Origin: Planctomycetota bacterium | Lineage (GTDB): Bacteria; Planctomycetota; UBA1135; UBA2386 | DNA: 64,000 nucleotides | Assembly (NCBI GenBank): GCA_019636245.1 | Contig: JAHBXX010000026.1 | Location: 1 to 64,000, forward strand | Direction of reading: 5' to 3' | Shown: positions 1-64,000 of the stretch, one piece after another | Numbering within the stretch: the stretch's first letter is position 1 | How the letters are laid out: every line of letters begins with the position of its first letter | Made by a program: the position numbers and the translations under genes | The notes under the pieces: generated by a model | What the model was told of the DNA's origin: nothing | The model's database searches: none | The model's input: the letters and a program-made list of their open reading frames with translations, nothing else

Positions 1-100
1 TGACGCCCTGTGGGGGGTCTGTGCCACGAGCAGTACAGGGGTCGCCGCGGAGCGCGGTGCCGGTCTCTCCTTCCCAGTCTCTGGTCTCTGGAGGATCCGG

Positions 101-517
101 ATGGACAGCAACTACCAACACTTCGTCGGCATCGATTGGGCCACCGTCGAGCACGAGGTCCACGCCATGAATGCCGAGGGCAAGCGCGTGAGCGCCTGTT
201 CCTTCAAGCACAGCGGCGACGGCCTCGCCGATCTCTGCACCTGGCTGCACAAGCTCGGGGACCCCGCGACCATCGCGGTGGCGATCGAGGTGCCGCATGG
301 CGCGGTGGTCGAGACATTGCTCGATCGCGGCTTCGTCGTTTTCTCGATCAACCCGAAGCAGCTCGATCGCTTCCGAGATCGATTCACGGTCGCCGGCGCC
401 AAGGACGACCGCCGTGACGCCATGGTGCTCGCCGACTCGTTGCGCACCGATGGCCACCTCTTCCGACGCCTCGCGGCACAGCCTGCCAGAATCATCGAGC
501 TGCGCGAATGGTCGCGC
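101..517 (+). mobile_element. IS110-family transposase, N-terminal remnant
   Basis: About 138 residues match the RuvC-like DEDD domain of IS110-family transposases. Visible are the first catalytic Asp in GIDWA (residue 12), a Glu in AIEVPHG and the paired Asp of KDDRRDA. Similarity stops near residue 138, where an open but meaningless frame continues to 955. The C-terminal Transposase_20 domain with its serine is absent, so this is a dead 5' fragment. The family assignment is firm. Whether the break came from deletion or another insertion cannot be seen. Confidence 0.85.
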
Positions 518-983
518 ATGTCGACGCGCCGTTCCGCGCCCTATCCCTGGAGCGGCCGGTCTGCTGGTGTGGCTGGACGAACGTTCCGCCAGGCTGGTGT
601 AGCCCCACAGCACCACCGCCTCGACCAGGGAAGGCCGCGTGGCGCGCCACCTTGGACGTCGCCGCGGGAGCTGGGCACTCCCCTGCCCCCGAAGGCATCG
701 ACCCCCGGCAGTCCGACGCGCTCGATCCGCCGTGGCCGCCACGGCCACCGCGCTGGCAGACGCTTCACCATGCCCTCGACGTCGGCGTCCGGCACCTCTG
801 GCGGAGTGCGGTCCGTTTCGACGTGGCCGGAACCGGTGCGACCAACGGGCGCAGGACAACCCAGGCTTGAGTTCGCCGCCGCAGTTTGTCACGCTCGGCC
901 GCCCCCGATGGCACCGGCCCGTGGCCCCACCCTCCGCATCCACGTCCCGATCTGATCCGGGGCAGTGTCCGATGGTCCGACAC
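518..983. other. Intergenic, no gene recognised
   Basis: This stretch follows the IS110 break. Several frames are open because of the base composition, but none gives a recognisable protein or a plausible start. It probably contains decayed sequence and the upstream region of the lipoprotein gene starting at 996. Confidence 0.5.
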
Positions 984-988
984 GGAGG
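984..988 (+). promoter_or_regulatory. Shine-Dalgarno deciding the GTG start at 996
   Basis: GGAGG lies 7 bases before the GTG at 996. The in-frame ATG at 972 has no such site. The site therefore favours the GTG, which also puts the lipobox Cys at a normal distance from the N-terminus. Confidence 0.7.
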
Positions 989-995
989 AAGAAGG

Positions 996-1949
996 GTGGA
1001 GAACAACACGACATCGGCCCTGTGCTGGCTGGGGGCGCTGAGCCTGCTGCTCGGTTCGGGGTGCGACCTCGGCGCGGACCCTGATCCGCGCCTGCATCGG
1101 CCCACGACCTACCCCCTGGTCGCCCGGTCGGCCGCCTGGGAGCCCGCGGCCCCCGAGGTGGCGGCGATCGACCCCGCCGCGCCGGCGCCGCAGGCCGAGA
1201 CCGTGTCGGCGGCCGCGACCGCCACGCGCCCCTGCACCGTGGCGCTCGGCTTCCACGCCCAGCACGTCGTCGACGCCGAGCTGCAGCGGGGTTTCGCCGC
1301 GCTGCCGAACGGCTCGGCGCCAACCTTCCTTACCCGCACCGACCGCGATGCGCTCGACCTGATGCTGCTCGGCCAGGCGGACTTCGCCGTGGTCGCCGGC
1401 CCGCTGTCGGCGCGCGAGCTCGAGGCCGGCCTGCAACAGACACGCATCGGCCTCGAACTGTTCGCCCTGGCCGTGGCCCCCGACTCGCCGGTGCGCTCGC
1501 TGACGCGCCAGCAGGTGCGCCAGATCTTCACCGGTCAGGTCGACGACTGGCGCCACTTCGGCTTCGCCGGCGGCAAGCTGCTCGCCGTGGCACCGTCGGA
1601 GCGGACCCAGGCCGAACGCTCGGCGCGCGTGCTGATCCCGGGCGACGGCTTCGCAGAGACGGTGGTGCGGGTGCCGAGCAATCGCCACGTCGCCGACCAG
1701 ATCCTGCAGCACCCGGGCGCGATCGGCATCGTCACCCTGGCCGGCGAGCCGGTCGCCGGCATGAAGCTCGTGGCCATCGACTGGTGCCCGCCGAACGAGG
1801 AAGCGTTCGCCTACGGCACCTATCCGTTCGGCGTGCCGGTGCACCTGGTGACGGCCGGGCCGGTGGCCGGCGAAGCCCGGCGCTTCCTGGGCTACCTGCG
1901 CAGCGACGCGGTGCGCGGCCAGCTGGCAGCGCGGCTGTCGCTGCCCTGA
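996..1949 (+). CDS. PstS-like periplasmic binding-protein lipoprotein
   Basis: This 317-residue protein has a short lipoprotein signal ending in LLLGSGC, so it should be a lipid-anchored envelope protein. The body after an Ala/Pro-rich linker looks like the PBP_like_2 fold of phosphate-binding proteins: a segment containing SLTRQQVRQIFTGQVDDW is the typical 'L..iF.G.i..W' signature, followed by an 'IGIVTLAG' strand. No phosphate transporter genes are adjacent, so the ligand is unknown and a phosphate role is only inferred. The GTG start is chosen for its strong ribosome site; an upstream in-frame ATG at 972 is the alternative. Confidence 0.72.
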   Translation: MENNTTSALCWLGALSLLLGSGCDLGADPDPRLHRPTTYPLVARSAAWEPAAPEVAAIDPAAPAPQAETVSAAATATRPCTVALGFHAQHVVDAELQRGFAALPNGSAPTFLTRTDRDALDLMLLGQADFAVVAGPLSARELEAGLQQTRIGLELFALAVAPDSPVRSLTRQQVRQIFTGQVDDWRHFGFAGGKLLAVAPSERTQAERSARVLIPGDGFAETVVRVPSNRHVADQILQHPGAIGIVTLAGEPVAGMKLVAIDWCPPNEEAFAYGTYPFGVPVHLVTAGPVAGEARRFLGYLRSDAVRGQLAARLSLP

Positions 1950-1950
1950 A

Positions 1951-1975
1951 CGGGCGCCCGGCGGGACGAGCCGCC
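1951..1975. terminator. Hairpin between convergent genes
   Basis: Directly after the stop codon lie a perfect palindrome CGGGCGCCCG (1951-1960) and an overlapping stem GGCGG/CCGCC (1960-1964 with 1971-1975). The site is between convergent genes, which suits a bidirectional terminator. There is no U-tract, so intrinsic termination is not certain. Confidence 0.4.
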
Positions 1976-1979
1976 AGGC

Positions 1980-2744
1980 TCAGAACTTCACGCCGCCGCC
2001 GAAGAAGAAGCCCTGGATCTCGACGTCGGCGTCGAAGTCGCGCGACGACGCCCGGCCGTAGCTGTCGAGCGCGACGTAGCGATAGCCGGCCAGCACGTCG
2101 AACTGCTCGGTCGCCTGCCAGCGCAGGTAGGCCTCGATGTCGAGATAGCGGCCCTTGCCGTCGCCCAGGTCGGCGGACATGACTCCCGCGTTGGCGCCGG
2201 CGACGAGCGGACCGAGGTAGCCCTCGACCTCGGCATAGGGCATCGGCACCAGAACGCTGGTCTCGACCGCCTCGCGACCGCCGGCCGAGCGCGCCGCGAC
2301 GTCGAGCGAGTAGTAGTTGAGCGCGGCGCCGACGGCGATGCGGTAGTGCTGCTCGCGCAGGAGCTGCCAAGCCCAGGTGGCACCGACGCCGAGGAACTCC
2401 AGCGACGTCGTCACCTGCGTGCCCGCCGGCAGGTCGCCGTAGGCCCCCGCCAGCGTGCCCGAACCGCTGGCGTCGATGCCGAAGCCGTGCAGCCGCATGC
2501 GGTGGCGCTCGTAGTCGCTCTCGATGCGCACGTAGGGCGAGACCTCGGTGTTGCCGAGCCCGAGGTTGGACTCGAGGTCGTTCTGCTCCAGCGGCGGCGG
2601 CGTCGGCGAGCTGTTCTGCAGGGCGATGTCGCCGCGGGCCTTGGCGAACATCGCCCCGACCTCGACGCGGTAGGTCTGGCCGACGCAGCCGGCGAGCAGG
2701 GCGAGGACGGCGGAGGCCAGCAGCGGGCGCAGGTTCTTCTTCAT
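1980..2744 (-). CDS. Outer-membrane beta-barrel-like lipoprotein (copy A)
   Basis: The protein has 254 residues and begins with MKKNLRPLL and a lipobox LLAGC. The rest is a run of alternating hydrophobic strands ending in GGGVKF, with the terminal Phe typical of outer-membrane barrels. It is a tandem paralogue of the gene at 2787-3581: both share a 'LGLG/FGLGDP..SPY.R' region, a 'GS.GGLPA.T.V.T.LEF' region and the same C-terminus. The start at 2744 is preferred because the signal peptide begins there; the open frame extends 9 codons further. Function is unknown; porin-like or structural roles are possible. Confidence 0.72.
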   Translation of the reverse strand: MKKNLRPLLASAVLALLAGCVGQTYRVEVGAMFAKARGDIALQNSSPTPPPLEQNDLESNLGLGNTEVSPYVRIESDYERHRMRLHGFGIDASGSGTLAGAYGDLPAGTQVTTSLEFLGVGATWAWQLLREQHYRIAVGAALNYYSLDVAARSAGGREAVETSVLVPMPYAEVEGYLGPLVAGANAGVMSADLGDGKGRYLDIEAYLRWQATEQFDVLAGYRYVALDSYGRASSRDFDADVEIQGFFFGGGVKF

Positions 2745-2786
2745 GGTTCGGCGCAGGCGAGTGGGCGCCATTTGGCCCGAACGGGT

Positions 2787-3581
2787 TCAGAAGCGCAAGC
2801 CGCCGCCGACCACCCAGCCCCGGACCTGCAGGTCGACCGCGAACGAGTCCGTGCCCGTATCCCCGTTCGCATCGATGTCCAGCAGGCGATAGCCCGCGAA
2901 CACCTCGACCGACGGCGAGAGCGCCCCACGCAGCAGCAGTTCGACGTCGAGGAAGCGCCCCTCCGAGCTGTCGATGCGCGGCGTGTCGAGGTAGCCGACC
3001 TCGAGCACGGCGTCGACGGGGCCGAGCGCGGCCTGCGCGCGCAGGAACAGCATCGGCACGCCGAGGATCTCGTCGATCACCTCGGCGTTGCCCAGCGTCA
3101 GTTCCTGGGCACGGAACTCGAGGTCGAGCACGTCGATCGCCAGGCCCGGCGCGAGCGTCACGAAGCCGAGGTCGAACGCGTAGGTCGCGCTCAGCTTGGC
3201 GCAGGCGAACTCGAGGTCGGTGGCCACCGGCGTGGACGCCGGCAGCCCGCCGAAGCTGCCCTCGAGCTGGCCCTGGCCGGACTCGCGCAGCGTGAACACC
3301 GAGGCCGCGAACGCGAAGCGGTCGACCTGCATCTGCGCCCGCAGGTAGGGGGAGCCCTGCGGGTCGCCGAGGCCGAAGGCCGAGCCGATGTCCTGGGCCG
3401 CGGCGCTGGCGGTGCCGCCGGTGCCTTCCGCCAGCGCGATGCGGCCGGCGACCTCGACCTGCATGTAGCCGGCCTGCGCCGTGAACCCGGTGCACGCGCT
3501 GGCCGCCGCCAGCAGCGCTGCGGGCAGGGTGACGAGGGCCGGACGGCGCGTACGGAGTGCCTGTGCGGCCACGCGCCGCAT
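2787..3581 (-). CDS. Outer-membrane beta-barrel-like protein (copy B)
   Basis: This 264-residue protein is a paralogue of its downstream neighbour (1980-2744), with the same strand pattern and a GGGLRF end. The N-terminus MRRVAAQALRTRR leads into a hydrophobic signal segment ending at SACTGFTA, probably a lipobox. A 42-base gap separates the two copies, which are likely cotranscribed. The open frame continues far upstream, but upstream codons overlap the divergent gene at 3709 and look non-coding, so the ATG at 3581 is taken. Exact function is unknown. Confidence 0.7.
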   Translation of the reverse strand: MRRVAAQALRTRRPALVTLPAALLAAASACTGFTAQAGYMQVEVAGRIALAEGTGGTASAAAQDIGSAFGLGDPQGSPYLRAQMQVDRFAFAASVFTLRESGQGQLEGSFGGLPASTPVATDLEFACAKLSATYAFDLGFVTLAPGLAIDVLDLEFRAQELTLGNAEVIDEILGVPMLFLRAQAALGPVDAVLEVGYLDTPRIDSSEGRFLDVELLLRGALSPSVEVFAGYRLLDIDANGDTGTDSFAVDLQVRGWVVGGGLRF

Positions 3582-3708
3582 TGTGCCGACCGCCGGCGAA
3601 GGGGCAACCGTCGACGGCAAGGACGCCCGGCATCGCCTGTGCGCCGTTGCATCGGCGAGTCCGCCGCTCGACACTCCCGCGGTTCCGCCACGCCGCCCGA
3701 GAGGACCC

Positions 3709-4512
3709 ATGCGCCCGCGCCACCTCGCCTCCCTCTGTGCCCTCGCCGTGCTCGCCAGCGGCTGCATCCTGCCCGAAGACGCCCGACCGAACGTCGAGCT
3801 CGGCGCGACGCTGGCGTCGAAGTTCGTGCACCGCGGCCAGACGATGGTCGACAAGCCGGTGCTGCAGCCATCGCTCGAGGTGACGGCGCCGACCGTCGAC
3901 GGCGGCGGCGTCCGGGTCGCCGCCGAGGCGAACATGGACCTGCGCAACGACACCGGCTCGGCGTGGTTCCCCGACGGCCACGCCGGCCGCTTCTCGCAGA
4001 TCGAGTTCATCGGCTCCTACCAGCGGCGGTTCGGCGAGTTGGCCGTCGAGGCTGGCCTGCACAACTACAACCTTCCGAACGGTCTCGAGTTCCCGCTCGG
4101 CGAGCGCGGCGCCACCAGCGAGGTGTTCGTACGCGTCAGCGCCGACGTGCTGGAGACGCAGCCGTACTTCTCCTGGCACTACGACTTCGACGAGGTGCGC
4201 GGCGCCTACTACCGGGGCGGCATCAGCGAGGAGTTCGACCTCGGCAAGGGGTTCTTCCTGCTGCTCGACGGCTCGCTCGGCTACGCCTCGTCGGCGCAGT
4301 CGGCGTGGATGTACGGCATCGACGTCAGCGGCTTCGCGGATCTGCGCGGTTCGGCCGAGGTGAGCTACCAGTACGACCGCCGCACGGTGCTGTCGTGCGG
4401 CGTGCACGGCTCGACGATGGTCGACTCGGAGCTGCGGCGCTGGTTCGTCAACGACCTGCAGTTCGACGCCGATCCGATCTGGTTCACCCTCGCGGTCGTC
4501 TGGCAGCTGTGA
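3709..4512 (+). CDS. TorF-like putative porin lipoprotein
   Basis: This 267-residue protein starts at an ATG with GAGGA 4 bases upstream. It has a lipobox LASGC and then a barrel-like pattern beginning 'GATLASKFVHRGQTM..KP.LQPSLEV', resembling the 'S.Y..RG......PA.Q' opening of the TorF/gcw_chp putative porin family. Trp/Tyr-rich strands alternate to the end, WFTLAVVWQL. It is divergent from the paralogous barrel pair, with about 127 bases between starts that must hold both promoters. The family match is by eye; substrate unknown. Confidence 0.65.
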   Translation: MRPRHLASLCALAVLASGCILPEDARPNVELGATLASKFVHRGQTMVDKPVLQPSLEVTAPTVDGGGVRVAAEANMDLRNDTGSAWFPDGHAGRFSQIEFIGSYQRRFGELAVEAGLHNYNLPNGLEFPLGERGATSEVFVRVSADVLETQPYFSWHYDFDEVRGAYYRGGISEEFDLGKGFFLLLDGSLGYASSAQSAWMYGIDVSGFADLRGSAEVSYQYDRRTVLSCGVHGSTMVDSELRRWFVNDLQFDADPIWFTLAVVWQL

Positions 4513-4535
4513 GCCGGCTCGCGCGCGGGGCCCGT

Positions 4536-4551
4536 CGGCCGCCGGCGGCCG
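4536..4551. terminator. 16-bp perfect palindrome between convergent genes
   Basis: The bases form a perfect inverted repeat centred on GCCGGC, between the stop codons of the barrel gene (4512) and the kinase gene (4555). Position suits a bidirectional terminator or transcription barrier. There is no U-tract. Confidence 0.4.
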
Positions 4552-4554
4552 GAC

Positions 4555-6663
4555 TCACCACAGGGTGAAGTCGCGGAACTCGCCGGCGCCCCGATCGACC
4601 CAGAGCGTGAGGTTCGGCTCGGCGCCACCCTGGATCGGCGCCACGAACTGCTCGAACGACTGGCCCTGGCCCCAGCGCAGCATCAGCTCGTCGCGGCGCC
4701 GCGTGATCGTGAACTCGGCGTAGGGGTGGTCCAGGGCCTCGTCGGACTCGCGCCACTCGACCCGGCGGCGGCCGCCCGAGGCCTGGGCCTGCCAGACGCC
4801 GCGCACGCGCCGCTCCGGCTGCAGCTCGATCGACCACTGCTCGCCGAGGTCGCCGGCGCGGCGGCACACCAGCGACCAGCCGTCGTCGCCGCACTCGATC
4901 CGCACCCCCGTGGTGGCATAGCGCGACGGATCCTCGTCGGCCGGCCGCGCACCGAGGCGCCCGGTCAGCCGCCAGAACGATTCGTCGCCCATCGCCGTCG
5001 TCGCCGTGAGCTGCTGCAGGCCGGCGCGGCACGAGACGACGGGCTGGTCGGTGATCGGCGTCCAGCGCAGGCCAGGGTCGGGCGGCGTGAACGTCCAACG
5101 CGGGTCGCTCTTCATGCCGACCAGGAACGGTCGCGACGGGAAGCCCGCCTCGGCGAGCCGGAGCTGCAGGGTCGCGCCCACCGCGGCGTTGCGGCCGTCG
5201 TCGACCGCGACCCGGACCTCGAACGTCTCGCCGGGCAGACCGTCGACGATGCGCACCTTCGTCGTCTGCGCCTGGGCCGCGGAGAACACCACTTCCTCGG
5301 CGCCCGACCAGCGGTAGGTCAGCGCATCGCCATCCGCGTCCTCGGCCTGCGCGGTCAGCGTCGCCCACTGCCGCAGCGGGATCGTGTCCGGGCCGAGGAT
5401 GCCGCCGAGCCGAGGCGCGCGGTTGCCCGCCACCGACGATCCGTCGTTGCCACCTCCACCGCCGCCGCGCGTCGCCACGAACACGACGATCGCCACCAGC
5501 GCCGCCGCGGCACCGCCGATCGCCAGCCACGATCGGCGCCGGCCGGCGGCCGGAGGCGCCGTCGCGGCCGCCGACCCCTCGCGGAAGGCCGGCGCCGCGC
5601 TGCCGCCGCCGTTGCCGAGCCCCTGCTGCAGGAAGTCGATCTCCGCCGTGCGCAACAGCCCCGGCCCGGTCTTCGGCGCCGCCGACGCCGGCACGGTCGC
5701 GCCCAGTTCGGCCACCGTCTCCTGCAGCGGATGCGCGGCGGCGGGCAAGGCCGCCAGCAGGGCATCGAGCTGGTCCTCCAGGTCCTTGTAGCTGCGCGGC
5801 CGGTCCTGGCGGTTCGCCGCCAGCATGCTGCTGACCAGGGCGCCGACGGCGGCCGGCACCGGCGCCGCCTCGACACACGGGTTCGGTCCGAACGGCTGGC
5901 GCTTGCGCGCGACGATCTCGGTCAGCTTGCCGCTGCGGAACGGCGCCGCACCGACCAGCATCTCGTAGAGCGCGCAGCCGAGGCCGTAGATGTCGGTCAG
6001 GAAGTCGACCGAGTCGGGATCGTCGAACTGCTCCGGCGACATCGTCGCCGGCGTTCCCATCACCGAGCCAGGCGAGGTCAGGCCGAGGCCCGCCGCCTCC
6101 GACGAGGTCGTGCGCGCGAGGCCCAGGTCGACGAGCTTCGGCACGTACGGGAAGGCGATGTCGACCGCGGTCGACGTGATCGACTCGAGCAGGATGTTCT
6201 CCGGCTTGACGTCGCGGTGGATCACGCCCATCTGCAATGCGTGGTGCAGCGCCTGCGCGACCGCCTTCGCCAGCCGGAGCGCCGAGGAGCACGGCAGCGG
6301 GCCCTCCTTGGCGATGTGGGCCTTCAGCGTCGGCCCGTCGACGAACTCCATCACCAGGTAGGACTGGCCGTCCTCGGTGGTGCCGGCCAGGTGGCAGGCG
6401 ACGATGTTCGGGTGCTTGATGCCAGCGAGGATCTTCGCCTCGCGCCGGAACCGCTGCGCGAACTTCTCGCCGGCGAGGTCGAGGGACAGCAGCTTCACCG
6501 CGACGCGCCGGTCGAGGAAGTCCTGCCGCCCGCTGTAGACGACGCCCATGCCGCCGCGGGCGATCTCGCGATCGAGCGTGATGCCCGGAATGCGCGGCAG
6601 GTTGGCGTCCTGCGGCGCCTCGCGCTCCGACGGCGAACCTGGCTCCGACGGGGTCCGGCTCAC
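4555..6663 (-). CDS. Transmembrane Ser/Thr protein kinase with extracellular sensor region
   Basis: The protein has 702 residues. A Hanks-type kinase domain (about 30-300) shows the glycine loop ARGGMGVV, the VAVK lysine, HRDVKPEN with catalytic Asp 151, and MSPEQ. The metal-binding motif is DLG instead of DFG. One transmembrane helix lies at about 377-396. The C-terminal half is outside the membrane: a cadherin/Ig-like stretch (EDADGDALTYRW) and a concanavalin-like region. The GTG start overlaps the TGA of the upstream redoxin lipoprotein gene by four bases (GTGA), implying translational coupling. The inferred role is sensing an envelope signal tied to that lipoprotein; substrates unknown. 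Confidence 0.9.
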   Translation of the reverse strand: MSRTPSEPGSPSEREAPQDANLPRIPGITLDREIARGGMGVVYSGRQDFLDRRVAVKLLSLDLAGEKFAQRFRREAKILAGIKHPNIVACHLAGTTEDGQSYLVMEFVDGPTLKAHIAKEGPLPCSSALRLAKAVAQALHHALQMGVIHRDVKPENILLESITSTAVDIAFPYVPKLVDLGLARTTSSEAAGLGLTSPGSVMGTPATMSPEQFDDPDSVDFLTDIYGLGCALYEMLVGAAPFRSGKLTEIVARKRQPFGPNPCVEAAPVPAAVGALVSSMLAANRQDRPRSYKDLEDQLDALLAALPAAAHPLQETVAELGATVPASAAPKTGPGLLRTAEIDFLQQGLGNGGGSAAPAFREGSAAATAPPAAGRRRSWLAIGGAAAALVAIVVFVATRGGGGGGNDGSSVAGNRAPRLGGILGPDTIPLRQWATLTAQAEDADGDALTYRWSGAEEVVFSAAQAQTTKVRIVDGLPGETFEVRVAVDDGRNAAVGATLQLRLAEAGFPSRPFLVGMKSDPRWTFTPPDPGLRWTPITDQPVVSCRAGLQQLTATTAMGDESFWRLTGRLGARPADEDPSRYATTGVRIECGDDGWSLVCRRAGDLGEQWSIELQPERRVRGVWQAQASGGRRRVEWRESDEALDHPYAEFTITRRRDELMLRWGQGQSFEQFVAPIQGGAEPNLTLWVDRGAGEFRDFTLW

Positions 6664-8252
6664 TTCGCGAGCCCCTTGACGACGCGCATCAGTTCCTTCG
6701 CCGCGGGCCGATCGGCTCGATGCTCGCCGACGTAGGCGTAGCGCACGATGCCGTCCTCGTCGACGATCACCGTGGTCGGATGGGCGAGGTCGCCGGCGAT
6801 GCCCAGCTGCTGCACCACCGCGAGGTCGGGGTCGTAGAAGACCCGGTAGGGCGGCGCGCCCTTCTCGAACGTCATCCGGTAGGCGCGCTCGAACGACTCC
6901 TCGTTCTCCTTGGCCCCCGGATAGAGCACCAGCACCTCGAGGCCCAGCGCCTCGAGTTCGCTCTGGCAGCGGGCCAGCGCCTCGGTCTGGGCGATGCAGT
7001 AGACGCACACCTCGCCGACGAAGCCGCGCAGGATCACCAACAGCACCGGCTTCTTGCCGCGGAACTGGCGCAGGTCGACCGTGGTGCCGTCGACGGCGGT
7101 CAGCACGTCGACCGGCAGCGGCTTGCCCTCGAGGTCGCTGCGGCGCCGCACGCCCGTGGTCTGCACGCCCGGCGCCGGCGCGTACTTGCGCAGCGACGGC
7201 CGCTGCGGGCTCGCGCCCTCGATGTAGTTCTGCACGTAGGTCTCGCGCTCCTGCTCCTGCAGCACGGTCAGCCGCGGCTGCATCGGCGCGGGGATGCGTT
7301 CGGGCTGCTGCGCGAGCTCGGCGACGACGGCCTTGGCGGCCGGGGATGGGGCGCCAGCCGGCGTCTCCGCCGCCAGCGCTGCCGTGTCGACCGGCTGCGC
7401 GATCTCGGCCGCCAGCTGGGCGACCGCGGGCGCGTCGCCGGCCGCGTCCGCCGCCGGTTGCCCGGCGCCGAACACGCCGTGCGCGACGATGCTGCCGCGC
7501 TCGTCGCGGGCCTCGAACACGCCGCCCGGCTCGGCGCCGCGCAGCGTGCAGCAGAACCGCAGGGCGCCGTTCTCGTGCCACAGGGTCCAGCGGCCGACGG
7601 CGGCGCCGTCCTGCAGCACGCCGGCCCGGCGCAGGGCGCCGCCCGGCCATTGCTCGCGCACGATGCGCACGCCCGGCCGCACGCCGAAGTCCTGCGCGCT
7701 CTCGTTGCCGGCCTCGTCCCAGATGCGCCAGACACCGATGCGCTGGCCGCGGTGGCAGAGGCCCGCCGCCTTCGGCTTGCCGCCCGGATGGAAGTACTGC
7801 CAGGGACCGGACAGCTTGCCGGCGTCGTACTGGCCGGACCGCTCGAGCGCGCCGTCCTGGCCGAAGAACTCCCACGGCCCGTCCTCGAAGTCGCCGACGT
7901 AGCTGCCGCGCGCGCGCGTCGCGCCATCGGCATGGAAGAACGTCCATTCGCCGGTGCGTTTGCCCCTGTCGTCGAAGGCGCCCGTCCACTCGATGCCGCC
8001 GTTCTCGAACCAGTAGGTCCACGGGCCGGTCTGGTGGTCGTCGGCGTAGCGGCCGTGCGCGCGGCGCTGGCCGGATTCGTAGTAGTAGGTCCAGTCGCCG
8101 GTCTGCAGGCCGCCCTCGAGCCGACCCTCGCGCTTGGTCAGGCCGTTGGCCCAGCGCTCGACGTGGGGCACGACCTGCCGGGCGAGGAACTTGCAGGACG
8201 GGCACAGGCCGGTGATGGCCAGCAGGGCCGCGGTGCGGAGGGTGGTCTTCAT
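6660..8252 (-). CDS. Exported MORN/YwqK-like repeat protein with C-terminal redoxin domain
   Basis: This 530-residue protein has an N-terminal signal MKTTLRTAALLAITGLC, probably lipid-anchored. Residues about 40-260 are repeats of the 'G.W.yy...G' type (TGDWTYYY, TGPWTYWF, TGEWTFFH, DGPWEFFG, SGPWQYFH), like MORN/YwqK toxin-antitoxin repeats. An Ala/Pro linker leads to an AhpC/TSA-redoxin domain (about 375-530) with a CVYC motif at Cys416 and Cys419 and a late cis-Pro region HPTTVIVDEDG. Thiol-disulfide or peroxide chemistry outside the cytoplasm is likely. It is upstream of, and overlaps by four bases, the kinase gene. The ATG at 8252 is chosen over upstream in-frame codons because the signal peptide starts there. 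Confidence 0.82.
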   Translation of the reverse strand: MKTTLRTAALLAITGLCPSCKFLARQVVPHVERWANGLTKREGRLEGGLQTGDWTYYYESGQRRAHGRYADDHQTGPWTYWFENGGIEWTGAFDDRGKRTGEWTFFHADGATRARGSYVGDFEDGPWEFFGQDGALERSGQYDAGKLSGPWQYFHPGGKPKAAGLCHRGQRIGVWRIWDEAGNESAQDFGVRPGVRIVREQWPGGALRRAGVLQDGAAVGRWTLWHENGALRFCCTLRGAEPGGVFEARDERGSIVAHGVFGAGQPAADAAGDAPAVAQLAAEIAQPVDTAALAAETPAGAPSPAAKAVVAELAQQPERIPAPMQPRLTVLQEQERETYVQNYIEGASPQRPSLRKYAPAPGVQTTGVRRRSDLEGKPLPVDVLTAVDGTTVDLRQFRGKKPVLLVILRGFVGEVCVYCIAQTEALARCQSELEALGLEVLVLYPGAKENEESFERAYRMTFEKGAPPYRVFYDPDLAVVQQLGIAGDLAHPTTVIVDEDGIVRYAYVGEHRADRPAAKELMRVVKGLAK

Positions 8253-8425
8253 GCTGCGGCGACCAGCGAGGGCGCGGGCCGATCGTGCAGTATCCCCTTG
8301 CCGGCCGCACGGCGCCACCTCGGGCATGGCGAGGGGTGCAGCTTGCCGCGCCGCGGCCAGGTTTCTCCGGCGGCACGCTGGCCGGCGGCGGCTGGTCGCT
8401 AGGCTCTCGGGCCGGAGACTGCGCC

Positions 8426-11400
8426 ATGCCCGTCCGCCTCGTCGCCTCTCTCGTCGTCCTGCTCGCCGGCATCTGGGCCGTCTCGTGTTCGAGCGGCCTC
8501 GGCAACGACCCCCGCCGCCGCGCGCCGGCAGCCGCCAGCGCCAATCCGAACCTGCCGGTCGGGCTCGACCTCGGTCTGGTGCCGACCGGCGGCCTCGGCG
8601 ACGACCTGGCGATCGCCGGCGCCGTGTTGCCGGCGATCGGCGCCACCCCGCAGCGCGAGGTGCTGTTCGTGGCCTTCACGACGCCGGCGCCGGCGAACGA
8701 CGGCGACGGCGCCGGCACCCCGCTGAGCCGCGATGCGACGACGGACGCCAACGGTGCCAGCGACGTGTTCGTCGCCCTGGTCTCGGCGCAGGACGTCGAA
8801 CGGCGCGCGTTCAGCCAGTCGCTGGCCGGCAAGTTCCGCCACCCGCGCTGCGCCACCTGCCACAGCATGCAGGCAGCCGACACGCTGGCGTTCGCGTCGT
8901 CGCCGCAGGCGCACGCGGGTCCGCCGCCGGGGCCCGGCTTCCCGAACAACCAGCCCGAGGTCTGCGCCCCGTGCCACGTCACCAGCAGCACCTTCCCGGT
9001 GGTGGGCTGGCAGGCGCCGGCGGCGTCGTTCGACATCCGGTCGAAGACCGTGCTGATGCTGTCGCAGATGGCGCAGAACGCGCCGGCCGACGAGGACGAG
9101 CACTTCGTCACCGACAAGCGCGTGCTGTGGGCGCTCGACTCCGGCATCCTGCCGCAGGTCGGCGGCCGCAATGGCGTCGCCGACGACGACCACGACGGCG
9201 TGTTCCAGGCCGAGGACATCGACGGCGTGCCGCGCACGGTGCCCGGCGGCTCGGTCGCCTTCCTGCACGAGATCGAGGCGTGGGAGGCCAGCGGCAAGGT
9301 CGTCACGGCCGCGGCCGCGGTCAAGGACGTGACCCTGGTCAGCCGGTCGTTCGGCACCAACAACGCCGGCAACGGCGCCTCGCGCGCCCCGGCGCTGCAA
9401 TGGGTGCCGAACCCTGGGTTCGATCCCGCGAACGCAGCCGCCACGAACCCGATCGGCACGCTGTTCGTCGCCTTCGAGTCCGACGCCAGCAACCTGGTCG
9501 CCGGCGACGGCAACGGCGCCACCGACGTCTTCCGCGCCGCGATCGAACTGCGCGCCGAACAGGACGCCGTCGGCACGTCGCTGGCGGGCGGCCTCAACCT
9601 GCAGGCGCTGAACACCGCGACGATCCTGTGCAGCGCGCGCAACGGCCTGACCGCGCCCGGCAACGGCGCCGCGCAGCGGCCGTCGCTCGGCGGCGCCAAC
9701 GCCGAGTTCATCGCCTTCGAGTCGGTGGCGACGAACCTCGTTGCCGGCTTCGTCGACGGCAACGGCCCGTCGGCCGCCGACGTCTACCTGCGCTCGGTCG
9801 GCGCCTCCGGCACGGGCACGCTGACGCAGCTGGTCAGCCACACGGTCGGCAACTCCGCGATCGGCGGCAACGGCGCCAGCGAACGGCCCGCGCTCGCCGC
9901 CGGCGGCGGCGCGATCGCCTTCGAGTCGACCGCCGACGACCTGATCGCCAGCGACGGCAACGGCGTGCGCGACGTGTTCGCCGCCACCACCGCCGGCGGA
10001 TCGCCGTTCGCGAAGGTGCGGGCCAGCGTCACCGACACCGGCGGCGAGGGCAGCGGCGGCGACAGCCGCAACGCCAGCGTGCACTTCGCCGCCGGCCGGG
10101 TGCGCGTCGCCTTCGAGTCCGACAAGACGAACCTCGACGCCGCGAAGGTCGCGGCGACCAACGTCTTCCTGTTCGACGGCGACGCCGGCACGACGAAGCT
10201 GCTGAACCAGCGGCTGTCGACGAGCTTCGCCGAAGTCGGCGCCGCGCCGGCGCGCCGGCCGGCATTCCTGCCCGACGGCTCGGCGATCGCGTTCGTCGCC
10301 GACGCCAACAACCTCGACGTGCTGCGCCCCGACACCAACCGCGGCGCCGACGTGTTCCTGGTCGAGACCGAGCAGATCGACGCCGGCCGCGTGCTGCCGT
10401 TCCGCATCAGCGTCACCACCGCCGAGGCGGCCAGCGCCAACGGCGATTCCGGCGCCCCGGTCGTCGGCAGCTTCGCCGGCAGCGTGAACTTCCCGACCGG
10501 CTTCGCCGCCTACCGCACCGCGGCGACCAACCTCGGCACCTCCGACACGACCGACGTGATGCTGGTGTTCCTCAACGAGACCTCGGGCATCCTGGTCGAC
10601 TTCGAGGCGGTGCCGGCAACGGGCACGGCCCCGCTCGAGGTGCAGTTCCAGGACCGCTCGTCCGGTTCGCCCACGGCCTGGGCCTGGGACTTCGACGGCG
10701 ACGGCACCGTCGACTCGACGCTGCAGAACCCGCGGCACGTCTACACCACCCCGGGCGACTACACCGTCGAGCTGGTGGCGCGCAACGCCAACACCGAGGG
10801 CTCGAAGCGCGAGACCGCCTTCGTGCACGTCACCGGGCCGGTGCAGGCCGACTTCACGGCCACGCCGACGACGACCGGCGGCGCGCCGCTGACGGTGCTC
10901 TTCCGCGACACCTCGACCGAGGCGAACGGGGCGATCACCGCCTGGGCCTGGGACTTCGACGGCAACGGCACGACCGACTCGACGCAGCAGAACCCCGCCC
11001 ACACCTACACGACGCCGGGCACGTTCACGGTGTCGCTGACCGCCACCGGCCAGAACGGCAGCAACACGGTGACGCGCGCGGGCCTGGTCACGGTCAGCGC
11101 ACCGGGACCGCTGGTGGCGGGCTTCACGTCGGTGGTGACGGCGAGTCCGCTGTTCGGCCGCACCGGCACCGCGGTCGGCAGCGTCTACGACGACGAGACG
11201 ATCACGTTCACCGACACGTCGACGGGCACGGTCAGCTCGCGGCTGTGGAACTTCGGCGACGGCACCACCGCGACCGGCAACCCGGTGACGAAGAGCTTCG
11301 CGCCGGGCACCTACGACGTGTTCCTGACCGTGACCGGGCCGGATGGCACCGACAGCGAGGTCAAGCCGGCGCTGATCACCGCGGTCGGCGGCTCGACGAC

Positions 11401-12103
11401 GGTCGTGCTCGGCGCCGTCCAGGACAACTCGATCTACAACGACCCGCAGGTGGTGACCAGCACCGACCACTCCAACAGCGCGCTGCCCCAGCTCGTGACC
11501 GGCAAGGCGGCGCTGGTGGCCACGCCCTTCACCAACCACGGTTTGCGCCGCGCGCTGGTGAGGTTCGACCTGTCGTCGATCCCGCCGTCGTCGGTGGTGC
11601 AGAGCGCGACGCTGCAGCTGACCTGCTCGCTGCCGTTCTCGAACCCGACCGGCGACCAGCCGGTCGCGATCCACCGCCTGCAGCGCGCCTGGGGCGAGGT
11701 GCCGTCGGCCCTGCCGGGCGGCATCGGCGGCGGCATCCCGGCGGTCAACGGCGAGGCGACGTGGACCGCGGCCATCCGCGGCAGCGTCAACTGGACGGCC
11801 CCCGGCGGCGACTTCGTGCCCACCGCCAGCGCCACCACCACGGTCGGCAACGTGATCGACATCTTCCCGGACCCGCCGGTGCCGCTGCACTTCACCTGGG
11901 CAACGACCGGCAACCCGAGCAGCACGCGCGCCGATGCGCAGGCCTGGGTGGCCGATCCGACCACGAACCATGGCTGGATCCTGCGGTCCAACGAGGCCGG
12001 TGGCGTCACGTCGCGCACGACGAAGGTGTTCGACTCGCGCGAGAACCCGACCGCGGCCAACCGGCCGCGGCTGACCGTGGTGTTCCGTCCGCCGCTGCCG
12101 TGA
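8426..12103 (+). CDS. Large secreted lipoprotein: two CXXCH motifs, propeller-like region, PKD repeats, DNRLRE-like domain
   Basis: The protein has 1225 residues. The signal segment ends at AVSC, a probable lipobox. CATCH (residue 142) and CAPCH (residue 180) are haem c attachment motifs. Residues about 290-720 repeat 'FVAFES.A.NL...DGNG..DVF', resembling TolB/propeller-type 'FESxATNL' proteins. Three PKD-like domains follow (about 723-985; 'WDFDGDGTVDS...HVYTTPGDYTV'). The tail (about 990-1225) looks like a DNRLRE domain with 'RRALVRFDLSSIP'. It is divergent from the redoxin gene. Haem binding is inferred from the motifs. Function is unknown; cell-surface electron transfer or adhesion are options. 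Confidence 0.8.
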   Translation: MPVRLVASLVVLLAGIWAVSCSSGLGNDPRRRAPAAASANPNLPVGLDLGLVPTGGLGDDLAIAGAVLPAIGATPQREVLFVAFTTPAPANDGDGAGTPLSRDATTDANGASDVFVALVSAQDVERRAFSQSLAGKFRHPRCATCHSMQAADTLAFASSPQAHAGPPPGPGFPNNQPEVCAPCHVTSSTFPVVGWQAPAASFDIRSKTVLMLSQMAQNAPADEDEHFVTDKRVLWALDSGILPQVGGRNGVADDDHDGVFQAEDIDGVPRTVPGGSVAFLHEIEAWEASGKVVTAAAAVKDVTLVSRSFGTNNAGNGASRAPALQWVPNPGFDPANAAATNPIGTLFVAFESDASNLVAGDGNGATDVFRAAIELRAEQDAVGTSLAGGLNLQALNTATILCSARNGLTAPGNGAAQRPSLGGANAEFIAFESVATNLVAGFVDGNGPSAADVYLRSVGASGTGTLTQLVSHTVGNSAIGGNGASERPALAAGGGAIAFESTADDLIASDGNGVRDVFAATTAGGSPFAKVRASVTDTGGEGSGGDSRNASVHFAAGRVRVAFESDKTNLDAAKVAATNVFLFDGDAGTTKLLNQRLSTSFAEVGAAPARRPAFLPDGSAIAFVADANNLDVLRPDTNRGADVFLVETEQIDAGRVLPFRISVTTAEAASANGDSGAPVVGSFAGSVNFPTGFAAYRTAATNLGTSDTTDVMLVFLNETSGILVDFEAVPATGTAPLEVQFQDRSSGSPTAWAWDFDGDGTVDSTLQNPRHVYTTPGDYTVELVARNANTEGSKRETAFVHVTGPVQADFTATPTTTGGAPLTVLFRDTSTEANGAITAWAWDFDGNGTTDSTQQNPAHTYTTPGTFTVSLTATGQNGSNTVTRAGLVTVSAPGPLVAGFTSVVTASPLFGRTGTAVGSVYDDETITFTDTSTGTVSSRLWNFGDGTTATGNPVTKSFAPGTYDVFLTVTGPDGTDSEVKPALITAVGGSTTVVLGAVQDNSIYNDPQVVTSTDHSNSALPQLVTGKAALVATPFTNHGLRRALVRFDLSSIPPSSVVQSATLQLTCSLPFSNPTGDQPVAIHRLQRAWGEVPSALPGGIGGGIPAVNGEATWTAAIRGSVNWTAPGGDFVPTASATTTVGNVIDIFPDPPVPLHFTWATTGNPSSTRADAQAWVADPTTNHGWILRSNEAGGVTSRTTKVFDSRENPTAANRPRLTVVFRPPLP

Positions 12104-12159
12104 GGTCACGGGCGAGGATCCCGAGATACTGCGTGACCGCGCCGTAACGGCGTCCCCGC

Positions 12160-12903
12160 ATGCGCTCCACCCTCCTGCTCCCGCTCCTGTTCGCCGCCGC
12201 CGCCTGTTCCTGCCAGCGGTACACCGCCCGCCGGACGGTCGATTACACGCTCGATGCCGCCGGCCTGCAGCAGTTCGTCTGCCGCAGCCACAATGGCGGC
12301 ATCACCCTGGTCGGCAACGCCGAAGCGGTGCAGGTGGCCGTGCGCGCCGACATCACCGCCCATGCGCCCAGCGAAGCCGAGGCGCAGGCGCTGCTGCACG
12401 AACTCGACGCCGCGCCCGTGCGCGACGGCGACCGGCTCACCGTCACCGGCACGGCCCGACGCTCGGACTGGACCTCGGGCAGCTCGTTCACCTTCCACGT
12501 GACGCTGCCGGCCCACCTCGCCGTCGACCTGCGGTCGCACAACGGCCGCCTCGACCTGCGCGGCACCACCGGCGACGTCGCGGCCGAGACCCACAACGGC
12601 GACGTGGTCGGCACGGTCGCCGGCGCTCGGCTCGCCGTCGTCACCCACAACGGCGACGTGCGCCTGCAGCTGCGCAAGGCGCCGCAGGACGCCAGCATCG
12701 AGACGCACAACGGCGCCGTCGTGCTCGATCTGACCGCCGGCGAAGGCGTGCAGGTGACCGCCGCGACGCACAACGGCCGCATCGAGTGCGCGCTGCCGCT
12801 GCAGGACCGCCAGCAGGCCAGGAACCGCCTGGCCGGCCGCCTCGGCGACGGCAAGGGCCGCCTGCGCGCGACCACGCACAACGGCGACGTCGTGCTGCGC
12901 TGA
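12160..12903 (+). CDS. DUF4097-like lipoprotein with seven (S/T)HNG repeats
   Basis: The protein has 247 residues with signal MRSTLLLPLLFAAAAC and an adjacent second Cys. Seven copies of SHNG or THNG recur through the protein, the later ones about 20 residues apart, as expected for the beta-strand repeats of the DUF4097/adhesin-like fold, here with unusually regular 'THNGDV' turns. It lies 56 bases after the large lipoprotein gene in the same direction and may be cotranscribed. Family function is not established; an envelope-exposed beta-solenoid is inferred. Confidence 0.75.
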   Translation: MRSTLLLPLLFAAAACSCQRYTARRTVDYTLDAAGLQQFVCRSHNGGITLVGNAEAVQVAVRADITAHAPSEAEAQALLHELDAAPVRDGDRLTVTGTARRSDWTSGSSFTFHVTLPAHLAVDLRSHNGRLDLRGTTGDVAAETHNGDVVGTVAGARLAVVTHNGDVRLQLRKAPQDASIETHNGAVVLDLTAGEGVQVTAATHNGRIECALPLQDRQQARNRLAGRLGDGKGRLRATTHNGDVVLR

Positions 12904-12904
12904 C

Positions 12905-12932
12905 GGCCCGTCGACCGCTGGCGAACGGGGCC
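12905..12932. terminator. Hairpin between convergent genes
   Basis: GGCCCGT (12905-12911) pairs with ACGGGGCC (12925-12932) with one bulged G. It starts two bases after the stop codon and ends before the converging AraC gene's stop. There is no U-tract. Confidence 0.35.
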
Positions 12933-12936
12933 CGCC

Positions 12937-13896
12937 TCACCGGCTGTGGCGCCGCCACGTCCCCGGCGGCATGCCGAACTCACGCTTGAACGCGCGGTTG
13001 AAGGCCGCCTCCGACTCGTAGCCTACGTCGCCGGCGATGCGCACGATCGGCTCGTTGCCCTCTCGCAGCGCTCTGGCCGCGAGCGCCAGGCGCCACCGTG
13101 TCAGGTACTGCATCGGCGGTTCGCCGATCAGCTGCGTGAACCGCTCGGCCAGCGCCGACCGGGAGATGGCGGCTTCCTGGCCCAGCTCCTCGACGGTCCA
13201 CGCGCGTCCCGGCTCGGCGTGCAGCAACCTCAGCGCGCGGCTCACCTGGGGATCGCGCAGGCCTGCGAGCCAACTGCGCTGGTCGGCAGGGATCGACTCC
13301 ACGTGGCAACGGATCGCTTCCACGAACAGGAGCTCCGACAGCTTCGCCAGCACCGCATCGGTGCCGGCGCGCGGGGAACGCGTCTCCTCGGCCGCGCGCT
13401 GGATGGTGCCCAGGATCCACGCCGCACCCTGGTGTTGGCCGAGCGCCACGCGCAGAAGGCGCGGCAAGGCACCGAGCAGCGGCCGACAGAGACGGCTGTC
13501 GCACGCCAGGTAGCCGCAGATGAAACGCGTTCGCGCGCCACCACCGCCGTGCACGATGCGGGCGAGGCCGCCCGTCGGCGAGGGTTGGGCCAACTTCTCC
13601 GCCGGCACCGGCGTGCGCGACAGGTCGCTGCCGAGCAGATGGCCATCGCCGTGCGGGAACATCAGCAGGTCCCCGGCGGTGAGCTCGAGCACCGTGCCTT
13701 CGTCGGGCAGACGGGTGCGGCAAGTGCCATCGACCAGCAGGTGGTAGATCGCGACATGCTCGGCGCTGGGCAGGATGTGGCGGACGTCGTCCTTTCCCGG
13801 TGCCGAGTCGATGCACCATGGGGCCGTGAACTCGGCCTCGAGGAACAGGCCGGCCTCGAGGTGCAGAGCCTTCAGCACCTCCGACAATGCGTCCAT
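12937..13896 (-). CDS. AraC-family transcriptional regulator with cupin domain
   Basis: The protein has 319 residues. The N-terminal half is a cupin of the Cupin_6/AraC-binding type (EGTVLELTAGDLLMFPHGDGH). The C-terminal half carries two helix-turn-helix motifs: 'WTVEELGQEAAISRSALAERF' region and 'IVRIAGDVGYESEAAFNRAFKREFG', ending in 'PGTWRR', all classical for AraC. It is transcribed away from the ferritin-like gene at 14093 with about 196 bases between starts, so that gene is its most likely target. The effector is unknown. Confidence 0.9.
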   Translation of the reverse strand: MDALSEVLKALHLEAGLFLEAEFTAPWCIDSAPGKDDVRHILPSAEHVAIYHLLVDGTCRTRLPDEGTVLELTAGDLLMFPHGDGHLLGSDLSRTPVPAEKLAQPSPTGGLARIVHGGGGARTRFICGYLACDSRLCRPLLGALPRLLRVALGQHQGAAWILGTIQRAAEETRSPRAGTDAVLAKLSELLFVEAIRCHVESIPADQRSWLAGLRDPQVSRALRLLHAEPGRAWTVEELGQEAAISRSALAERFTQLIGEPPMQYLTRWRLALAARALREGNEPIVRIAGDVGYESEAAFNRAFKREFGMPPGTWRRHSR

Positions 13897-14092
13897 GGCG
13901 GCACGATCAAGCCTCCCGGTGTCCTGATCAACTGCCGATCGGTGGCGCGGAGGCGGGCGCAAGAACGGCGGCGGCGCGGTCAAACGGGGCCGAGGCGGCG
14001 TGCCTAGCGTGGTCGTCCGAATCGAGCGCTGGCCGGGAGCCGTCACGTCGACGGCTGCCGCGCCCGGCGCGATCCGAGACCGGAGCCCAATC

Positions 14093-15040
14093 ATGACGAC
14101 CGCGATCCTCGCCCACGACCCGACCCCCACCACCGAACGCTATGCCCGCTGCATACAGGCCAGCAAGCGCATCCGTTGGGACATCGACCACGACGTGATC
14201 CGTGGCCGCCAGCTGGACTTCACGCAGAAGTTCCTTCCGGATGGCCTGTCGCGTGTGGCAGACCTGCCCTGGCTCGATGCCCGCGAGCAGCGCCTGTTCA
14301 GCCAGATCCAGGGCCGCACCTACGCCAACATGTTCGGCCTCGTCGAACGCTTCATCGGCGCGAAGATCCTCGAGGTGAGCCGTGACCACTGGCTCGGCGA
14401 CCAGACGGCGCTGGAGGCGCTGGTGCGCTTCACCGACGAGGAGCTGAAGCACCAGGAGCTGTTCCGGCGTCTCGAGCGCATGGCCGCCGACGGCATGCCC
14501 GCGGGGTATGTGTTCGCGCCGCAGCCGAACGAGGTCGCCGGCGTCGTACTGGGTCGGTCGACCTGGGCGGTGCTGGGGCTGACCTGCTGCATCGAGCTGT
14601 TCACGCAGGCGCACTATCGGCAGAGCATCGAGCCCGACGCCGGGCTGTCCGAGCTGTGGCGCGACGTGTTCCTGTTCCACTGGCGCGAGGAGTCGCAGCA
14701 CGCGATCCTCGACGAGCTGGAATGGGTGCGCGAGGATGCCCGGCTTGCGCCCGCGGAGCGCGATGCCGGCGTCACCGACCTGATCGGCCTCGTCGCCGCC
14801 GTCGATGGCATTCTGCAGGCCCAGGCGCAGGTCGACGCGAACTACTTCGGCGCCACCTGCGGCCGCCGCCTCGGCGCAACCGAGGCCGAAGCCGTGCACG
14901 CGACCCTCCTGCGCGCCTACCGCTGGCAGTACATCGGCTCCGGCGTCAGCGATGCACGCTTCCAGCGCGTGCTCGGCGGCATGATCGACGGAGCCCAGTT
15001 GGCGCGCATCCAGGCCGCGCTCGGCACGATCCTGGCGTAG
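14093..15040 (+). CDS. Ferritin-like diiron protein
   Basis: The 315-residue protein is helical, with two E..H metal motifs: DEELKHQE and REESQH, plus a possible ligand Glu in LVERFIG. The pattern suits a four-helix diiron carboxylate protein of the ferritin-like superfamily, perhaps related to AurF-type oxygenases, but I cannot assign a reaction. No signal peptide is visible, so it is probably cytoplasmic. The ATG at 14093 is preferred; the frame is open upstream to 14000. The divergent AraC regulator suggests inducible expression. Confidence 0.72.
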   Translation: MTTAILAHDPTPTTERYARCIQASKRIRWDIDHDVIRGRQLDFTQKFLPDGLSRVADLPWLDAREQRLFSQIQGRTYANMFGLVERFIGAKILEVSRDHWLGDQTALEALVRFTDEELKHQELFRRLERMAADGMPAGYVFAPQPNEVAGVVLGRSTWAVLGLTCCIELFTQAHYRQSIEPDAGLSELWRDVFLFHWREESQHAILDELEWVREDARLAPAERDAGVTDLIGLVAAVDGILQAQAQVDANYFGATCGRRLGATEAEAVHATLLRAYRWQYIGSGVSDARFQRVLGGMIDGAQLARIQAALGTILA

Positions 15041-15199
15041 GGGGCCACGGGCCCCGGCGAGGACCAGCCAGCCGCAGGGCGGTGAGGGCGGGCGGGCCGA
15101 AGCGCGGCGCATGGCGGGAGATCGCTGGCGAACGCCGGGGCTGGCAAGGCCCCGCGGCCTGGCGGGCAACCCGCGCCGATGCATCCGCCGCCGCGGCCC

Positions 15200-15886
15200 T
15201 CAGCGTCGAAGGGAGGCGGTGAGGTGGACCTCGCCGGACGTCACGCGGCCGAGCGGTTGTTCGGCTGCCCCTTCGGGCCGGGCGATCAGCTCGAACTCGC
15301 CGTCCCATGGCCAGACGAACTCGAATCGCCCATCGGCATCGGTCATCGCCAGGTCCTGGGCGTTCCGCAACCAGCGCGAGCCCTTGGCCAGGATCGGCAC
15401 GAACGCCAACGGCTTCCCGTCCGGATCGTGCAGGGTGCCCTGCAGCCGCCGCGACGGCGGGATCGGCCTCGCCACAAGCCGCAGTCCGCTGGCGACGAAG
15501 CCGGCGCGCGGGGTCAGTTCCCCGGTCGATCCTTCCCACTGCGGCTTGCTGCCGGCGATCGCCACGTGGCCGTCGACCGTCGGCACCGTCGCGAACCGGA
15601 AGCCACCCCGCGCGTCGGTGACGACGTGTTCCCTGCCGCCCACGAACGCGCGGTGCCCCAGCATGGCGACTCCGTCGGGGTCGGCGGCGAACCAGGTGAC
15701 CTCGATGCCGGCGACCGGATGGCCCTCCGGATCGACGACCGTGCCCGCGACGGCGGCGAGGGCCGGATCCGCGTGGGCGAGGAAGGTCGGGTTGGCGCGC
15801 CGCAGGACGGGCAGCACCAGCCAGACCATGGCGAGCAGCGCGGCGAAGGCCGCGACCAGGGTCACCTTCCAGCGTGGGGCCCACAT
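15200..15886 (-). CDS. Membrane-anchored carboxypeptidase-regulatory-like protein
   Basis: The protein has 228 residues. An N-terminal signal anchor (about 9-28, VTLVAAFAALLAMVWLVLP) is followed by two CarboxypepD_reg-like beta-sandwich units: 'VAGTVVDPEGHPVAGIEV' and 'LQGTLHDPDGKPLAFVPI', the second ending in 'TDADGRFEFVWPWDGEFEL'. The sequence reappears as a decayed copy at about 17739-18274. It is intact here. Function is unknown; such domains usually serve in surface structure or binding. Confidence 0.75.
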   Translation of the reverse strand: MWAPRWKVTLVAAFAALLAMVWLVLPVLRRANPTFLAHADPALAAVAGTVVDPEGHPVAGIEVTWFAADPDGVAMLGHRAFVGGREHVVTDARGGFRFATVPTVDGHVAIAGSKPQWEGSTGELTPRAGFVASGLRLVARPIPPSRRLQGTLHDPDGKPLAFVPILAKGSRWLRNAQDLAMTDADGRFEFVWPWDGEFELIARPEGAAEQPLGRVTSGEVHLTASLRR

Positions 15887-15980
15887 GCAGGCAGCCTACG
15901 GGCCGACGGAGCGGAGATTGTCGGCGGCGCGGACCTCGGCGCCGATCGACGAACGAGGCGGCAGTGGCAGGGTCCCAGAG
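15219..15980. repeat. Direct repeat, left copy (intact gene)
   Basis: This stretch is repeated, in the same orientation and with divergence, at about 17739-18365. Similarity covers nearly the whole carboxypeptidase-regulatory-like gene and about 90 bases upstream of its start. The fasciclin gene lies between the copies. Endpoints are approximate and read by eye. Confidence 0.75.
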
Positions 15981-16213
15981 CGCCAGCATCGGACCGGCGA
16001 GCTGGCGCAGGCCCGATGGCGCTCGAGATCGCGAACGGGTCGGCGAGGGCTCGGGCCGCCCGGCCGGATTTCGGCAGGTGTGCGCATCCACACGCCGGTC
16101 CGACCGCGAACCCGCCCGGGCACGGACACCGCAGCCAGCGGGTCCGCCGTTTCTCGCTCCGCTGCCTCGACCCCCGGGTGGCCCCCATCCCTCCGCCGAA
16201 CCATCTCCCGCGC

Positions 16214-17560
16214 ATGAAATCCGTACCCGTCGCACTCCTCGCCTCCGTCGCCCTCGCGTCCATGGCTGCGCTGACCGGTTGCTCGAGCAGCAACCGCAGC
16301 GACTCCGCCGCAGCCACGCCCACGGTCCTCGACTCGCTGTCGAGCCTTGGCCTCGGCACGCTGCGCGCCGCGCTGGTCGCCGCCGGCCTCGACGACGATC
16401 TCGCGGGCCCAGGGCCGCTGACGCTGTTCGCGCCCAGCGACGCGGCGTTCGCGGCGCTGCCGCCCGGCACGCTCGACAGCCTGCTGCAACCGTCGAACCG
16501 GGCTCAGCTGAGCGCGGTGCTGCTCTACCACGTGGTCGAGGGCAACGTCGACGCGGCGACCGCAGCGACGCTGACCGACGCCGCCTCGCTCGGTGGCGCC
16601 AGCGTGCGCATCGATCGTGTCGGCAGCGACCTGCTCGTCAACGACGCCAGGGTCACCGCACCCGACAACCTCGCGCGCAACGGCATCGTGCACGTCATCG
16701 ATCGCGTGCTGCTGCCGCCGCAATCGATCGTCGAGACGCTGTCCGCGCGCGGTTTCGACACGCTGCTCGCCGCCGTGGCCGCCGCCGACCTCGACGGCGC
16801 GCTGGCGGGACCGGGTCCATTCACGGTGCTGGCGCCGACCGATGCGGCGTTCGCGGCGCTCGGCCAGGCGACGCTCGACACGCTGCTGGAGCCGGGGAAC
16901 CAGGCTACGTTGCAGTCGATCCTCGGTTACCACGTCGTGCCGGGCTCGGTGCTGGCGAGTGCCGCGCTCGGCAGCCAGCTCGCCGCGACGCTACAGGGCA
17001 CGCGGGTGCTGTTCGCCGCCAGCGGTCCGGCGGCGAAGGTCAACAGGGCCACGCTGACGCACGTCAACATCCCGTGCACGAACGGCGTGATCCACGTGCT
17101 CGACGCGGTGCTCGACCTGCCCGGCCCGATCGCGACCGTGGCGACCGACCTGGGCTTCTCGACGCTGGTGACGGCGCTGGGCGCCGCCAGCCTGGCGGCG
17201 ACGTTCGCCGATGCGGCCGCGGGTCCGTTCACCGTGTTCGCGCCGACCGACGCCGCGTTCGCCGCGCTGCCGCCGGGCTTGCTGGACCAGCTGCTGCAGC
17301 CGGTGAACCTGCCGGTGCTGGCGCAGGTGCTGCAGTACCACGTCGTGGCCGGCATCGTGACCGAGCGGGACGCGCGGGCCGCGGCGGGTGCGACGGTGGC
17401 GACTCTACAAGGCAGCTCGTTCGCGGTGGCGCTGGGCGCCGGCGGCCTCACGGTCGATGGCCAGTCGGTGATCGCTACCGACGTGCTGGCGGCGAACGGC
17501 ATCGTGCACGCGATCGACGGTGTGCTGGTGCCGCCGGGAGTGCTGACCCAGCTGCAATGA
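16214..17560 (+). CDS. Triple-fasciclin (FAS1) lipoprotein
   Basis: The protein has 448 residues. The lipobox is ALTGC. Three FAS1 domains follow, each with an H1 box ('LTLFAPSDAAFAALP', 'FTVLAPTDAAFAAL', 'FTVFAPTDAAFAALP'), the central 'YHVV' and an H2-like end ('NGIVHVIDRVL', 'NGVIHVLDAVL', 'NGIVHAIDGVL'). FAS1 domains mediate adhesion outside the cell. The open frame extends to 15179, but the signal peptide fixes the start at 16214. It sits between two copies of a duplicated gene on the other strand, so it may have arrived or been trapped by that duplication. Confidence 0.93.
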   Translation: MKSVPVALLASVALASMAALTGCSSSNRSDSAAATPTVLDSLSSLGLGTLRAALVAAGLDDDLAGPGPLTLFAPSDAAFAALPPGTLDSLLQPSNRAQLSAVLLYHVVEGNVDAATAATLTDAASLGGASVRIDRVGSDLLVNDARVTAPDNLARNGIVHVIDRVLLPPQSIVETLSARGFDTLLAAVAAADLDGALAGPGPFTVLAPTDAAFAALGQATLDTLLEPGNQATLQSILGYHVVPGSVLASAALGSQLAATLQGTRVLFAASGPAAKVNRATLTHVNIPCTNGVIHVLDAVLDLPGPIATVATDLGFSTLVTALGAASLAATFADAAAGPFTVFAPTDAAFAALPPGLLDQLLQPVNLPVLAQVLQYHVVAGIVTERDARAAAGATVATLQGSSFAVALGAGGLTVDGQSVIATDVLAANGIVHAIDGVLVPPGVLTQLQ

Positions 17561-17738
17561 CTCCGGCGGGCGGTCGTCGCCGGGGGCGCCGCGGTCGCAG
17601 GTCCGTCCGACCCGGCGTCCGCGCCGCACGCGACCCCGTCCGCCGGCAGAACGCCGTCGTCGAGCCCTCGACGGCGTCCTGCCGACCAGAGGCGCGGGCC
17701 CGGTCATCGAACCGCTGGACGCCCGGCGCCGGTTTGGC

Positions 17739-18274
17739 GGTGAGGTGGACCTCTCCGGATGTCACGCGGCCGAGCGGTAGTTCGGCCGCCCCTTCGGGTC
17801 GCGCGACCAGTTCGAACTCGCCGTCCCATGGCCAGACCGAACTCGAACCGCCCATCGGCATCGGTCACCGCCACGTCCTGGGCGTTCCGCCGGCGCGCGG
17901 CGTCAGCTCCCCGGTCGACCCTTCCCAGTGCGGCTTGCGGCCGGCAACCGCCACGTAGCCGTCGACCGTCGGCACCGCCGCAGACCGGAAGGCACCCTGA
18001 GCGTCGGTGACGACGTGTTCCCTCCGCCCACGAGCGCGCGGTGCCCCAGCATGGCGTCCCCATCGGGATCGGCGGCGAACCACGTGACCTCGATGCCGGC
18101 GACCGGATGGCCGTCCGGATCGACGACGGTGCCCGCGACGGCGGCGAGGGTGGGATCCGCGTGGGCTGTGAAGATCGGGTTGGCGCGCCGCAGGACGGGC
18201 AATACCAGCCAGGCCACGGCGAGCAGCGCGGCGAGGGCCGCGAACGGGGTCACCTTCCAGCGTGGGGCGGGCAT
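17739..18274 (-). pseudogene. Decayed copy of the carboxypeptidase-regulatory-like gene
   Basis: The ATG at 18274 begins MPAPRWKVTP with the same anchor and 'VAGTVVDPDGHPVAGIEVTWFAADPDG' region as the intact paralogue. The frame is then broken at 'ALVGGG/NTSS', re-enters in another frame ('EHVVTDAQGAFRSAAVPTVDGY'), loses the middle domain by an internal deletion, and shifts again before the 'AQDVAVTDADGRFEFG' end. At least two frameshifts and one deletion make it non-functional. Confidence 0.85.
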
Positions 18275-18365
18275 GGAGGCATGCCTATGGCCCACTCAGG
18301 TGGAAATCTGGCGGCGGCGCAGGCAGCTAGCCCACCGATGAGCTGGGCGGCAGCCACGGCACGAC
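17739..18365. repeat. Direct repeat, right copy (decayed)
   Basis: This is the counterpart of 15219-15980. Against the left copy it has an inserted C in the 'ccagaccgaactcg' stretch, lacks about 133 bases equivalent to about 15369-15501, and has lost one base near 18020. Similarity continues about 90 bases beyond the start codon. Confidence 0.75.
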
Positions 18366-18403
18366 CCAGGAAGCCCCTGGCGCGCGTGGGCCGTGGAACG
18401 CCA

Positions 18404-19753
18404 TCAGAACGTCCAGGTTGCGACGTTGCTCGTGTGGCAGGCTGCCGGGTCGTAGGCCTGGAACAACAGTGGGATACCGATCACGCTGCCAGGGACGAAG
18501 ACGGTGAGTCCCGCGGATCCGGCGGCGTTCGCTGTAGCGGTGCCGAGCGTCACCGGGCCGGCGAGGTCGAGCCCTTCGAGGCAGCCCGGCACCACGGTCT
18601 GGCCGCCGCTCGCGGCGACGAAGAACCAGACGGTACCACCGGGCGTGGCGCCGGTGGCGGCGATTGTGTTGTTGGTGTTGGCGACGCCAGGCGTCGGTGC
18701 GGCGTGCGCGACCTGGGTCGGAATCATCACGAACGGCTCGTAGAAGCCGTTCAGAACGCCCTCGCCGGCGATCGCGCCGGCGTCGTTGATGCCGTTGGCG
18801 CTGGTCAGCAGCCATGGCGACTGCGGCGGCAGCTTGCCGTTGAGGTCGACGACGGGTTGTCCGACCGGTTTGTGCACGGCGATGTAGGCCGGCGTCGCGA
18901 AGGTGCGGCACCAGCCGGCCGCCTCGCCGGCGGCATTGCCACAGGTGGCGTAGCAGTCCGTACCAGCCAGGGCGCCGAGGTCGGCAACGGCACCGTTGAC
19001 CCAGCTGGCGAAGTGGATCCGGCCGCTCGCTGGCGAGATCGAGGCACCGAGGAAGAAGGTCGGGCTGATTGCTGTGGTGACGATGCCCCAGCCGCCGAGG
19101 GTCGGCAACTGGGTCAGCGCCCACGTGCCCCCGGTCCTGGACCAGGAGACGGGTTGCGCGGTGACCAAGTTGGCGAGGTAGCCGACGACCACATCGCCCG
19201 TGGTGATGTCCAGGCCCTCTCCCTGCCACAGTGCGGGCAGCGTCGGCAGAGGCAGCGGCGAACCGACGTCGGCATCGCTGGTCCAGGCGATCGGGTAGGT
19301 GAAGAGACCGTCGTCGGCGAAGCCCGCGGCCGCGACGACGCCTTCGAGGCCGTTGACGCCGCTGAAGATGGTACCCGGCAGCAAACCCATCTCGTATTCC
19401 GTCCAGGAGCCGTGCTGTTCCCAAGTGGTCGCCATCGTCGACGTGCTGCCGGTCGCTGCCATCCCGCCGATGCGGCCGGTGTCGTCGATCCGTCGGGCGG
19501 ATCCTTCGGCACCACCAGGGTGGGCGCTCAGTTGCACCCCGATGCCGTTCACCCATACGACTGGCTGGGGCAAGCCGCTGGCGTACGCCTCCCCGACCAC
19601 CCGCATCGAGTTGTCGACGTCATAGGCACGGCCGTGTGCCAAGCCAGGCACCGTCAGGTGCCGGATGGTGTACTGCTGCGCCCTGGCGGCCTCGCACACA
19701 CCGAACGCCAACGGGACGCACCACGCGACACGGGAACCGGTTGCCCACAGCAT
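18404..19753 (-). CDS. Secreted HAF-repeat-like protein
   Basis: The protein has 449 residues with a signal peptide ending near ARAQ. The body repeats short units such as 'AYDVDNSMRVVGEAY', 'GEGLDITTGDVVVGYL' and 'ANGINDAGAIAGEGV', which resemble HAF (extracellular, probably propeller-forming) repeats. The C-terminus ('GGTVWFFVAASGG', 'AGLTVFVPGSVIGIPLLFQAYDPAACHTSNVATWTF' region) resembles a terminal beta-domain often found on planctomycete secreted proteins, possibly a sorting domain. Function unknown. The signal peptide supports the start at 19753. Confidence 0.72.
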   Translation of the reverse strand: MLWATGSRVAWCVPLAFGVCEAARAQQYTIRHLTVPGLAHGRAYDVDNSMRVVGEAYASGLPQPVVWVNGIGVQLSAHPGGAEGSARRIDDTGRIGGMAATGSTSTMATTWEQHGSWTEYEMGLLPGTIFSGVNGLEGVVAAAGFADDGLFTYPIAWTSDADVGSPLPLPTLPALWQGEGLDITTGDVVVGYLANLVTAQPVSWSRTGGTWALTQLPTLGGWGIVTTAISPTFFLGASISPASGRIHFASWVNGAVADLGALAGTDCYATCGNAAGEAAGWCRTFATPAYIAVHKPVGQPVVDLNGKLPPQSPWLLTSANGINDAGAIAGEGVLNGFYEPFVMIPTQVAHAAPTPGVANTNNTIAATGATPGGTVWFFVAASGGQTVVPGCLEGLDLAGPVTLGTATANAAGSAGLTVFVPGSVIGIPLLFQAYDPAACHTSNVATWTF

Positions 19754-19966
19754 GAGTCGAACTCCTCTCGTTGACCGGGCGACGCGAAGAACACACCGCC
19801 TCCTCCACGATCCCGTGGCGGCAGTCCTCCGTCAACACCGTGCAGTCCCCCCACCGGAATGTGATCGCCTGGGCCGCCGGGGACATCGATGGACGGTTCT
19901 CGGCGTGAACGGTCCATGCGTTGCTCGCGACGCTGCGGGGTGGTGCGGGCACTGCGCCGCCAACCG

Positions 19967-20935
19967 TCACTTGCGCCCGGCACGCGCGCGGACCTGCTCG
20001 CGGTCGACGGTGACCACCAGCCGGTCGGACTTCACCGCGGTGAAGTCCGCTTCGCCCTCCGCCAACGGCTCGCCGGCGCGCACGATGTGCAGGCGCACCG
20101 CCTTCACCGGTGGCAACTGCAGCCGCAGGCTGGGATGGTGTTTGCCCGGGCCGCTGTAGACCATGATCGGACGTTGCTCGGCGCGAACGGTCGCGTGCAG
20201 CTCACCATCCTGGAGCGATGCACCGATCAGGTCGAGCTGGTAGGAACCCGGGCCGAGCTTGCCCCACGCGATGTCGAGCAGGGACTTGCCGTTGCGCTCT
20301 GTGAACGTGACCTGCGGCTGATCGACCGTGTCGCTCCCGCCGAGCAGAAGGACCTGCTCGCGCGCGGGGGTCTCGTCGGCATGGATGCGCACCACCAACG
20401 CTTCGCTGGCGACCGGCTGGAGGTCGATCTTCGGGTCGCGGCGACGCGAGCCGACGATGTCGACCTCGACCCTCTCGGTGCGCGGCGTGCGGAGGAACTG
20501 GGCCGGGTAGGAGGTGAGCCCGGTCGCCGGCGAGTCGAGCGCCACGTCGATGCCCGGCCCTGGCGGGAGCACGGTGCGCAATCGCACCTTCAGCCCGTCC
20601 GCCTCGAGCCGGAGTTGCTCGCAGAGCATCCGGATGGCCAATCCCGACGACGACTGGTCGCAGCGCAGCGGACCCCACGCGATCACCAGCACCTGCTCGT
20701 TCTGGAAGTCGACGTGCAGTTCCTTCTTGTCCTCCCCCCATGCCGCGAGGCTGAACTGCCGCGCGTCCTCGTCGCTGCGAAGGCAGGTGACCTGCGGTTC
20801 GACCTGCGGCAGGTAGAGCGGAATCTCGTGACGCGCCCAGAAGCGCAAGTCGGCGAGAAGGTCGATGCCGTCGTCCTGGGCGAACACAGCGGACGTTGCG
20901 AGCATCACGCAAACCGCGAAACGGGGGTAGTTCAT
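19967..20935 (-). CDS. Secreted protein of unknown function
   Basis: The protein has 322 residues. MNYPRFAVCVMLATSAVFAQ is a clear cleavable signal. The rest is beta-rich without a motif I recognise. It has a central 'RVEVDIVGSRRRDPKIDL' and a long region 'LLGGSDTVDQPQVTFTE' and a basic C-terminus 'QVRARAGRK'. No transmembrane helix follows the signal. It is 213 bases upstream of the HAF-like gene on the same strand, and divergent from glgX. No function can be given. Confidence 0.6.
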   Translation of the reverse strand: MNYPRFAVCVMLATSAVFAQDDGIDLLADLRFWARHEIPLYLPQVEPQVTCLRSDEDARQFSLAAWGEDKKELHVDFQNEQVLVIAWGPLRCDQSSSGLAIRMLCEQLRLEADGLKVRLRTVLPPGPGIDVALDSPATGLTSYPAQFLRTPRTERVEVDIVGSRRRDPKIDLQPVASEALVVRIHADETPAREQVLLLGGSDTVDQPQVTFTERNGKSLLDIAWGKLGPGSYQLDLIGASLQDGELHATVRAEQRPIMVYSGPGKHHPSLRLQLPPVKAVRLHIVRAGEPLAEGEADFTAVKSDRLVVTVDREQVRARAGRK

Positions 20936-21144
20936 CGGGGGCAAGGAATGGGAGCGCGGCGGATAACTCCCTGATCCTACTTCCCCCGCCGCTGCCACGG
21001 CCCGGCATGGCGACCGGCGCCGGCCGACTCCTCGTTCGCCACGAGCGCCCCTCGCGGAGGTATCGTGCCGCCGGCGCCGCCGCCTGCGTTCTCGTCACCA
21101 GCGGGGTCAGGCAACGCTCCGAGAAGCTGCTTCGTAGGACCTCC

Positions 21145-23196
<2,052 letters not shown>

Positions 23197-23197
23197 C

Positions 23198-24727
23198 ATG
23201 ACGGTGGCATCGCGCGCGCCGTTCTCGCTGCAGCGGCGCACCAGCGGCATCCTGCTGCACCCGACGTCGTTGCCGGGACCGCACGGCTGCGGCGATCTGG
23301 GCGCAGAGGCCCACGGATTCGTCGAGTTCCTCGCGAGGGCCGGCCAGGCCTGCTGGCAGATGCTTCCCATCGGGCCGCCAGGACGGTTGCCGTGCGCGTC
23401 GCCGTACGACAGCGCCTCGGCGTTCGCCGGCAGTCCGTGGCTGGTGTCGCTCGACGAACTCGGCCGGCAGGGCCTGCTGACCCGCCGCGAGTTGCGGCCG
23501 GCGGAGCGCCTGCCCGAACGCCAGGTCGACCTCTCCGCGACGCAGGCGTTCCGGTCCCTGCGCTTGCAGGCTGCCTGCACGCGTTTCCACGCCCGCGGCG
23601 GCGAGCGGCGAAGGGACTACCGGGACTTCTGCGAACGGAACGCCGACTGGCTCGACGACTACGCGCTGTTCATGGCGCTGCGACGACACCACGGTGACCG
23701 GGCCTGGACCGACTGGGATCCGGAGCTGCGACAACGCCGCCCGGCCGCGCTGCGCGCCGTGCGCCGGCGACTGGCGGACGACATCCGCCGCCAGCGCTTC
23801 GAGCAGTTCGCCTTCGATCGCCAATGGCGGGCCTTGCGCACGCACGCCCAGGAACGCGGCATCGGCCTGATCGGCGACCTGCCGCTCTTCGTCGCCCACG
23901 ACAGCTGCGACGTGTGGCGGCATCCCGGCCTGTTCCAGCTCGACGCCAACGGGCGTCCGCGGCGCATCAGCGGCTATCCGCCGGACGAACTCAGCGCGCA
24001 CGGCCAACGCTGGGGCCATCCGCAGTACGACTGGGCCGCGCACCGCCGGACCGGCTTTCGTTGGTGGGTGCGCAGGTTCGAGCGGTTGTTCGACCTCTTC
24101 GATGCCGTCCGCGTCGACCACTTCCTCGGCTTCACCCGCAGCTGGTCGATCCCGGCCGACGCGGCGGACGCGAGCACCGGCCGCTGGGTGCCGTCGCCGG
24201 GCCGCGCCCTGCTGCGCACGGTGCGTTCCGCCCTCGGCAAGCTGCCCTTGATCGCCGAGGACCTCGGCCACGTGACGCCGGCCGACGTCAGGCTGCGCGA
24301 CCGCTTCGGGCTGCTGCCGACTCGCCTGCTGCAGTTCGGCTTCGGCGACGACCACGGCCGCTCCGAACACCTCCCGCACCACCACGGCAGGACGACGGCG
24401 GCCTACACCGGCAACCACGACACCGACACCTGGAACGGCTGGTTCGCGCGGCTGCCGGCCGGCCGGCAGGCCGCGGTGCGGCGCTACACCGGCGGCGACG
24501 GCCGTACGCCGCACCTGGCGGCGCTGCGCACTCTGCTGGGATCCCCGGCGAACCTCGTGGTGTTCCCGCTGCAGGACCTGCTCGGACTCGGCAGCCGTGC
24601 ACGCATGAACGTGCCGGGCACCGAGCTCGGCAACTGGCGATGGCGGATGCCGACGCGGGGGCTCGATCGCCATGCCCGGCGCCTGCGCGAGTTGACGCTC
24701 GCGTTCGGTCGCGGCGGCGGTGACTGA
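23198..24727 (+). CDS. malQ: 4-alpha-glucanotransferase (amylomaltase, GH77)
   Basis: The 509-residue protein transfers alpha-1,4-glucan segments. GH77 features are present: the N-terminal 'GILLHPTSLPGPHGCGDLG', nucleophile Asp307 in VRVDHFLGF, Glu354 in IAEDLG, and Asp408 in GNHDTDTW. Length is typical. It is separated by a single base from glgX, so translation is likely coupled: debranching releases linear oligosaccharides and this enzyme recasts them. It is convergent with the truncated antiporter gene. Confidence 0.95.
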   Translation: MTVASRAPFSLQRRTSGILLHPTSLPGPHGCGDLGAEAHGFVEFLARAGQACWQMLPIGPPGRLPCASPYDSASAFAGSPWLVSLDELGRQGLLTRRELRPAERLPERQVDLSATQAFRSLRLQAACTRFHARGGERRRDYRDFCERNADWLDDYALFMALRRHHGDRAWTDWDPELRQRRPAALRAVRRRLADDIRRQRFEQFAFDRQWRALRTHAQERGIGLIGDLPLFVAHDSCDVWRHPGLFQLDANGRPRRISGYPPDELSAHGQRWGHPQYDWAAHRRTGFRWWVRRFERLFDLFDAVRVDHFLGFTRSWSIPADAADASTGRWVPSPGRALLRTVRSALGKLPLIAEDLGHVTPADVRLRDRFGLLPTRLLQFGFGDDHGRSEHLPHHHGRTTAAYTGNHDTDTWNGWFARLPAGRQAAVRRYTGGDGRTPHLAALRTLLGSPANLVVFPLQDLLGLGSRARMNVPGTELGNWRWRMPTRGLDRHARRLRELTLAFGRGGGD

Positions 24728-24759
24728 CGATCGGTCGCGCCTGCACGATGGGCCCGGCC

Positions 24760-26167
24760 TCACCGGCCGGCGAGCGAAAGGGCCAGCATCTGCACCGCCA
24801 GGATGCGCAGGATCGTCGTCAGCGGATACACGGTCGCATAGGCCACGTTCGGGGCGTCCGAACCGGCGGCGTTCGACGCGAACGCCAGGGCCGGCGGATC
24901 GGTCATGCTGCCGGCCACGAGGCCGCTGAGGTCCATGAAGTTCAGCTTCAGGACGCGACGCGCCAACGTGCCCACGACCAGCAAGGGGACCACGGTGACG
25001 ACCAGTCCGGCGAGCATCCACTGCAGCCCGGTGACGCTGAACACGGTGGCGAAGAACTGCTGGCCCGCGGCGAGGCCGACCGCGGCGAAGAACACCGCGA
25101 TGCCCAACTCGCGGAATGCGAGGTTCGTGCCGATCGGCATGTGCCACACCTGCTTGCCGATGCGGCCGACGCGGCCGAGCAGCAGGGCGACGAGCAGCGG
25201 TCCGCCGGCCAGGCCGAGCTTCACCGGCTGCGGCAGACCTGGGAACACGATGGGCATCGTGCCGACGACGACGCCTAGCAGGATGCCGACGAAGAAGGGC
25301 ACGAAGTGGGTCTCGTTCAGCTCCTTCAGCGAGTTGCCGAGCGCGGCAGCAGCCTTCTCCAGGTCGGCTTCGTGGCCGACGATCTGCAGCATGTCGCCGA
25401 ACTGGAGGCGCACCCCCGGCACGGCGGTCATCTCGACGTCGGCGCGGCTGAGCCGGGTGACCGCGACCGCGAAGCGATCGTCGAGGTTCAACTCGCCCAC
25501 GGTCCGCCCCAGCACCGTGCGATCCGTGACCACGACGCGACGGGTGCCGATGCCGCTGGCCATGACCAGCAGATCCTCGTCGCTGCGGCCGCCAACCACG
25601 CGCTCGAACTGGTCGAGCCCGTGCGCGGTCCCGACGACGGCCAGGCGATCCCCGACATGCAGCACGGTCGCGTCGACCGCCGGCACCGTCCGGTCGCCGT
25701 GGCGCACGCGGGAGATCGTCACGCCCGTCTCCAACCGCCCGGGCACCTCGTCGAGGCGGAGCCCCTCGAGCCGCGAGTTGCCGACCACCAGCGTACGGCG
25801 CGCGAGCGGCTCCCCGCGCGAATGGCTCCGCGCCGCGAATCGTTCCGCCTCGCCCGCGATGTCGACACGGTGCAGGCGTCGCAGCAGCAGCAGGGAGCCG
25901 ATGATGCCGAGGATCGCCGTCGGATACGTCACGGCGTAGGCGATCGCCGGCAAGGCGAGCCGCTCCGCGGCGATCCCCGGCATGGTGCCGAGCGTCTGCG
26001 TGCCGGCGCCGAGCGATGGCGTGTTGGTCGACGCCCCGGCGAAGACGCCGATCACCGCGGCGCAGTCGAATCCGCACAGCCAGCCGAGCAGCGGCGCGAG
26101 TGCCGCACCGAACAGCACGATGGCGGCGGCGAGCAGGTTCAACTGCGCACCCTGCTGCCGCAGCGCC
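24760..26167 (-). pseudogene. AspT/YidE-family antiporter, 5'-truncated
   Basis: The open frame gives 460 residues from a TTG at 26142, and similarity continues upstream to about 26167. Two TrkA-C/RCK domains ('TLVVGNSRLEGLRLDEVPGR', 'VVVTDRTVLGRTVGELNLDDRF') lie between membrane halves, as in aspartate:alanine-exchanger-type (AAE) transporters, which are usually about 550 residues. The C-terminal membrane half is complete ('AGSMTDPPALAFA', 'VAYATVYPLTTILRI'). Roughly 90-100 N-terminal residues are missing because the sequence switches at about 26168 to a kinase fragment on the other strand. Without its promoter and first helices it is probably dead. Confidence 0.82.
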
Positions 26168-26168
26168 G

Positions 26169-27683
26169 CACCGCGATCTGAAGCCGAACAACGTCATGGT
26201 GGGCGCGTTCGGCGAGGTGCAAGTCATGGATTGGGGGATCGCGCTGCAGCTCCACTCCGACGGCGCCGCTGGCGATGCGGCCACGCCGCCCCGGATCTCG
26301 GGCACGCCTTCCTACATGGCGCCCGAGCAGGCGCGCGGCGAACTCGCTTGCATCGACCGCCGTAGCGACGTGTTCGGTCTCGGTGCGATCCTCTGCGAGA
26401 TCCTGACCGGCGCGCCGCCGTACGGCACCGGCACCACGGGCGAGCTGCTCGGTCGGGCGCAGCGCGGCGAACTGGAGCACGATCACGCCCGATTGCGCGC
26501 CGTCGGCGCCGCGGCCGGCGACCTCGTCGACCTGGCGTTGGCCTGCCTGCATGCCGACCCGGCAGCGCGACCTGCCGACGCTGCCGCGGTCGCGACCGCC
26601 GTCACGCGTCACATCGAATCGGCGGCCGCGCGACTGCACCAAGCCGAGCTCGGCGCACGTTCCGCAGCGGCCCGCGCAGCCAGCGAGCGAAAGGTCCGGC
26701 GTCTGACCATGGTCCTGGCGCTGGTCGTCGTCACCGTCGTCATCGGCGGCGCCTGGACCTGGACGACAGCGCTGCAGCGGGCCCAGCAGCGCACGCAGAC
26801 CGCGGAACGGCGGGCCACCGCCGCGTTGCTGGCTGCCGAACGTCGCTTCGCCGTCGCCGATGCGCCGCCGGCGGACGATCTGGCGGCGTGGAACGCTGCT
26901 GCGCGAGCGGCGCGCGGCGTGCTCGATCAGCTCGACGCCGACAGCCCTCCCGATCTCGCGGCACGTGCGCACGAGTTGCAGCAGCGGGCACAGTCCCTGG
27001 CCGACGACATGGAGTTCTGCCGAGCTCTGGCGCTCGCGGGCGCCGATTCGACCAACACGAACCGCTTCGACAGACGGCCGATGCGGCACGCGCTGCGCGC
27101 GTGCTTCGCCGCCCATCGGGGCGCGCCGATCGAAGCCAGCGACGCGCAGGCCGTGGCCAGTTCCCTGGCGACCCTTCGTTGGCGCGACATGCTCGTGACG
27201 GCACTCGACGCCTGGCTGCGCATCGAGCTGGAATGCGATCCGGCTTCGCCCGTGGCCCGCCGCGTGCATGCCGTCGTGGACCTGCTCGACGAGGACCCGT
27301 GGCGTCAACGCCTCCGTGCGGCCAACAAGGATCGTGATCTGGCAGCGCTGCGGGTGCTCGCCGCCGATCCGGCTGCCGAGGTCGAGCCGGCGTCGGCGCT
27401 GCGACATCTGGCGCTGGCGCTGCTCCATTCGAGCGACGTCACTGCAGCGACCGGTGTGCTGCGCCGCTGCATCGCGCGCTTCCCAGGGGACTTCCCGGCC
27501 TTGCTCGATCTGGGCTGGATGCTGCTGCAATCGCGGACCGCCGAGGCCGGCGAGTTGATGCGCTACGTGCAAGCCGCACTCGCCCTGCGGCCCAGCGATC
27601 CGGCGGCGCTGGAGCTGTCGGCGCTGGCGCTGAACTACACCGGTCGCCCGGTGGATGCCCTGGCGTCGATGGCGGCGCGTTGA
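26169..27683 (+). pseudogene. Ser/Thr kinase fragment, truncated at both ends
   Basis: Coding similarity begins abruptly at the catalytic loop HRDLKPNN. The glycine loop and the active-site lysine are absent. It continues through DWG (for DFG), [10 protein letters not shown] and the C-lobe, then a transmembrane helix ('[17 protein letters not shown]'), a coiled Ala/Arg-rich linker and TPR-like helices up to '[13 protein letters not shown]', where TPR similarity ends two residues before a stop. The fragment is joined to an antiporter remnant on the left and a secreted-protein remnant on the right. No catalysis is possible without the N-lobe. Confidence 0.85.
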
Positions 27684-28399
27684 CCCAGAGCGAGTTCGAG
27701 CTCAAGGGCACTCTGACGGTGCGGACGGAGTTCACGGTCGGTACTGCCTACGAGCTGTCGAAGACGATCATCTTCACCTCGGCCCCGACGGAGGACACGG
27801 TGGTGTTCACGAGCGTTCCGATCGACCGCTACACCTACACCGTGTTGACGTCCCCCGATCCCACCCTGGTCGGTCGGCAAGTCACGGTCGATCTGCCGCG
27901 CAGCCCGATCACGCTGCAGGCAGAGCGGGGCTTCTACAACGCCTCGCTGCCGCCCGACACGATGCGCATCGACGACGGGGTGTTCCAACACGTCATCGGC
28001 GCGCCGCGCAGTTACCCCACGGCAGCGCAGAAGAACGCGCTCCTGCAGAGTGGCGGGCTGCAGGTGGGCCCACAGAGCGTCGGCCAGGGCGGCGGCAGCA
28101 CCGAGGTCACGCTCGAGGTCGGCAGCGCAGTCTCGAGCGGCGGTGCGCTCGAGCTCGGCTTCGACCTCGAGCTCGAGTTGACCGCAGGATCGGTGCTCAC
28201 CGGCCTCAATCTGGGCGTGGCGGGAACCTCTACATGGCGAGTGACCAGCGGCTCGTCCACGAGCTACACCGGCGTCGTCGGCGCGATCGACGCGGCGAAC
28301 TTCGCCGCCAACCGTTACGAGTTCGGCCTGTTCACCTACGTGCAGCGCGACCAGACCACCGGGCGGCAGTTCCAGGTACTCAACTACTGGGTCCAGTAG
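27680..28399 (+). pseudogene. Secreted/adhesin-like protein, C-terminal fragment
   Basis: About 239 residues of beta-rich, Thr/Ser/Gly-rich protein with no signal peptide or start ('GRQVTVDLPRSPITLQAERG', 'GGSTEVTLEVGSAVSSGG', ending 'TGRQFQVLNYWVQ'). The composition is that of an extracellular protein, and the frame begins exactly where the kinase fragment ends. It is therefore read as the 3' part of a larger gene, rather than a free-standing gene. Family not recognised. A short cytoplasmic protein starting at TTG 27680 cannot be excluded. Confidence 0.55.
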
Positions 28400-28464
28400 G
28401 GCGATCCACGCGACGATTGCGACCGAGCGCGGCGGCGCGGCGTCCAGGTCCCAGCTGCCGGCCG

Positions 28465-28605
28465 GCCGCGCTGCAGTTCCGACCATCCCGAACGCGACCA
28501 CCAGCGGCTGCGGCGGCCGATCGCCGGCGATCCCCCGGCTCCGTCCGCCGCACGACCGGAGCGTTGCGCCCGGGTCCGCCCGCCACGACCCCCTGCGCCC
28601 GGCCT
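28465..28605. repeat. Dispersed degenerate repeat, copy 1 (in a 466-base gene-free gap)
   Basis: The gap 28400-28865 contains no recognised gene. Part of it aligns with 36447-36590: both start near 'gctgc(a/g)gttccg', share 'cggctgcgg..gccgatcgcc' and a CCGCAC-rich end, and keep the same orientation. The similarity is clear but imperfect, with several small indels. In the other copy it abuts an IS91-like fragment, so it may be part of that element. Confidence 0.6.
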
Positions 28606-28865
28606 GCTCCGTCGCCTCGCGCAGGCCGCGAGGGGCAGCGATCTCGCCCGCCTTCGGCGTGGTCCCTGCCATTCACCCGCACGACTTCCCGAGGACCGCC
28701 GAGTCTTCACCGCGCCCTGGCCGAGCCTCGCACCGCGCACTCGTCGCGGCGGAGGCCGCAGGGCCGCCCGGCGAGCCCTGGTCCGCGCGCTGGCACCGAC
28801 GGGTGGCGGAACCCGGGCGATCCGCGAACGAACCGGCGGCTCGGACCGCTGTACCGGATACAGCC

Positions 28866-31136
28866 ATGATCTCGCTTCCCGCCCTCGTCCGCCTGGCCCT
28901 GCTCCTCACCGCCGCCGTCGCCGTTCGAACCCAGGATCCGGCGCGGCCGGCCGCGCCGGAGTTCCCGGCGGCCATTCCGGTCGGCATCACCCACGACGAA
29001 CTGGGCCGGCCGATCGCGATCGGCCCCGACTGGGAGGCCGAGTTCGACCACAGTGGCGCGCGTTTCCTGCCCGTGCTCGGCTCGCTGTCGCCGGTGTTGA
29101 TGGACCTGCGACTGCGTGCGGCCACCGTCAGGCAAGGCGACGTCGAACTCGCCCTCGCTGAGGACGTGCCCCCGGCCGTGCGCGGCCCGCAGGTCTGCTA
29201 CCAGCGCGCCCATGGCGTGGTCGAGCGCTTCACCGCACGGCGCGAAGGGCTCGAACACAGCTTGCTGTTGACCCGCGCGATCGGCGGCACAGGCGACCTG
29301 GTGGTTCGCATCGAGCTCGCTGGCGAAGCGGCTCCGCACGGCAAGCCGACGGCAGCTGGCACGCACCTGTTCGCGGCCGGACATGGCGGGGTGTCGTACG
29401 GCGCGCTGACGGCGATCGATGCCCGCGGCGAACGCGTCGCCGGCGGGGTGCGCCTCGTGCCCGGCGGCCTCGAGTGGACCGTGCCGGGCAGGTTCGCCGA
29501 CGCGGCGGCGTGGCCCATCCTGCTCGACCCGTTGGTCGGCACCAACTTCCAGATCACCACGCCGATCTCCGGCCCGTTCGCGCAGCCACACGAGTTCGAT
29601 CTCGCGGCCGACGTCGCCTTCGACGTCAGCAACGACAACTACCTCGTGGTCTGGCAGCGCAACTACTCGAGCGGCGGCACCGCGGCGGTCTCGTCGATCC
29701 GGGCGCTGCGTCGCTCCGCCACCGGGGCCGCCATCGGCAGCGTGTTGGCGGTCAGCGTGGTCGACAGCTCCCGTTCGCCTTGCGTCGCCGGCGTCAACAG
29801 GGCCAATCGCTTCGCGATCGCCTGGATCCAGGACTTCTTCGGCACGACCCAGGTCCGCGTTCGCACGGTCGCCGCCGCCGACGGCGCCATGTCCAGCACC
29901 CTGTTCGTCAACGGCCAGACGCAGGGTGACATCCGCAGCTGCGACATCGCCGGCGAGTCGTCGGCCTCCCCGTCCGTCGACGCCCAGGCGTGGGTGGTCT
30001 GGAACAGTGTCAGCCAGGGCCTGCGCGGCGCTCGCATCGCGGTGCCGGCGGCCAGCAACAGCGTGTCGATCGCCGGCACGTTCACGGTGTTGCCGCCGGC
30101 GCCGAACCTGTTGTTCGCCGTGATCTCACGCGCCCCGACCGGGCTCGGGCACCTCGGAATCACGTGGATGGTCAACAGCGGGCTCGGGGTCGGCCCGTCG
30201 CTGGTGCGGGCAGCGGTGATCGATCGCAGTGGCACGGTCGTGCAAGGCAGCACGACGCTGTTCTCGACCCCAGACTTCGCCTTCAGCCCGCCCTCGATCG
30301 ACGGCGGCGGGGCGACCAGCAGCCAGTTCGTGGTCGCCTGGGAGACCTTCGAGCGGCTGCTGCCGAACGTGGTCCAGACCCACGTGCGCGCGGCCTCGCT
30401 GGTCGTCGGCGCCCAACCGAGCGCAGGCACGCCGGTGCTGCTGCACAGCGAAACGAACCTCAACGGCTCCCCGACCGTCGGCTGGCGCGACGGCAAGGCC
30501 TATGTCGCCCACACGACGACCGCGCAAACACGACTCGAGCTGCGCGGCATCGACCCGCTCACCTGCGCCAGCTGCGAAGCGCCGTCCATCGTGGCCCAGC
30601 CCGGCACCCACCTGGTGTCGCGGCCGGCCCTGTGCATGGATCGCACCGGTGGCAGCAACTCTGCGTCCGGAGGCCTGCTGGTGTGGACGCAACTGCTGCT
30701 CGGTGGCAACATCGGCGACCCGGTCCACGGTCGCTTCCTCGACGCCTTCTCGCCGTTGGCCACGACCACCAACCTCGGCGGCGGCTGCGGAGCCGGTGGT
30801 TCGACCCAGGTCGGCAGCCCCCCGGCAGTCGGCAATGGCGGCTTCGACGTGCGATTGCTCCAGCCCGGTGCGACGGCGCTGCTCGCGGTCCTCAACCTGA
30901 CGCCGCCACAGCCGGTGGCACTGTGCGGAGCCTGCGAGTGGCTCCCCTTCGTCGGCACCGTGGTGGCGCCGGTCTCGCTGCCGCTGACCATCGTGCCGGT
31001 GCCGATCCCGTGCGCGCCGAGCCTGGCTGGGACCACGCTCGATGCGCAGTGGACGGTGTGGAAGCCCGGCACTTCGCCGTGTTCGCTGGTGCCCGACTTC
31101 GCCTTGTCCAACATCGTGCGGCTCGCGCTGCGCTGA
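28866..31136 (+). CDS. Large secreted protein of unknown function
   Basis: The protein has 756 residues with an N-terminal signal (MISLPALVRLALLLTAAVAV). After an N-terminal domain ending at 'WPILLDPLVGTNF', a propeller-like region runs from about 230 to 600 with repeated 'FVVAWETFERL', 'YLVVWQRNY' and 'AWVVWNSV' strands. The Cys-containing C-terminal part ('GGGCGAGGST', 'VALCGACEWLP', 'ALSNIVRLALR') resembles terminal domains of other planctomycete secreted proteins. The ATG at 28866 is chosen because it opens the signal peptide; the frame is open further upstream. No enzymatic motif seen. Confidence 0.75.
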   Translation: MISLPALVRLALLLTAAVAVRTQDPARPAAPEFPAAIPVGITHDELGRPIAIGPDWEAEFDHSGARFLPVLGSLSPVLMDLRLRAATVRQGDVELALAEDVPPAVRGPQVCYQRAHGVVERFTARREGLEHSLLLTRAIGGTGDLVVRIELAGEAAPHGKPTAAGTHLFAAGHGGVSYGALTAIDARGERVAGGVRLVPGGLEWTVPGRFADAAAWPILLDPLVGTNFQITTPISGPFAQPHEFDLAADVAFDVSNDNYLVVWQRNYSSGGTAAVSSIRALRRSATGAAIGSVLAVSVVDSSRSPCVAGVNRANRFAIAWIQDFFGTTQVRVRTVAAADGAMSSTLFVNGQTQGDIRSCDIAGESSASPSVDAQAWVVWNSVSQGLRGARIAVPAASNSVSIAGTFTVLPPAPNLLFAVISRAPTGLGHLGITWMVNSGLGVGPSLVRAAVIDRSGTVVQGSTTLFSTPDFAFSPPSIDGGGATSSQFVVAWETFERLLPNVVQTHVRAASLVVGAQPSAGTPVLLHSETNLNGSPTVGWRDGKAYVAHTTTAQTRLELRGIDPLTCASCEAPSIVAQPGTHLVSRPALCMDRTGGSNSASGGLLVWTQLLLGGNIGDPVHGRFLDAFSPLATTTNLGGGCGAGGSTQVGSPPAVGNGGFDVRLLQPGATALLAVLNLTPPQPVALCGACEWLPFVGTVVAPVSLPLTIVPVPIPCAPSLAGTTLDAQWTVWKPGTSPCSLVPDFALSNIVRLALR

Positions 31137-31504
31137 AACGAGAGGTCGAGCTGCGGCCGGCATCCGGATGCGCGGAGCCTCGGTCGGTGCCGGGGTTCGC
31201 GGTCACCGGAGGCAGCTCGAATCCTCTGCGCGCTCGAACGCCGCCCCGCAGCGCCGCCGCCGCCAGGATCCCCCTTCGGCGGATGACGCCGCCGACGACC
31301 GGCCCGACCAGCGGGATGCCGTCGACCAGGAGGGGCGACCATTCGAGTTCGACGAATGGGTTGAGTCGCCGCATCGCCTCGCGTCGTTCTTCGGCCAGTT
31401 GTCGTGGAAGGAGGATTGGCTAGGCTCTGCCCGACACCGTGCAGCCGCCGGCGATCGCCCCCAGCGGGCGATCGCGGCTGCGCGCCATGGACGTTGGCGA
31501 CCCC
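31137..31504. other. Intergenic, no gene recognised
   Basis: Open frames exist on both strands, including a 75-codon minus-strand frame beginning at 31374, but none is convincing. The end of the stretch carries the ribosome site for the next gene. Confidence 0.5.
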
Positions 31505-31510
31505 AGGAGG
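31505..31510 (+). promoter_or_regulatory. Consensus Shine-Dalgarno deciding the GTG start at 31517
   Basis: AGGAGG lies 6 bases before GTG 31517, ideal spacing. In-frame ATGs at 31487 and 31529 have no comparable site. Confidence 0.75.
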
Positions 31511-31516
31511 TTCCGC

Positions 31517-32326
31517 GTGGACGATCCAATGACGAGTCGTGATTCCGGTGGTTGGCTGGAGGCCGTACTCGTCGACGCTCGAGACGCTCGATGGTGTACG
31601 CGGCCATACTGCACGACGTGCGGGGGGTTGCAATTCAGGCGGGCCATCTGGACCGCGGCAGCGCGTCAGGCAGGGGTGGAAATGGCCCAGTTCGGGTCCA
31701 CTTGCCCCCCGCACGACTTGGTAGAGGGCCTCACTTCCAGTGAACGAGAGGCAACGGTCCGAGCCCTCGTCGCCGGTTTGCGCCAACTTCCACCGGAGTG
31801 GGGCGACACGGAGTCATTCCGGACGATCATCATCGATCTGGATCCGCCGCTGATGAAGCATGGCGTTCTGATGGATCTCGCCACCGAACTGGCTGGGACT
31901 CCGGCCGGCGAGCGGTTGGCACGAAGGAAGGAACATGAGCGATCCGTCAGAGCAGAACGGGCACGACGTGCTGCCGACGCAAGTCCCGAGGCCGTCGAGG
32001 AGCGGAGGCGTGTCAAGCGGTTGGAGAAGGCGCGCGCCCATTCCCTCCGTCAGTCCCGAACGCGAAGGAGAAACGAGGATCGTCTGGAGATGCTCGCGGC
32101 CCTCGTTCGTCTTCCGGCATTCGAACGCCTGTCCCGGTTCGCGACGGACCCGGCCCTCAACCTCGATTGCGTCTCTCCCGAGCTGATTCCCGACCAAGAA
32201 GGGGATCTCGTCGACCTGGAGCGAGCAACCGCGGTCGCCCTCATTGCCCGAATCGGTCGTAGGAAGGGCCGGTGGGGCCGCCTGCGGCGCATGCTCGACC
32301 ACCGGCTCAGGGCTGAGTCTGAGTGA
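31517..32326 (+). CDS. Unknown protein with N-terminal Cys cluster (possible zinc site)
   Basis: The protein has 269 residues. Near the N-terminus, C-x4-C-x2-C (Cys27, Cys32, Cys35) and Cys63 could bind one zinc. The middle (about 135-195) is very rich in Arg, Glu and Lys and probably a long helix or coiled coil ('RLARRKEHERSVRAERARRAADA'). The C-terminus is basic. There is no signal peptide, so it is probably cytoplasmic, perhaps nucleic-acid-associated, but I do not recognise the family. Base use is less extreme than its neighbours. It lies among gene remnants yet appears intact. Confidence 0.65.
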   Translation: MDDPMTSRDSGGWLEAVLVDARDARWCTRPYCTTCGGLQFRRAIWTAAARQAGVEMAQFGSTCPPHDLVEGLTSSEREATVRALVAGLRQLPPEWGDTESFRTIIIDLDPPLMKHGVLMDLATELAGTPAGERLARRKEHERSVRAERARRAADASPEAVEERRRVKRLEKARAHSLRQSRTRRRNEDRLEMLAALVRLPAFERLSRFATDPALNLDCVSPELIPDQEGDLVDLERATAVALIARIGRRKGRWGRLRRMLDHRLRAESE

Positions 32327-32453
32327 CGTTCCCCGGATGTTCACGACCACACTCGAGTGGACGCACGGGCATCAGATGAGTCCTCCCAACCGCAGGCATG
32401 CAGCGACCGACGCTGCGCGCCGCCGCTGATGCTGAGCGTTGGCCGGACATGGC

Positions 32454-32657
32454 GCCATGACGATGTCGCGCTGTCCGGAGACCCGGCCGAGCCAGTTCGA
32501 GCGCAGCGAGGCTGGGCGTAGCGGAGTCGATGCCAACACCGGGCGGGTCGCCGCGGGGGAGGTCGCGCAGACCAACGAGACTCTCGAACGACCGCGCCGT
32601 CGTTCGTTCACGGCCGACCACAAGCAGCGGGTGTGCTCGTGCCACTCGACCCCATGA
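32454..32657 (+). mobile_element. IS3-like OrfA transposase N-terminal remnant
   Basis: A short frame contains 'LERPRRRSFTADHKQRV', which closely resembles the N-terminal 'RRRFSAEYKLRIL' opening of IS3-family OrfA proteins. The expected continuation into the HTH and leucine zipper is missing: the frame turns into unrelated sequence and stops at 32657. It is a remnant only. The rest of the 32327-32737 gap shows no gene. Confidence 0.55.
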
Positions 32658-32737
32658 CCCGGCTGCTCGGCAATTGTCGAAGGACTCGCCGGTCCCCACA
32701 GTCGAGGCATCGATCCACCCCACCCCAGGAGTTGCGT

Positions 32738-33736
32738 ATGACATCCCCACCCCGAAGCGTCCTGATCCTCGGTGCCGGCGGCCGTTTCGGCGGCTCGGCG
32801 GTCGAGGCCTTCGCCCGAGCCGGCTGGCAGGTGCTGGCCCACGCCCGGCGCACGCCGAGCGCCGCTGCGCCGGCGTCGGTGCGCTGGCTGAACTTCGATC
32901 TGGCCGACACCGCGGCCGGCGAGCATGCCGCCGCGGACGCCAGCGTCGTCGTCCATGCCGTCAACCCGCCCTACACGGCCTGGCGCACGCAGCTGCTGCC
33001 GCTGGCGCGCCACGGCATGGACCTGGCCCAGCGGCTGGGCGCGCGCTTCATGCTGCCGGGCAACGTCTACAACTTCGGCAGCAGCATGCCGGCGCTGCTG
33101 GACGAGCGCACGCCCGAGCGCGCCGACACCGTCAAGGGCCGGCTGCGCGTGCAGCTCGAGGCCGAGATGGCGCAGCGCGCCGACACCGGCCTGCGCAGCA
33201 CGGTGATCCGCGGCGGCGACTTCTTCGGCCACGGCGACGGCAGCTGGGTCGACCTGGCGATCGTCAGGTCGCTGTCCAAGGGCAAGCTGATCTACCCGGG
33301 GCCGCTGGACCGTGCGCATGCCTGGGCCTACCTGCCGGATCTGGCGCGTGCCTTCGTCGCCGTCGCCGAGCGGCCGGCGGCGGCACCGTTCGAGCGCCTG
33401 CACTTCGCCGGCCACACGCTGACCGGGCAGCAGATGCTCGATGCCGTGCAGGCCGCCGCGCTGGCGACCGGGCTGGCCACGACGCCGCTGCGCCGCGGCG
33501 GCATGCCCTGGGGCCTGATCCGTGCCGGCGGCGTGTTCGTGCCGATCTGGCGCGAGATCGCCGAGATGGCCTACCTCTGGCAGGTGCCGCACGCGCTCGT
33601 CGGCACGGCCTTGCAGCAGCGCGTCGGTGACCTGCACCCGACCCCAATCGCGCAGGCGCTGCAGCGCAGCCTGCGTGCCTTGTTCCAACCCCGCACCGAA
33701 GGCGTGATCGGCGCCGTGCCGCCCTCCGGAGTCTGA
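32738..33736 (+). CDS. NAD-dependent epimerase/dehydratase-like (extended SDR)
   Basis: The protein has 332 residues. A Rossmann nucleotide-binding loop GAGGRFGG begins at residue 11. 'VHAVNPPYTAW' matches the NxP-type strand of extended SDRs, and 'GNVYNFG' occupies the place of the catalytic YxxxK region; 'RGGDFFG' follows. The start at ATG 32738 has AGGAG 6 bases upstream. The C-terminus lacks a membrane segment. The substrate is not evident; sugar-nucleotide or small-molecule oxidoreduction is possible. It is intact although surrounded by IS remnants. Confidence 0.8.
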   Translation: MTSPPRSVLILGAGGRFGGSAVEAFARAGWQVLAHARRTPSAAAPASVRWLNFDLADTAAGEHAAADASVVVHAVNPPYTAWRTQLLPLARHGMDLAQRLGARFMLPGNVYNFGSSMPALLDERTPERADTVKGRLRVQLEAEMAQRADTGLRSTVIRGGDFFGHGDGSWVDLAIVRSLSKGKLIYPGPLDRAHAWAYLPDLARAFVAVAERPAAAPFERLHFAGHTLTGQQMLDAVQAAALATGLATTPLRRGGMPWGLIRAGGVFVPIWREIAEMAYLWQVPHALVGTALQQRVGDLHPTPIAQALQRSLRALFQPRTEGVIGAVPPSGV

Positions 33737-33746
33737 CCATGTCCAA

Positions 33747-33881
33747 GCGCAGGAACGCTTCCACCTCCCGCGCGCAGAACCGCGGCAGCGGCCGCCCCCG
33801 CGGAGCCAGCCCCGCCCGCACCCCAGCCCACGCGCCCTGCACGACCCGGTAGAGCACCGACGCCTCCGGCCGGCGGCGCTG
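33747..33881 (-). mobile_element. IS91-like transposase 5' fragment (copy A)
   Basis: About 45 codons read 'RRRPEASVLYRVVQ...LPRFCAREVEAFLR', matching the N-terminus of IS91-type transposases ahead of the zinc-binding domain. The sequence is a direct repeat of 36775-36911, nearly identical but two bases shorter, in the same orientation. Both copies end at the same base on the right, after 'ggcggcgctg'. Similarity stops after 'AFLR', so the catalytic region is missing. Confidence 0.75.
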
Positions 33882-34043
33882 CCATGTCCCGCCATGCGTG
33901 ACCACGTCGGATCAGGTGCACCGGCGCTCCGCGCGGTGGCACCTGGCGCGAGAACTCCCGCGCGAGCCGACCCCGCGACGATGGCGGTCCAGCACCGACG
34001 GGGTCGGCAGCCGGAGCCGCAGTCGCCACCCTCCTCGCCCCCG

Positions 34044-34215
34044 ATGATCACCCTGACCGGCATCCACAAGCGGCACGGCCACCAGGTCCTGTTCGTCGAC
34101 GCCTCGCTGCAGCTCAACCCCGGCGAGAAGGTCGGCCTGACCGGTCCGGACGGGTGCCGGCAAGTCGACCGTGTTCCGCCTCATCGTCGGCGAGGAGAAG
34201 ACCGACGAAGGGCGC
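34044..34215 (+). pseudogene. ABC-F ATPase, 5' fragment with frameshift
   Basis: ATG 34044 begins 'MITLTGIHKRHGHQVLFVDASLQLNPGEKVGLTGPDG', the start of an ABC-F ATP-binding protein. One extra base at about 34154 then breaks the Walker A motif: in the next frame the sequence continues 'AGKSTVFRLIVGEEKTDEG'. After that, similarity ends and a different gene remnant begins. Only about 55 residues of a protein normally over 500 remain. Confidence 0.75.
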
Positions 34216-34440
34216 CGGCATGTGCGACGGTCCGGTGTTCGCCTACACATTGCCGAGCACCGGCCTCGGCGAACTGGCGCTGCGCCACAGCCTGCGCGGT
34301 CCGGCCGGTGCTCGTCGACGACCCCCGCGCAGCGCGGCGTGGCGCTGCGCGAAGCGGCGATGCTGCTGGCCACCGGCGAATGCGACGTCGTCGTCGCCGG
34401 GCTCGTCGACGGCGACGTCGCTGGCGGTCGGCGCGTTCGC
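34216..34440 (+). pseudogene. Beta-ketoacyl-synthase-like fragment, multiply frameshifted
   Basis: Joined to the ABC-F fragment, the sequence reads 'FAYTLPSTGLGELALRHSLRGP' in one frame, 'VLVDDPRAA' in a second and 'ALREAAMLLATGECDVVVAG' in a third. Put together these resemble the middle of a ketoacyl-synthase-like protein ('YTLPN...A..HGL.GP', 'A...LL..GE.D.V.AG'). At least two indels are needed. Clearly not functional; family assignment is by eye. Confidence 0.55.
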
Positions 34441-34546
34441 TGGCCGTGGACTGGCGGCGGTGAAGCAGGCCGTGTGCGCCGCGTCGCATGCGCACACGGT
34501 CGCCGCGAGTTCTGCCTCCACATCCGGATTCATCGCGGGATTGCTC

Positions 34547-34872
34547 ATGGGGAAGAAGCTCGTCGTCGGTGCAGGTGCTGTGCTCGCGGTGCTCGTCTGG
34601 TTCGCATGGGCCGCCCCGTGGCCTCACCGAACCGATGCGGAACGCATGGCCGTGGTCACGGCGAGCACGCCGGACGTCACGAGTGGCGCGGTAGCGACTG
34701 CGGCGCCGACGCCCACCGTGACGCCGCCTGCAACCGAACGCACGGACGCGACGCCGTCGAACGCGGGCACGACGTGGCCGCTGCGCGGGCAAGTCGTCGA
34801 CGGCGCGACCGGCTCGCCGATCGCCGGCGCCACGGTGTCGCCTTGTCGATGCGCCTGCGGTCGCCGCGCTGA
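34547..34872 (+). pseudogene. Anchored carboxypeptidase-regulatory-like protein, 5' fragment
   Basis: ATG 34547 opens 'MGKKLVVGAGAVLAVLVWFAWA', a signal anchor, then a Thr/Ala/Pro-rich linker and the first strands of a CarboxypepD_reg domain ('LRGQVVDGATGSPIAGATV'). After about residue 100 the frame runs into unrelated sequence and then into the 3' end of the oxidoreductase gene on the other strand. The remainder of the protein is lost. Confidence 0.6.
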
Positions 34873-34917
34873 CAGCGCACGACAGCGCGATGCCCTTCGC
34901 GGCCGGTCGAGGCGGGG

Positions 34918-36195
34918 CTACTTCCTTGCCAGAGTCGTGCGCTGCCCGCCCTGCTCGACGACGAGCCCTGTCACGGCCCCCTCGGCGTCCATCTGGACCT
35001 CCAGGATGGGCCCCCGGGGGTCCGCGAAGCGCGTCTCCGACAGCGCGGTCAGCGGCATCTCCGGCATGCCCCCCGGCTTCGCCAGCAGCGTCGTCCCGTC
35101 GCGGCGGAGGACGATCGGGGCGCCGGAACCTGCCTGGTATTCACCGACGTAGCGGTCCAGCACTTCCGCTGCCAAGACGACTCCCGGCACCTGGGCCTGC
35201 AGTCCGTCAGCCAAGGGCGGCAGGGCATCCACGAACGCCGCCATTCGCCTGCGCGTCGCCTCGCTCGGCAAGCGGCCGGTGCCGCCGCCGAAGTTGTCGA
35301 GCAAGTGCCGCGGCTGGGTCGTGCCCGCCCGGACCACGGTGACGGCCGGGTGGCTGACGATGTACTTGAGGAAGAACTGGCCCCACGACGTCGCGTCGAA
35401 CTCAGCGGCCCAATCCGGCAGCGGCAGCTTGCCAACACGGCGGAAGAGCCGGCTCGAGACCTTCTGGTCGGGTCCGATGTTGCCGCCGAACGGGAAGCAC
35501 GCGATCACGCCGATCTTCCGCTCCAGAGCCAGCGGCAGGAGGGTCTGCTCGACGCCGCGGTTGTCCAACGCATAGTCTACGCCGATGAAGTCGATCGGCT
35601 CCGTGCGCATCACGGCCTCGACCGCGGCGTGCTGATTCGCGAAGGCACCCGTAACTCCGATGTAGCGGATGCGGCCCTCCCGCTTCAGCTCGCGCAACAC
35701 CCCGAGCAGGGCAGGGGTGTCACGGAATGTGTTGACCATCAGCAGGTCGATCCGGGGCACCTTGAGCCGCTCGAACGACGCTTCGATGTACGACCGCACC
35801 GCTGCCGGATCGATCTTCGCAGCTTCTTTCGTCGCTGGCGGCGGTTCGGGTGGAAATCGCACCAGCGTCGACCAGAACATCTTGTCCCCAGCCCCGAGCT
35901 CGGCAGCGGCGGCGCCGGTGACTTCCTCCGCCTGCGCCCAGCCGTGCACCATGTCCAGCACGCGCCCGCCGCTGTCCACGTAGGTTCTGAGGACCTCCTT
36001 GAACGCAGCGTGACCCCGAGCGTCGTTGCCCCTGCTCAGGCCGATGACCGGGAGAAGTTCCCCGGAGGAGGGAATGGCGCGCTGGAGCAACGCTCGAGCC
36101 TGTTGCCGCGCAACCGCGCGGAGAAGATCGGGCGGCAACACCATCGACACGCCGGCGCCCAAGGTGATTCCGAAGAAGTCGCGACGTTGGATCAT
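34918..36195 (-). CDS. TAT-exported aldo/keto-reductase-fold protein with degenerate active site
   Basis: The protein has 425 residues. MIQRRDFFG is a TAT signal, so it is exported folded. Residues about 45-340 follow the AKR fold ('AAFKEVLRTYVDSGGRVLD', 'SFERLKVPRIDLLMVN', 'IRYIGVTGAF', 'FDATSWGQFFLKYIVSHPAVTVVRAGTTQPRHL'). Of the AKR tetrad, Asp81 is kept, but Tyr is Trp86, the 'TK' lysine appears as Leu in WSTLVRF, and the His is Asn in LLMVN. The last 70 residues resemble a DUF3471-like beta domain ('LDRYVGEY'). It may bind ligand rather than reduce it. The gene appears intact within a region of remnants. Confidence 0.78.
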   Translation of the reverse strand: MIQRRDFFGITLGAGVSMVLPPDLLRAVARQQARALLQRAIPSSGELLPVIGLSRGNDARGHAAFKEVLRTYVDSGGRVLDMVHGWAQAEEVTGAAAAELGAGDKMFWSTLVRFPPEPPPATKEAAKIDPAAVRSYIEASFERLKVPRIDLLMVNTFRDTPALLGVLRELKREGRIRYIGVTGAFANQHAAVEAVMRTEPIDFIGVDYALDNRGVEQTLLPLALERKIGVIACFPFGGNIGPDQKVSSRLFRRVGKLPLPDWAAEFDATSWGQFFLKYIVSHPAVTVVRAGTTQPRHLLDNFGGGTGRLPSEATRRRMAAFVDALPPLADGLQAQVPGVVLAAEVLDRYVGEYQAGSGAPIVLRRDGTTLLAKPGGMPEMPLTALSETRFADPRGPILEVQMDAEGAVTGLVVEQGGQRTTLARK

Positions 36196-36446
36196 GTGGG
36201 TATCCCGTTGGATTTCGCGGGCTGATACGCACCAGCCGGCACCCGGTGAGAGGCGACGCTCGCCACATCCACACGCGGTACACGGACGGTGCGTTCCCGA
36301 TACCGAGGTCTGCACCAGGAGCGCCGCCCATGCGGCCACCCGACCCTCACGAGCGCTCGGCCAGGTACACCGCCAGGCCCGCGACCGGCACGCTCTGCTG
36401 CGCCCCGCTGCGCAGGTCCTTCAACCTAGGCGGATAGGAACTTCGA

Positions 36447-36590
36447 GCTGCGGTTCCGGCTGGCCTGACCGCAACCACCGTCGGCTGCGGCTGCCGATCG
36501 CCCGGTTCCGCGCGCCGCAGGACCCAGGCGCTTCGCCCGGATCCGCCCCGCACGACAGACCACGGGCTCGCCGCGACCCCTGCGCCCCGG
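36447..36590. repeat. Dispersed degenerate repeat, copy 2
   Basis: This aligns in the same orientation with 28465-28605. Its right end meets the IS91-like fragment at about 36593. The gap 36196-36446 to its left shows no gene. Confidence 0.55.
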
Positions 36591-36592
36591 TC

Positions 36593-36911
36593 CACTGCCG
36601 CACCGGCGCTTCGTCGGGCATCACCCGATCCAGCAGCCACCGAGCCGTGTCCGCCATGCGCCGCGCCCCGCACGACGGACAGAAGCCGCGCCCCTTGCAC
36701 GAGAACGCCACCACGTCGTCCTTGCCGCACCCGGCGCACCACGACCGCGCTACGCCGTGCGCGAGGATCCCGCAGCGCAGGAACGCTTCCCCCTCCCGCG
36801 CGCGCAGAACCGCGGCAGCGACCGCTCCCGCAGAGCCAGCCCCGCCCGCACCCCAGCCCACGCGCCCTGCACGACCCGGTAGAGCACCGACGCCTCCGGC
36901 CGGCGGCGCTG
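36593..36911 (-). mobile_element. IS91-like transposase 5' fragment (copy B) with frameshift
   Basis: The minus strand reads 'RRRPEASVLYRVVQ', then a two-base insertion shifts the frame, after which 'GEAFLRCGILAHGVARSWCAGCGKDDVVAFSCKG' region and 'FCPSCGARRMADTARWLLDRVMPD' follow, ending at PVRQW. The Cys pairs (CAGC, CPSC) are the zinc-binding domain of IS91-type transposases. The catalytic Y2 domain is missing. The outer 137 bases (36775-36911) repeat copy A at 33747-33881, which lacks the extra two bases. Confidence 0.8.
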
Positions 36912-36912
36912 G

Positions 36913-37185
36913 CCGGCCGACCGCGCCGCGGCCGACGACGCGGTGCGGCTGCCGTCGCGCAAGGACCAACCGGAGCCGGCGTGTCGGTTCGCGACGCCGG
37001 CGCGCATCGAGGCGGAGTGCCGGGCGTTCGTCGAGCGGCTCGGCGTCAAGTTCGGCAGCTTCGTGCATCCGGTGCGGGCGGCGCTGACCGGCACCGACAA
37101 GGGGCCGGGCCTGTTCGACGTCGTGTTCCTGCTGGGCCGTGATGCCTGCGTGCGGCGGCTGCGCGCCGCCGCGGTCGGCGCGTAG
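36913..37185 (+). pseudogene. Glutamyl-tRNA synthetase, C-terminal fragment
   Basis: About 90 codons open at the left, starting exactly where the IS91-like fragment ends. The sequence 'LGVKFGSFVHPVRAALTGTDKGPGLFDVVFLLGRDACVRRL' is the anticodon-binding C-terminus of bacterial GltX ('hplR.AltG...GP.lf.ll.llG...'). It ends in a normal stop at 37185. The catalytic part is not present in the window, so this is a displaced tail. Whether a full gltX exists elsewhere cannot be known here. Confidence 0.8.
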
Positions 37186-37450
37186 GGTGCCGCACGGCAT
37201 CGCCAGCCCGGTTCGTGGCGGTGGGCCATCCGTACGCTCGGGTTGATCCGCAGCTGTCGTGGTGTCCGAGGGGCGCGAGCCAGCGGAAGTCCTGCGTGGC
37301 GTTGCGCTGCGTTCGCTCCTCGGGTGTCGCCGAGCACGAGCCCTCGGTGGGGGTGCGCGTTCGTGCTTCGAGGCCCGGCCTCATGCACAGGCACGGGCCT
37401 GGACCGCGGCGCGGTCGAACGCTGCTGACGGAGCAAGGCTGGCCACAGGC

Positions 37451-37837
37451 TCAGGAGTTCGCTCGTGTTGCATCCTCGACGGGCGCAGGTGCCCTGGCCT
37501 CGAGGAGCAGCAGCGTTGCGCACATGGTGCCGAGACCGCCAGCGACGACGAAACGAACACGTCCGCCAGAGGGCAGTCCCCCAATACACGGGCAAGTTCC
37601 CGATGGTTCGATTGCAACAAGAGCCATTGCGACCAGGCAGAATGCCATGCCAATCCAGCACGCGGATCGGTGCCATCGGGTCAGCAACGCGACAGCCACC
37701 ACCAACTCGATCGCGCTGGCGGCGAGCAGCACCCACTCCGGCAGGTCCGAGGCGGGCTCAGCCGGTCGAACGGCATGCTTGCCGATGGCCAGCAGGGTCC
37801 ATTGCAGCGCCAGGAAGCAGCGCAGGATCCTGGCCAT
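37451..37837 (-). CDS. MauE/DoxX-like small membrane protein
   Basis: The protein has 128 residues with four predicted membrane helices ('FLALQWTLLAIG', 'WVLLAASAIELVVAVALL', 'ACWIGMAFCLVAMALVAI', 'VRFVVAGGLGTMCATLLLL'). A CPCIGG loop with two Cys after helix 3 matches the redox-type loop of MauE-like proteins, known for disulfide handling in methylamine dehydrogenase maturation. It begins two bases after the stop of the large gene 37840-39506 and is the last gene of that operon. Its neighbours include a 12-Cys exported protein, which fits a disulfide role (inference). Confidence 0.7.
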   Translation of the reverse strand: MARILRCFLALQWTLLAIGKHAVRPAEPASDLPEWVLLAASAIELVVAVALLTRWHRSACWIGMAFCLVAMALVAIEPSGTCPCIGGLPSGGRVRFVVAGGLGTMCATLLLLEARAPAPVEDATRANS

Positions 37838-37839
37838 CT

Positions 37840-39506
37840 TCAGTCACGCGGGACGGGCAGTGTCGCCACGAAGGTCTCGACACCCTCCGCAGCAGTGCCG
37901 CTCCCCGCCCGAATGTCCAGCGCGTGGGGTTCGTAACCCCTGACGTAGATCCTGCACGAGTGCACAGGTGCGGTGGAAAGGAAGGTGTGGCGATTGCCAA
38001 ACACGGTCAGCATGGACGAAGTGGGGCGCCCGCCTCGCCATGCTGGCACCGACTCCGTGCGGATGGCATCGAGCCAGGATATGGACAGGCCGAACAGCCC
38101 GGGCGGTGAACCATCGGGGCGGCGGACTTCGACCGCGTACCGCCGCAAGGCGGATCCGATGGGGATCCGCACGACGTCGAGGCTGCCCGGTGATGCAGTC
38201 CGGCGGGTCGTGGGGAAACACCCAGGAGGCAACTCGCCCGACGCACTGATGTCGTAGGGGCCTGCTGGAATCTGGACCTCGACCCCGAGACCTGCCGCCA
38301 GGAGCAGCGTGACCCCATCGATGCGCCAACCCAGATCCACGCGGGCACCGTCACAGTCGGCGATGTCGCCCGAGGCTGAGTCGACGAGGTGCACCCTGGT
38401 CCTTGCAGGTGCCGTGGCCAGCCCAGGCTCCAGGAAGAGGGTCTGGCGTGCGGTTTCGTGCAGACGGGACAGCGGAACGGTGCGGGTGCTCCAGCCGCTG
38501 GTGGCGCCACACACGGCGATGCGGGCGTTGGGCTCGCGTCCGGGCGCAAGGTCGCCGACCAGCACGTGGCAGTTCGGATGTAGCGCCTCCAGCCGTGCCG
38601 TCGCATGGCGCACGGCGAGGATGTTCGCGGGATGGCTGACCCAGCCGAGCGAGGAGGAGGGACCCGTGTCGAATCCGGCGGTGAGCACTGCGTCGCCTAC
38701 GAACTCGACGACGGCGGCCCACAGGTCGCGCGTGACGATCGTGACTTCGCCAGGGGCGTCGACCGCCAGGCACTCGCTCGCATTGGCGATCAGGAATGGG
38801 CCATGGTCGAGGTTGGCGCTCACGTGGTGGCGCCCGCGGAGCAGGTCGTCGAAGACGAGTAGTCCACCTCGATCGGTCCTGCCGAAACAGGCTGGGTCGG
38901 CCTGTCGCTCCACGCCGCCGTACCCGTGGTACACGGCTCCCGGAATGGTGCAGTCGGGGGTAGTCGGGAGGTCTCGGCGGCTCAGCGCGACGGAGAAGCC
39001 TGCCACGGGCGCGCCGGTGGCGTCGACGACGGCGACGCGACAGGTCGCACAGGGCTGCAAGACCACGTCGTGGCTGGATCCGGCGTCCACCGCGATGAGT
39101 CGGTGCGGCACGAAGCCGCGATGGCGGATCCAGAGGCCACGCGGCTCGATCAGGTTGTGGACCGGGACGACCGCGACCCCATCGCTGTCCGTGGTCCCGA
39201 TCGGTGCCTGTGACCAGGCGGGGGTCGTGGGTCGGGAGCGGGCCAGGGGAGGATGTCCGACTGGGGCAGTGCCCTGCCCGCCGGGTTGTGGACGGTGATC
39301 GTCGCGGTCGTGGCGAGTGTTCGTTCGTAGGGGGAGGCACCTGAGAGGGGCGGCGGCATGGCGGCTCGTCCGCTGCTTCGAGGTGTGTCGTGCACCGCGT
39401 GCACGCTGCTGCTGGCGCTGTCGTGAGGCGTCGCTGGCCAGGCAAGCAGGATCGTCGCGATGGCCATCGTGCCGACCGCCACCCGCCACCGCGTAGCCCG
39501 CCTCAT
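37840..39506 (-). pseudogene. Anchored carboxypeptidase-regulatory-like protein, one apparent frameshift
   Basis: The N-terminal 80-90 residues (MRRATRWRVAVGTMAIATILLAW..., a signal or anchor, then 'TVHNPAGRALPQSDILPW') are in one frame. The rest, 'APIGTTDSDGVAVVPVHNL' onwards to the stop at 37840, is in another. One indel at about 39205-39245 restores a continuous protein of about 555 residues with CarboxypepD_reg-like units ('VAVVDATGAPVAGFSVAL', 'VDAPGEVTIVTR'). This could be a sequencing error or a real inactivation. The ATG overlaps the TGA of the Cys-rich gene upstream (ATGA), so the operon structure is intact. Confidence 0.65.
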
Positions 39507-39943
39507 GGTTGCAGGCACTGGCACATGCGGTAGCCGAGCCCGACCTGTCCGTTCCAGCCCTGGCTGTGGTCTGGCCGGATGCAGCGGTGTCCTGTCGAGC
39601 TACATCCGGATGGACTTTCGTAGCAGGTCACACCGATCAGCACGCCGCCGCCTTGCTGCGCTCCGCCGTAGCAGTTGACGACGTTGCCGCCGTCGCGGCA
39701 CCAGCACCAGAACGTGTTCTCGACGACCTGCGACGGTTCGATCGTGCAAACGGACGGACAGCTTCCTTGGCACTTGAGGTCCTCGAAGCCGACTCCATTC
39801 CAGATGCCGAACCACTCACAGGGCGAAGCATCCTCGTCGTACGGTAGCAAGACGGCGCCGATCGCAGTGGCCAACAGGAAGAAGATCGCGAGGGTGCCGT
39901 GGATCGCGGCTCCCGCCTCGCGCGTGTTCGCTCGGACGTGCAT
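39503..39943 (-). CDS. Small exported protein with 12 cysteines
   Basis: The protein has 146 residues. One hydrophobic segment near the N-terminus ('IHGTLAIFFLLATAIGAVLLP') serves as signal or anchor; everything after it carries 12 Cys, with pairs such as C-x3-C-x3-C near 60, CWC, and a terminal CQC. The even number suggests disulfides. It shares spacing features (C-x5/6-R-C, terminal Cys) with the exported protein at 40411 on the other strand. It is first in an operon with an anchored protein and a MauE-like protein. Family not recognised. The ATG at 39943 is used; the frame is open upstream. Confidence 0.65.
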   Translation of the reverse strand: MHVRANTREAGAAIHGTLAIFFLLATAIGAVLLPYDEDASPCEWFGIWNGVGFEDLKCQGSCPSVCTIEPSQVVENTFWCWCRDGGNVVNCYGGAQQGGGVLIGVTCYESPSGCSSTGHRCIRPDHSQGWNGQVGLGYRMCQCLQP

Positions 39944-40322
39944 GTGGCCCCTTTGGCAGGTCTTCCCCGCCGCTGGCAGCGTACCGATCGGGGGGGGGTG
40001 TGGCGTCAAGGGTTGCACACTCCCTTCGGCCGCGGCCCGTCGGCGGTGGGCTCGACGACGTCGCGGTAGAACCGCAGCACGTCGGCATCGTCGGCGTGGT
40101 CGAGGCCGAACCATGCCATCGCTGCGCCCTCTGCAGTGGTCGCGAGCCCCAGGGCTCAGGGGGCGAATGGTTGCTCTCGGCAGGCTGCCGGACCGACCAG
40201 AGTCTACGAGGTAGGCCCTGGCTGGCCCTTGCCTGGTACAGGGGCGCAACTGGCGGTCAGTACCAAGATTGAGCCCTCGGATCCTGGCGCCTGCTCCGCT
40301 TGCTGGTTTGCCCCGTGTAGGC
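39944..40322. other. Intergenic between the divergent Cys-rich operons
   Basis: No convincing gene. A minus-strand frame ending at 40006 encodes about 37 residues (MAWFGLDHADDADVLRFYRD...) and may be the tail of a lost gene. From about 40250 rightwards the base composition becomes markedly less G+C-rich. Confidence 0.45.
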
Positions 40323-40351
40323 TTGACGCGCTATCTACACATCGCTACCGT
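40323..40351 (+). promoter_or_regulatory. Possible sigma-70-like promoter of the Cys-rich operon
   Basis: TTGACG (40323-40328) and TACCGT (40346-40351) are 17 bases apart. The -35 matches well and the -10 only at three positions. Transcription would start near 40358, about 50 bases before the ATG at 40411. Prediction by eye only. Confidence 0.3.
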
Positions 40352-40360
40352 CCGCTCGGT

Positions 40361-40389
40361 TCCCGGGCGACTCCCGGGCGACTCCCGGG
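40361..40389 (+). repeat. Short tandem repeat in the operon leader
   Basis: The 11-base unit TCCCGGGCGAC occurs twice and then partially again (TCCCGGG). Each unit contains the palindrome CCCGGG. It lies between the possible promoter and the first start codon, where an operator or mRNA structure would act. Confidence 0.5.
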
Positions 40390-40410
40390 GACATCAATAG
40401 AGAGGGACTC

Positions 40411-40809
40411 ATGCTACAGCGATGCCTCCTCGGGTCTGTGGGCCTTGCACTCTGTCTTCCGCTCTTGTCCTCGATCTCTGAGGTATCGGCTAGGCCGGTG
40501 CTCGATGAGCCCGAGCACTGCGTCGAGGCTCATGCCGACCCGAACTCCGTGCCTCGCAACGCAGATTGCGGGGGAGGTTGTCGGACCGACCCTGGGTGCA
40601 GCGGGCTTGTTTGGATCCAGGCCAGCATAGGTGGCGATTGTGTTCCGGGGGGCAACGGATGCTCGCTGTTCGGAGGCCAGAAGGAAGTCGTTCTGCAGGT
40701 CTACAAGTGCGACGCGGTCACGATTGACTGTCCTGCAGGCATGTCGCGGTGTAGTTGGGGCTCCCAGGGGACCGTGTCCAGTTGGATTGGGAACTGCAAG
40801 AACACATGA
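40411..40809 (+). CDS. Small secreted cysteine-rich protein
   Basis: The protein has 132 residues. A signal peptide (about 1-28, 'LGSVGLALCLPLLSSI...SARP') precedes a mature part with 10 Cys ('CGGGCRTDPGC', 'CVPGGNGC', 'CDAVTIDCPAGMSRC', final Cys three residues from the end). The even number suggests five disulfides. AGAGGG about 5 bases before the ATG is a ribosome site. It is first of four codirectional genes. The base composition is much less G+C-rich than the genome around it. Function unknown; a secreted peptide or structural protein is possible. Confidence 0.72.
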   Translation: MLQRCLLGSVGLALCLPLLSSISEVSARPVLDEPEHCVEAHADPNSVPRNADCGGGCRTDPGCSGLVWIQASIGGDCVPGGNGCSLFGGQKEVVLQVYKCDAVTIDCPAGMSRCSWGSQGTVSSWIGNCKNT

Positions 40810-40846
40810 ATGAAGTCTGGGTAGATCCATGTCTGTGACGCGGACC

Positions 40847-40852
40847 GGAAGG
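40847..40852 (+). promoter_or_regulatory. Shine-Dalgarno deciding the ATG start at 40861
   Basis: GGAAGG lies 8 bases before ATG 40861. It overlaps the alternative GTG start at 40852, which is therefore unlikely. Confidence 0.6.
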
Positions 40853-40860
40853 TGTTAGCC

Positions 40861-41826
40861 ATGATGATGGGTGCGATTGTAGCCCTGTTGCCGATTCAGG
40901 ATCCCAGTGCTGTGGCAGCCATGCTGCGACGATTCGAGGTTGCCTGTTGCGCTCTTCTGCAGCCCATGAGGTTCAGTGTTGTGAAATCCGTTCTATGTGA
41001 GCATAGGGGCGCTGGGGCGGGCGCGCTGGTCCGCGGACTCTTCTCTGATGCGGGGCCGATCTCCTGGACCGACCGGGATGAGGTGGTTCGGCTGTTGCTT
41101 GATCCTGCCCGAGAGCCGCTCACGGTATGTGCCCCAATCGTTATGAGTGCTCCACCCTGGCATTATGAAGAGATCCTAGATGAAAGCGGATGCACTACTC
41201 GCGTCACCCTGATGAGTGACGGCGAGGTCGACGTCACTAAGGTACAGCATCCGAAGGGTTCTCAGTGCTCTGTGGTCTGGACTCAGCCGACCGAGCGGTT
41301 CTCCGTGGGTAGCCTCGTGTCTCCTATCCCATCTAGTCGTCGTTTCGTGGCGGACTGGTTGGCGACTTGGAAATGGAGTGTGATCGCTGGTTCGCCATCC
41401 GACGAGGCGACGATCCGGGTCACCAAGGAGGGGAGCCCGAACTCGTATCTGGTCCGAGTTCGCGAGGATGGACTTCCTCGTGTAGTAGCAATGACGTCGG
41501 AGGACGCCTCCTCAGGGTTCTTGGCCTACTTTGAATACTCCGAGGATTCCGGTAGTCCGGTCTGGGTCTCGTTGATTCACAGGGTTGCATGGAGACCTGG
41601 TGGGATGACGATGGTCTCGATTTCGATCAGCGGTCACGCTTTGATAGATAGCGCGGTCATCAGAGAGAAGAAGATTTGGGTGCATGTTGGTGATATGATT
41701 TGCGACGGGCGGACTCGTCCTTACACCGTCTTGTCCGTGACGCCTGACACCGGAGATCCTCGCATCCCTCACGTCGAGATCCGGGAGGTTCTGGACGGCA
41801 TCACGCCGACCGAGGTGAGGAAGTGA
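40861..41826 (+). CDS. Unknown protein of the Cys-rich operon
   Basis: The 321-residue protein is beta-rich in the second half, with strands such as 'YLVRVREDGLPRVVAM', 'FLAYFEYSEDSGSPVWVSLIHRVAW' and 'KIWVHVGDMICDG'. This overall plan vaguely recalls LolA/outer-membrane-lipoprotein-sorting-like proteins, but no motif confirms it. The N-terminus MMMGAIVALLP is weakly hydrophobic; export is uncertain. Its TGA overlaps the GTG of the DUF1573-like gene (GTGA), so the two are coupled. Codon use is A/T-richer than in surrounding genes, which supports recent transfer. Confidence 0.65.
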   Translation: MMMGAIVALLPIQDPSAVAAMLRRFEVACCALLQPMRFSVVKSVLCEHRGAGAGALVRGLFSDAGPISWTDRDEVVRLLLDPAREPLTVCAPIVMSAPPWHYEEILDESGCTTRVTLMSDGEVDVTKVQHPKGSQCSVVWTQPTERFSVGSLVSPIPSSRRFVADWLATWKWSVIAGSPSDEATIRVTKEGSPNSYLVRVREDGLPRVVAMTSEDASSGFLAYFEYSEDSGSPVWVSLIHRVAWRPGGMTMVSISISGHALIDSAVIREKKIWVHVGDMICDGRTRPYTVLSVTPDTGDPRIPHVEIREVLDGITPTEVRK

Positions 41827-42809
41827 GTGACTGGCCTGTCGCTGGCGTGCTCATGCTGCTGGGCGTGCTTCTTGGGTCTTGTTCTGAGGTTACGGCGCCG
41901 ATCGTCCTCGAGCATGATCTCGGGACAGCGCCGGTCGGATCGACGATTGTCCAGGATGTCGAGGTGTTGAACCACACGATGCACGCTTGGAGTCTTGGTG
42001 ATATTCGCACGACTTGCGATTGTGTCTCCGGCGAGTTGCTGGTCTCCGTAGTCGCGCCGGGGGACCGAGCGATACTGCGCGTCAAGGTCCGCATGTCGCA
42101 GGAGGGGATGCACAAGCATGATTTGTATGCGGCAATGGTGTATCGCCATTCTGGCCGAGTTGCGGCTCAGGATATCGTTGTAAGGCTCTATGCGCAGGCG
42201 TACGGGCCACCCTGGACGGCACCGAGCTCGCGTCTGATATCGACACCGAGCCAACCGGATAGGTTTCAGATCGACTTCTCCATACCCGTCAGCCCATCGG
42301 GAAAGCCGTGCCTTGCGGCTGTGGCCATCCAGCAAGGCAATATTTTCGGGATTGGCGGGATGCTCCCGGGTCTGGATGTGTCGTTGCAGGAGCCGGTGGT
42401 TCGCTCGGGTCGAGTGATATGGAAGGCTCACGTCAGTGTCCCTGCAATGCCAGGGTCGTTCGAGGGTCTGACGCATATCCGCGCCAGCATTCCCGACCTA
42501 GGCATTGACTTTCCAGAGGTGCAAGTCCGTTGGGTGCCGGCACCTTCGGAAGACGTGTGGTTGATCATGAAGGAACATAGCTCGATCGAAATGGAGCACG
42601 AAGGCGGGTGTGCGGAGGATGCGATCGCAGAAGGCGAGAGGGCATGCGCAGCTGACGATTTGCGCGATGGGGTGAGTGATCATGAGGTCGTCGTGCAGCC
42701 CGTCACGAACGGTGTGCGATTGACGACTGGAGAAGGACTGGGCGTGGGAACGGTGAGGTTGCATCGTGGTGGCAGCGCCCGCCTCGTCAAGGTCCTGGTC
42801 GTGCCGTGA
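41823..42809 (+). CDS. DUF1573-like lipoprotein
   Basis: The protein has 328 residues. The signal ends in LLGSC, a lipobox. Residues about 25-125 are a DUF1573-like Ig/fibronectin-type domain: 'HDLGTAPVGSTIVQDVEVLNHT' followed by the characteristic 'TTCDCVSG' and 'VAPGDRAILRVKV'. A second beta region follows without a clear name. DUF1573 proteins are periplasmic or surface proteins, frequently near redox-related and secreted-peptide genes in Bacteroidetes and Planctomycetes. Both the start (GTGA with the previous gene) and stop (GTGA with the next) overlap, so translation is coupled throughout. Confidence 0.8.
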   Translation: MSDWPVAGVLMLLGVLLGSCSEVTAPIVLEHDLGTAPVGSTIVQDVEVLNHTMHAWSLGDIRTTCDCVSGELLVSVVAPGDRAILRVKVRMSQEGMHKHDLYAAMVYRHSGRVAAQDIVVRLYAQAYGPPWTAPSSRLISTPSQPDRFQIDFSIPVSPSGKPCLAAVAIQQGNIFGIGGMLPGLDVSLQEPVVRSGRVIWKAHVSVPAMPGSFEGLTHIRASIPDLGIDFPEVQVRWVPAPSEDVWLIMKEHSSIEMEHEGGCAEDAIAEGERACAADDLRDGVSDHEVVVQPVTNGVRLTTGEGLGVGTVRLHRGGSARLVKVLVVP

Positions 42810-45202
42810 AGATGACTCAGAGGCGACTGCTGGTCGGGTCGATTGCTGGGTTGATCGCGAGCTCAGCAATCATGTGGTGGATCATGGATCCATCGCTGCA
42901 GCCGACGATTGGTGTCGAAGGGGCCGGGCGAATTGCAACGGCGACGTCCATGGTGGGGCTCGAGGACGGTGCGCGATCCTCGGTTGCTGAAGACTCTCAG
43001 GTCGAGAGCCATGTGCTTCCCGATGCGCGCGAGGAGATTCATCAGGCGCGGTTTGTGACCGTGATGGTGCTCGACCATCGGGGGCAGGCGCAGATGGGCT
43101 GCGACATCCTGCTGTGCAGGAGTGGCCAGCCGGCCTGGTGGCTGCGGGAACGCAGTGATTCGATCGTCTACCAGGCCGACCCCGGCGGACCGATCTACAC
43201 GCTCCCGGGCGAAGTCATCCCGTCGCCGCAGCCCATCGCTGCTGCCGTCGCCGCTGGACTCACCGACGAGCGAGGAGTCTGCAGGCTCGAGGTTCCCGAC
43301 CTGTGCGCTTGGGGAACGGTGTGGTGCCGGTTCGGATCGCGTTGGATGGGGCGATCCTGGCAGGCTGGTATCCAGGAGGTGCGATTCGTGGCAGAACAAA
43401 CATGCGAGGTGTCGGGCACCCTGGTCGCACGAGACAGCACTGCTTTGCGGTTGCCCGAGGGCTCGATGCTGGTCGGTCAGGATCCGAGTACCGGAGAGTT
43501 GCACGCGGGGACTGTGGACGAATCGGGAGTCTTCTCGTGCGCGGTCAAGGCCGATGCGCCTGCACTCCTGCGCCTCCTCGATGCCGGCGAATGGAGCGTC
43601 GCTGCGCCGACACCTTTGGTGCGATGTGGTGCTGGGGTCCGACTCGTGGTGGAGAGGAGCGAGCGGGTCGCTCTCGTGGACGTGGCCGGCGCGCCGGTCG
43701 AACTCGCTGAGGTCTTCGTGCTGGAACGGCGCGCGCATGAAGTGATGAGTCGACGAATCGGCGCAAGAGCCGACGGCGTTCACCGGGTGTGGCAGGCTGA
43801 CTCTCGCCGAGAGTTCGCAGATCGTCCAGGACTCGTGCTGATCAGGGCAGAAGGGTGCGTGAGCAGTAGCTTCGAACGCTCGGCCGACCTCCAAGTTCGC
43901 ACTCTCGTTCGAGGTCGTGATCCGCGAGTTCGGGTCGTTGGCGAGGGTGGTGATCTGTTGCGCATCGACATCGGCGGGCACGGGACTTCCGCATCGCCAC
44001 TGAGCTGTCTCTTCGCCGGGCGACTGCCTCCAGGGGGGGGCCTCGAATGCGAGGTGCCGGCGGGCGTGGTGGTGCGCCTGACGATGTCGAGACGCGGCAT
44101 TACGATCTTGGATCGCGAGATGGCTACAGCCGAGGATGTCACCGTGGCGGCTGGCGACCCGACGACCGGACGTCTGGCGGTGCACGCCGAGGGCGACTGG
44201 GCCGTGGAAGTGAATGTGGAGGTCGGTGGGAGGTCGCGGGGCGGTTCCCGGGCCGGCGATGGTGTCTGGCTCTTCGCCGACCTCGCGCCCGGGCCGGTGG
44301 TCGTCTCGGGGATACCCAAGGCAGGACACCACGATTGGCGTGAGGAGTTCGGTATGCGGCGTGGAATCGTCTGCGAAGTGGTGGCGGGAGCAGAGACCAA
44401 CATCGACCTTCTGCAGCCTCTTTCGCGGCGGACGCAGATCGTCGTCGTGGATGCGCAGGGCGGGCAGTTGCCCAACGCCGCGATCAGGGACCGGGCAAAG
44501 TCGACACGAGTCACTGGGCCCTTCGGAGAGATCGAAGGGTGGGACGCCTGGAAGCCGCCGCTCGCGTTGGCAGAAGTGCCCCCCGGACTATGGCTTCCCC
44601 TGCCGATCCGCGGTCAGCCCACGGCTGCAGGTGAGGTCGCGGTCGCGACGGTCGAGACACGCTGGCTCGACGCCCTGGCGCCCATGCTGGTCAGGGTCTT
44701 CACCGGCGACGTCGAGCGGGACTGGAAGAGCATCACCTACACGAGTGCGCGGCGAACCGGCAGGCTGGTGGTGCACGGGCAGCCGGATGCTCCTGGCGTC
44801 GCGTCCTGGCCGATGGATCTTGATGGCGAACTGAACGTCGAGATCGCGCTGCGAGGGGGCGGCCTGGTGCGTTCCGAGTCGGTTGCCGTGGCGGGGAGTC
44901 GACGCTACGACCTCCGGGTGGCGGGGCCAGCGACGGGTGGATGGTGCAGGTTGCGACTGTTCGTCCCGCCGCGCGACGACGGCCTGATCGAGACGGTCAA
45001 CGTCGTGGTCTTCGACGCGAGCGATCGCCTGCTGCAAGCCAGCGACTCCGAGTGCCTTGCCCTGCGAACGGGATGCTGGACCGACGTGCTGACGCGGCCT
45101 GGAAGGAAGCGGATCGTCGCGCGCGCGCGCAGCGACGACGCGACCGCCGTCTGGGCCGGGAACGTCGATCGGGAACTGGCCGCCGTTCAGCTGGTCTGGT
45201 AG
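42806..45202 (+). CDS. Large anchored carboxypeptidase-regulatory-like protein
   Basis: The protein has 798 residues. A signal anchor (about 6-26, 'RRLLVGSIAGLIASSAIMWWIM') is followed by a long beta-sandwich exported region with CarboxypepD_reg-like units, such as 'VTVMVLDHRGQAQMGCDILL' and 'QIVVVDAQGGQLPNAAI'. It is the positional counterpart of the frameshifted 37840-39506 gene in the divergent operon and similar in build, although pairwise similarity is low to the eye. The GTG at 42806 overlaps the upstream stop (GTGA); ATG 42812 is the alternative. Likely a surface scaffold for the operon's small proteins (inference). Confidence 0.72.
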   Translation: MKMTQRRLLVGSIAGLIASSAIMWWIMDPSLQPTIGVEGAGRIATATSMVGLEDGARSSVAEDSQVESHVLPDAREEIHQARFVTVMVLDHRGQAQMGCDILLCRSGQPAWWLRERSDSIVYQADPGGPIYTLPGEVIPSPQPIAAAVAAGLTDERGVCRLEVPDLCAWGTVWCRFGSRWMGRSWQAGIQEVRFVAEQTCEVSGTLVARDSTALRLPEGSMLVGQDPSTGELHAGTVDESGVFSCAVKADAPALLRLLDAGEWSVAAPTPLVRCGAGVRLVVERSERVALVDVAGAPVELAEVFVLERRAHEVMSRRIGARADGVHRVWQADSRREFADRPGLVLIRAEGCVSSSFERSADLQVRTLVRGRDPRVRVVGEGGDLLRIDIGGHGTSASPLSCLFAGRLPPGGGLECEVPAGVVVRLTMSRRGITILDREMATAEDVTVAAGDPTTGRLAVHAEGDWAVEVNVEVGGRSRGGSRAGDGVWLFADLAPGPVVVSGIPKAGHHDWREEFGMRRGIVCEVVAGAETNIDLLQPLSRRTQIVVVDAQGGQLPNAAIRDRAKSTRVTGPFGEIEGWDAWKPPLALAEVPPGLWLPLPIRGQPTAAGEVAVATVETRWLDALAPMLVRVFTGDVERDWKSITYTSARRTGRLVVHGQPDAPGVASWPMDLDGELNVEIALRGGGLVRSESVAVAGSRRYDLRVAGPATGGWCRLRLFVPPRDDGLIETVNVVVFDASDRLLQASDSECLALRTGCWTDVLTRPGRKRIVARARSDDATAVWAGNVDRELAAVQLVW

Positions 45203-45392
45203 GCGGGGCCAGCCTCCCCGTGGTCCGATGCCGTTGGCGCCGGGTCCGCCGACCGCGCAGGGCGGTCTGGCCTGCCGGTGGCAATCCGCCGCCCTTGCCC
45301 CTGCTCCCGAGGCCGCCTGGCGACGCCCACAGCCGCGATCGGAACAAAATGGCCCGCTTGACGGGTGCAGATTGTCCAGTACACCGCCCGCT

Positions 45393-46904
45393 GTGCTGCG
45401 AACCCCGCTGCCCGAACTCGACCCTGCCGCGCCGACCTCGCTGGTGGCGCAGGTCGCCGCCTTCTACGCCGGCGCGATCCGGGACGGGCGCATGGCCCCC
45501 GGCGACCGCCTGCCGCCGATCCGCGAGGCGGCGCGCGCCTGTGCGATCGCGCGGGCCACGGTGCAGGCAGCCTACCAACAGCTCGCCGCCGACGGCCTCG
45601 TCGAGGCCACCGTCGGCCGCGGCACCATCGTGTGCGAACTGCCGGCGACCTCGCGGCTGCACGCCGCAGGCCAGGGGTCGGCGCCGGTCCCCGCGCTGAG
45701 CCCGTACGCCCGCGCCGCGCTGCGCCGCACCCAGGACATGCCTGGGGCGCCGCCGCTGCCGGCGGGCGTCGAACTGGTGGCGAACCTCGCCGAACTCGCG
45801 CCCGACGGCGAGCAGTTCCCGGTCGCCGAATGGCGGGCGGCGATGGACGCGGTGTTGCGCCAGCGCGGCGGCGAGGTGCTCGGCTACGGCCACGAGCCCA
45901 ACGGCCTGCCCGAACTGCGCGAGGCGATCGCCGCGCGCCTGCGCGACGTCGATCCGACGGCGACCGCCGACGGCATCCTGGTCACCGCCGGCGCCCAGCA
46001 GGCTCTCGACCTCGTGCTGCGCACGCTGTGCGCACCCGGCGACACGGTGCTGGTGACCGATCCGTCGTACCACCAGATGCACGGGCTGCTGCGCGCGCAC
46101 GGCCTGCAGGTGGCGGCGATCCCGTTCGGGCCGGCGGGTCTCGACGTGGCCGCCCTGCGGCAGCGGCTCCAGCGCGGCGACGTGCGGCTGCTCTACCTGA
46201 TGCCGACGTTCCACAACCCGACCGGCCGCACGCTCGACCTCGCCCAGCGGCACGAACTGATCGAGACGCTGCGGTCGACCGAGGTCACGGTCGTCGAGGA
46301 CGAGTACCAGCAGTCGCTGCGCTGCCGCGGCGAACCGCTGCCGACGCTGCGTTCGCTCGACCCGCGCCGGCGGACCGTGACCGTGGCCACCTTCAGCAAG
46401 GAGCTGTTCCCCGCGCTGCGCATCGGCTGGGTGCAGGCCGAGGCCGAACTGCTCGCCGCCATGGCGGCGGTGAAGCGCTTCATGGACCTCGAGACCAGTC
46501 CGCTGCTGCAGGCCGCGCTGGTCGAGTTCCTGCGCCGCGGCAGCCTCGACCGGCACCTCGACGAACTGCGCGGCGAACTGCGCCGCCGCCACGCCGCGCT
46601 GCAGGCCGCCGCGCATCGGCACCTGCCGCCGGGATGCCGCCTCGGCGATCCCGACGGCGGCTTCGTCACCTGGCTCGAACTGCCCGGCGACGGACTCGGC
46701 GACCGCCTCGCCGAACTCGCCGCCGCGCGCGGCGTGCGCGTCGTGCCCGGATGCGTGTTCGAACTGCACGGCCGGCCGTCGCGCGGCGTGCGGCTCTGCC
46801 TCGCGCGCGCGCCGCTGCCGGCGATCGACGCCGGCCTCGCCGTGCTCGGCGCCGCCGCCCGCGAACTGCTCGCCGGTCCGGCGCCGGTGCGCGCCTTCCT
46901 CTGA
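45393..46904 (+). CDS. pdxR: MocR/PdxR-family regulator (GntR HTH plus aminotransferase domain)
   Basis: The protein has 503 residues. The winged-helix GntR domain (about 15-80, 'DRLPPIREAARACAIARATVQAAYQQLAADGLV') is fused to a fold-type I aminotransferase domain (about 120-490) with PLP lysine Lys336 in TFSKELFP and 'YLMPTFHNPTG'. Such regulators sense PLP and control pdxST. The gene is 27 bases upstream of pdxS and in the same direction; PdxR genes are more often divergent, so here it may autoregulate the whole operon. The start is uncertain: GTG 45393 is used, TTG 45372 is possible. Confidence 0.88.
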   Translation: MLRTPLPELDPAAPTSLVAQVAAFYAGAIRDGRMAPGDRLPPIREAARACAIARATVQAAYQQLAADGLVEATVGRGTIVCELPATSRLHAAGQGSAPVPALSPYARAALRRTQDMPGAPPLPAGVELVANLAELAPDGEQFPVAEWRAAMDAVLRQRGGEVLGYGHEPNGLPELREAIAARLRDVDPTATADGILVTAGAQQALDLVLRTLCAPGDTVLVTDPSYHQMHGLLRAHGLQVAAIPFGPAGLDVAALRQRLQRGDVRLLYLMPTFHNPTGRTLDLAQRHELIETLRSTEVTVVEDEYQQSLRCRGEPLPTLRSLDPRRRTVTVATFSKELFPALRIGWVQAEAELLAAMAAVKRFMDLETSPLLQAALVEFLRRGSLDRHLDELRGELRRRHAALQAAAHRHLPPGCRLGDPDGGFVTWLELPGDGLGDRLAELAAARGVRVVPGCVFELHGRPSRGVRLCLARAPLPAIDAGLAVLGAAARELLAGPAPVRAFL

Positions 46905-46931
46905 AACCCATCTCCCCCACCGCCGCGAACC

Positions 46932-47849
46932 ATGAGTCCCCAGCATCCACCCCTTTCCGTCCCCGGCTTCACCGCCGAGGAAGTCGTCAGCAAGATCGGC
47001 TTCTGCGAGCAGCTCAAGGGCGGCGTCATCATGGACGTCGTCGATGCCGAGCAGGCGCGCATCGCCGAGGAGGCCGGCGCCTGCGCGGTGATGGCGCTCG
47101 AGCGTGTGCCGGCCGACATCCGCAAGCACGGCGGCGTCGCCCGCGCCAGCGACCCGGGCATGATCGAGGCGATCCAGAAGGCGGTCAGCATCCCGGTGAT
47201 GGCGAAGGTGCGCATCGGCCACTTCGTCGAGGCGCAGATGCTCGAGGCGATGGAGGTCGACTGCATCGACGAGAGCGAGGTCCTGACGCCGGCCGACGAG
47301 CAGTTCCACGTCGACAAGCGCGTGTTCAAGACGCCGTTCGTCTGCGGCTGCCGTGACCTCGGCGAGGCGCTGCGGCGCATCCACGAGGGCGCGGCGCTGA
47401 TCCGCACCAAGGGCGAGGCCGGCACCGGCAACGTCGTCGAGGCGGTGCGCCACATGCGCGCGCTGATGGCGCAGATCCGCGAGCTGCGCGGCCAGGACGA
47501 GCGGTTCCTCGAGCGCAAGGCCAGCGAGCTGCGGGTGCCGTTCGAGCTGGTCGCCTGGGTCGCCGAGCACGGCCGGCTGCCGGTGCCGAACTTCTCGGCC
47601 GGCGGCGTCGCGACGCCCGCCGACGCGGCGCTGATGATGCAGCTCGGCGCCGAGGCGGTGTTCGTCGGCTCCGGCATCTTCAAGTCCGGCAATCCCCGGC
47701 AGCGCGCGCGCGCGATCGTGCGCGCGGTGACGCACTACGAGGAGCCGAAGGTGCTCGTCGAGGTGTCGAAGGGCCTCGGCGAGCCGATGGTCGGCATCGA
47801 CATCAACACGCTGCCCGCGCAGGAGCGACTCGCCGGCCGTGGCATCTGA
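46932..47849 (+). CDS. pdxS: Pyridoxal 5'-phosphate synthase lyase subunit
   Basis: The 305-residue protein makes PLP from ribose 5-phosphate, glyceraldehyde 3-phosphate and ammonia delivered by PdxT. The catalytic lysines are visible: Lys92 in [10 protein letters not shown] and Lys160 in [10 protein letters not shown], 68 residues apart as in known PdxS. '[31 protein letters not shown]' region is the phosphate-binding end of the barrel. Length is normal. It overlaps pdxT by 11 bases. Confidence 0.98.
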
Positions 47850-48459
47850 GGCGGGGAACGGGGCGCCCCTGGTCGGCGTGCTGGCGCTGCAGGGCGACTT
47901 CGCCGAGCACGAGGCGGCGCTGCAGCGCGTGGGTCTGCGCACGCGCCAGGTGCGTTCGCCGGCGCAGCTCGAGGGCCTGCACGGCCTGGTGCTGCCGGGC
48001 GGCGAGAGCACGACGATGCTGCGGCTGCTCGAGGTCGAGGGGCTGTGGGAACCGCTCGGCCGCGCGCTGCGCAGCGGCCTGCCGGTGCTGGCGACCTGCG
48101 CCGGCATGATCCTGCTCGCCGAACGCGTCGAGAACCCGAGCCAGCGCAGCTACGGCCTGCTGCCGATCACCGTGGTGCGCAACGGCTATGGGCGGCAGGT
48201 CCATTCCGGCACCTTCGCGCTCGACTCCGGGGTGCTGCCGGCGGGGACGACCGGCACGTTCATCCGCGCGCCGCGCATCACCGCGGTCGGGGATGGATGC
48301 GAGGTGCTGGCGCGGCGGGGCGGCGACGCCGTGCTGGTGCGGCGCGGGCCCATCCTGGCCGCGTGCTTCCATCCCGAGCTGCAGGCGGAGCCGCATCCGG
48401 TCACGGCGATGTTCGTCGATGCGGTGCGGGCTGGGAGGAGCATGGTCGGCGTGGCTTGA
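47839..48459 (+). CDS. pdxT: Pyridoxal 5'-phosphate synthase glutaminase subunit
   Basis: The 206-residue class I glutaminase releases ammonia for PdxS. The triad is present: Cys87 in ATCAGM, His178 and Glu180 in FHPE; PGGEST is the PdxT-specific loop. GTG 47839 lies inside the end of pdxS, giving an 11-base overlap and likely coupling. Following it, 48460-48744 shows no gene. Confidence 0.96.
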
Positions 48460-48744
48460 GCCGCGGCTGACCTGGTGCGCGGACGCCGGCTGCGCGCCAT
48501 GGCGTTCGGCAGGTGCGCGCTGCCGAGTGGGGGCGGTTCAAGTACCCGTTGTCCGCTCCCCTTCGCCCATCCGCGCTGGGTTGGTCCAGGGGGGGTGCTC
48601 GCCTCACCGACCGTCAAGTCCGACCGAGGCACGCAGCCGCACCAGCTCCACGGCTGCCTGAACCTCGTCGTCACACCGTCGTGTGGCTGGATCGTCGGCC
48701 ATGCCCTTGCACTGCCGTCATGGTAGCTGGATACCTCGACGGGA

Positions 48745-50982
48745 ATGGCGGAACTGCCGGAACCGCTGGAGTGCGAGGTCTACCGGCTCGTACTGGGATC
48801 CGAGGCTCGATTCGCCGGCGGCGCCCTCTCTGCATTGCTGGCCGACAACCCGGCACACGCCACCGCGATGCAGGCTCTCGTCGGCACTCTCGAGGGCATG
48901 GCCGTGGCGTCGCCTGCCGGTGCCGACTTGTTGCGTCGGCTGCGACGCATCTACGCCGCGCCGCGTCACGCTGCCCGCTACCAGCACATGTCCACCCTCG
49001 ACGTGGGAGGGTTCGGCGAGGTGTCGATCGTGCACGACCGGCTGCTCGGCCGGAAGGTCGCGCGCAAGACGATCCGTCCGCAGTGGGGCCGGCGTCTCGT
49101 CGACCTGCCGCCCGAACTCGTGCATCGGTTCCTCGACGAGGTCCAGGTCGCGGCCCAACTCGCGCACCCGGCGATCCCGCCGGTACACGACGTCGGCGTC
49201 TCGCCGTTCGGCGTGCCGTTCTTCACCATGCGCCTCGTGCGCGGCGTGACGCTTGGTACGGTCATCGAACGCCACCTGGCGGGTGACGCGGCGTGGCCGC
49301 TGACGCGCCTGCTGCGTGTGCTGGTGGATGTTGCCGATGCGGTGCACTACGCCCACGGCCAGGGTGTCCTGCACCGCGACCTGAAGCCGGCGAACGTGCT
49401 GGTCGGCCGTTTCGGTGAGGTCTGCGTACTCGATTGGGGCCTCGCCAAGGCACACCGCGAACTGTCGAGCGCGACACGTCCGGACATCGTCGCCAGCGAT
49501 CGACAGACCCCGCTCGATTCGCTCGGCAAGGGTACGCCCGGCTTCACCGCACCGGAGCAGTGGCGAGGCTCGTTCCATCCGTGCGGCGACGTGTTCTCGT
49601 TGGGTGCGATCCTGCACCTGATCCTGCTCGACACACCACCGCCGATCGACCACGCCACGGAGCGGTACGACCTGCCGACGGCAGCGCGGCGCAAGGACGC
49701 GGCGCTGGCGGCGATCTGTGCCCGGGCGCTGGCGATCCGGCCGGAGCACCGCTACCCGACGATGGCCGCGCTCCGCGACGATCTTCGCGCGCGGCGCGAC
49801 GGTGAGTCGGTGTCGGTGCTGCGTCCAGGACCGCTGCAGTGGCTCGGGCTCCGCGCCCGACGATGGATCGCCGCTCGGCACGATCGGATGGTCGCGCCGG
49901 CCGCGCGCCTACCAGCCACCGTCGCCGCGGGCGATCTGCCGCCACCGACCCTGGCGCTGTGGCCGGATGCCCCGGCCCGCCGCCGCAGCGCGGGGGTGGT
50001 GGGGAGTCCCTCGCGTCTGCACGGGCTGGCGGAGCGCCTGCAGGCCATCCGGGACCTGGGCGCCGAGCCCGGCCGCTTTCCCTCGGTGCGTGAACTCGGC
50101 GCCGGCGGCATGGCAAACGTGCGCGTCGCCACCGACGAACTGCTCGGTCGTGAGGTCGTGGTCAAGGTTGACCGTATCGGTCCCTCGCTGTCGGAGCTGC
50201 AGAGCGGCAGCAGCCGCACGCCCGACCACCTCGCGGGCCTGATGCTCGACGAGGCACAGATCGTCGCCCAGCTCGACCACCCGTCGGTCCTGGTGCCATA
50301 CGACGTGCTGCTCGATGGCGAGGGCCGGCTCGCGATGGTGCTGCCGTTCGTGCAGGCCGGGTCGTTGGCGAGGATGCTCCGCGAACGCGGGTCTGCGGCA
50401 TGGCGCGAGACCATTCCTGCGCTGCTGCAGGCCAGCCGAGGCCTCGCGTTCGCGCATGGCAAGGGTGTCGTGCACGGTGACGTCAAGCCGTTCAACATCC
50501 TGCTCGGCAACCATGGGGATGCCTATCTCGCCGATTGGGGGACTGCCGTCGTCTGCGGCAGCTCGGTCGGTGATGCATCCAGGATCCTCCTGCAGCGCGG
50601 CAGCTCGTTCGGTGGCGACCAGCTGGTCGGCAGCAACACCGGCGACCGGGAACCCGGAATGGTCATGGGAACACCGACCTACATGGCGCCCGAACGGTGG
50701 GCCGACGAGCCGATGGACCCTCGCAGCGACGTCTATTCGCTCGGCGCCGTGCTGTTCGAACTGCTCGTCGGGGCGCCTTGGATCGACGAGCAGAACGTCA
50801 TGGCCATCTGTCGACAGGTCACGAGCCAGGACGCGCCGCCGGTGCGTTCCCGCAATCCGCACGCGCCGAAAGCCCTGGCCGCGGTCTGCGAGCGTGCCTT
50901 GCAGAGAGTGCCACATGCGCGCCATCGGGATGCCGGCGAGTTCGCCCTGGCGCTCGAGTCGGCGCTGCAGCGTTCGCGCTGA
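48745..50982 (+). CDS. Tandem double Ser/Thr protein kinase
   Basis: The protein has 745 residues and no membrane helix, so it should be cytoplasmic. Kinase domain 1 (about 80-370) has GGFGEV, HRDLKPAN (Asp212), DWGLA (230) and FTAPEQW. Domain 2 (about 445-740) has GAGGMANV, VVVKV, HGDVKPFN (Asp579, Arg replaced by Gly), DWGTA (597) and MAPERW. Both have DWG in place of DFG. Domain 2, with HGD rather than HRD, is probably not activated by activation-loop phosphorylation, as in non-RD kinases. A region of about 75 residues links them. It stands alone between pdxT and an MscS gene; targets unknown. Confidence 0.88.
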   Translation: MAELPEPLECEVYRLVLGSEARFAGGALSALLADNPAHATAMQALVGTLEGMAVASPAGADLLRRLRRIYAAPRHAARYQHMSTLDVGGFGEVSIVHDRLLGRKVARKTIRPQWGRRLVDLPPELVHRFLDEVQVAAQLAHPAIPPVHDVGVSPFGVPFFTMRLVRGVTLGTVIERHLAGDAAWPLTRLLRVLVDVADAVHYAHGQGVLHRDLKPANVLVGRFGEVCVLDWGLAKAHRELSSATRPDIVASDRQTPLDSLGKGTPGFTAPEQWRGSFHPCGDVFSLGAILHLILLDTPPPIDHATERYDLPTAARRKDAALAAICARALAIRPEHRYPTMAALRDDLRARRDGESVSVLRPGPLQWLGLRARRWIAARHDRMVAPAARLPATVAAGDLPPPTLALWPDAPARRRSAGVVGSPSRLHGLAERLQAIRDLGAEPGRFPSVRELGAGGMANVRVATDELLGREVVVKVDRIGPSLSELQSGSSRTPDHLAGLMLDEAQIVAQLDHPSVLVPYDVLLDGEGRLAMVLPFVQAGSLARMLRERGSAAWRETIPALLQASRGLAFAHGKGVVHGDVKPFNILLGNHGDAYLADWGTAVVCGSSVGDASRILLQRGSSFGGDQLVGSNTGDREPGMVMGTPTYMAPERWADEPMDPRSDVYSLGAVLFELLVGAPWIDEQNVMAICRQVTSQDAPPVRSRNPHAPKALAAVCERALQRVPHARHRDAGEFALALESALQRSR

Positions 50983-51060
50983 GCGTGGCGGCTCGGCCGC
51001 GGGCCGTTCGGGCGGGGCCGCAGCTTGTTCGACGAAGGCTGCTCCGCCAGCATCGCCGCC

Positions 51061-51930
51061 ATGCCCGCCTCCACCTTCCTCCCGCACCCGCAGGAACCCG
51101 CCACCACTCCCACCCAGGTCCAGATCGACCAATGGCTGACCGAGTCCGTGCTCGACTGGGTCGGCCGCGTGCTCGCCGTGCTGCTGGTACTGGTCGTCGC
51201 CTGGATCGTCGCCGGTTGGGCGCGCCGCGCGGTCGGGCGCCTGCTCGAACGGCCCTACCTCGACCGCACGCTGAGCCGCTTCCTCGGCAACCTGGTGCGC
51301 TGGCTGGTGCTGGTCACGGCGCTCGTCGGCTGCCTCGGCGTGTTCGGCTTCAACATCACCAGCGTCGCCACCGTGCTCGGCGCCGCCGGCCTCGCGATCG
51401 GCCTCGCGCTGCAGGGCTCGCTGACCAACCTCGCCGCCGGCGTGATGCTGCTGCTGCTGCGCCCCTTCAAGATCGGCGACGTCGTGGTGGTGGCGGGGCA
51501 GTGGGGCAAGGTCGACGACATCGACCTGTTCCAGACCAAGATCGACACCGGCGACAACCGCCGCCTGATCCTGCCGAACGCGAGCGTCTTCAACGGCGTG
51601 ATCGAGAACATCACCCACCATCCGGTCCGCCGCTGCGACGTCAACGTCGGCACCGCCTACGGCGCCGACCTCGGCCGCGCGCGCGCCGCGCTGCGCGCTG
51701 CTGCCGAGGGCCTGCCCCTGCGCAAGACCGATCGACCCGTCGACGTGCTGTTGCAGAACCTCGGCAACCATGCGATCGAGTGGGTGGTGCGCGTCTGGGT
51801 GCCGACGACGGAGTTCATCCCGGCCAAGGACCAGTTGCTGGAGGCGATCAAGCGCGAACTCGACCGCGCCGGCGTCGGCATCCCGTTCCCGCAGATCGAT
51901 GTCTGGATGCGGTCGGCCGGCGGGGCCTGA
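51061..51930 (+). CDS. MscS-family mechanosensitive channel
   Basis: The protein has 289 residues. Three N-terminal helices include the pore helix with Gly/Ala-rich 'ATVLGAAGLAIGLALQGSLTNLAAGVMLLLLRPFKIGD', the hallmark of MscS. The cytoplasmic beta domain ('GKVDDIDLFQTKI', 'LPNASVFNGVIENIT') and alpha/beta end follow. Length matches small-conductance channels. It protects against osmotic downshock. ATG 51061 is preferred over upstream in-frame TTG codons. Confidence 0.93.
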   Translation: MPASTFLPHPQEPATTPTQVQIDQWLTESVLDWVGRVLAVLLVLVVAWIVAGWARRAVGRLLERPYLDRTLSRFLGNLVRWLVLVTALVGCLGVFGFNITSVATVLGAAGLAIGLALQGSLTNLAAGVMLLLLRPFKIGDVVVVAGQWGKVDDIDLFQTKIDTGDNRRLILPNASVFNGVIENITHHPVRRCDVNVGTAYGADLGRARAALRAAAEGLPLRKTDRPVDVLLQNLGNHAIEWVVRVWVPTTEFIPAKDQLLEAIKRELDRAGVGIPFPQIDVWMRSAGGA

Positions 51931-51955
51931 AACGGGCGCCTGGCGGCGGCCCGTT
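51931..51955 (+). terminator. Hairpin after the MscS gene
   Basis: AACGGGC (51931-51937) pairs perfectly with GCCCGTT (51949-51955) over an 11-base loop, starting directly after the stop codon. There is no U-tract. The same ACGGGC opening follows other stop codons in this window. Confidence 0.45.
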
Positions 51956-52118
51956 GCGGCCACCGAGAACCGGCGGTTCGCGGCCGGTTCCGGCTAGAGG
52001 GTCGCGCCCGTCCGCCTAGGATGTCGGCCCCTCGCCGGCCGGTCCGGGCTGGCCGGGGGATTCCCGGGCCGCTGCCCCCAGCCCGGTGCGTAGACGCCTG
52101 CCACAGACCCCACCCCCG

Positions 52119-53120
52119 ATGCCCAGTCCCCTCCGCATCGTCTCGTTCGGCCTCGGCCCGATCGGCCTGGCCGCTGCCCGTCTGGTCCTGCAGAAGAGTT
52201 CCTTGCAGCTCGTCGGCGCCATCGACGCCGACCCGGGCAAGGCCGGGCGCGACCTGGCGGAACTGCTGGACCGCGAGGCCCCGACCGGGCTCGTCGTCGA
52301 GGCCGATGGCACCGGGGCCCTGCCACGCCTGCGCCCCGACGTGGTGCTGCACTGCACGTCGAGCTTCCTGCCTGCCGTGCGCGAGCAGCTGCTGGCGGCG
52401 ATCCAGGCCGGCGCCGACATCGTCTCGTCCGCCGAGGAACTGCTGGCCCCCGAGCTGCAGCACCCGCTGCTGGCGGCCGAACTCGACGAAGCGGCCCGCA
52501 AGGCGGGCGTCTCGCTGCTCGGCACCGGCGTCAACCCGGGCTTCGCCATGGACTTCGTCGCCGTCGTCGCCTCGGCCGTCACCGCCGACGTGCGGGCGGT
52601 CAAGTGCACGCGTGTGGTCGACGCGGCGACGCGCCGCCTGCCGCTGCAGAAGAAGGTCGGCGCCGGCCTCACCAAGGCCGAGTTCCAGCAGCAGCTCGCC
52701 GGCGGCGCCTTCGGCCACATCGGCATGCGCGAATCGGTGGCGCTGGTCGCCCGCGGCCTGGGGCTGCCGGTCGACCGCATCGAGCAGACCGTCGAGCCGG
52801 TGCTGGCGGCGGAGGACCACAAGACGCCGTTCCTGTTCGTCAAAGAAGGCCAGGTCGCCGGGCTGCGCAACCACGGGCTCGGCTTCGTCGGCAAGCAGCT
52901 GGTGGTCCACCTCGACCTGTCGATGTACGTCGGCGCGCCCGATCCGCGCGACGAGATCCAGCTCGACGCTTCGCCGCCGCTGCACCTGAAGTTCCTGGGT
53001 GGGATCCCGGGCGACGAGGCGACGGCGGCGATCCTGGTCAACAGCGTGCACGGCCTCGCCGCGGCGCCCCCTGGCCTGCGGTCGGTGCTCGACGTGATCC
53101 CGCCGCGCCTGTGCCGGTGA
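52119..53120 (+). CDS. NAD(P)-dependent dehydrogenase similar to 2,4-diaminopentanoate dehydrogenase
   Basis: The protein has 333 residues. The Rossmann loop is FGLGPIG (10-16). 'LHCTSSFLPAVREQLLAAIQAGADIVSSAEELL' and 'LLGTGVNPGFAMD' resemble the dihydrodipicolinate-reductase-like family that contains 2,4-diaminopentanoate dehydrogenase of ornithine degradation. No other ornithine-fermentation genes are near, so the substrate is not certain. The frame is open upstream to GTG 52086, but ATG 52119 starts directly before the Rossmann strand. Confidence 0.78.
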   Translation: MPSPLRIVSFGLGPIGLAAARLVLQKSSLQLVGAIDADPGKAGRDLAELLDREAPTGLVVEADGTGALPRLRPDVVLHCTSSFLPAVREQLLAAIQAGADIVSSAEELLAPELQHPLLAAELDEAARKAGVSLLGTGVNPGFAMDFVAVVASAVTADVRAVKCTRVVDAATRRLPLQKKVGAGLTKAEFQQQLAGGAFGHIGMRESVALVARGLGLPVDRIEQTVEPVLAAEDHKTPFLFVKEGQVAGLRNHGLGFVGKQLVVHLDLSMYVGAPDPRDEIQLDASPPLHLKFLGGIPGDEATAAILVNSVHGLAAAPPGLRSVLDVIPPRLCR

Positions 53121-53188
53121 AGCGCGGCGTCGAGGCGATGGCCGATCGACGCCACCGGCCCGCGGCGGCGACCGCTATAGTCGCGCCG

Positions 53189-54409
53189 ATGGTGCTCGAG
53201 AGCTGGAAGCGGCCATCGGTGCTCGTCGTCGGCTGGACGGCGCTGCTGCTGCTGGTGTTCGTCCTGCGCGGCGACCTGCGCGTCGAACGGCAGCCGGCGC
53301 TGCGCGCGACCCCGGAGGCCGGCTCCGGACCGCAGGTCGTGCGTGCCCAGCGGCCCATGCGCGCCGATGCCGTGGCCCTGCGCCGCGGCAAGGTCCTGGA
53401 CGCGCGCGGCGAGCCCGCCGTGGCCGCCGAGGTCGTGGTCGCCGGACGCGACCCCGTGCGCACCGATGCGCACGGCGTCTTCGAGGTCGCCGTGGCCCGC
53501 GGCGCCGCCGCCGTGGTGACCGTGCGCGCCGAGGGTCACCGCAGCGCCAGCCTGCTGCTGGCCGGCGACGGCCCCGAGCCGGTGCTCGTGCCGCTCGCCC
53601 TCGCTGCGCCCTGGGACGCCGAATCGCCGCCCGCCGCCGAACCGCGGCTCGCCGTCGAGGGGCGGGTGCGGACGGCGGCGGGCCTGCCGCTGGCCGGCGC
53701 CGAGGTGCACGCGCTCGGTTCCGGCCCCACGGTCGTCACCGACGCCACCGGCCGCTTCGTGCTGCCGGTGGCCCAGACCACGCCGACGCTCGTCGTGCGC
53801 CACGCCGGCGCCGGCGGGCAAGAAGGCGGCCTGTGCGTGCGTTCCGAGCCGCTGCGGCTCGACCGCGAACGCGGTCTGGTGCCGGTGCCCGATCTGGTGG
53901 CGCTGCCGGCCGCGGCGATCGCCGGCACGGTGCGCGATCCCGCCGGCGTGCCGTTGCTCGGTCTGCCGGTGCGGCTGCGCGGCGAAGGCCTCGAACGGCT
54001 GGTCGAGACCGGCGCCGGCGGCGCCTTCCGCATCGGCGGCCTGGAGCCTGGCCGCTACGAACTGCGTCCGTTCGCCCGTCGCGGCGCCGTCGGCGTGCCG
54101 ACCCAGGTCGTCGTCGACCGCCCGCACGTCGACTGCGAACTGTCCCTGCTCGCCGTCGCCGAGCGGCCGCTCCGGGTCGTCGACGCCACTGGCGCCCCGG
54201 TCGCGCAGGCGACGGTGGCGGTGGCGTTCGCGGCCGAGCGCACCTCCGTGCACCGCAGCGATGCGGAGGGCGAGACCCGCGCCTGGGTCGCCGCGGGCGA
54301 CCTCGGCGACGACTGGGAGTTCGACGTGCGCATCGGCGAGGCCTGTCTGCCGGCCGTCGTCCAGCGCTACGAGTCGTCGCCGCCGACGCTCGTCGTCGCG
54401 CTGCACTGA
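53189..54409 (+). CDS. Anchored carboxypeptidase-regulatory-like protein
   Basis: The protein has 406 residues. A signal anchor (about 11-26, 'VLVVGWTALLLLVFVL') precedes at least three CarboxypepD_reg-like units: 'RRGKVLDARGEPAVAAEVVV', 'VEGRVRTAAGLPLAGAEVHAL' and 'IAGTVRDPAGVPLLGLPVRL'. ATG 53189 places the anchor at the N-terminus. GTG 53117, which overlaps the upstream stop as GTGA, is a real alternative that would add 24 residues. Function unknown; a surface-exposed scaffold is likely. Confidence 0.75.
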   Translation: MVLESWKRPSVLVVGWTALLLLVFVLRGDLRVERQPALRATPEAGSGPQVVRAQRPMRADAVALRRGKVLDARGEPAVAAEVVVAGRDPVRTDAHGVFEVAVARGAAAVVTVRAEGHRSASLLLAGDGPEPVLVPLALAAPWDAESPPAAEPRLAVEGRVRTAAGLPLAGAEVHALGSGPTVVTDATGRFVLPVAQTTPTLVVRHAGAGGQEGGLCVRSEPLRLDRERGLVPVPDLVALPAAAIAGTVRDPAGVPLLGLPVRLRGEGLERLVETGAGGAFRIGGLEPGRYELRPFARRGAVGVPTQVVVDRPHVDCELSLLAVAERPLRVVDATGAPVAQATVAVAFAAERTSVHRSDAEGETRAWVAAGDLGDDWEFDVRIGEACLPAVVQRYESSPPTLVVALH

Positions 54410-54410
54410 A

Positions 54411-54423
54411 CGGGCGCCGCCCG
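54411..54423. terminator. Hairpin between convergent genes
   Basis: CGGGC and GCCCG pair over a three-base loop, one base after the stop. A second palindromic CCCGCGGG lies further right, before the converging gene's stop at 54449. There is no U-tract. Confidence 0.35.
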
Positions 54424-54448
54424 CGGAGCGAGCGCGCCGGCCCGCGGG

Positions 54449-55525
54449 TCAGAGGATCTTGCCGACGCCCGCGTTGCTGAGGGCCAGGCCGAGCGCGCTG
54501 TTGTCGAGCACCGCGGACTGCGTCACGAAGTAGAGGTCGGGGTAGATCGCCGGCACCGGCCAGAACGACGAGCCCGTGCCGGCGCCGTCGGTCAGGAAGA
54601 CCAGACCCGGGATCCAGCTCTGGGTGGCCGGCAGGTAGAGGTTGCAGCTCGGCTGCAAGAGCCCGCCGGGCTGGAACAGCTCGAGGGCGAAGTAGTTGAT
54701 GCCGACCGAGTTCGGCGGCGCGTTCGTGTGCAGCAGCTGGATCGTGTTGCCGCCGATCATGCCGCCGACGTACTGGAACGTGTGGGTGCCGAACACGGTC
54801 GGGCAGCCGGTGCCCCAGACGCCGGTCTGCCCCGGCACGACGTACTGCACCGTCAGCGTCGGCTTGGTGCCGGTCGCGGACTCGCGCGAGGCGAGGCGTC
54901 GCGCGGCGCCGACCACGGCTTCGTTGGTCTTCAGCAGCCAGCCGAAGTTCTGCGCCGGGTTGTCGAGCCAGAACTGCACGTCGGCGACGGCGTCCGGGGT
55001 CGCCGACGACTGCGCGACGCCGAGCCGCGGCATCGAGATCGTGAAGCTGGCCGGCGCGAAGTCGCCGCCGGCGTTGGTCCAGAAGCTGCCCGGGTAGAAG
55101 GTGTGGATCCAGGTGGCGTCGCCCGGCGACGAACTGCCGCCGAAGCCGCCGCCCGCCGGCGCGATCGAGTTGCCCTCGCCCCAGTCCTGCAGCAGCCGGT
55201 GCCCCGTCACCGCCAGCGACGGCGTGTACTGCGACTGCGTCGACTGCACGGTGAGGCGGGCGCTGACGATCGAGGCGTTCGCGGGCAGGGCCGCGGCGAC
55301 ATCGAAGCGCAGCACCGTGCGCAGCTTCATGCCGATGCCGTTGACGCCGACGAAGATGCCGGAGCCCTTGCCGTTGCTGACCGAGCCGGCCACGTCCTCG
55401 TAGAGCGTGTTGTCGGCGGCGCAGGGGATCGTCACGGTCGTCTGCGCCGCGAGGTCGGCGCCGGCGGCGAGCAGCAGGGTCAGGGCGGCGGCGATGGGCG
55501 CGCGCGGGGTGCGGGATGGGAGCAT
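54449..55525 (-). CDS. Secreted DNRLRE-domain protein
   Basis: The protein has 358 residues with a signal peptide ending near LAAQ. Residues about 30-235 are DNRLRE-like: 'ADNTLYEDVAGSVSNGKGSGIFVG', 'RTVLRFDVAAALPANASIVSARLTV' and 'ASRESATGTKPTLTVQY'. The C-terminal part ('GTGCPTVFGTHTFQYVGG', 'LFLTDGAGT'-like strands) is a domain common on planctomycete secreted proteins. It shares the DNRLRE-like domain with the C-terminus of the large lipoprotein at 8426. Function unknown. Confidence 0.78.
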   Translation of the reverse strand: MLPSRTPRAPIAAALTLLLAAGADLAAQTTVTIPCAADNTLYEDVAGSVSNGKGSGIFVGVNGIGMKLRTVLRFDVAAALPANASIVSARLTVQSTQSQYTPSLAVTGHRLLQDWGEGNSIAPAGGGFGGSSSPGDATWIHTFYPGSFWTNAGGDFAPASFTISMPRLGVAQSSATPDAVADVQFWLDNPAQNFGWLLKTNEAVVGAARRLASRESATGTKPTLTVQYVVPGQTGVWGTGCPTVFGTHTFQYVGGMIGGNTIQLLHTNAPPNSVGINYFALELFQPGGLLQPSCNLYLPATQSWIPGLVFLTDGAGTGSSFWPVPAIYPDLYFVTQSAVLDNSALGLALSNAGVGKIL

Positions 55526-55653
55526 CAGGGTTCCTGGGCGGGGTGTGGGCCGCCGAGGATAGCGGGCGGCGTGCGGGCTGTCGCGGCGGCGGGTCACCGC
55601 GCCCTGGGGGCGGTGCCGTCGGTCGTTCGCTGCAGCGGATCGTGTGCGCCAGC

Positions 55654-57303
55654 TCAGTTCTGCTTCTTGCCGAACGAGAACGCCTCGCCGTGGCCGATCT
55701 CGGCCAGCCGCTCGAGCAGGCGCATGTTGGCCTCGCCGATGCCGATCGCGTGCAGCCGGATGCGGCGGAAGCTGTTCATGCGGCGCACGTCCTCGATCAG
55801 CCAGTCGTCCTGGTCGAACGGCCCGTGGTAGACGAGCATCGGCGTGCGCGGCGCCAGGGCCCCGGACTCGTGGCTCAGCACCACATGGCCTTCGCCGTAG
55901 TCCTTGTCGGTGGTCTCGAAGTCGTCGCACGACGGCTTGCCGTCGGAGACCAGGAAGATCGTGTCGCAGCCCTCGGTCAGCGCCTCGGCGTCGACGTAGG
56001 CGTTCTCCTCGCGGAAGCCCTTGCCGGCGAGCCCGAACGCCAGCTTCAGGCCGGCGTGCATGTTGGTGTCGCCGCGCAGCTTGCCGTCGGGGTAGCGGGC
56101 CTTGTCCGGATCCATCACCGGTTTGATCGAATCGAGCTCCTGCAGCACCCGGTCGATGTTGGCCTTGGTCGCCTTGATCATGCCCTTGCACGAGTCCAGG
56201 GTGCCGGCCTTGCTGCCGAACCAGACGATCGCGAAGTGCTTGTCGGGGGTCAGTCGCGACAGCGAGATGCGCAGCTGCTCGCGGGCGAGATCCCAGCGGT
56301 TGTTGATCAGGTGCCAGGGCAGATCGCTCTCGTCGAGGATGCCCTTCTTCTTCTTCTTGCGCGGGCCGGTCTCGGCCACCACCTCGGGCTTCGCGCTCGG
56401 CGAGATCTCCTTCAGCATCGAGTCCGACATGTCGACGACGTAGCAGAAGCGCTCGCCGTCGGTGGTGATGCCGAAGAAGCTCGGGCTCGACGTGGTGGTG
56501 CCGGCGGGGCGCTGCTTGACGTCGCCGCGCTGCAGGATCTCGAGCCAGGGCTCGGGATTCACGAACATCGCCGGCGCGTCGAGGATCATCTGCAGGTGCC
56601 GCGCGATCTGCACCTTGATCGTGTGGCCGAGGCCGAGTTCCGGCGTCAGCAGGCTGACGTAGGCCTCCAGCGCGGCGCGGTAGTCCGTCTCGTTGACGCG
56701 GCGCTTGTTCGCCCACAGCGCGCCGGTGATGGCGCCGACCAGGAGGTTGCGGTCGGCCTCCTTCTTCGGGAAGTCGAGGATCGCCGGCAGCACCGCCGCC
56801 TTCACGTTCGCCGTGCGCGAGGCGCCGACCGCGGCGATCGCCGCCGCGCGCTGGTAGACGTTCTTGCCCTCGCGCGCGATCGCCAGCGCCTCGCTGTCGT
56901 CGGTGCGGTCGATCTCGACGCGCAGCGCCTGGGCCCAGAGCCAGGTGTCGACCGGCTTGGTGTTGGCGCGGCGCAGCGCCGCGAGCGGACTCGTGTCCTC
57001 GAGCCGGTCGAAGTGGCGACCGATCAGCGAGGCGATGGTGTACTTCGTGTACTCGGGATAGGCCGGCGGCTTGTTGTAGTCGGCGACCAGGATCGCCAGC
57101 GCCTCGGGCTGGCCGGTCTGCGCCAGGCGCTCGCGGCCCTCGTTGTGGTGGCGGAACGGCTTGCGGACGATCGTGACCTTGTAGCGGGCGAGGGCGTCCT
57201 CGTAGCTCGAGCCCGGCTGCGTGCGCGGCGCCTGTGGCGCGGCGAGGCAGAGGGTCGGCGAACAGAGGGCCGCGCAGGCGACGAGCAGGCGCATTCTGGG
57301 CAT
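55654..57303 (-). CDS. Secreted von Willebrand factor A (VWA) domain protein
   Basis: The protein has 549 residues with a signal peptide (MPRMRLLVACAALCSPTLCLA). Residues about 40-260 are helical and may form HEAT-like repeats. The VWA domain (about 285-545) keeps the metal-ion site: DMSDS, Thr in GDTNMHAG and Asp in VSDGKPS. A basic KKKKK insert lies after the first strand. VWA domains bind protein partners through the metal ion. ATG 57294, three codons in, is an alternative start. Confidence 0.82.
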   Translation of the reverse strand: MPRMRLLVACAALCSPTLCLAAPQAPRTQPGSSYEDALARYKVTIVRKPFRHHNEGRERLAQTGQPEALAILVADYNKPPAYPEYTKYTIASLIGRHFDRLEDTSPLAALRRANTKPVDTWLWAQALRVEIDRTDDSEALAIAREGKNVYQRAAAIAAVGASRTANVKAAVLPAILDFPKKEADRNLLVGAITGALWANKRRVNETDYRAALEAYVSLLTPELGLGHTIKVQIARHLQMILDAPAMFVNPEPWLEILQRGDVKQRPAGTTTSSPSFFGITTDGERFCYVVDMSDSMLKEISPSAKPEVVAETGPRKKKKKGILDESDLPWHLINNRWDLAREQLRISLSRLTPDKHFAIVWFGSKAGTLDSCKGMIKATKANIDRVLQELDSIKPVMDPDKARYPDGKLRGDTNMHAGLKLAFGLAGKGFREENAYVDAEALTEGCDTIFLVSDGKPSCDDFETTDKDYGEGHVVLSHESGALAPRTPMLVYHGPFDQDDWLIEDVRRMNSFRRIRLHAIGIGEANMRLLERLAEIGHGEAFSFGKKQN

Positions 57304-57436
57304 CGGTCGCAGGGGAGAAGGGGGAGGGCCGCCCCAGCTTAGCCAGGACCCAGGCGGCGGATAGCTCCCTGCCGCCGGCCCGGTCGCGGCGCGGCCGGTC
57401 GGGGCCGATGGCTCCGCCCGGGCGGTGGGCCCGGGC

Positions 57437-58653
<1,217 letters not shown>

Positions 58654-58657
<4 letters not shown>

Positions 58658-59853
58658 GACTCGTAACCGAACCGCCACGGGGCGGCGTCCATCGGCAGGT
58701 CGTCGAGGCGGGCGCGGCGCAGTGCGGCGCAGCGCGGCCGCAGTTCGTCCAGCGAGTCGCCGCCGAGCTTCTCGAGCAGCGCGTCGGCGAGCACCAGCGC
58801 CAGCACCGCTTCGACGATCGGCACCGCGCGCGGCACCTGGCAGAAGTCGCTGCGTTCGTAGCGCGTCGGCGCCGCCTGCCCGGTCGCGAGGTCGACCGAG
58901 CGCTGCGGCGACAGCGTGGTCGCGATCGGCTTGAAGGCGACGCGGGCGACGATCGGCAGGCCGTTGCTGATGCCGCCCTCGATGCCGCCGGCGTGGTTGC
59001 TGCGGCGCACGAGGTCGGGGCCGTCGGCGAACAGCTCGTCCTGCGCCGCGGTGCCGCGCCGCGCCGCGACGGCGAAACCGTCGCCGATCTCGACGGCCTT
59101 GGCCGCCGGCAGCCCCAGCAGGGCGCCCGCGAGCCGCGCGTCGAGCTTGCGGTCGGCCTGCACGTGGCTGCCGAGCCCCGGCGGCACGTGCAGCGCGGCG
59201 ACCTCGACGAGGCCGCCGAGGGTGTCCCGCGCGGCGATCGCCGCCTCGATCTCCTGCTGCATGCGCGCCGCCAGCGCCAGGTCGGCGCAGCGCAGGTCGT
59301 TCGCCTCGGCGGCGACGAAGCGCGCCGCGAGCAGGGCCGGATCGTGCGGCACGGGTTCCGCATCGGCGCGCACGCCGCCGATGGCGGTGACGCAGCCGCC
59401 GACGGCGATGCCGAACTCGGCCAGCAGCGCCCGGCAGACGGCGCCGGCGGCGACGCGAGCCGCGGTCTCGCGCGCCGAGGCGCGTTCGAGCCCGAGCCGC
59501 AAGTCGCGGTAGCCGTACTTGATCGCCGCGGTCAGGTCGGCGTGGCCCGGCCGGGGCACGGTCATCGGCGGCACGTCGCGGTCGGACCAGTTCCGGTGGT
59601 CGCGGTTGTCGATCGTGATGGCGATCGGCGCGCCGGTGGTGCGGCCCGCCATCACGCCGGCGGTGAGGCGCGCGTGGTCGGCCTCGATGCGCATGCGGGC
59701 GCCGCTGCCGAGGCCGCGCTGCCGCCGGGCGAGCTCGGCATCGACGCGCGCGCTGTCGAGCGGCAGCCCGGCGGGCACGCCGTCGAGGACCACGCTGAGC
59801 GTCGGGCCGTGGGATTCCCCGGCGGTCAAGAGGCGCAGGCGGGACAGGAACAT
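58654..59853 (-). CDS. aroC: Chorismate synthase
   Basis: The 399-residue protein converts 5-enolpyruvylshikimate 3-phosphate to chorismate with reduced FMN. Conserved motifs are present: 'LTAGESHG' near the N-terminus, 'RPGHADLTAAIKYGYRD' and the signature 'ARETAARVAAGAV', plus 'GGIEGGISNGLPI'. Length is normal. It is upstream of and overlaps rtcB, and is divergent from the porin gene at 60034. The aroA-aroK fusion gene lies 3.3 kb away in the same direction. Confidence 0.97.
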
Positions 59854-60033
59854 CGGGGCGGGCGACTGTACTGGCGGCAGCCGCGGCTGTCGCGCCGCGG
59901 CCGCGGCGGGCGCGCGGCGACGCTGTCGAATCGCGATCCAGGACCCCGTACGGTGCCGCCGTCGCCGAACCCGGCCGCGAAGCGCCGTCGCTCCGCCTGG
60001 ACCTCGCCCCGGCATGCCGCGACGAGCACGACC

Positions 60034-61464
60034 ATGGCAGGCTGCGCATCGCGAGTTCGTCGGCACCGGGCGTATGGCGTCGCGGCGCTGTGCGCGTGGG
60101 TGAGCCATGGCGTCGCCCGCGCGCAAGGCGAGCCACCGGCGGTGCCGCCGCCCGGCTACCAGGCGCTGCGGCAGAACGAGGACTGGTCGCGGTATCGCCC
60201 GCGCGCTGCCGACGGTCCGGTGGACGCGATCAAGCACATCGAGCTCGACGCGGACGGGGATGCCTGGTTGTCGCTCGGCGGCCGCGCCGACGCGCGCTTC
60301 GAGGCCTGGGACGGCTTCGGCTTCGGCGCCGCGGATCCCGGCAACTCCGACACGTTCACGCTGACGCGCCTGACGCTGCACGCCGATCTGCATTACGGCG
60401 AGCACCTGCGGGCGTTCGTCGAGGGCCGCACGGCGCAATCGACGGACCGCGACCTGCCGGGCGGACGGCGACCGGTCGACGTCGACACGCTCGGGCTGTT
60501 CCAGGCCTTCGTCGACGTCTCGGTGCCGCTCGGCGAAGCGGACTCGGCAAGACTGCGGATCGGCCGGCAGTCGTTCCTGTTCGGCAGCCAGCGCCTGGTC
60601 AGCCCCCTGCTGTGGGTCAACGTGTGGAATGCATGGGACGGCACAAGCCTCGGCCTGCGCCTGGGCGACTGGTCGGTCGAGGCGTTCTGCACCGCCTTCG
60701 TCGTGGTGGATGCCACCGGACCCAACGAGGCGGATTGGGACAAGACCCTGTACGGGGTGTTCGCGAACCGGCCGGCCGCGGCCGGCGGCCGCGGCTGGGA
60801 TCTCTACCTGCTCGGCAACACGCGACCCGACGTGACCGTGAACGGCACCCGTGGCGACGAACGGCGCCACACGCTCGGCGCCCGCAATCACGGCAGCCTC
60901 GGGGGCGGGTTCGACGGCGAGCTCGAGGGTGCCTGGCAATCCGGTCGGGTCGGCAGCGGCAGCGTGAATGCCTGGTTCGCCAGCGGCGTGATGGGTCGGC
61001 GTTTCGCCGACGCCTGGCTCCGGCCGCGGGTGTTCGTGGGGCTCGATGCGGCGAGTGGCGACGACGAGCCGGGCGGCTCGGTGGGCACGTTCCACCAGCT
61101 CTACCCGCTCGGGCACGCCTTCCTCGGCTATGCGGACGCCTTCGGCCGGCAGAACATCGCCGCGGCGCACGTCGGCGTGCAGCTGCATCCCGCGCCGTCC
61201 ACGGTGCTCACGGCCACGGTGCACGGGTTCCGGGCCCTGGACCGCAACGACGCCGCCTATGCGGTGAACGGGGCGGTGGCGCGCACGGGTCTGCGCGGTC
61301 ACGACCTCGGCCAGGAGATCGACCTGCTGCTGACCCACCGGTGCAATCGGCACCTGGACGTCTATCTGGGCTACAGCCACCTGTTCACGGGCAATGCCCT
61401 GAACGGCACCGGTCCGACCGAGGACGAGGACTTCGCCTACCTGGGCGCCAGCCTGGTGTTCTGA
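60034..61464 (+). CDS. Alginate-export-like outer-membrane porin
   Basis: The protein has 476 residues with a signal peptide ending in ARAQG. The body looks like the Alginate_exp family: 'YRPRAADGPVDAIKHIELDADGDAWLSLGGRADARFE' near the N-terminus, 'RIGRQSFLFGSQRLVSPL' and the closing 'YLGYSHLFTGNAL......EDFAYLGASLVF', with C-terminal Phe. Members form monomeric barrels that export alginate or take up other solutes. No alginate genes are adjacent, so the solute is unknown. The start was chosen at the signal peptide. Confidence 0.85.
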   Translation: MAGCASRVRRHRAYGVAALCAWVSHGVARAQGEPPAVPPPGYQALRQNEDWSRYRPRAADGPVDAIKHIELDADGDAWLSLGGRADARFEAWDGFGFGAADPGNSDTFTLTRLTLHADLHYGEHLRAFVEGRTAQSTDRDLPGGRRPVDVDTLGLFQAFVDVSVPLGEADSARLRIGRQSFLFGSQRLVSPLLWVNVWNAWDGTSLGLRLGDWSVEAFCTAFVVVDATGPNEADWDKTLYGVFANRPAAAGGRGWDLYLLGNTRPDVTVNGTRGDERRHTLGARNHGSLGGGFDGELEGAWQSGRVGSGSVNAWFASGVMGRRFADAWLRPRVFVGLDAASGDDEPGGSVGTFHQLYPLGHAFLGYADAFGRQNIAAAHVGVQLHPAPSTVLTATVHGFRALDRNDAAYAVNGAVARTGLRGHDLGQEIDLLLTHRCNRHLDVYLGYSHLFTGNALNGTGPTEDEDFAYLGASLVF

Positions 61465-61492
61465 CCGAGGGCTCGCGGCTCCCCGGGCGCGC

Positions 61493-63043
61493 TCACAGGC
61501 GGACCCGGTAGACGAGGATCCCGTCGACCTCGATGCGCGGCGCCATCGTGTCGAGCAGCGTGGGCAGGTCGGAATCGCGGTGGTTGGGATGCACGACGAC
61601 GCCCACCGTGGCGCGCATCTTGTGGTAGCGGGCGTAGTCGAGCACGGTCTGCAGCTTGGCCGGCGTGTCGATGTCGTACCACACGGTCGTGTGGCCGAAC
61701 ATCGGCTGCGCGATCGAGGGCGCGCTCGTGAGCGTCCAGCTGCAGCCCTCGAGGTGCGGCATGGCCTTGGTGATGGTCTCGGCCGTGTCGTTGCGGATCG
61801 CCAGTTCGTGCTTCGAGATCACGTAGTGGGTCTTGGCGATGCCCCACACGGTCGTGAAGGCCCCCAGGGCGACCAGGCCGGCGCCCGCGGCCCGTCGCCA
61901 GCCGTACCCCTGCACCAGCCCGAGGCCGAGCGACGGCAGGATCGCCGCCAGCACGCTGACGCCGGCGAAGCCCTGCAGCGGCCAGTAGATGTGGTCGATC
62001 GTGTGCTGCCACATCACGCCGCAGTTCAGGAGCCCGGGCACGAGCAGCGCGACGCCGACGACGGCCATCTGGCGCAGCGACTTCTCGCGCACGAAGGGCA
62101 TGGCGAGGAGGCCCAGCCCGCCGATCGAGGCGGCGACCAGGTTGCCGTGCACCAGCCAGAGGTCGTCCATCGCGCGGGCCAGGCGCTCGGGCGTGACGAC
62201 GGTCTTCGAGTAGTGCTGTTCGAGGTGGAAGGTGGCGTACATCAGTTCCACGAGCGCGGCGACGCCGTCCATCGCGAGGCCGCAGTGGATCACCCACGCA
62301 GCGCCCGCGACCACGGCGACGAAGAACAGGCCCACGATCGCGCGGATCGCCAGCCGGCGTCGCTCGTGCGCGAGACCGAGGACCAGCAGGGCCGGCCCCC
62401 ACCAGTAGCCGGTGAAGTCGATCGAGCAGGCGACGAAGAAGGCGGCGGCCGTGGCCCAGAAGCGGCCGCGACCGGGGGCGTCGAGGTAGCGCTGGAAGCA
62501 CAGGGCCGTGGCGATGCCGGCGCTGAGGGCGGGACCGTCCTGCAGCACCATCGGCCCGTAGTAGGCGACGTGCGGGCAGGCGGCGTAGAGCAGCGAGCCC
62601 ACGCCGGCGTGCAGTTCGCCGCAGCGCCGCCGCAGCAGTTGGAACAGCCACAGCACCGACGGCAGCAGGAGCACGACGGTCGCGATGCGCATCACCGGCG
62701 GCGTCACGCCCAGCGGCCAGCACCATGCCGCCAGGTAGAGCCAGTAGACCGGCGGGTGGTGCCAGTTCACCTCGCGTTCGAGCTTGCCGTCGACCTCGGT
62801 GATGAACGCCGGGGTCCCCAGGGTGGCGCCGAGGCCGTAGTGCACGGTGTGCTGCACGGCGATGTGGCTGTAGCGGGCGCCGTTGCCACCGCGCGCGCCG
62901 CCCTCCCATTCGTCGCCGATGTTGCGCAGGCACGCGACCAGGAGGATCACGTAGGCGATGGCCAGCAGGACGCGGCCGGTGGTGCTGCGCGGTGGCAGTT
63001 CGGCGGCGGGTGGTCGGGAGGGCGGGGGTGGCGCGGCGTCCAT
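61493..63043 (-). CDS. Polytopic membrane glycosyltransferase-like protein (GT39/PMT type)
   Basis: The protein has 516 residues with about ten membrane helices and a Pro-rich N-terminal tail. An acidic loop after helix 1 ('NIGDEWEGGARG') and 'NWHHPPVYWLYLAAW' resemble the first-loop Asp/Glu and 'HPP' motifs of polyprenol-phosphate-sugar-dependent GT-C enzymes (PMT_2/GT39). A C-terminal soluble domain follows ('GCSWTLTSAPSIAQPMFGH'). The donor and acceptor are unknown. It is convergent with the porin gene and downstream of the aroA-aroK gene, 132 bases away. Confidence 0.75.
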   Translation of the reverse strand: MDAAPPPPSRPPAAELPPRSTTGRVLLAIAYVILLVACLRNIGDEWEGGARGGNGARYSHIAVQHTVHYGLGATLGTPAFITEVDGKLEREVNWHHPPVYWLYLAAWCWPLGVTPPVMRIATVVLLLPSVLWLFQLLRRRCGELHAGVGSLLYAACPHVAYYGPMVLQDGPALSAGIATALCFQRYLDAPGRGRFWATAAAFFVACSIDFTGYWWGPALLVLGLAHERRRLAIRAIVGLFFVAVVAGAAWVIHCGLAMDGVAALVELMYATFHLEQHYSKTVVTPERLARAMDDLWLVHGNLVAASIGGLGLLAMPFVREKSLRQMAVVGVALLVPGLLNCGVMWQHTIDHIYWPLQGFAGVSVLAAILPSLGLGLVQGYGWRRAAGAGLVALGAFTTVWGIAKTHYVISKHELAIRNDTAETITKAMPHLEGCSWTLTSAPSIAQPMFGHTTVWYDIDTPAKLQTVLDYARYHKMRATVGVVVHPNHRDSDLPTLLDTMAPRIEVDGILVYRVRL

Positions 63044-63175
63044 CGGGGCGGGGATCCTAGCCGGGCCGGCGAACGGGGCCGCTCCGGACGTCGCGGGGGG
63101 GAGGGCCTGGGTCGGTGCCCCGGGCCCCGCGGAAGGAGACTCGCGCCGTGACCCCCGTGCGAAGCACCGGCGCCG

Positions 63176-64000
63176 TCACGACCCCGCAGCCGGCCGGCAG
63201 CCCAGGCGCCGCAGCGCCTCGCCGACCTGCTCCGCCGTCGGCGCCGCCGCATCGATCCGGTGCGTCGCGACCGCCGCGTACAGCGGCTGTCGCCGCCGCC
63301 GCAGCGCCTCGACCTCCTGGTCGACCGGCGCGCCGGTGACCGACGGCCGCGCCGCACCCTCGGCGGCGAGGCGCGCGCGCAGGGTCGTCGCCTCGGCGTC
63401 GAGCCACAGCACGAACGTGCGGGCTGCCAGGAGCGCCGCCGTCGCCGGGTGTTCGATCGCCCCGCCGCCGGTGGCGACGATGCGGCCGGGCCGTACCGCG
63501 GCGGCCACGACCTCGGCCTCGCGGGCCCGGAACGCCGGCCAGCCATGGGCGGCGACGAACGCGGCGATCGGTCCGTGCTGGCGTTCGAACTCGCGATCGG
63601 TGTCGATCGCCGGCAGGCCGGTGGCCTGCGCCAGCGCCGCCGCGAACGTGCTCTTGCCGGCGCCGCGCATGCCGACCACGGCCACGCAGCGCGGCGATCG
63701 CTGCACGGTGCGCAGATCGCGCCAGAAGCCCGGGTAGCTCTTCGCCACGCAGGCGGGATCCGCGATCGTCACTCCGGGGCACAAGAGACCCGCGAGCGCG
63801 AAGGCGATGGCGATGCGGTGGTCGCCCGCGGGATCGATCACCGCGGCGCGCACAGGCCCGCCGCCGCGCACGACGAGACCGTCGGCGCGCTCCTCGACGC
63901 CGACGCCGAGCTGCGCCAGGCCACGCGCCATCACGGCGATGCGATCGCTCTCCTTCACGCGCAGGTTGGCGCCGCCGGTGAACGTCGTGGTGCCCCGGCG
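63176..64000 (-). CDS. aroA-aroK: Fused EPSP synthase C-terminus and shikimate kinase (partial, runs off right edge)
   Basis: The frame is open to the window end. The upstream part is the C-terminal end of EPSP synthase ('TFTGGANLRVKESDRI', 'GDHRIAIAFALAGL', 'ADPACVAKSYPGFW'). About 10 residues later a shikimate kinase domain starts without a stop: Walker A GMRGAGKS, 'IDTDREFE', GGGAIEHP and 'RPS..G.PV'. The kinase ends at 63176. Both steps belong to the shikimate pathway: shikimate to its 3-phosphate, then to EPSP, the substrate of AroC nearby. This domain order and fusion in one bacterial polypeptide is uncommon. The start lies outside the window. Confidence 0.93.
   Translation of the reverse strand, partial: RRGTTTFTGGANLRVKESDRIAVMARGLAQLGVGVEERADGLVVRGGGPVRAAVIDPAGDHRIAIAFALAGLLCPGVTIADPACVAKSYPGFWRDLRTVQRSPRCVAVVGMRGAGKSTFAAALAQATGLPAIDTDREFERQHGPIAAFVAAHGWPAFRAREAEVVAAAVRPGRIVATGGGAIEHPATAALLAARTFVLWLDAEATTLRARLAAEGAARPSVTGAPVDQEVEALRRRRQPLYAAVATHRIDAAAPTAEQVGEALRRLGCRPAAGS

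Follow-up and report, generated by a model that had tools for sequence, protein, structure and literature searches.

Planctomycetes carry an undescribed and mobile gene trio, which encodes a small Cys-rich secreted protein, a large anchored protein, and a small membrane redox protein. The trio brings together a new, predicted disulfide-rich bacterial family and its putative natural redox partner in several planctomycete lineages. It would make testable whether MauE-type proteins serve as general dedicated oxidases for Cys-rich clients, a question that goes back to the mau work. In addition, a compact Cys scaffold with almost limitless loop variation is of interest in itself.

The trio was recognized in a 64,000-nucleotide stretch of planctomycete DNA, hereafter the window, which is contig C19 of an assembly of 4.64 Mb in 89 contigs. 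An earlier note on this DNA had proposed that 2 back-to-back operons around small Cys-rich exported proteins form a candidate undescribed system. For the minus-strand trio the proposal stands, as this trio recurs in other genomes beyond chance; the plus-strand operon, on the other hand, yielded no demonstrated module.

Two operons on rearranged DNA

The features of the window that bear on the argument are these:

2-952: IS110 transposase
36421..37200, minus strand: IS91-type transposase fragment (Zn_Tnp_IS91), adjoining the minus operon
37451..37837, minus strand: MauE-like membrane protein with 4 predicted helices; ATG at 37837, 2 bases past the stop of the anchored gene
37840..39506, minus strand: multi-domain beta-sandwich (CarboxypepD_reg-like) protein with a predicted N-terminal anchor; ATG at 39506, frameshift near 39250
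39506..39943, minus strand: Cys-rich protein of 146 aa, predicted to be exported; N-terminal hydrophobic segment, then 12 Cys
40411..40809, plus strand: second Cys-rich protein predicted to be exported (P0004), 132 aa; 12 Cys in total, 10 after the signal
40852..41826, plus strand: unknown protein, 324 aa from a GTG, or 321 if counted from an ATG in the same frame (40861)
41823..42809, plus strand: DUF1573-like predicted lipoprotein (P0006), 328 residues; lipobox LLGSC
42806..45202, plus strand: 798-residue protein with an N-terminal hydrophobic anchor; GTGA overlap

On the minus strand, the gene order given in the earlier note, the gap of 2 bases before the MauE-like gene, and the ATGA overlap are all present in the sequence; the 12-Cys gene ends in a TGA at 39503-39505 and overlaps the anchored gene at 39503-39506. 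The anchored gene of about 555 residues is likewise there with its N-terminal anchor, a predicted hydrophobic segment, but it is split over 2 frames: the frame of the ATG at 39506 ends at 39150, and the main frame (37840 to about 39250) lacks a start codon. Since the profile of the anchored family matches the first frame (39252-39506) with its N-terminal part and the second frame with the remainder, we place a frameshift near 39,250. This frameshift is either genuine or an assembly error, and the window's copy of the anchored gene may be dead.

Both operons lie in low-GC, rearranged, IS-bordered DNA that is missing at that site in 3 relatives. Their GC content is 61-69%, compared with about 72% around them. 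To the right of the operons, positions 45,337-48,418 (GntR/aminotransferase and SOR/SNZ genes) are collinear with 3 related genomes at 80-83% identity, and the contig thus belongs to the organism. In 3 relatives, the DNA of window position 45,337 abuts a match to about 866-1,337, which is inverted, and both operons are absent between the two. Part of the DNA of the IS91 fragment has further copies elsewhere in related genomes. The AroA-like end of the window has its closest relatives in Planctomycetota MAGs, with a maximum identity of 71% (a phylum-level placement).

The protein families

The Cys-rich proteins are, judged by sequence, a new family defined by 12 conserved Cys, which arose by tandem duplication of a six-Cys unit. 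In the minus-strand protein of the window the Cys spacing is C15C3C3C13CxC - 8 - C15C6C6C19CxC, i.e., 2 units of 6 Cys. The alignment of 19 members (about 20-30% identity) holds 10 invariant Cys and one that is nearly so, with little else conserved. The typical spacing in the family is C-x15-C-x3-5-C-x3-15-C-x10-21-C-x-C, followed by 7-13 residues and a repeat of the pattern. When profiles of the 2 halves are compared, the score is 20.5, against 13.1 for the best of 60 column shuffles and 9.1 for the reversed control; the excess over both controls argues for an internal duplication. Sequences from 5 loci (L086, L087, L088, L116, and L117) display a reduced last CxC together with a CC where the second half begins, and the 2 changes together hint at pairing between these Cys. 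None of the 19 family members scanned has a Pfam match, the PDB holds no match, and NCBIfam has none for the window's 12-Cys protein. Export of the Cys-rich protein is predicted, leaving mature proteins of roughly 90-120 residues after the signal. The AlphaFold2 (AF2) model, left out of the fold search, is poor (pLDDT 55), so the disulfides are putative and no fold is assigned.

The anchored proteins constitute a family of their own, of about 550 residues, captured by a dedicated profile (A6). The label CarboxypepD_reg (PF13620), which the earlier note had attached to the minus-strand protein, falls below threshold in the window copy and is recognized in 8 of 12 relatives. The family thereby resembles other anchored CarboxypepD_reg proteins, but differs from them in having its own profile and in being usually paired with a Cys-rich gene.

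The relationship of the membrane protein to MauE is likewise carried by its orthologues. The window protein itself scores 13.5 bits against PF07291, below the curated cut-off of 27, and 21.6 against DoxX_3. PF07291 is nevertheless found in 9 of 14 orthologues at E<=0.01 (best 6.7e-8), ahead of every other family; bit scores listed for orthologues fall slightly under the curated cut-off (25.5 versus 27). Across the 14 MauE-like members, K20 and a CxCxG motif (C82, C84, and G86) are invariant, and E44 is nearly invariant. AF2 predicts 4 helices (pLDDT 85.8), and the charge counts fit a predicted orientation in which the two termini face inward and the CxC loop faces outward. Foldseek searches of the PDB with this model returned no match at E<=0.001, the best E-value being 0.29. 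VKOR-like entries and TMEM35A/NACHO were considered as relatives and set aside, their Foldseek E-values being at chance level only.

The plus-strand protein P0004 is probably a divergent member of the 12-Cys scaffold family. Its mature spacing, C15C3C5C13C6C15C6C6C14C, is the family pattern minus one Cys per CxC. All gaps (9/9) lie within slightly widened family ranges, a fit attained by 8 of 400,000 random placements, although the ranges were chosen with this protein already in view. Its score against the family profile is reached by 87 of 20,000 shuffles, and its hhalign match is not significant. As the 2 small proteins probably share a scaffold, 2 related back-to-back operons are plausible. 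A match to P0004 in genome G007 was discarded, the gene being absent when the locus was read.

The companions of P0004 fare differently. The GTGA overlaps are confirmed at 41823 and 42806. The DUF1573-like predicted lipoprotein has its lipobox, and its family assignment is borderline: PF07610 scores 26.7 bits in six-frame translation and 23.9 bits with hmmscan, around a cut-off of 26.1. The CarboxypepD_reg assignment of the 798-residue protein is withdrawn, as this protein matches no Pfam family and its hhalign comparison with A6 is not significant. The 321-324-residue protein has no relatives in 60 related genomes; a search of genome contigs with the 798-residue protein gave no match; and the 321-, 328-, and 798-residue proteins have only chance-level matches within the bacterial family. 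Because these companions lack relatives beyond chance, the conserved neighborhood foreseen in the earlier note does not extend to the plus operon, and DUF1573 has no demonstrated place in the recurrent module. In the literature, we found no paper linking MauE, DUF1573, and Cys-rich proteins.

Recurrence of the minus-strand trio

The trio occurs in the same order in a genome of the same genus (G001), with identities of 36% for the Cys-rich protein, 29% for the anchored protein (E 1e-52), and about 34% for the MauE-like protein; the Cys-rich gene there lies near a contig edge and its start is missing. More widely, among 34 genomes of the family, the profile of the anchored protein finds relatives in 20, and many of these matches cover a single domain only. 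Several of the longer matches have a Cys-rich exported gene before them and a MauE-like gene after them.

A profile built from 8 Cys-rich proteins matched 19 of 154 genomes of the class, and 16 were upheld after reading the neighborhoods. The matches in G075, G088, and G037 were weak and were dropped; the neighborhood in G075 is without trio genes. A search of the phylum added 2 genomes of the class (G046 and G081) and 2 outside it (G197 and G245); it scored 10 candidates per genome, such that the family counts are lower bounds. The final tally for planctomycete MAGs comprises 23 Cys-rich loci with readable neighbors in 20 genomes.

An anchored gene stands beside the Cys-rich gene in 22 of these 23 loci, and in 19 of the 23 the gene next door matches the anchored-family profile. 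Weaker matches occupy the same place in L115 (E 0.004) and L116 (CarboxypepD_reg, 1.6e-4), a CarboxypepD_reg protein (5e-20) precedes the Cys-rich gene instead of following it in L114, and in L083 the anchored protein is an unrelated one. With L048 set aside because a contig end cuts it, 22 loci are evaluable for the third gene, and in 15 of them a MauE-like gene comes next. Throughout 334 kb of locus DNA, all 15 matches to the MauE profile lie inside Cys-rich/anchored trios, and none is found at 5 evaluable loci with an anchored gene and no Cys-rich gene (one-sided Fisher p 0.0098, indicative only, since ascertainment is partly shared: the first MauE profile was made from 5 of the trios). The genes are closely spaced or overlap at their junctions, as with the ATGA of the window and the overlaps in L042 and L085. 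Cys-rich proteins diverge in step with anchored proteins (Mantel p 0.013), as do anchored with MauE-like proteins (p 0.005), which fits inheritance as a unit. The order Cys-rich gene, anchored gene, and usually then MauE-like gene is thereby established in many genomes, as the earlier note had anticipated for the minus operon, and recurrence of the same trio across the phylum argues for a real system.

The association is not absolute. The 7 evaluable Cys-rich loci without a MauE-like gene indicate that this protein is not strictly needed or can act in trans, and genes of the anchored family are also found without any Cys-rich gene.

Function of the trio

Our preferred reading, to which we would give about an even chance, is that the 3 genes of the minus operon form a mobile envelope module consisting of a MauE-like redox partner, a Cys-rich client, and an anchored binder. 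A dedicated disulfide partnership is the simplest reading of a MauE-type protein that is coupled in one operon to a twelve-Cys client; the suggestion in the earlier note that the module folds Cys-rich proteins is consistent with the MauE link, and the surface display suggested there would depend on the predicted N-terminal hydrophobic anchor. According to PMC7794033, which cites van der Palen 1997, MauE has been proposed to form the disulfides of the beta subunit of methylamine dehydrogenase.

We infer disulfide pairing, electron flow, product binding, location, and purpose as follows. The small protein would be exported and form up to 6 disulfides on the duplicated six-Cys scaffold, with its loops free to vary. 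The MauE-like protein would be its dedicated redox partner, with an outward CxC and, within the helices or close to them, a conserved Lys and Glu; its CxC would make or repair the disulfides of the Cys-rich protein, as has been proposed for MauE with the disulfide-rich small subunit of methylamine dehydrogenase. The anchored beta-sandwich protein, tethered through its N-terminal helix, would bind the oxidized Cys-rich protein in the envelope and hold or present it. Their joint task would most likely be recognition of, or competition with, neighboring cells or ligands. We favor such a task over housekeeping in view of a sporadic distribution, several copies in some genomes, the link to IS elements, and hypervariability. 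Stated in full, as a mobile system in which a dedicated membrane oxidase matures hypervariable twin six-Cys proteins held by a cognate anchored receptor, a diversifying scaffold for recognition or competition between cells, the proposal is tentative, and we regard it as possible rather than likely.

A Cys scaffold that stays fixed while its loops are hypervariable also invites a reading as a toxin-immunity or antagonism system. The Cys-rich protein would then be a secreted, disulfide-stapled effector against neighboring bacteria and would be folded by the MauE-like protein, with the anchored protein serving the producer itself as receptor or immunity protein. Sporadic presence, low GC, and multiple copies (4 Cys-rich genes in G055 and 2 in G008) point in this direction, as do the neighbors: an integrase-core or transposase gene adjoins the loci L007 and L047, an Eco57I-type methylase gene lies next to L050, and a weak AbiEii match lies next to L051. 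However, PADLOC assigned none of 8 proteins to a defense family, Pfam provides no toxin match, an immunity protein as large as the anchored partner would be unusual, and no dedicated exporter was seen. We consider this reading unlikely.

The planctomycete envelope is proteinaceous, and the Cys-rich proteins might be cross-linked parts of it, anchored by the beta-sandwich protein. YTV-domain proteins, which are Cys-rich and are reported from cell-wall preparations of Planctomycetales (PMC8567305), set a precedent for Cys-rich envelope proteins in these bacteria. The protein of the trio differs from them: it has no Pfam match, is small, sits in an operon with a redox protein, and is patchy rather than lineage-wide. 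A structural part would not be expected to occur in as few as about 18 of 154 class genomes, on variable rearranged DNA, and hypervariability speaks against lattice contacts. With modest confidence, patchiness and hypervariability thus favor recognition or competition over structure, and a structural role is improbable.

Quite improbable, too, is redox or metal sensing, whereby the Cys-rich protein would bind metal or sense thiols and would signal to a sigma factor via the anchored protein. In L048 the trio is directly preceded, in the same orientation, by a sigma-70 region 2 gene, and a possible sigma gene overlaps in L117 (by eye, with no Pfam match). The sigma link is nonetheless clear in one locus only; in an exported protein, 12 regularly spaced Cys point more typically to disulfides than to metal sites; and the matches of the Cys-rich proteins to Fe-S families are at chance level only.

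That we are dealing with an ordinary methylamine-dehydrogenase-like assembly of the MauA/MauE type is suggested by the family of its membrane protein and is largely refuted, and very improbable, in view of a Cys-rich protein that is a duplicated six-Cys unit with no match to the dehydrogenase light chain in Pfam or the PDB, and of the absence of a recognized large subunit, MauD, or MauG beside the trio. The 12-Cys exported small protein does recall MauA, and the partial spacing CxC-8-C-15-C resembles that of MauA, as a lead only. Homology to MauA was rejected, given the lack of a Pfam or PDB match and the different, duplicated architecture. No mau genes were recognized around the loci in gene calls made by eye, and the neighbors scanned with Pfam belong to other families.

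The envelope module that we prefer accommodates both the likeness and the difference. As in the mau cluster, a MauE-family membrane protein is encoded with a small exported 12-Cys protein; unlike there, the client belongs to a different family, and an anchored beta-sandwich partner takes the place of recognized dehydrogenase subunits or MauD. A second parallel is provided by the candidate RiPP clusters that decRiPPter detected in Streptomyces (PMC7794033), where MauE homologues lie beside a small candidate modified peptide. Those clusters are actinobacterial, whereas the protein of the planctomycete trio has about 90-120 residues after the signal, is conserved in its Cys only, and is nearly always encoded beside an anchored beta-sandwich protein.

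Rearranged segment and mobile elements

In three relatives (loci L198, L199 and L200), the DNA corresponding to window positions ~866-1337 adjoins that of position 45337, in opposite orientation. This junction indicates that a segment of ~44 kb has been inverted or otherwise rearranged in the window contig. Two transposase features were noted:

2-952, IS110 transposase, near one end of the ~44 kb segment
36421-37200, minus strand, IS91-type transposase fragment

A portion of the IS91-type fragment (about 36908-37180) has copies at other sites in all five relatives searched.

Related genes outside the trio

Convergent with the trio of a further relative is a second small exported protein with 12 cysteines, accompanied by a short anchored protein (L085:7642-8765, minus strand); its cysteine spacing falls outside the pattern of the Cys-rich family. 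At four loci (L041, L043, L044 and L049), members of the anchored-protein family are accompanied by neither a Cys-rich nor a MauE-like gene; one genome, G016, carries three copies of this kind.

Sigma-factor-like neighbours

A sigma-70 region 2 protein is encoded directly upstream of one Cys-rich gene (L048:1435-2109, minus strand), and a protein that is sigma-like by eye, with no Pfam match, overlaps another (L117:4918-5637, plus strand). Two large minus-strand proteins, each resembling by eye a sigma factor fused to beta-sandwich repeats, lie close to anchored-family genes (L049:2529-5789 and L081:2929-5922).

Follow-up and report, generated by a model that had tools for sequence, protein, structure and literature searches.

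The closest solved structures to the protein described here, by sequence (E 2.8e-35) and by fold (1o6y), are the kinase domains of M. tuberculosis PknB and PknA. PknB is a single-kinase membrane protein carrying PASTA repeats, and passages of the literature describe its asymmetric kinase pairs and ligand-induced dimerisation (PMC6213207, PMC3601408, PMC6333020). In the Planctomycetota, a kinase joined to a membrane segment and to outer TPR or WD40 repeats is a common arrangement; tandem kinase domains are not mentioned in the passages of that survey on which we draw (PMC11032199). Two kinase domains on one chain are described for the JAK kinases and the tandem kinase proteins of plants, both eukaryotic, where one of the domains is usually a pseudokinase, to go by the excerpts of that literature consulted here. 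A literature search, which had most subscription papers outside its reach, turned up no report of a tandem kinase in bacteria.

We analysed a 64,000-nucleotide stretch of Planctomycetota DNA (the window), contig C19 in an assembly of 89 contigs totalling 4.64 Mb. The genome gave three matches to PSCyt1 (PF07635), a family with no match in 14 control genomes, and these, like the kinase signature, suggest a member of the Planctomycetota. The window encodes a 745-residue protein with two kinase domains that has neither the membrane anchorage nor the PASTA repeats of PknB. The likeness to JAK and plant tandem kinases is one of architecture; neither domain of the window protein is missing a catalytic residue. 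Scores against named NCBIfam families with kinase domains also fell below the cut-offs for the PASTA kinases (NF033483; 297.6 against 450), MADS6 (163.1 against 460) and the BREX defence kinase PglW (94.7 against 990). The nearest likeness is to the receptor-type Ser/Thr kinases of the DWG class, with which the protein shares the HRDLKPxNVMVGRFGE...DWG signature, a juxtamembrane stretch and its position in the tree. These kinases have a membrane helix and a C-terminal outer region; the tandem protein is without both and has a second kinase domain instead. Its domain 1 is also missing the alphaG helix of the DWG-class single kinases, and its domain 2 carries HGD where the class has HRD.

Architecture of the two-domain kinase

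The Pfam kinase model PF00069 matched the protein twice (E 6.8e-55 for the protein as a whole), with 79.4 and 111 bits for the two domains against a curated cut-off of 31.7, which places both in the family (Table 1). The earlier note, made from the sequence alone, had described two kinase domains in one soluble protein, and the reading frame, the two matches and the hydropathy profile bear this out: the highest 19-residue mean (1.53) lies within the fold of domain 1, and thus no membrane helix is seen. The HRD of domain 1 is encoded at 49372-49380 and, together with the HGD of domain 2, identifies Asp212 and Asp579, which the note had proposed to vary, as the correct residues. The lysine, glutamate, HxD, asparagine, DxG and APE elements were found in both domains.

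Table 1. Features of the two-domain kinase gene and of its surroundings in the window.
Feature	Position	Strand	Basis or remark
pdxT, left border of extra stretch	47839..48459	+	SNO family
Two-domain kinase gene (745 aa)	48745..50982	+	ORF with ATG start; two PF00069 stretches
N-terminal helical region, residues 1-78, without Pfam match	48745..48978	+	Four helices in full-length model; alignable with N-terminal region of the G022 protein
Kinase domain 1, about residues 79-346; Lys108, Glu132, HRD 210-212, DWG 230-232, APE	48979..49782	+	
Shortened alphaF-alphaH stretch of domain 1, residues 296-318, without alphaG helix	49630..49698	+	Length against single kinases; model
Juxtamembrane-like remnant after domain 1, residues 336-378	49750..49878	+	Tails compared side by side; hydropathy
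Linker, residues 379-440	49879..50064	+	Low confidence in model
Kinase domain 2, about residues 441-736; Lys474, Glu503, HGD 577-579, DWG 597-599, APE, alphaG present	50065..50952	+	
HGD codons of domain 2, residues 577-579	50473..50481	+	
MscS-type channel gene, downstream of kinase	51025..51930	+	Pfam MS_channel models; alternative start ATG 51061
Dehydrogenase-like gene, right border of extra stretch	52086..53120	+	73-82% identity to gene adjoining or near pdxT in five relatives; alternative start 52119

A relative encoded in genome G022, which belongs to another genus, is 46% identical to the window protein across residues 5-745, so the tandem architecture is kept in two genera. At its N-terminus the G022 protein is longer by about 50 residues; immediately 5' of the start of the window's gene is an in-frame TAG (L032). 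In a tree of 83 domains, the two copies of domain 1 paired with support of 100/100 and the two copies of domain 2 with 100/99. This pairing by position indicates that the fusion is real and older than the split between the two proteins, and that the common ancestor already carried the two domains on one chain and passed them on jointly. Judged from the sequences, an architecture retained in a full-length relative of this divergence, with domains that pair by position, is more than chance. With two members known, however, "conserved" rests on one comparison. Identity between the two proteins was 56% in domain 1 and 43% in domain 2, and the faster change of domain 2 could also reflect weaker constraint.

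Proposed descent from receptor-type kinases

Both tandem domains were provisionally placed among the DWG class of the order, on a branch with support of 80/92. A first tree left domains 1 and 2 in a polytomy, compatible with internal duplication as well as with fusion of two class members; holding all four tandem domains as one clade was not rejected (p-AU 0.571) and raised the likelihood by 7 units, a result towards which long branches may pull. The DWG motif, to which the earlier note had drawn attention, is indeed present in both domains, yet it cannot count as a special feature because all 67 other aligned class rows carry it, as they do HRD. (The rows L034 and L078 represent a single gene; the 67 rows thus stand for 66 genes, and the 62 considered below for 61.)

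At a hydropathy threshold of 1.6, a membrane helix follows the kinase by about 40 residues in 61 of the 62 single-kinase rows, the exception scoring 1.54. Neither tandem protein has such a helix: their maxima, 1.53 and 1.33, lie within domain 1. A likeness to the juxtamembrane part of the single kinases persists in the tail of domain 1 (compare ...LRDDLRARRDGESVSVLRPGPLQWLGLRARRWIAAR with ...LGDDLRRYLEGRVVGAHKTGPLAELRKWVRRN); where the single relatives have the helix, the tandem proteins go on into the linker to domain 2.

Catalytic residues and asymmetry of the two domains

The alignment contains the catalytic residues K/E/D/K/N/D/E in all four tandem domains, including Lys474, Glu503, Asp579, Asn584 and Asp597 of domain 2 in both members. 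The earlier note would have abandoned its reading had domain 2 proved unable to bind ATP and unconserved; at the level of sequence, the residues kept in both members speak otherwise. In the structure model, domain 2 has a complete kinase fold with a core pLDDT mostly above 90, and its best match in the PDB is PknB (1o6y; TM 0.88 by target length). Foldseek searches with the full-length model gave matches to single kinases. That model was unusable as evidence of an interface, because the relative position of the domains is not fixed (pTM 0.57).

The two domains differ from the class in different places. The stretch from alphaF to alphaH in domain 1 measures 25 residues in the window protein and 17 in the G022 protein, against 35-42 in 33 single kinases and a minimum of 34 among the 67 class rows. 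In the full-length model, alphaF of domain 1 (residues 279-295) is followed by no helix before the alphaH block other than 312-317, beside alphaH; an alphaG helix was modelled at 685-694 in domain 2 and none in domain 1. The alphaG helix of kinases is a docking surface. Domain 2 of both members has alanine as the third glycine of the P-loop, a position held by glycine in 66 of 67 single rows and by serine in one, and its hinge reads M(V/L)LP against FxTM in the class, with methionine there in 67/67. The loss of alphaG from domain 1 and the altered P-loop and hinge of domain 2, found in both members, are indirect evidence for a putative division of labour.

The substitution stressed in the earlier note, HGD in place of HRD in domain 2, is present, and "non-RD" is the correct term for this domain of the window protein. 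The G022 protein has HRD there, as do all 67 class rows, so HGD was rejected as a family trait or key feature and is a private substitution of the window's lineage. Being private to one genome, it offers no basis for a family-wide mechanism. Non-RD kinases can be active. In the window's own genome, 8 of the 51 domains with a readable motif were non-RD (two HGD, two HFD, two HLD, one HND and one HCD), three further entries being unreadable. Among its other kinase-like domains, a weakly scoring one (L115; G000:C39:32305-34742) also has HGD (HGDLKPEN), and a kinase at a contig end (L106; G000:C17:74848-77089) reads HCDLAPRN instead of HRDLKPxN. The stress on HGD was misplaced; more telling are the losses of the membrane sensor and of alphaG.

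Distribution and genomic neighbourhood

Tandem kinases without a membrane helix, described in the note as uncommon in bacteria, proved rare within the genomes searched. The window's own genome (G000) has 56 PF00069 matches, corresponding to about 53 kinase proteins, and the window protein is the one tandem kinase in that list. Two further same-frame pairs of matches in this genome and one in G002 were rejected as tandems, each being a single domain split in two. The PF00069 matches listed for G001, G002 and G022 contained no tandem kinase besides G022's own. Full-length matches to the window protein came from 2 of the 154 genomes of the order, its own and G022; a two-sequence profile search over the class, which also took in 154 genomes, recovered the same two members. 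A phylum sample of 392 genomes gave matches at E 1e-52 or better in five of them, full length only in the window's own, and a scan of named genomes yielded two loci from other phyla with one kinase match each. The two-domain kinase was not found in G001 or G002, the two other genomes of the genus searched (94% and 93% complete). A few best candidates were scored per genome; the relatives' loci are best matches rather than a random sample, and one weak kinase match (C34:129467) was left out.

The kinase gene lies downstream of pdxS-pdxT and upstream of the MscS gene, and the kinase and MscS genes together form an extra stretch of about 3.4 kb that separates pdxT from the dehydrogenase-like gene. 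Both are absent from this site in relatives: pdxT is followed directly by the dehydrogenase-like gene in G001, G002 and G027, with one short gene between them in G003 and two genes in G031. (An open reading frame at 52021-52989 was rejected as a gene because it is in the wrong frame.) The kinase of G022 occupies another site, with HtrA-like trypsin/PDZ, formiminotransferase and imidazolonepropionase-type genes nearby, and with no context conserved between the two loci we rejected any operon or pathway read from the neighbours. At a threshold of E 1e-20, 6 of the 8 genomes searched, a set that includes the window's own, lacked a match to the MscS gene.

Codon composition also sets the gene apart. 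Its third-codon G+C is 0.835 (0.862 and 0.825 for the two domains), lower than in any of the other 49 kinase domains for which it was measured (0.898-0.990) or in the neighbouring genes (0.92-0.96). The site and the codon G+C suggest that the window's lineage gained the gene, perhaps through transfer; loss in other lineages may be the alternative. Elsewhere in the window, at about 40001-44000, G+C drops to 0.62 against 0.70-0.74 in the rest and the GC skew is strongly positive (0.127); this stretch may be foreign DNA.

A proposed soluble, asymmetric kinase pair and its alternatives

Several readings compete to explain a protein of this kind. Domain 2 could be a regulatory near-pseudokinase that binds ATP weakly or unproductively and controls domain 1 allosterically, as the JAK pseudokinase domains do. 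Usually fixed places have changed in it (the P-loop alanine and the hinge in both members, HGD in the window protein) and it evolves faster; yet its catalytic residues are all kept in both members, HGD retains the catalytic aspartate, the G022 relative has HRD and the modelled fold appears complete, and we consider this reading rather unlikely. The intact catalytic sets would suit two independent, active kinases with different substrates, for which the fusion fixes only ratio and place, and the long, low-confidence linker fits such an arrangement. The absence of alphaG from domain 1 in both members would, however, be unusual in a stand-alone kinase of a class in which the shortest of 67 rows has 34 residues at this place, and independence strikes us as doubtful too.

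The gene might also be decaying or passing through, a recent acquisition without a settled function in which HGD and the other changes are drift. Its patchy presence, with neither genus mate searched having it, its place with the MscS gene in the extra DNA after pdxT, and a third-codon G+C under the lowest value of any other kinase domain measured would all agree with this. Against it, the frame is open over 745 codons, every catalytic residue is kept and a 46%-identical relative shares the architecture; we regard decay as quite improbable.

The reading that we favour, tentatively and with the chances as a whole somewhat against it, is that the protein descends from a receptor kinase and has become a soluble, asymmetric kinase dimer whose halves are permanently paired. 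Its ancestor would have been a membrane receptor of the DWG class, with a cytoplasmic kinase, a membrane helix and an outer sensor. Helix and sensor would then have been lost, and a second DWG-class kinase domain placed after the retained juxtamembrane stretch. Ordinary receptor kinases are switched on when a ligand pairs two kinase domains, of which one activates the other; passages of the literature describe ligand-induced dimerisation and the asymmetric pairs of PknB (PMC6213207, PMC3601408, PMC6333020). In the tandem protein the two domains are permanently linked, hence our proposal of a built-in asymmetric pair. Both domains would bind ATP; domain 1, without the docking surface of alphaG, would mainly act on domain 2 or be acted on by it, and domain 2, which has alphaG and an activation segment of full length, would be the likelier output kinase. 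Without the HRD arginine, domain 2 of the window's lineage would depend less on activation-loop phosphorylation. Regulation of one domain by the other in cis, which the earlier note had raised, is plausible on these comparisons, and the direction of control is a guess. A more specific proposal, possible though not probable, is that cis pairing replaces ligand-induced pairing: the sensor would have been swapped for a second kinase, with the alphaG-less domain as dedicated partner and the alphaG-bearing, P-loop-altered and now non-RD domain as output.

If the proposal of a permanent, asymmetric pair is true, a fused and soluble kinase with unlike halves would be a simple system for studying the direction of activation between the halves of an asymmetric kinase pair. 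The tandem pair would also be a case for how eukaryote-like tandem kinases arise.
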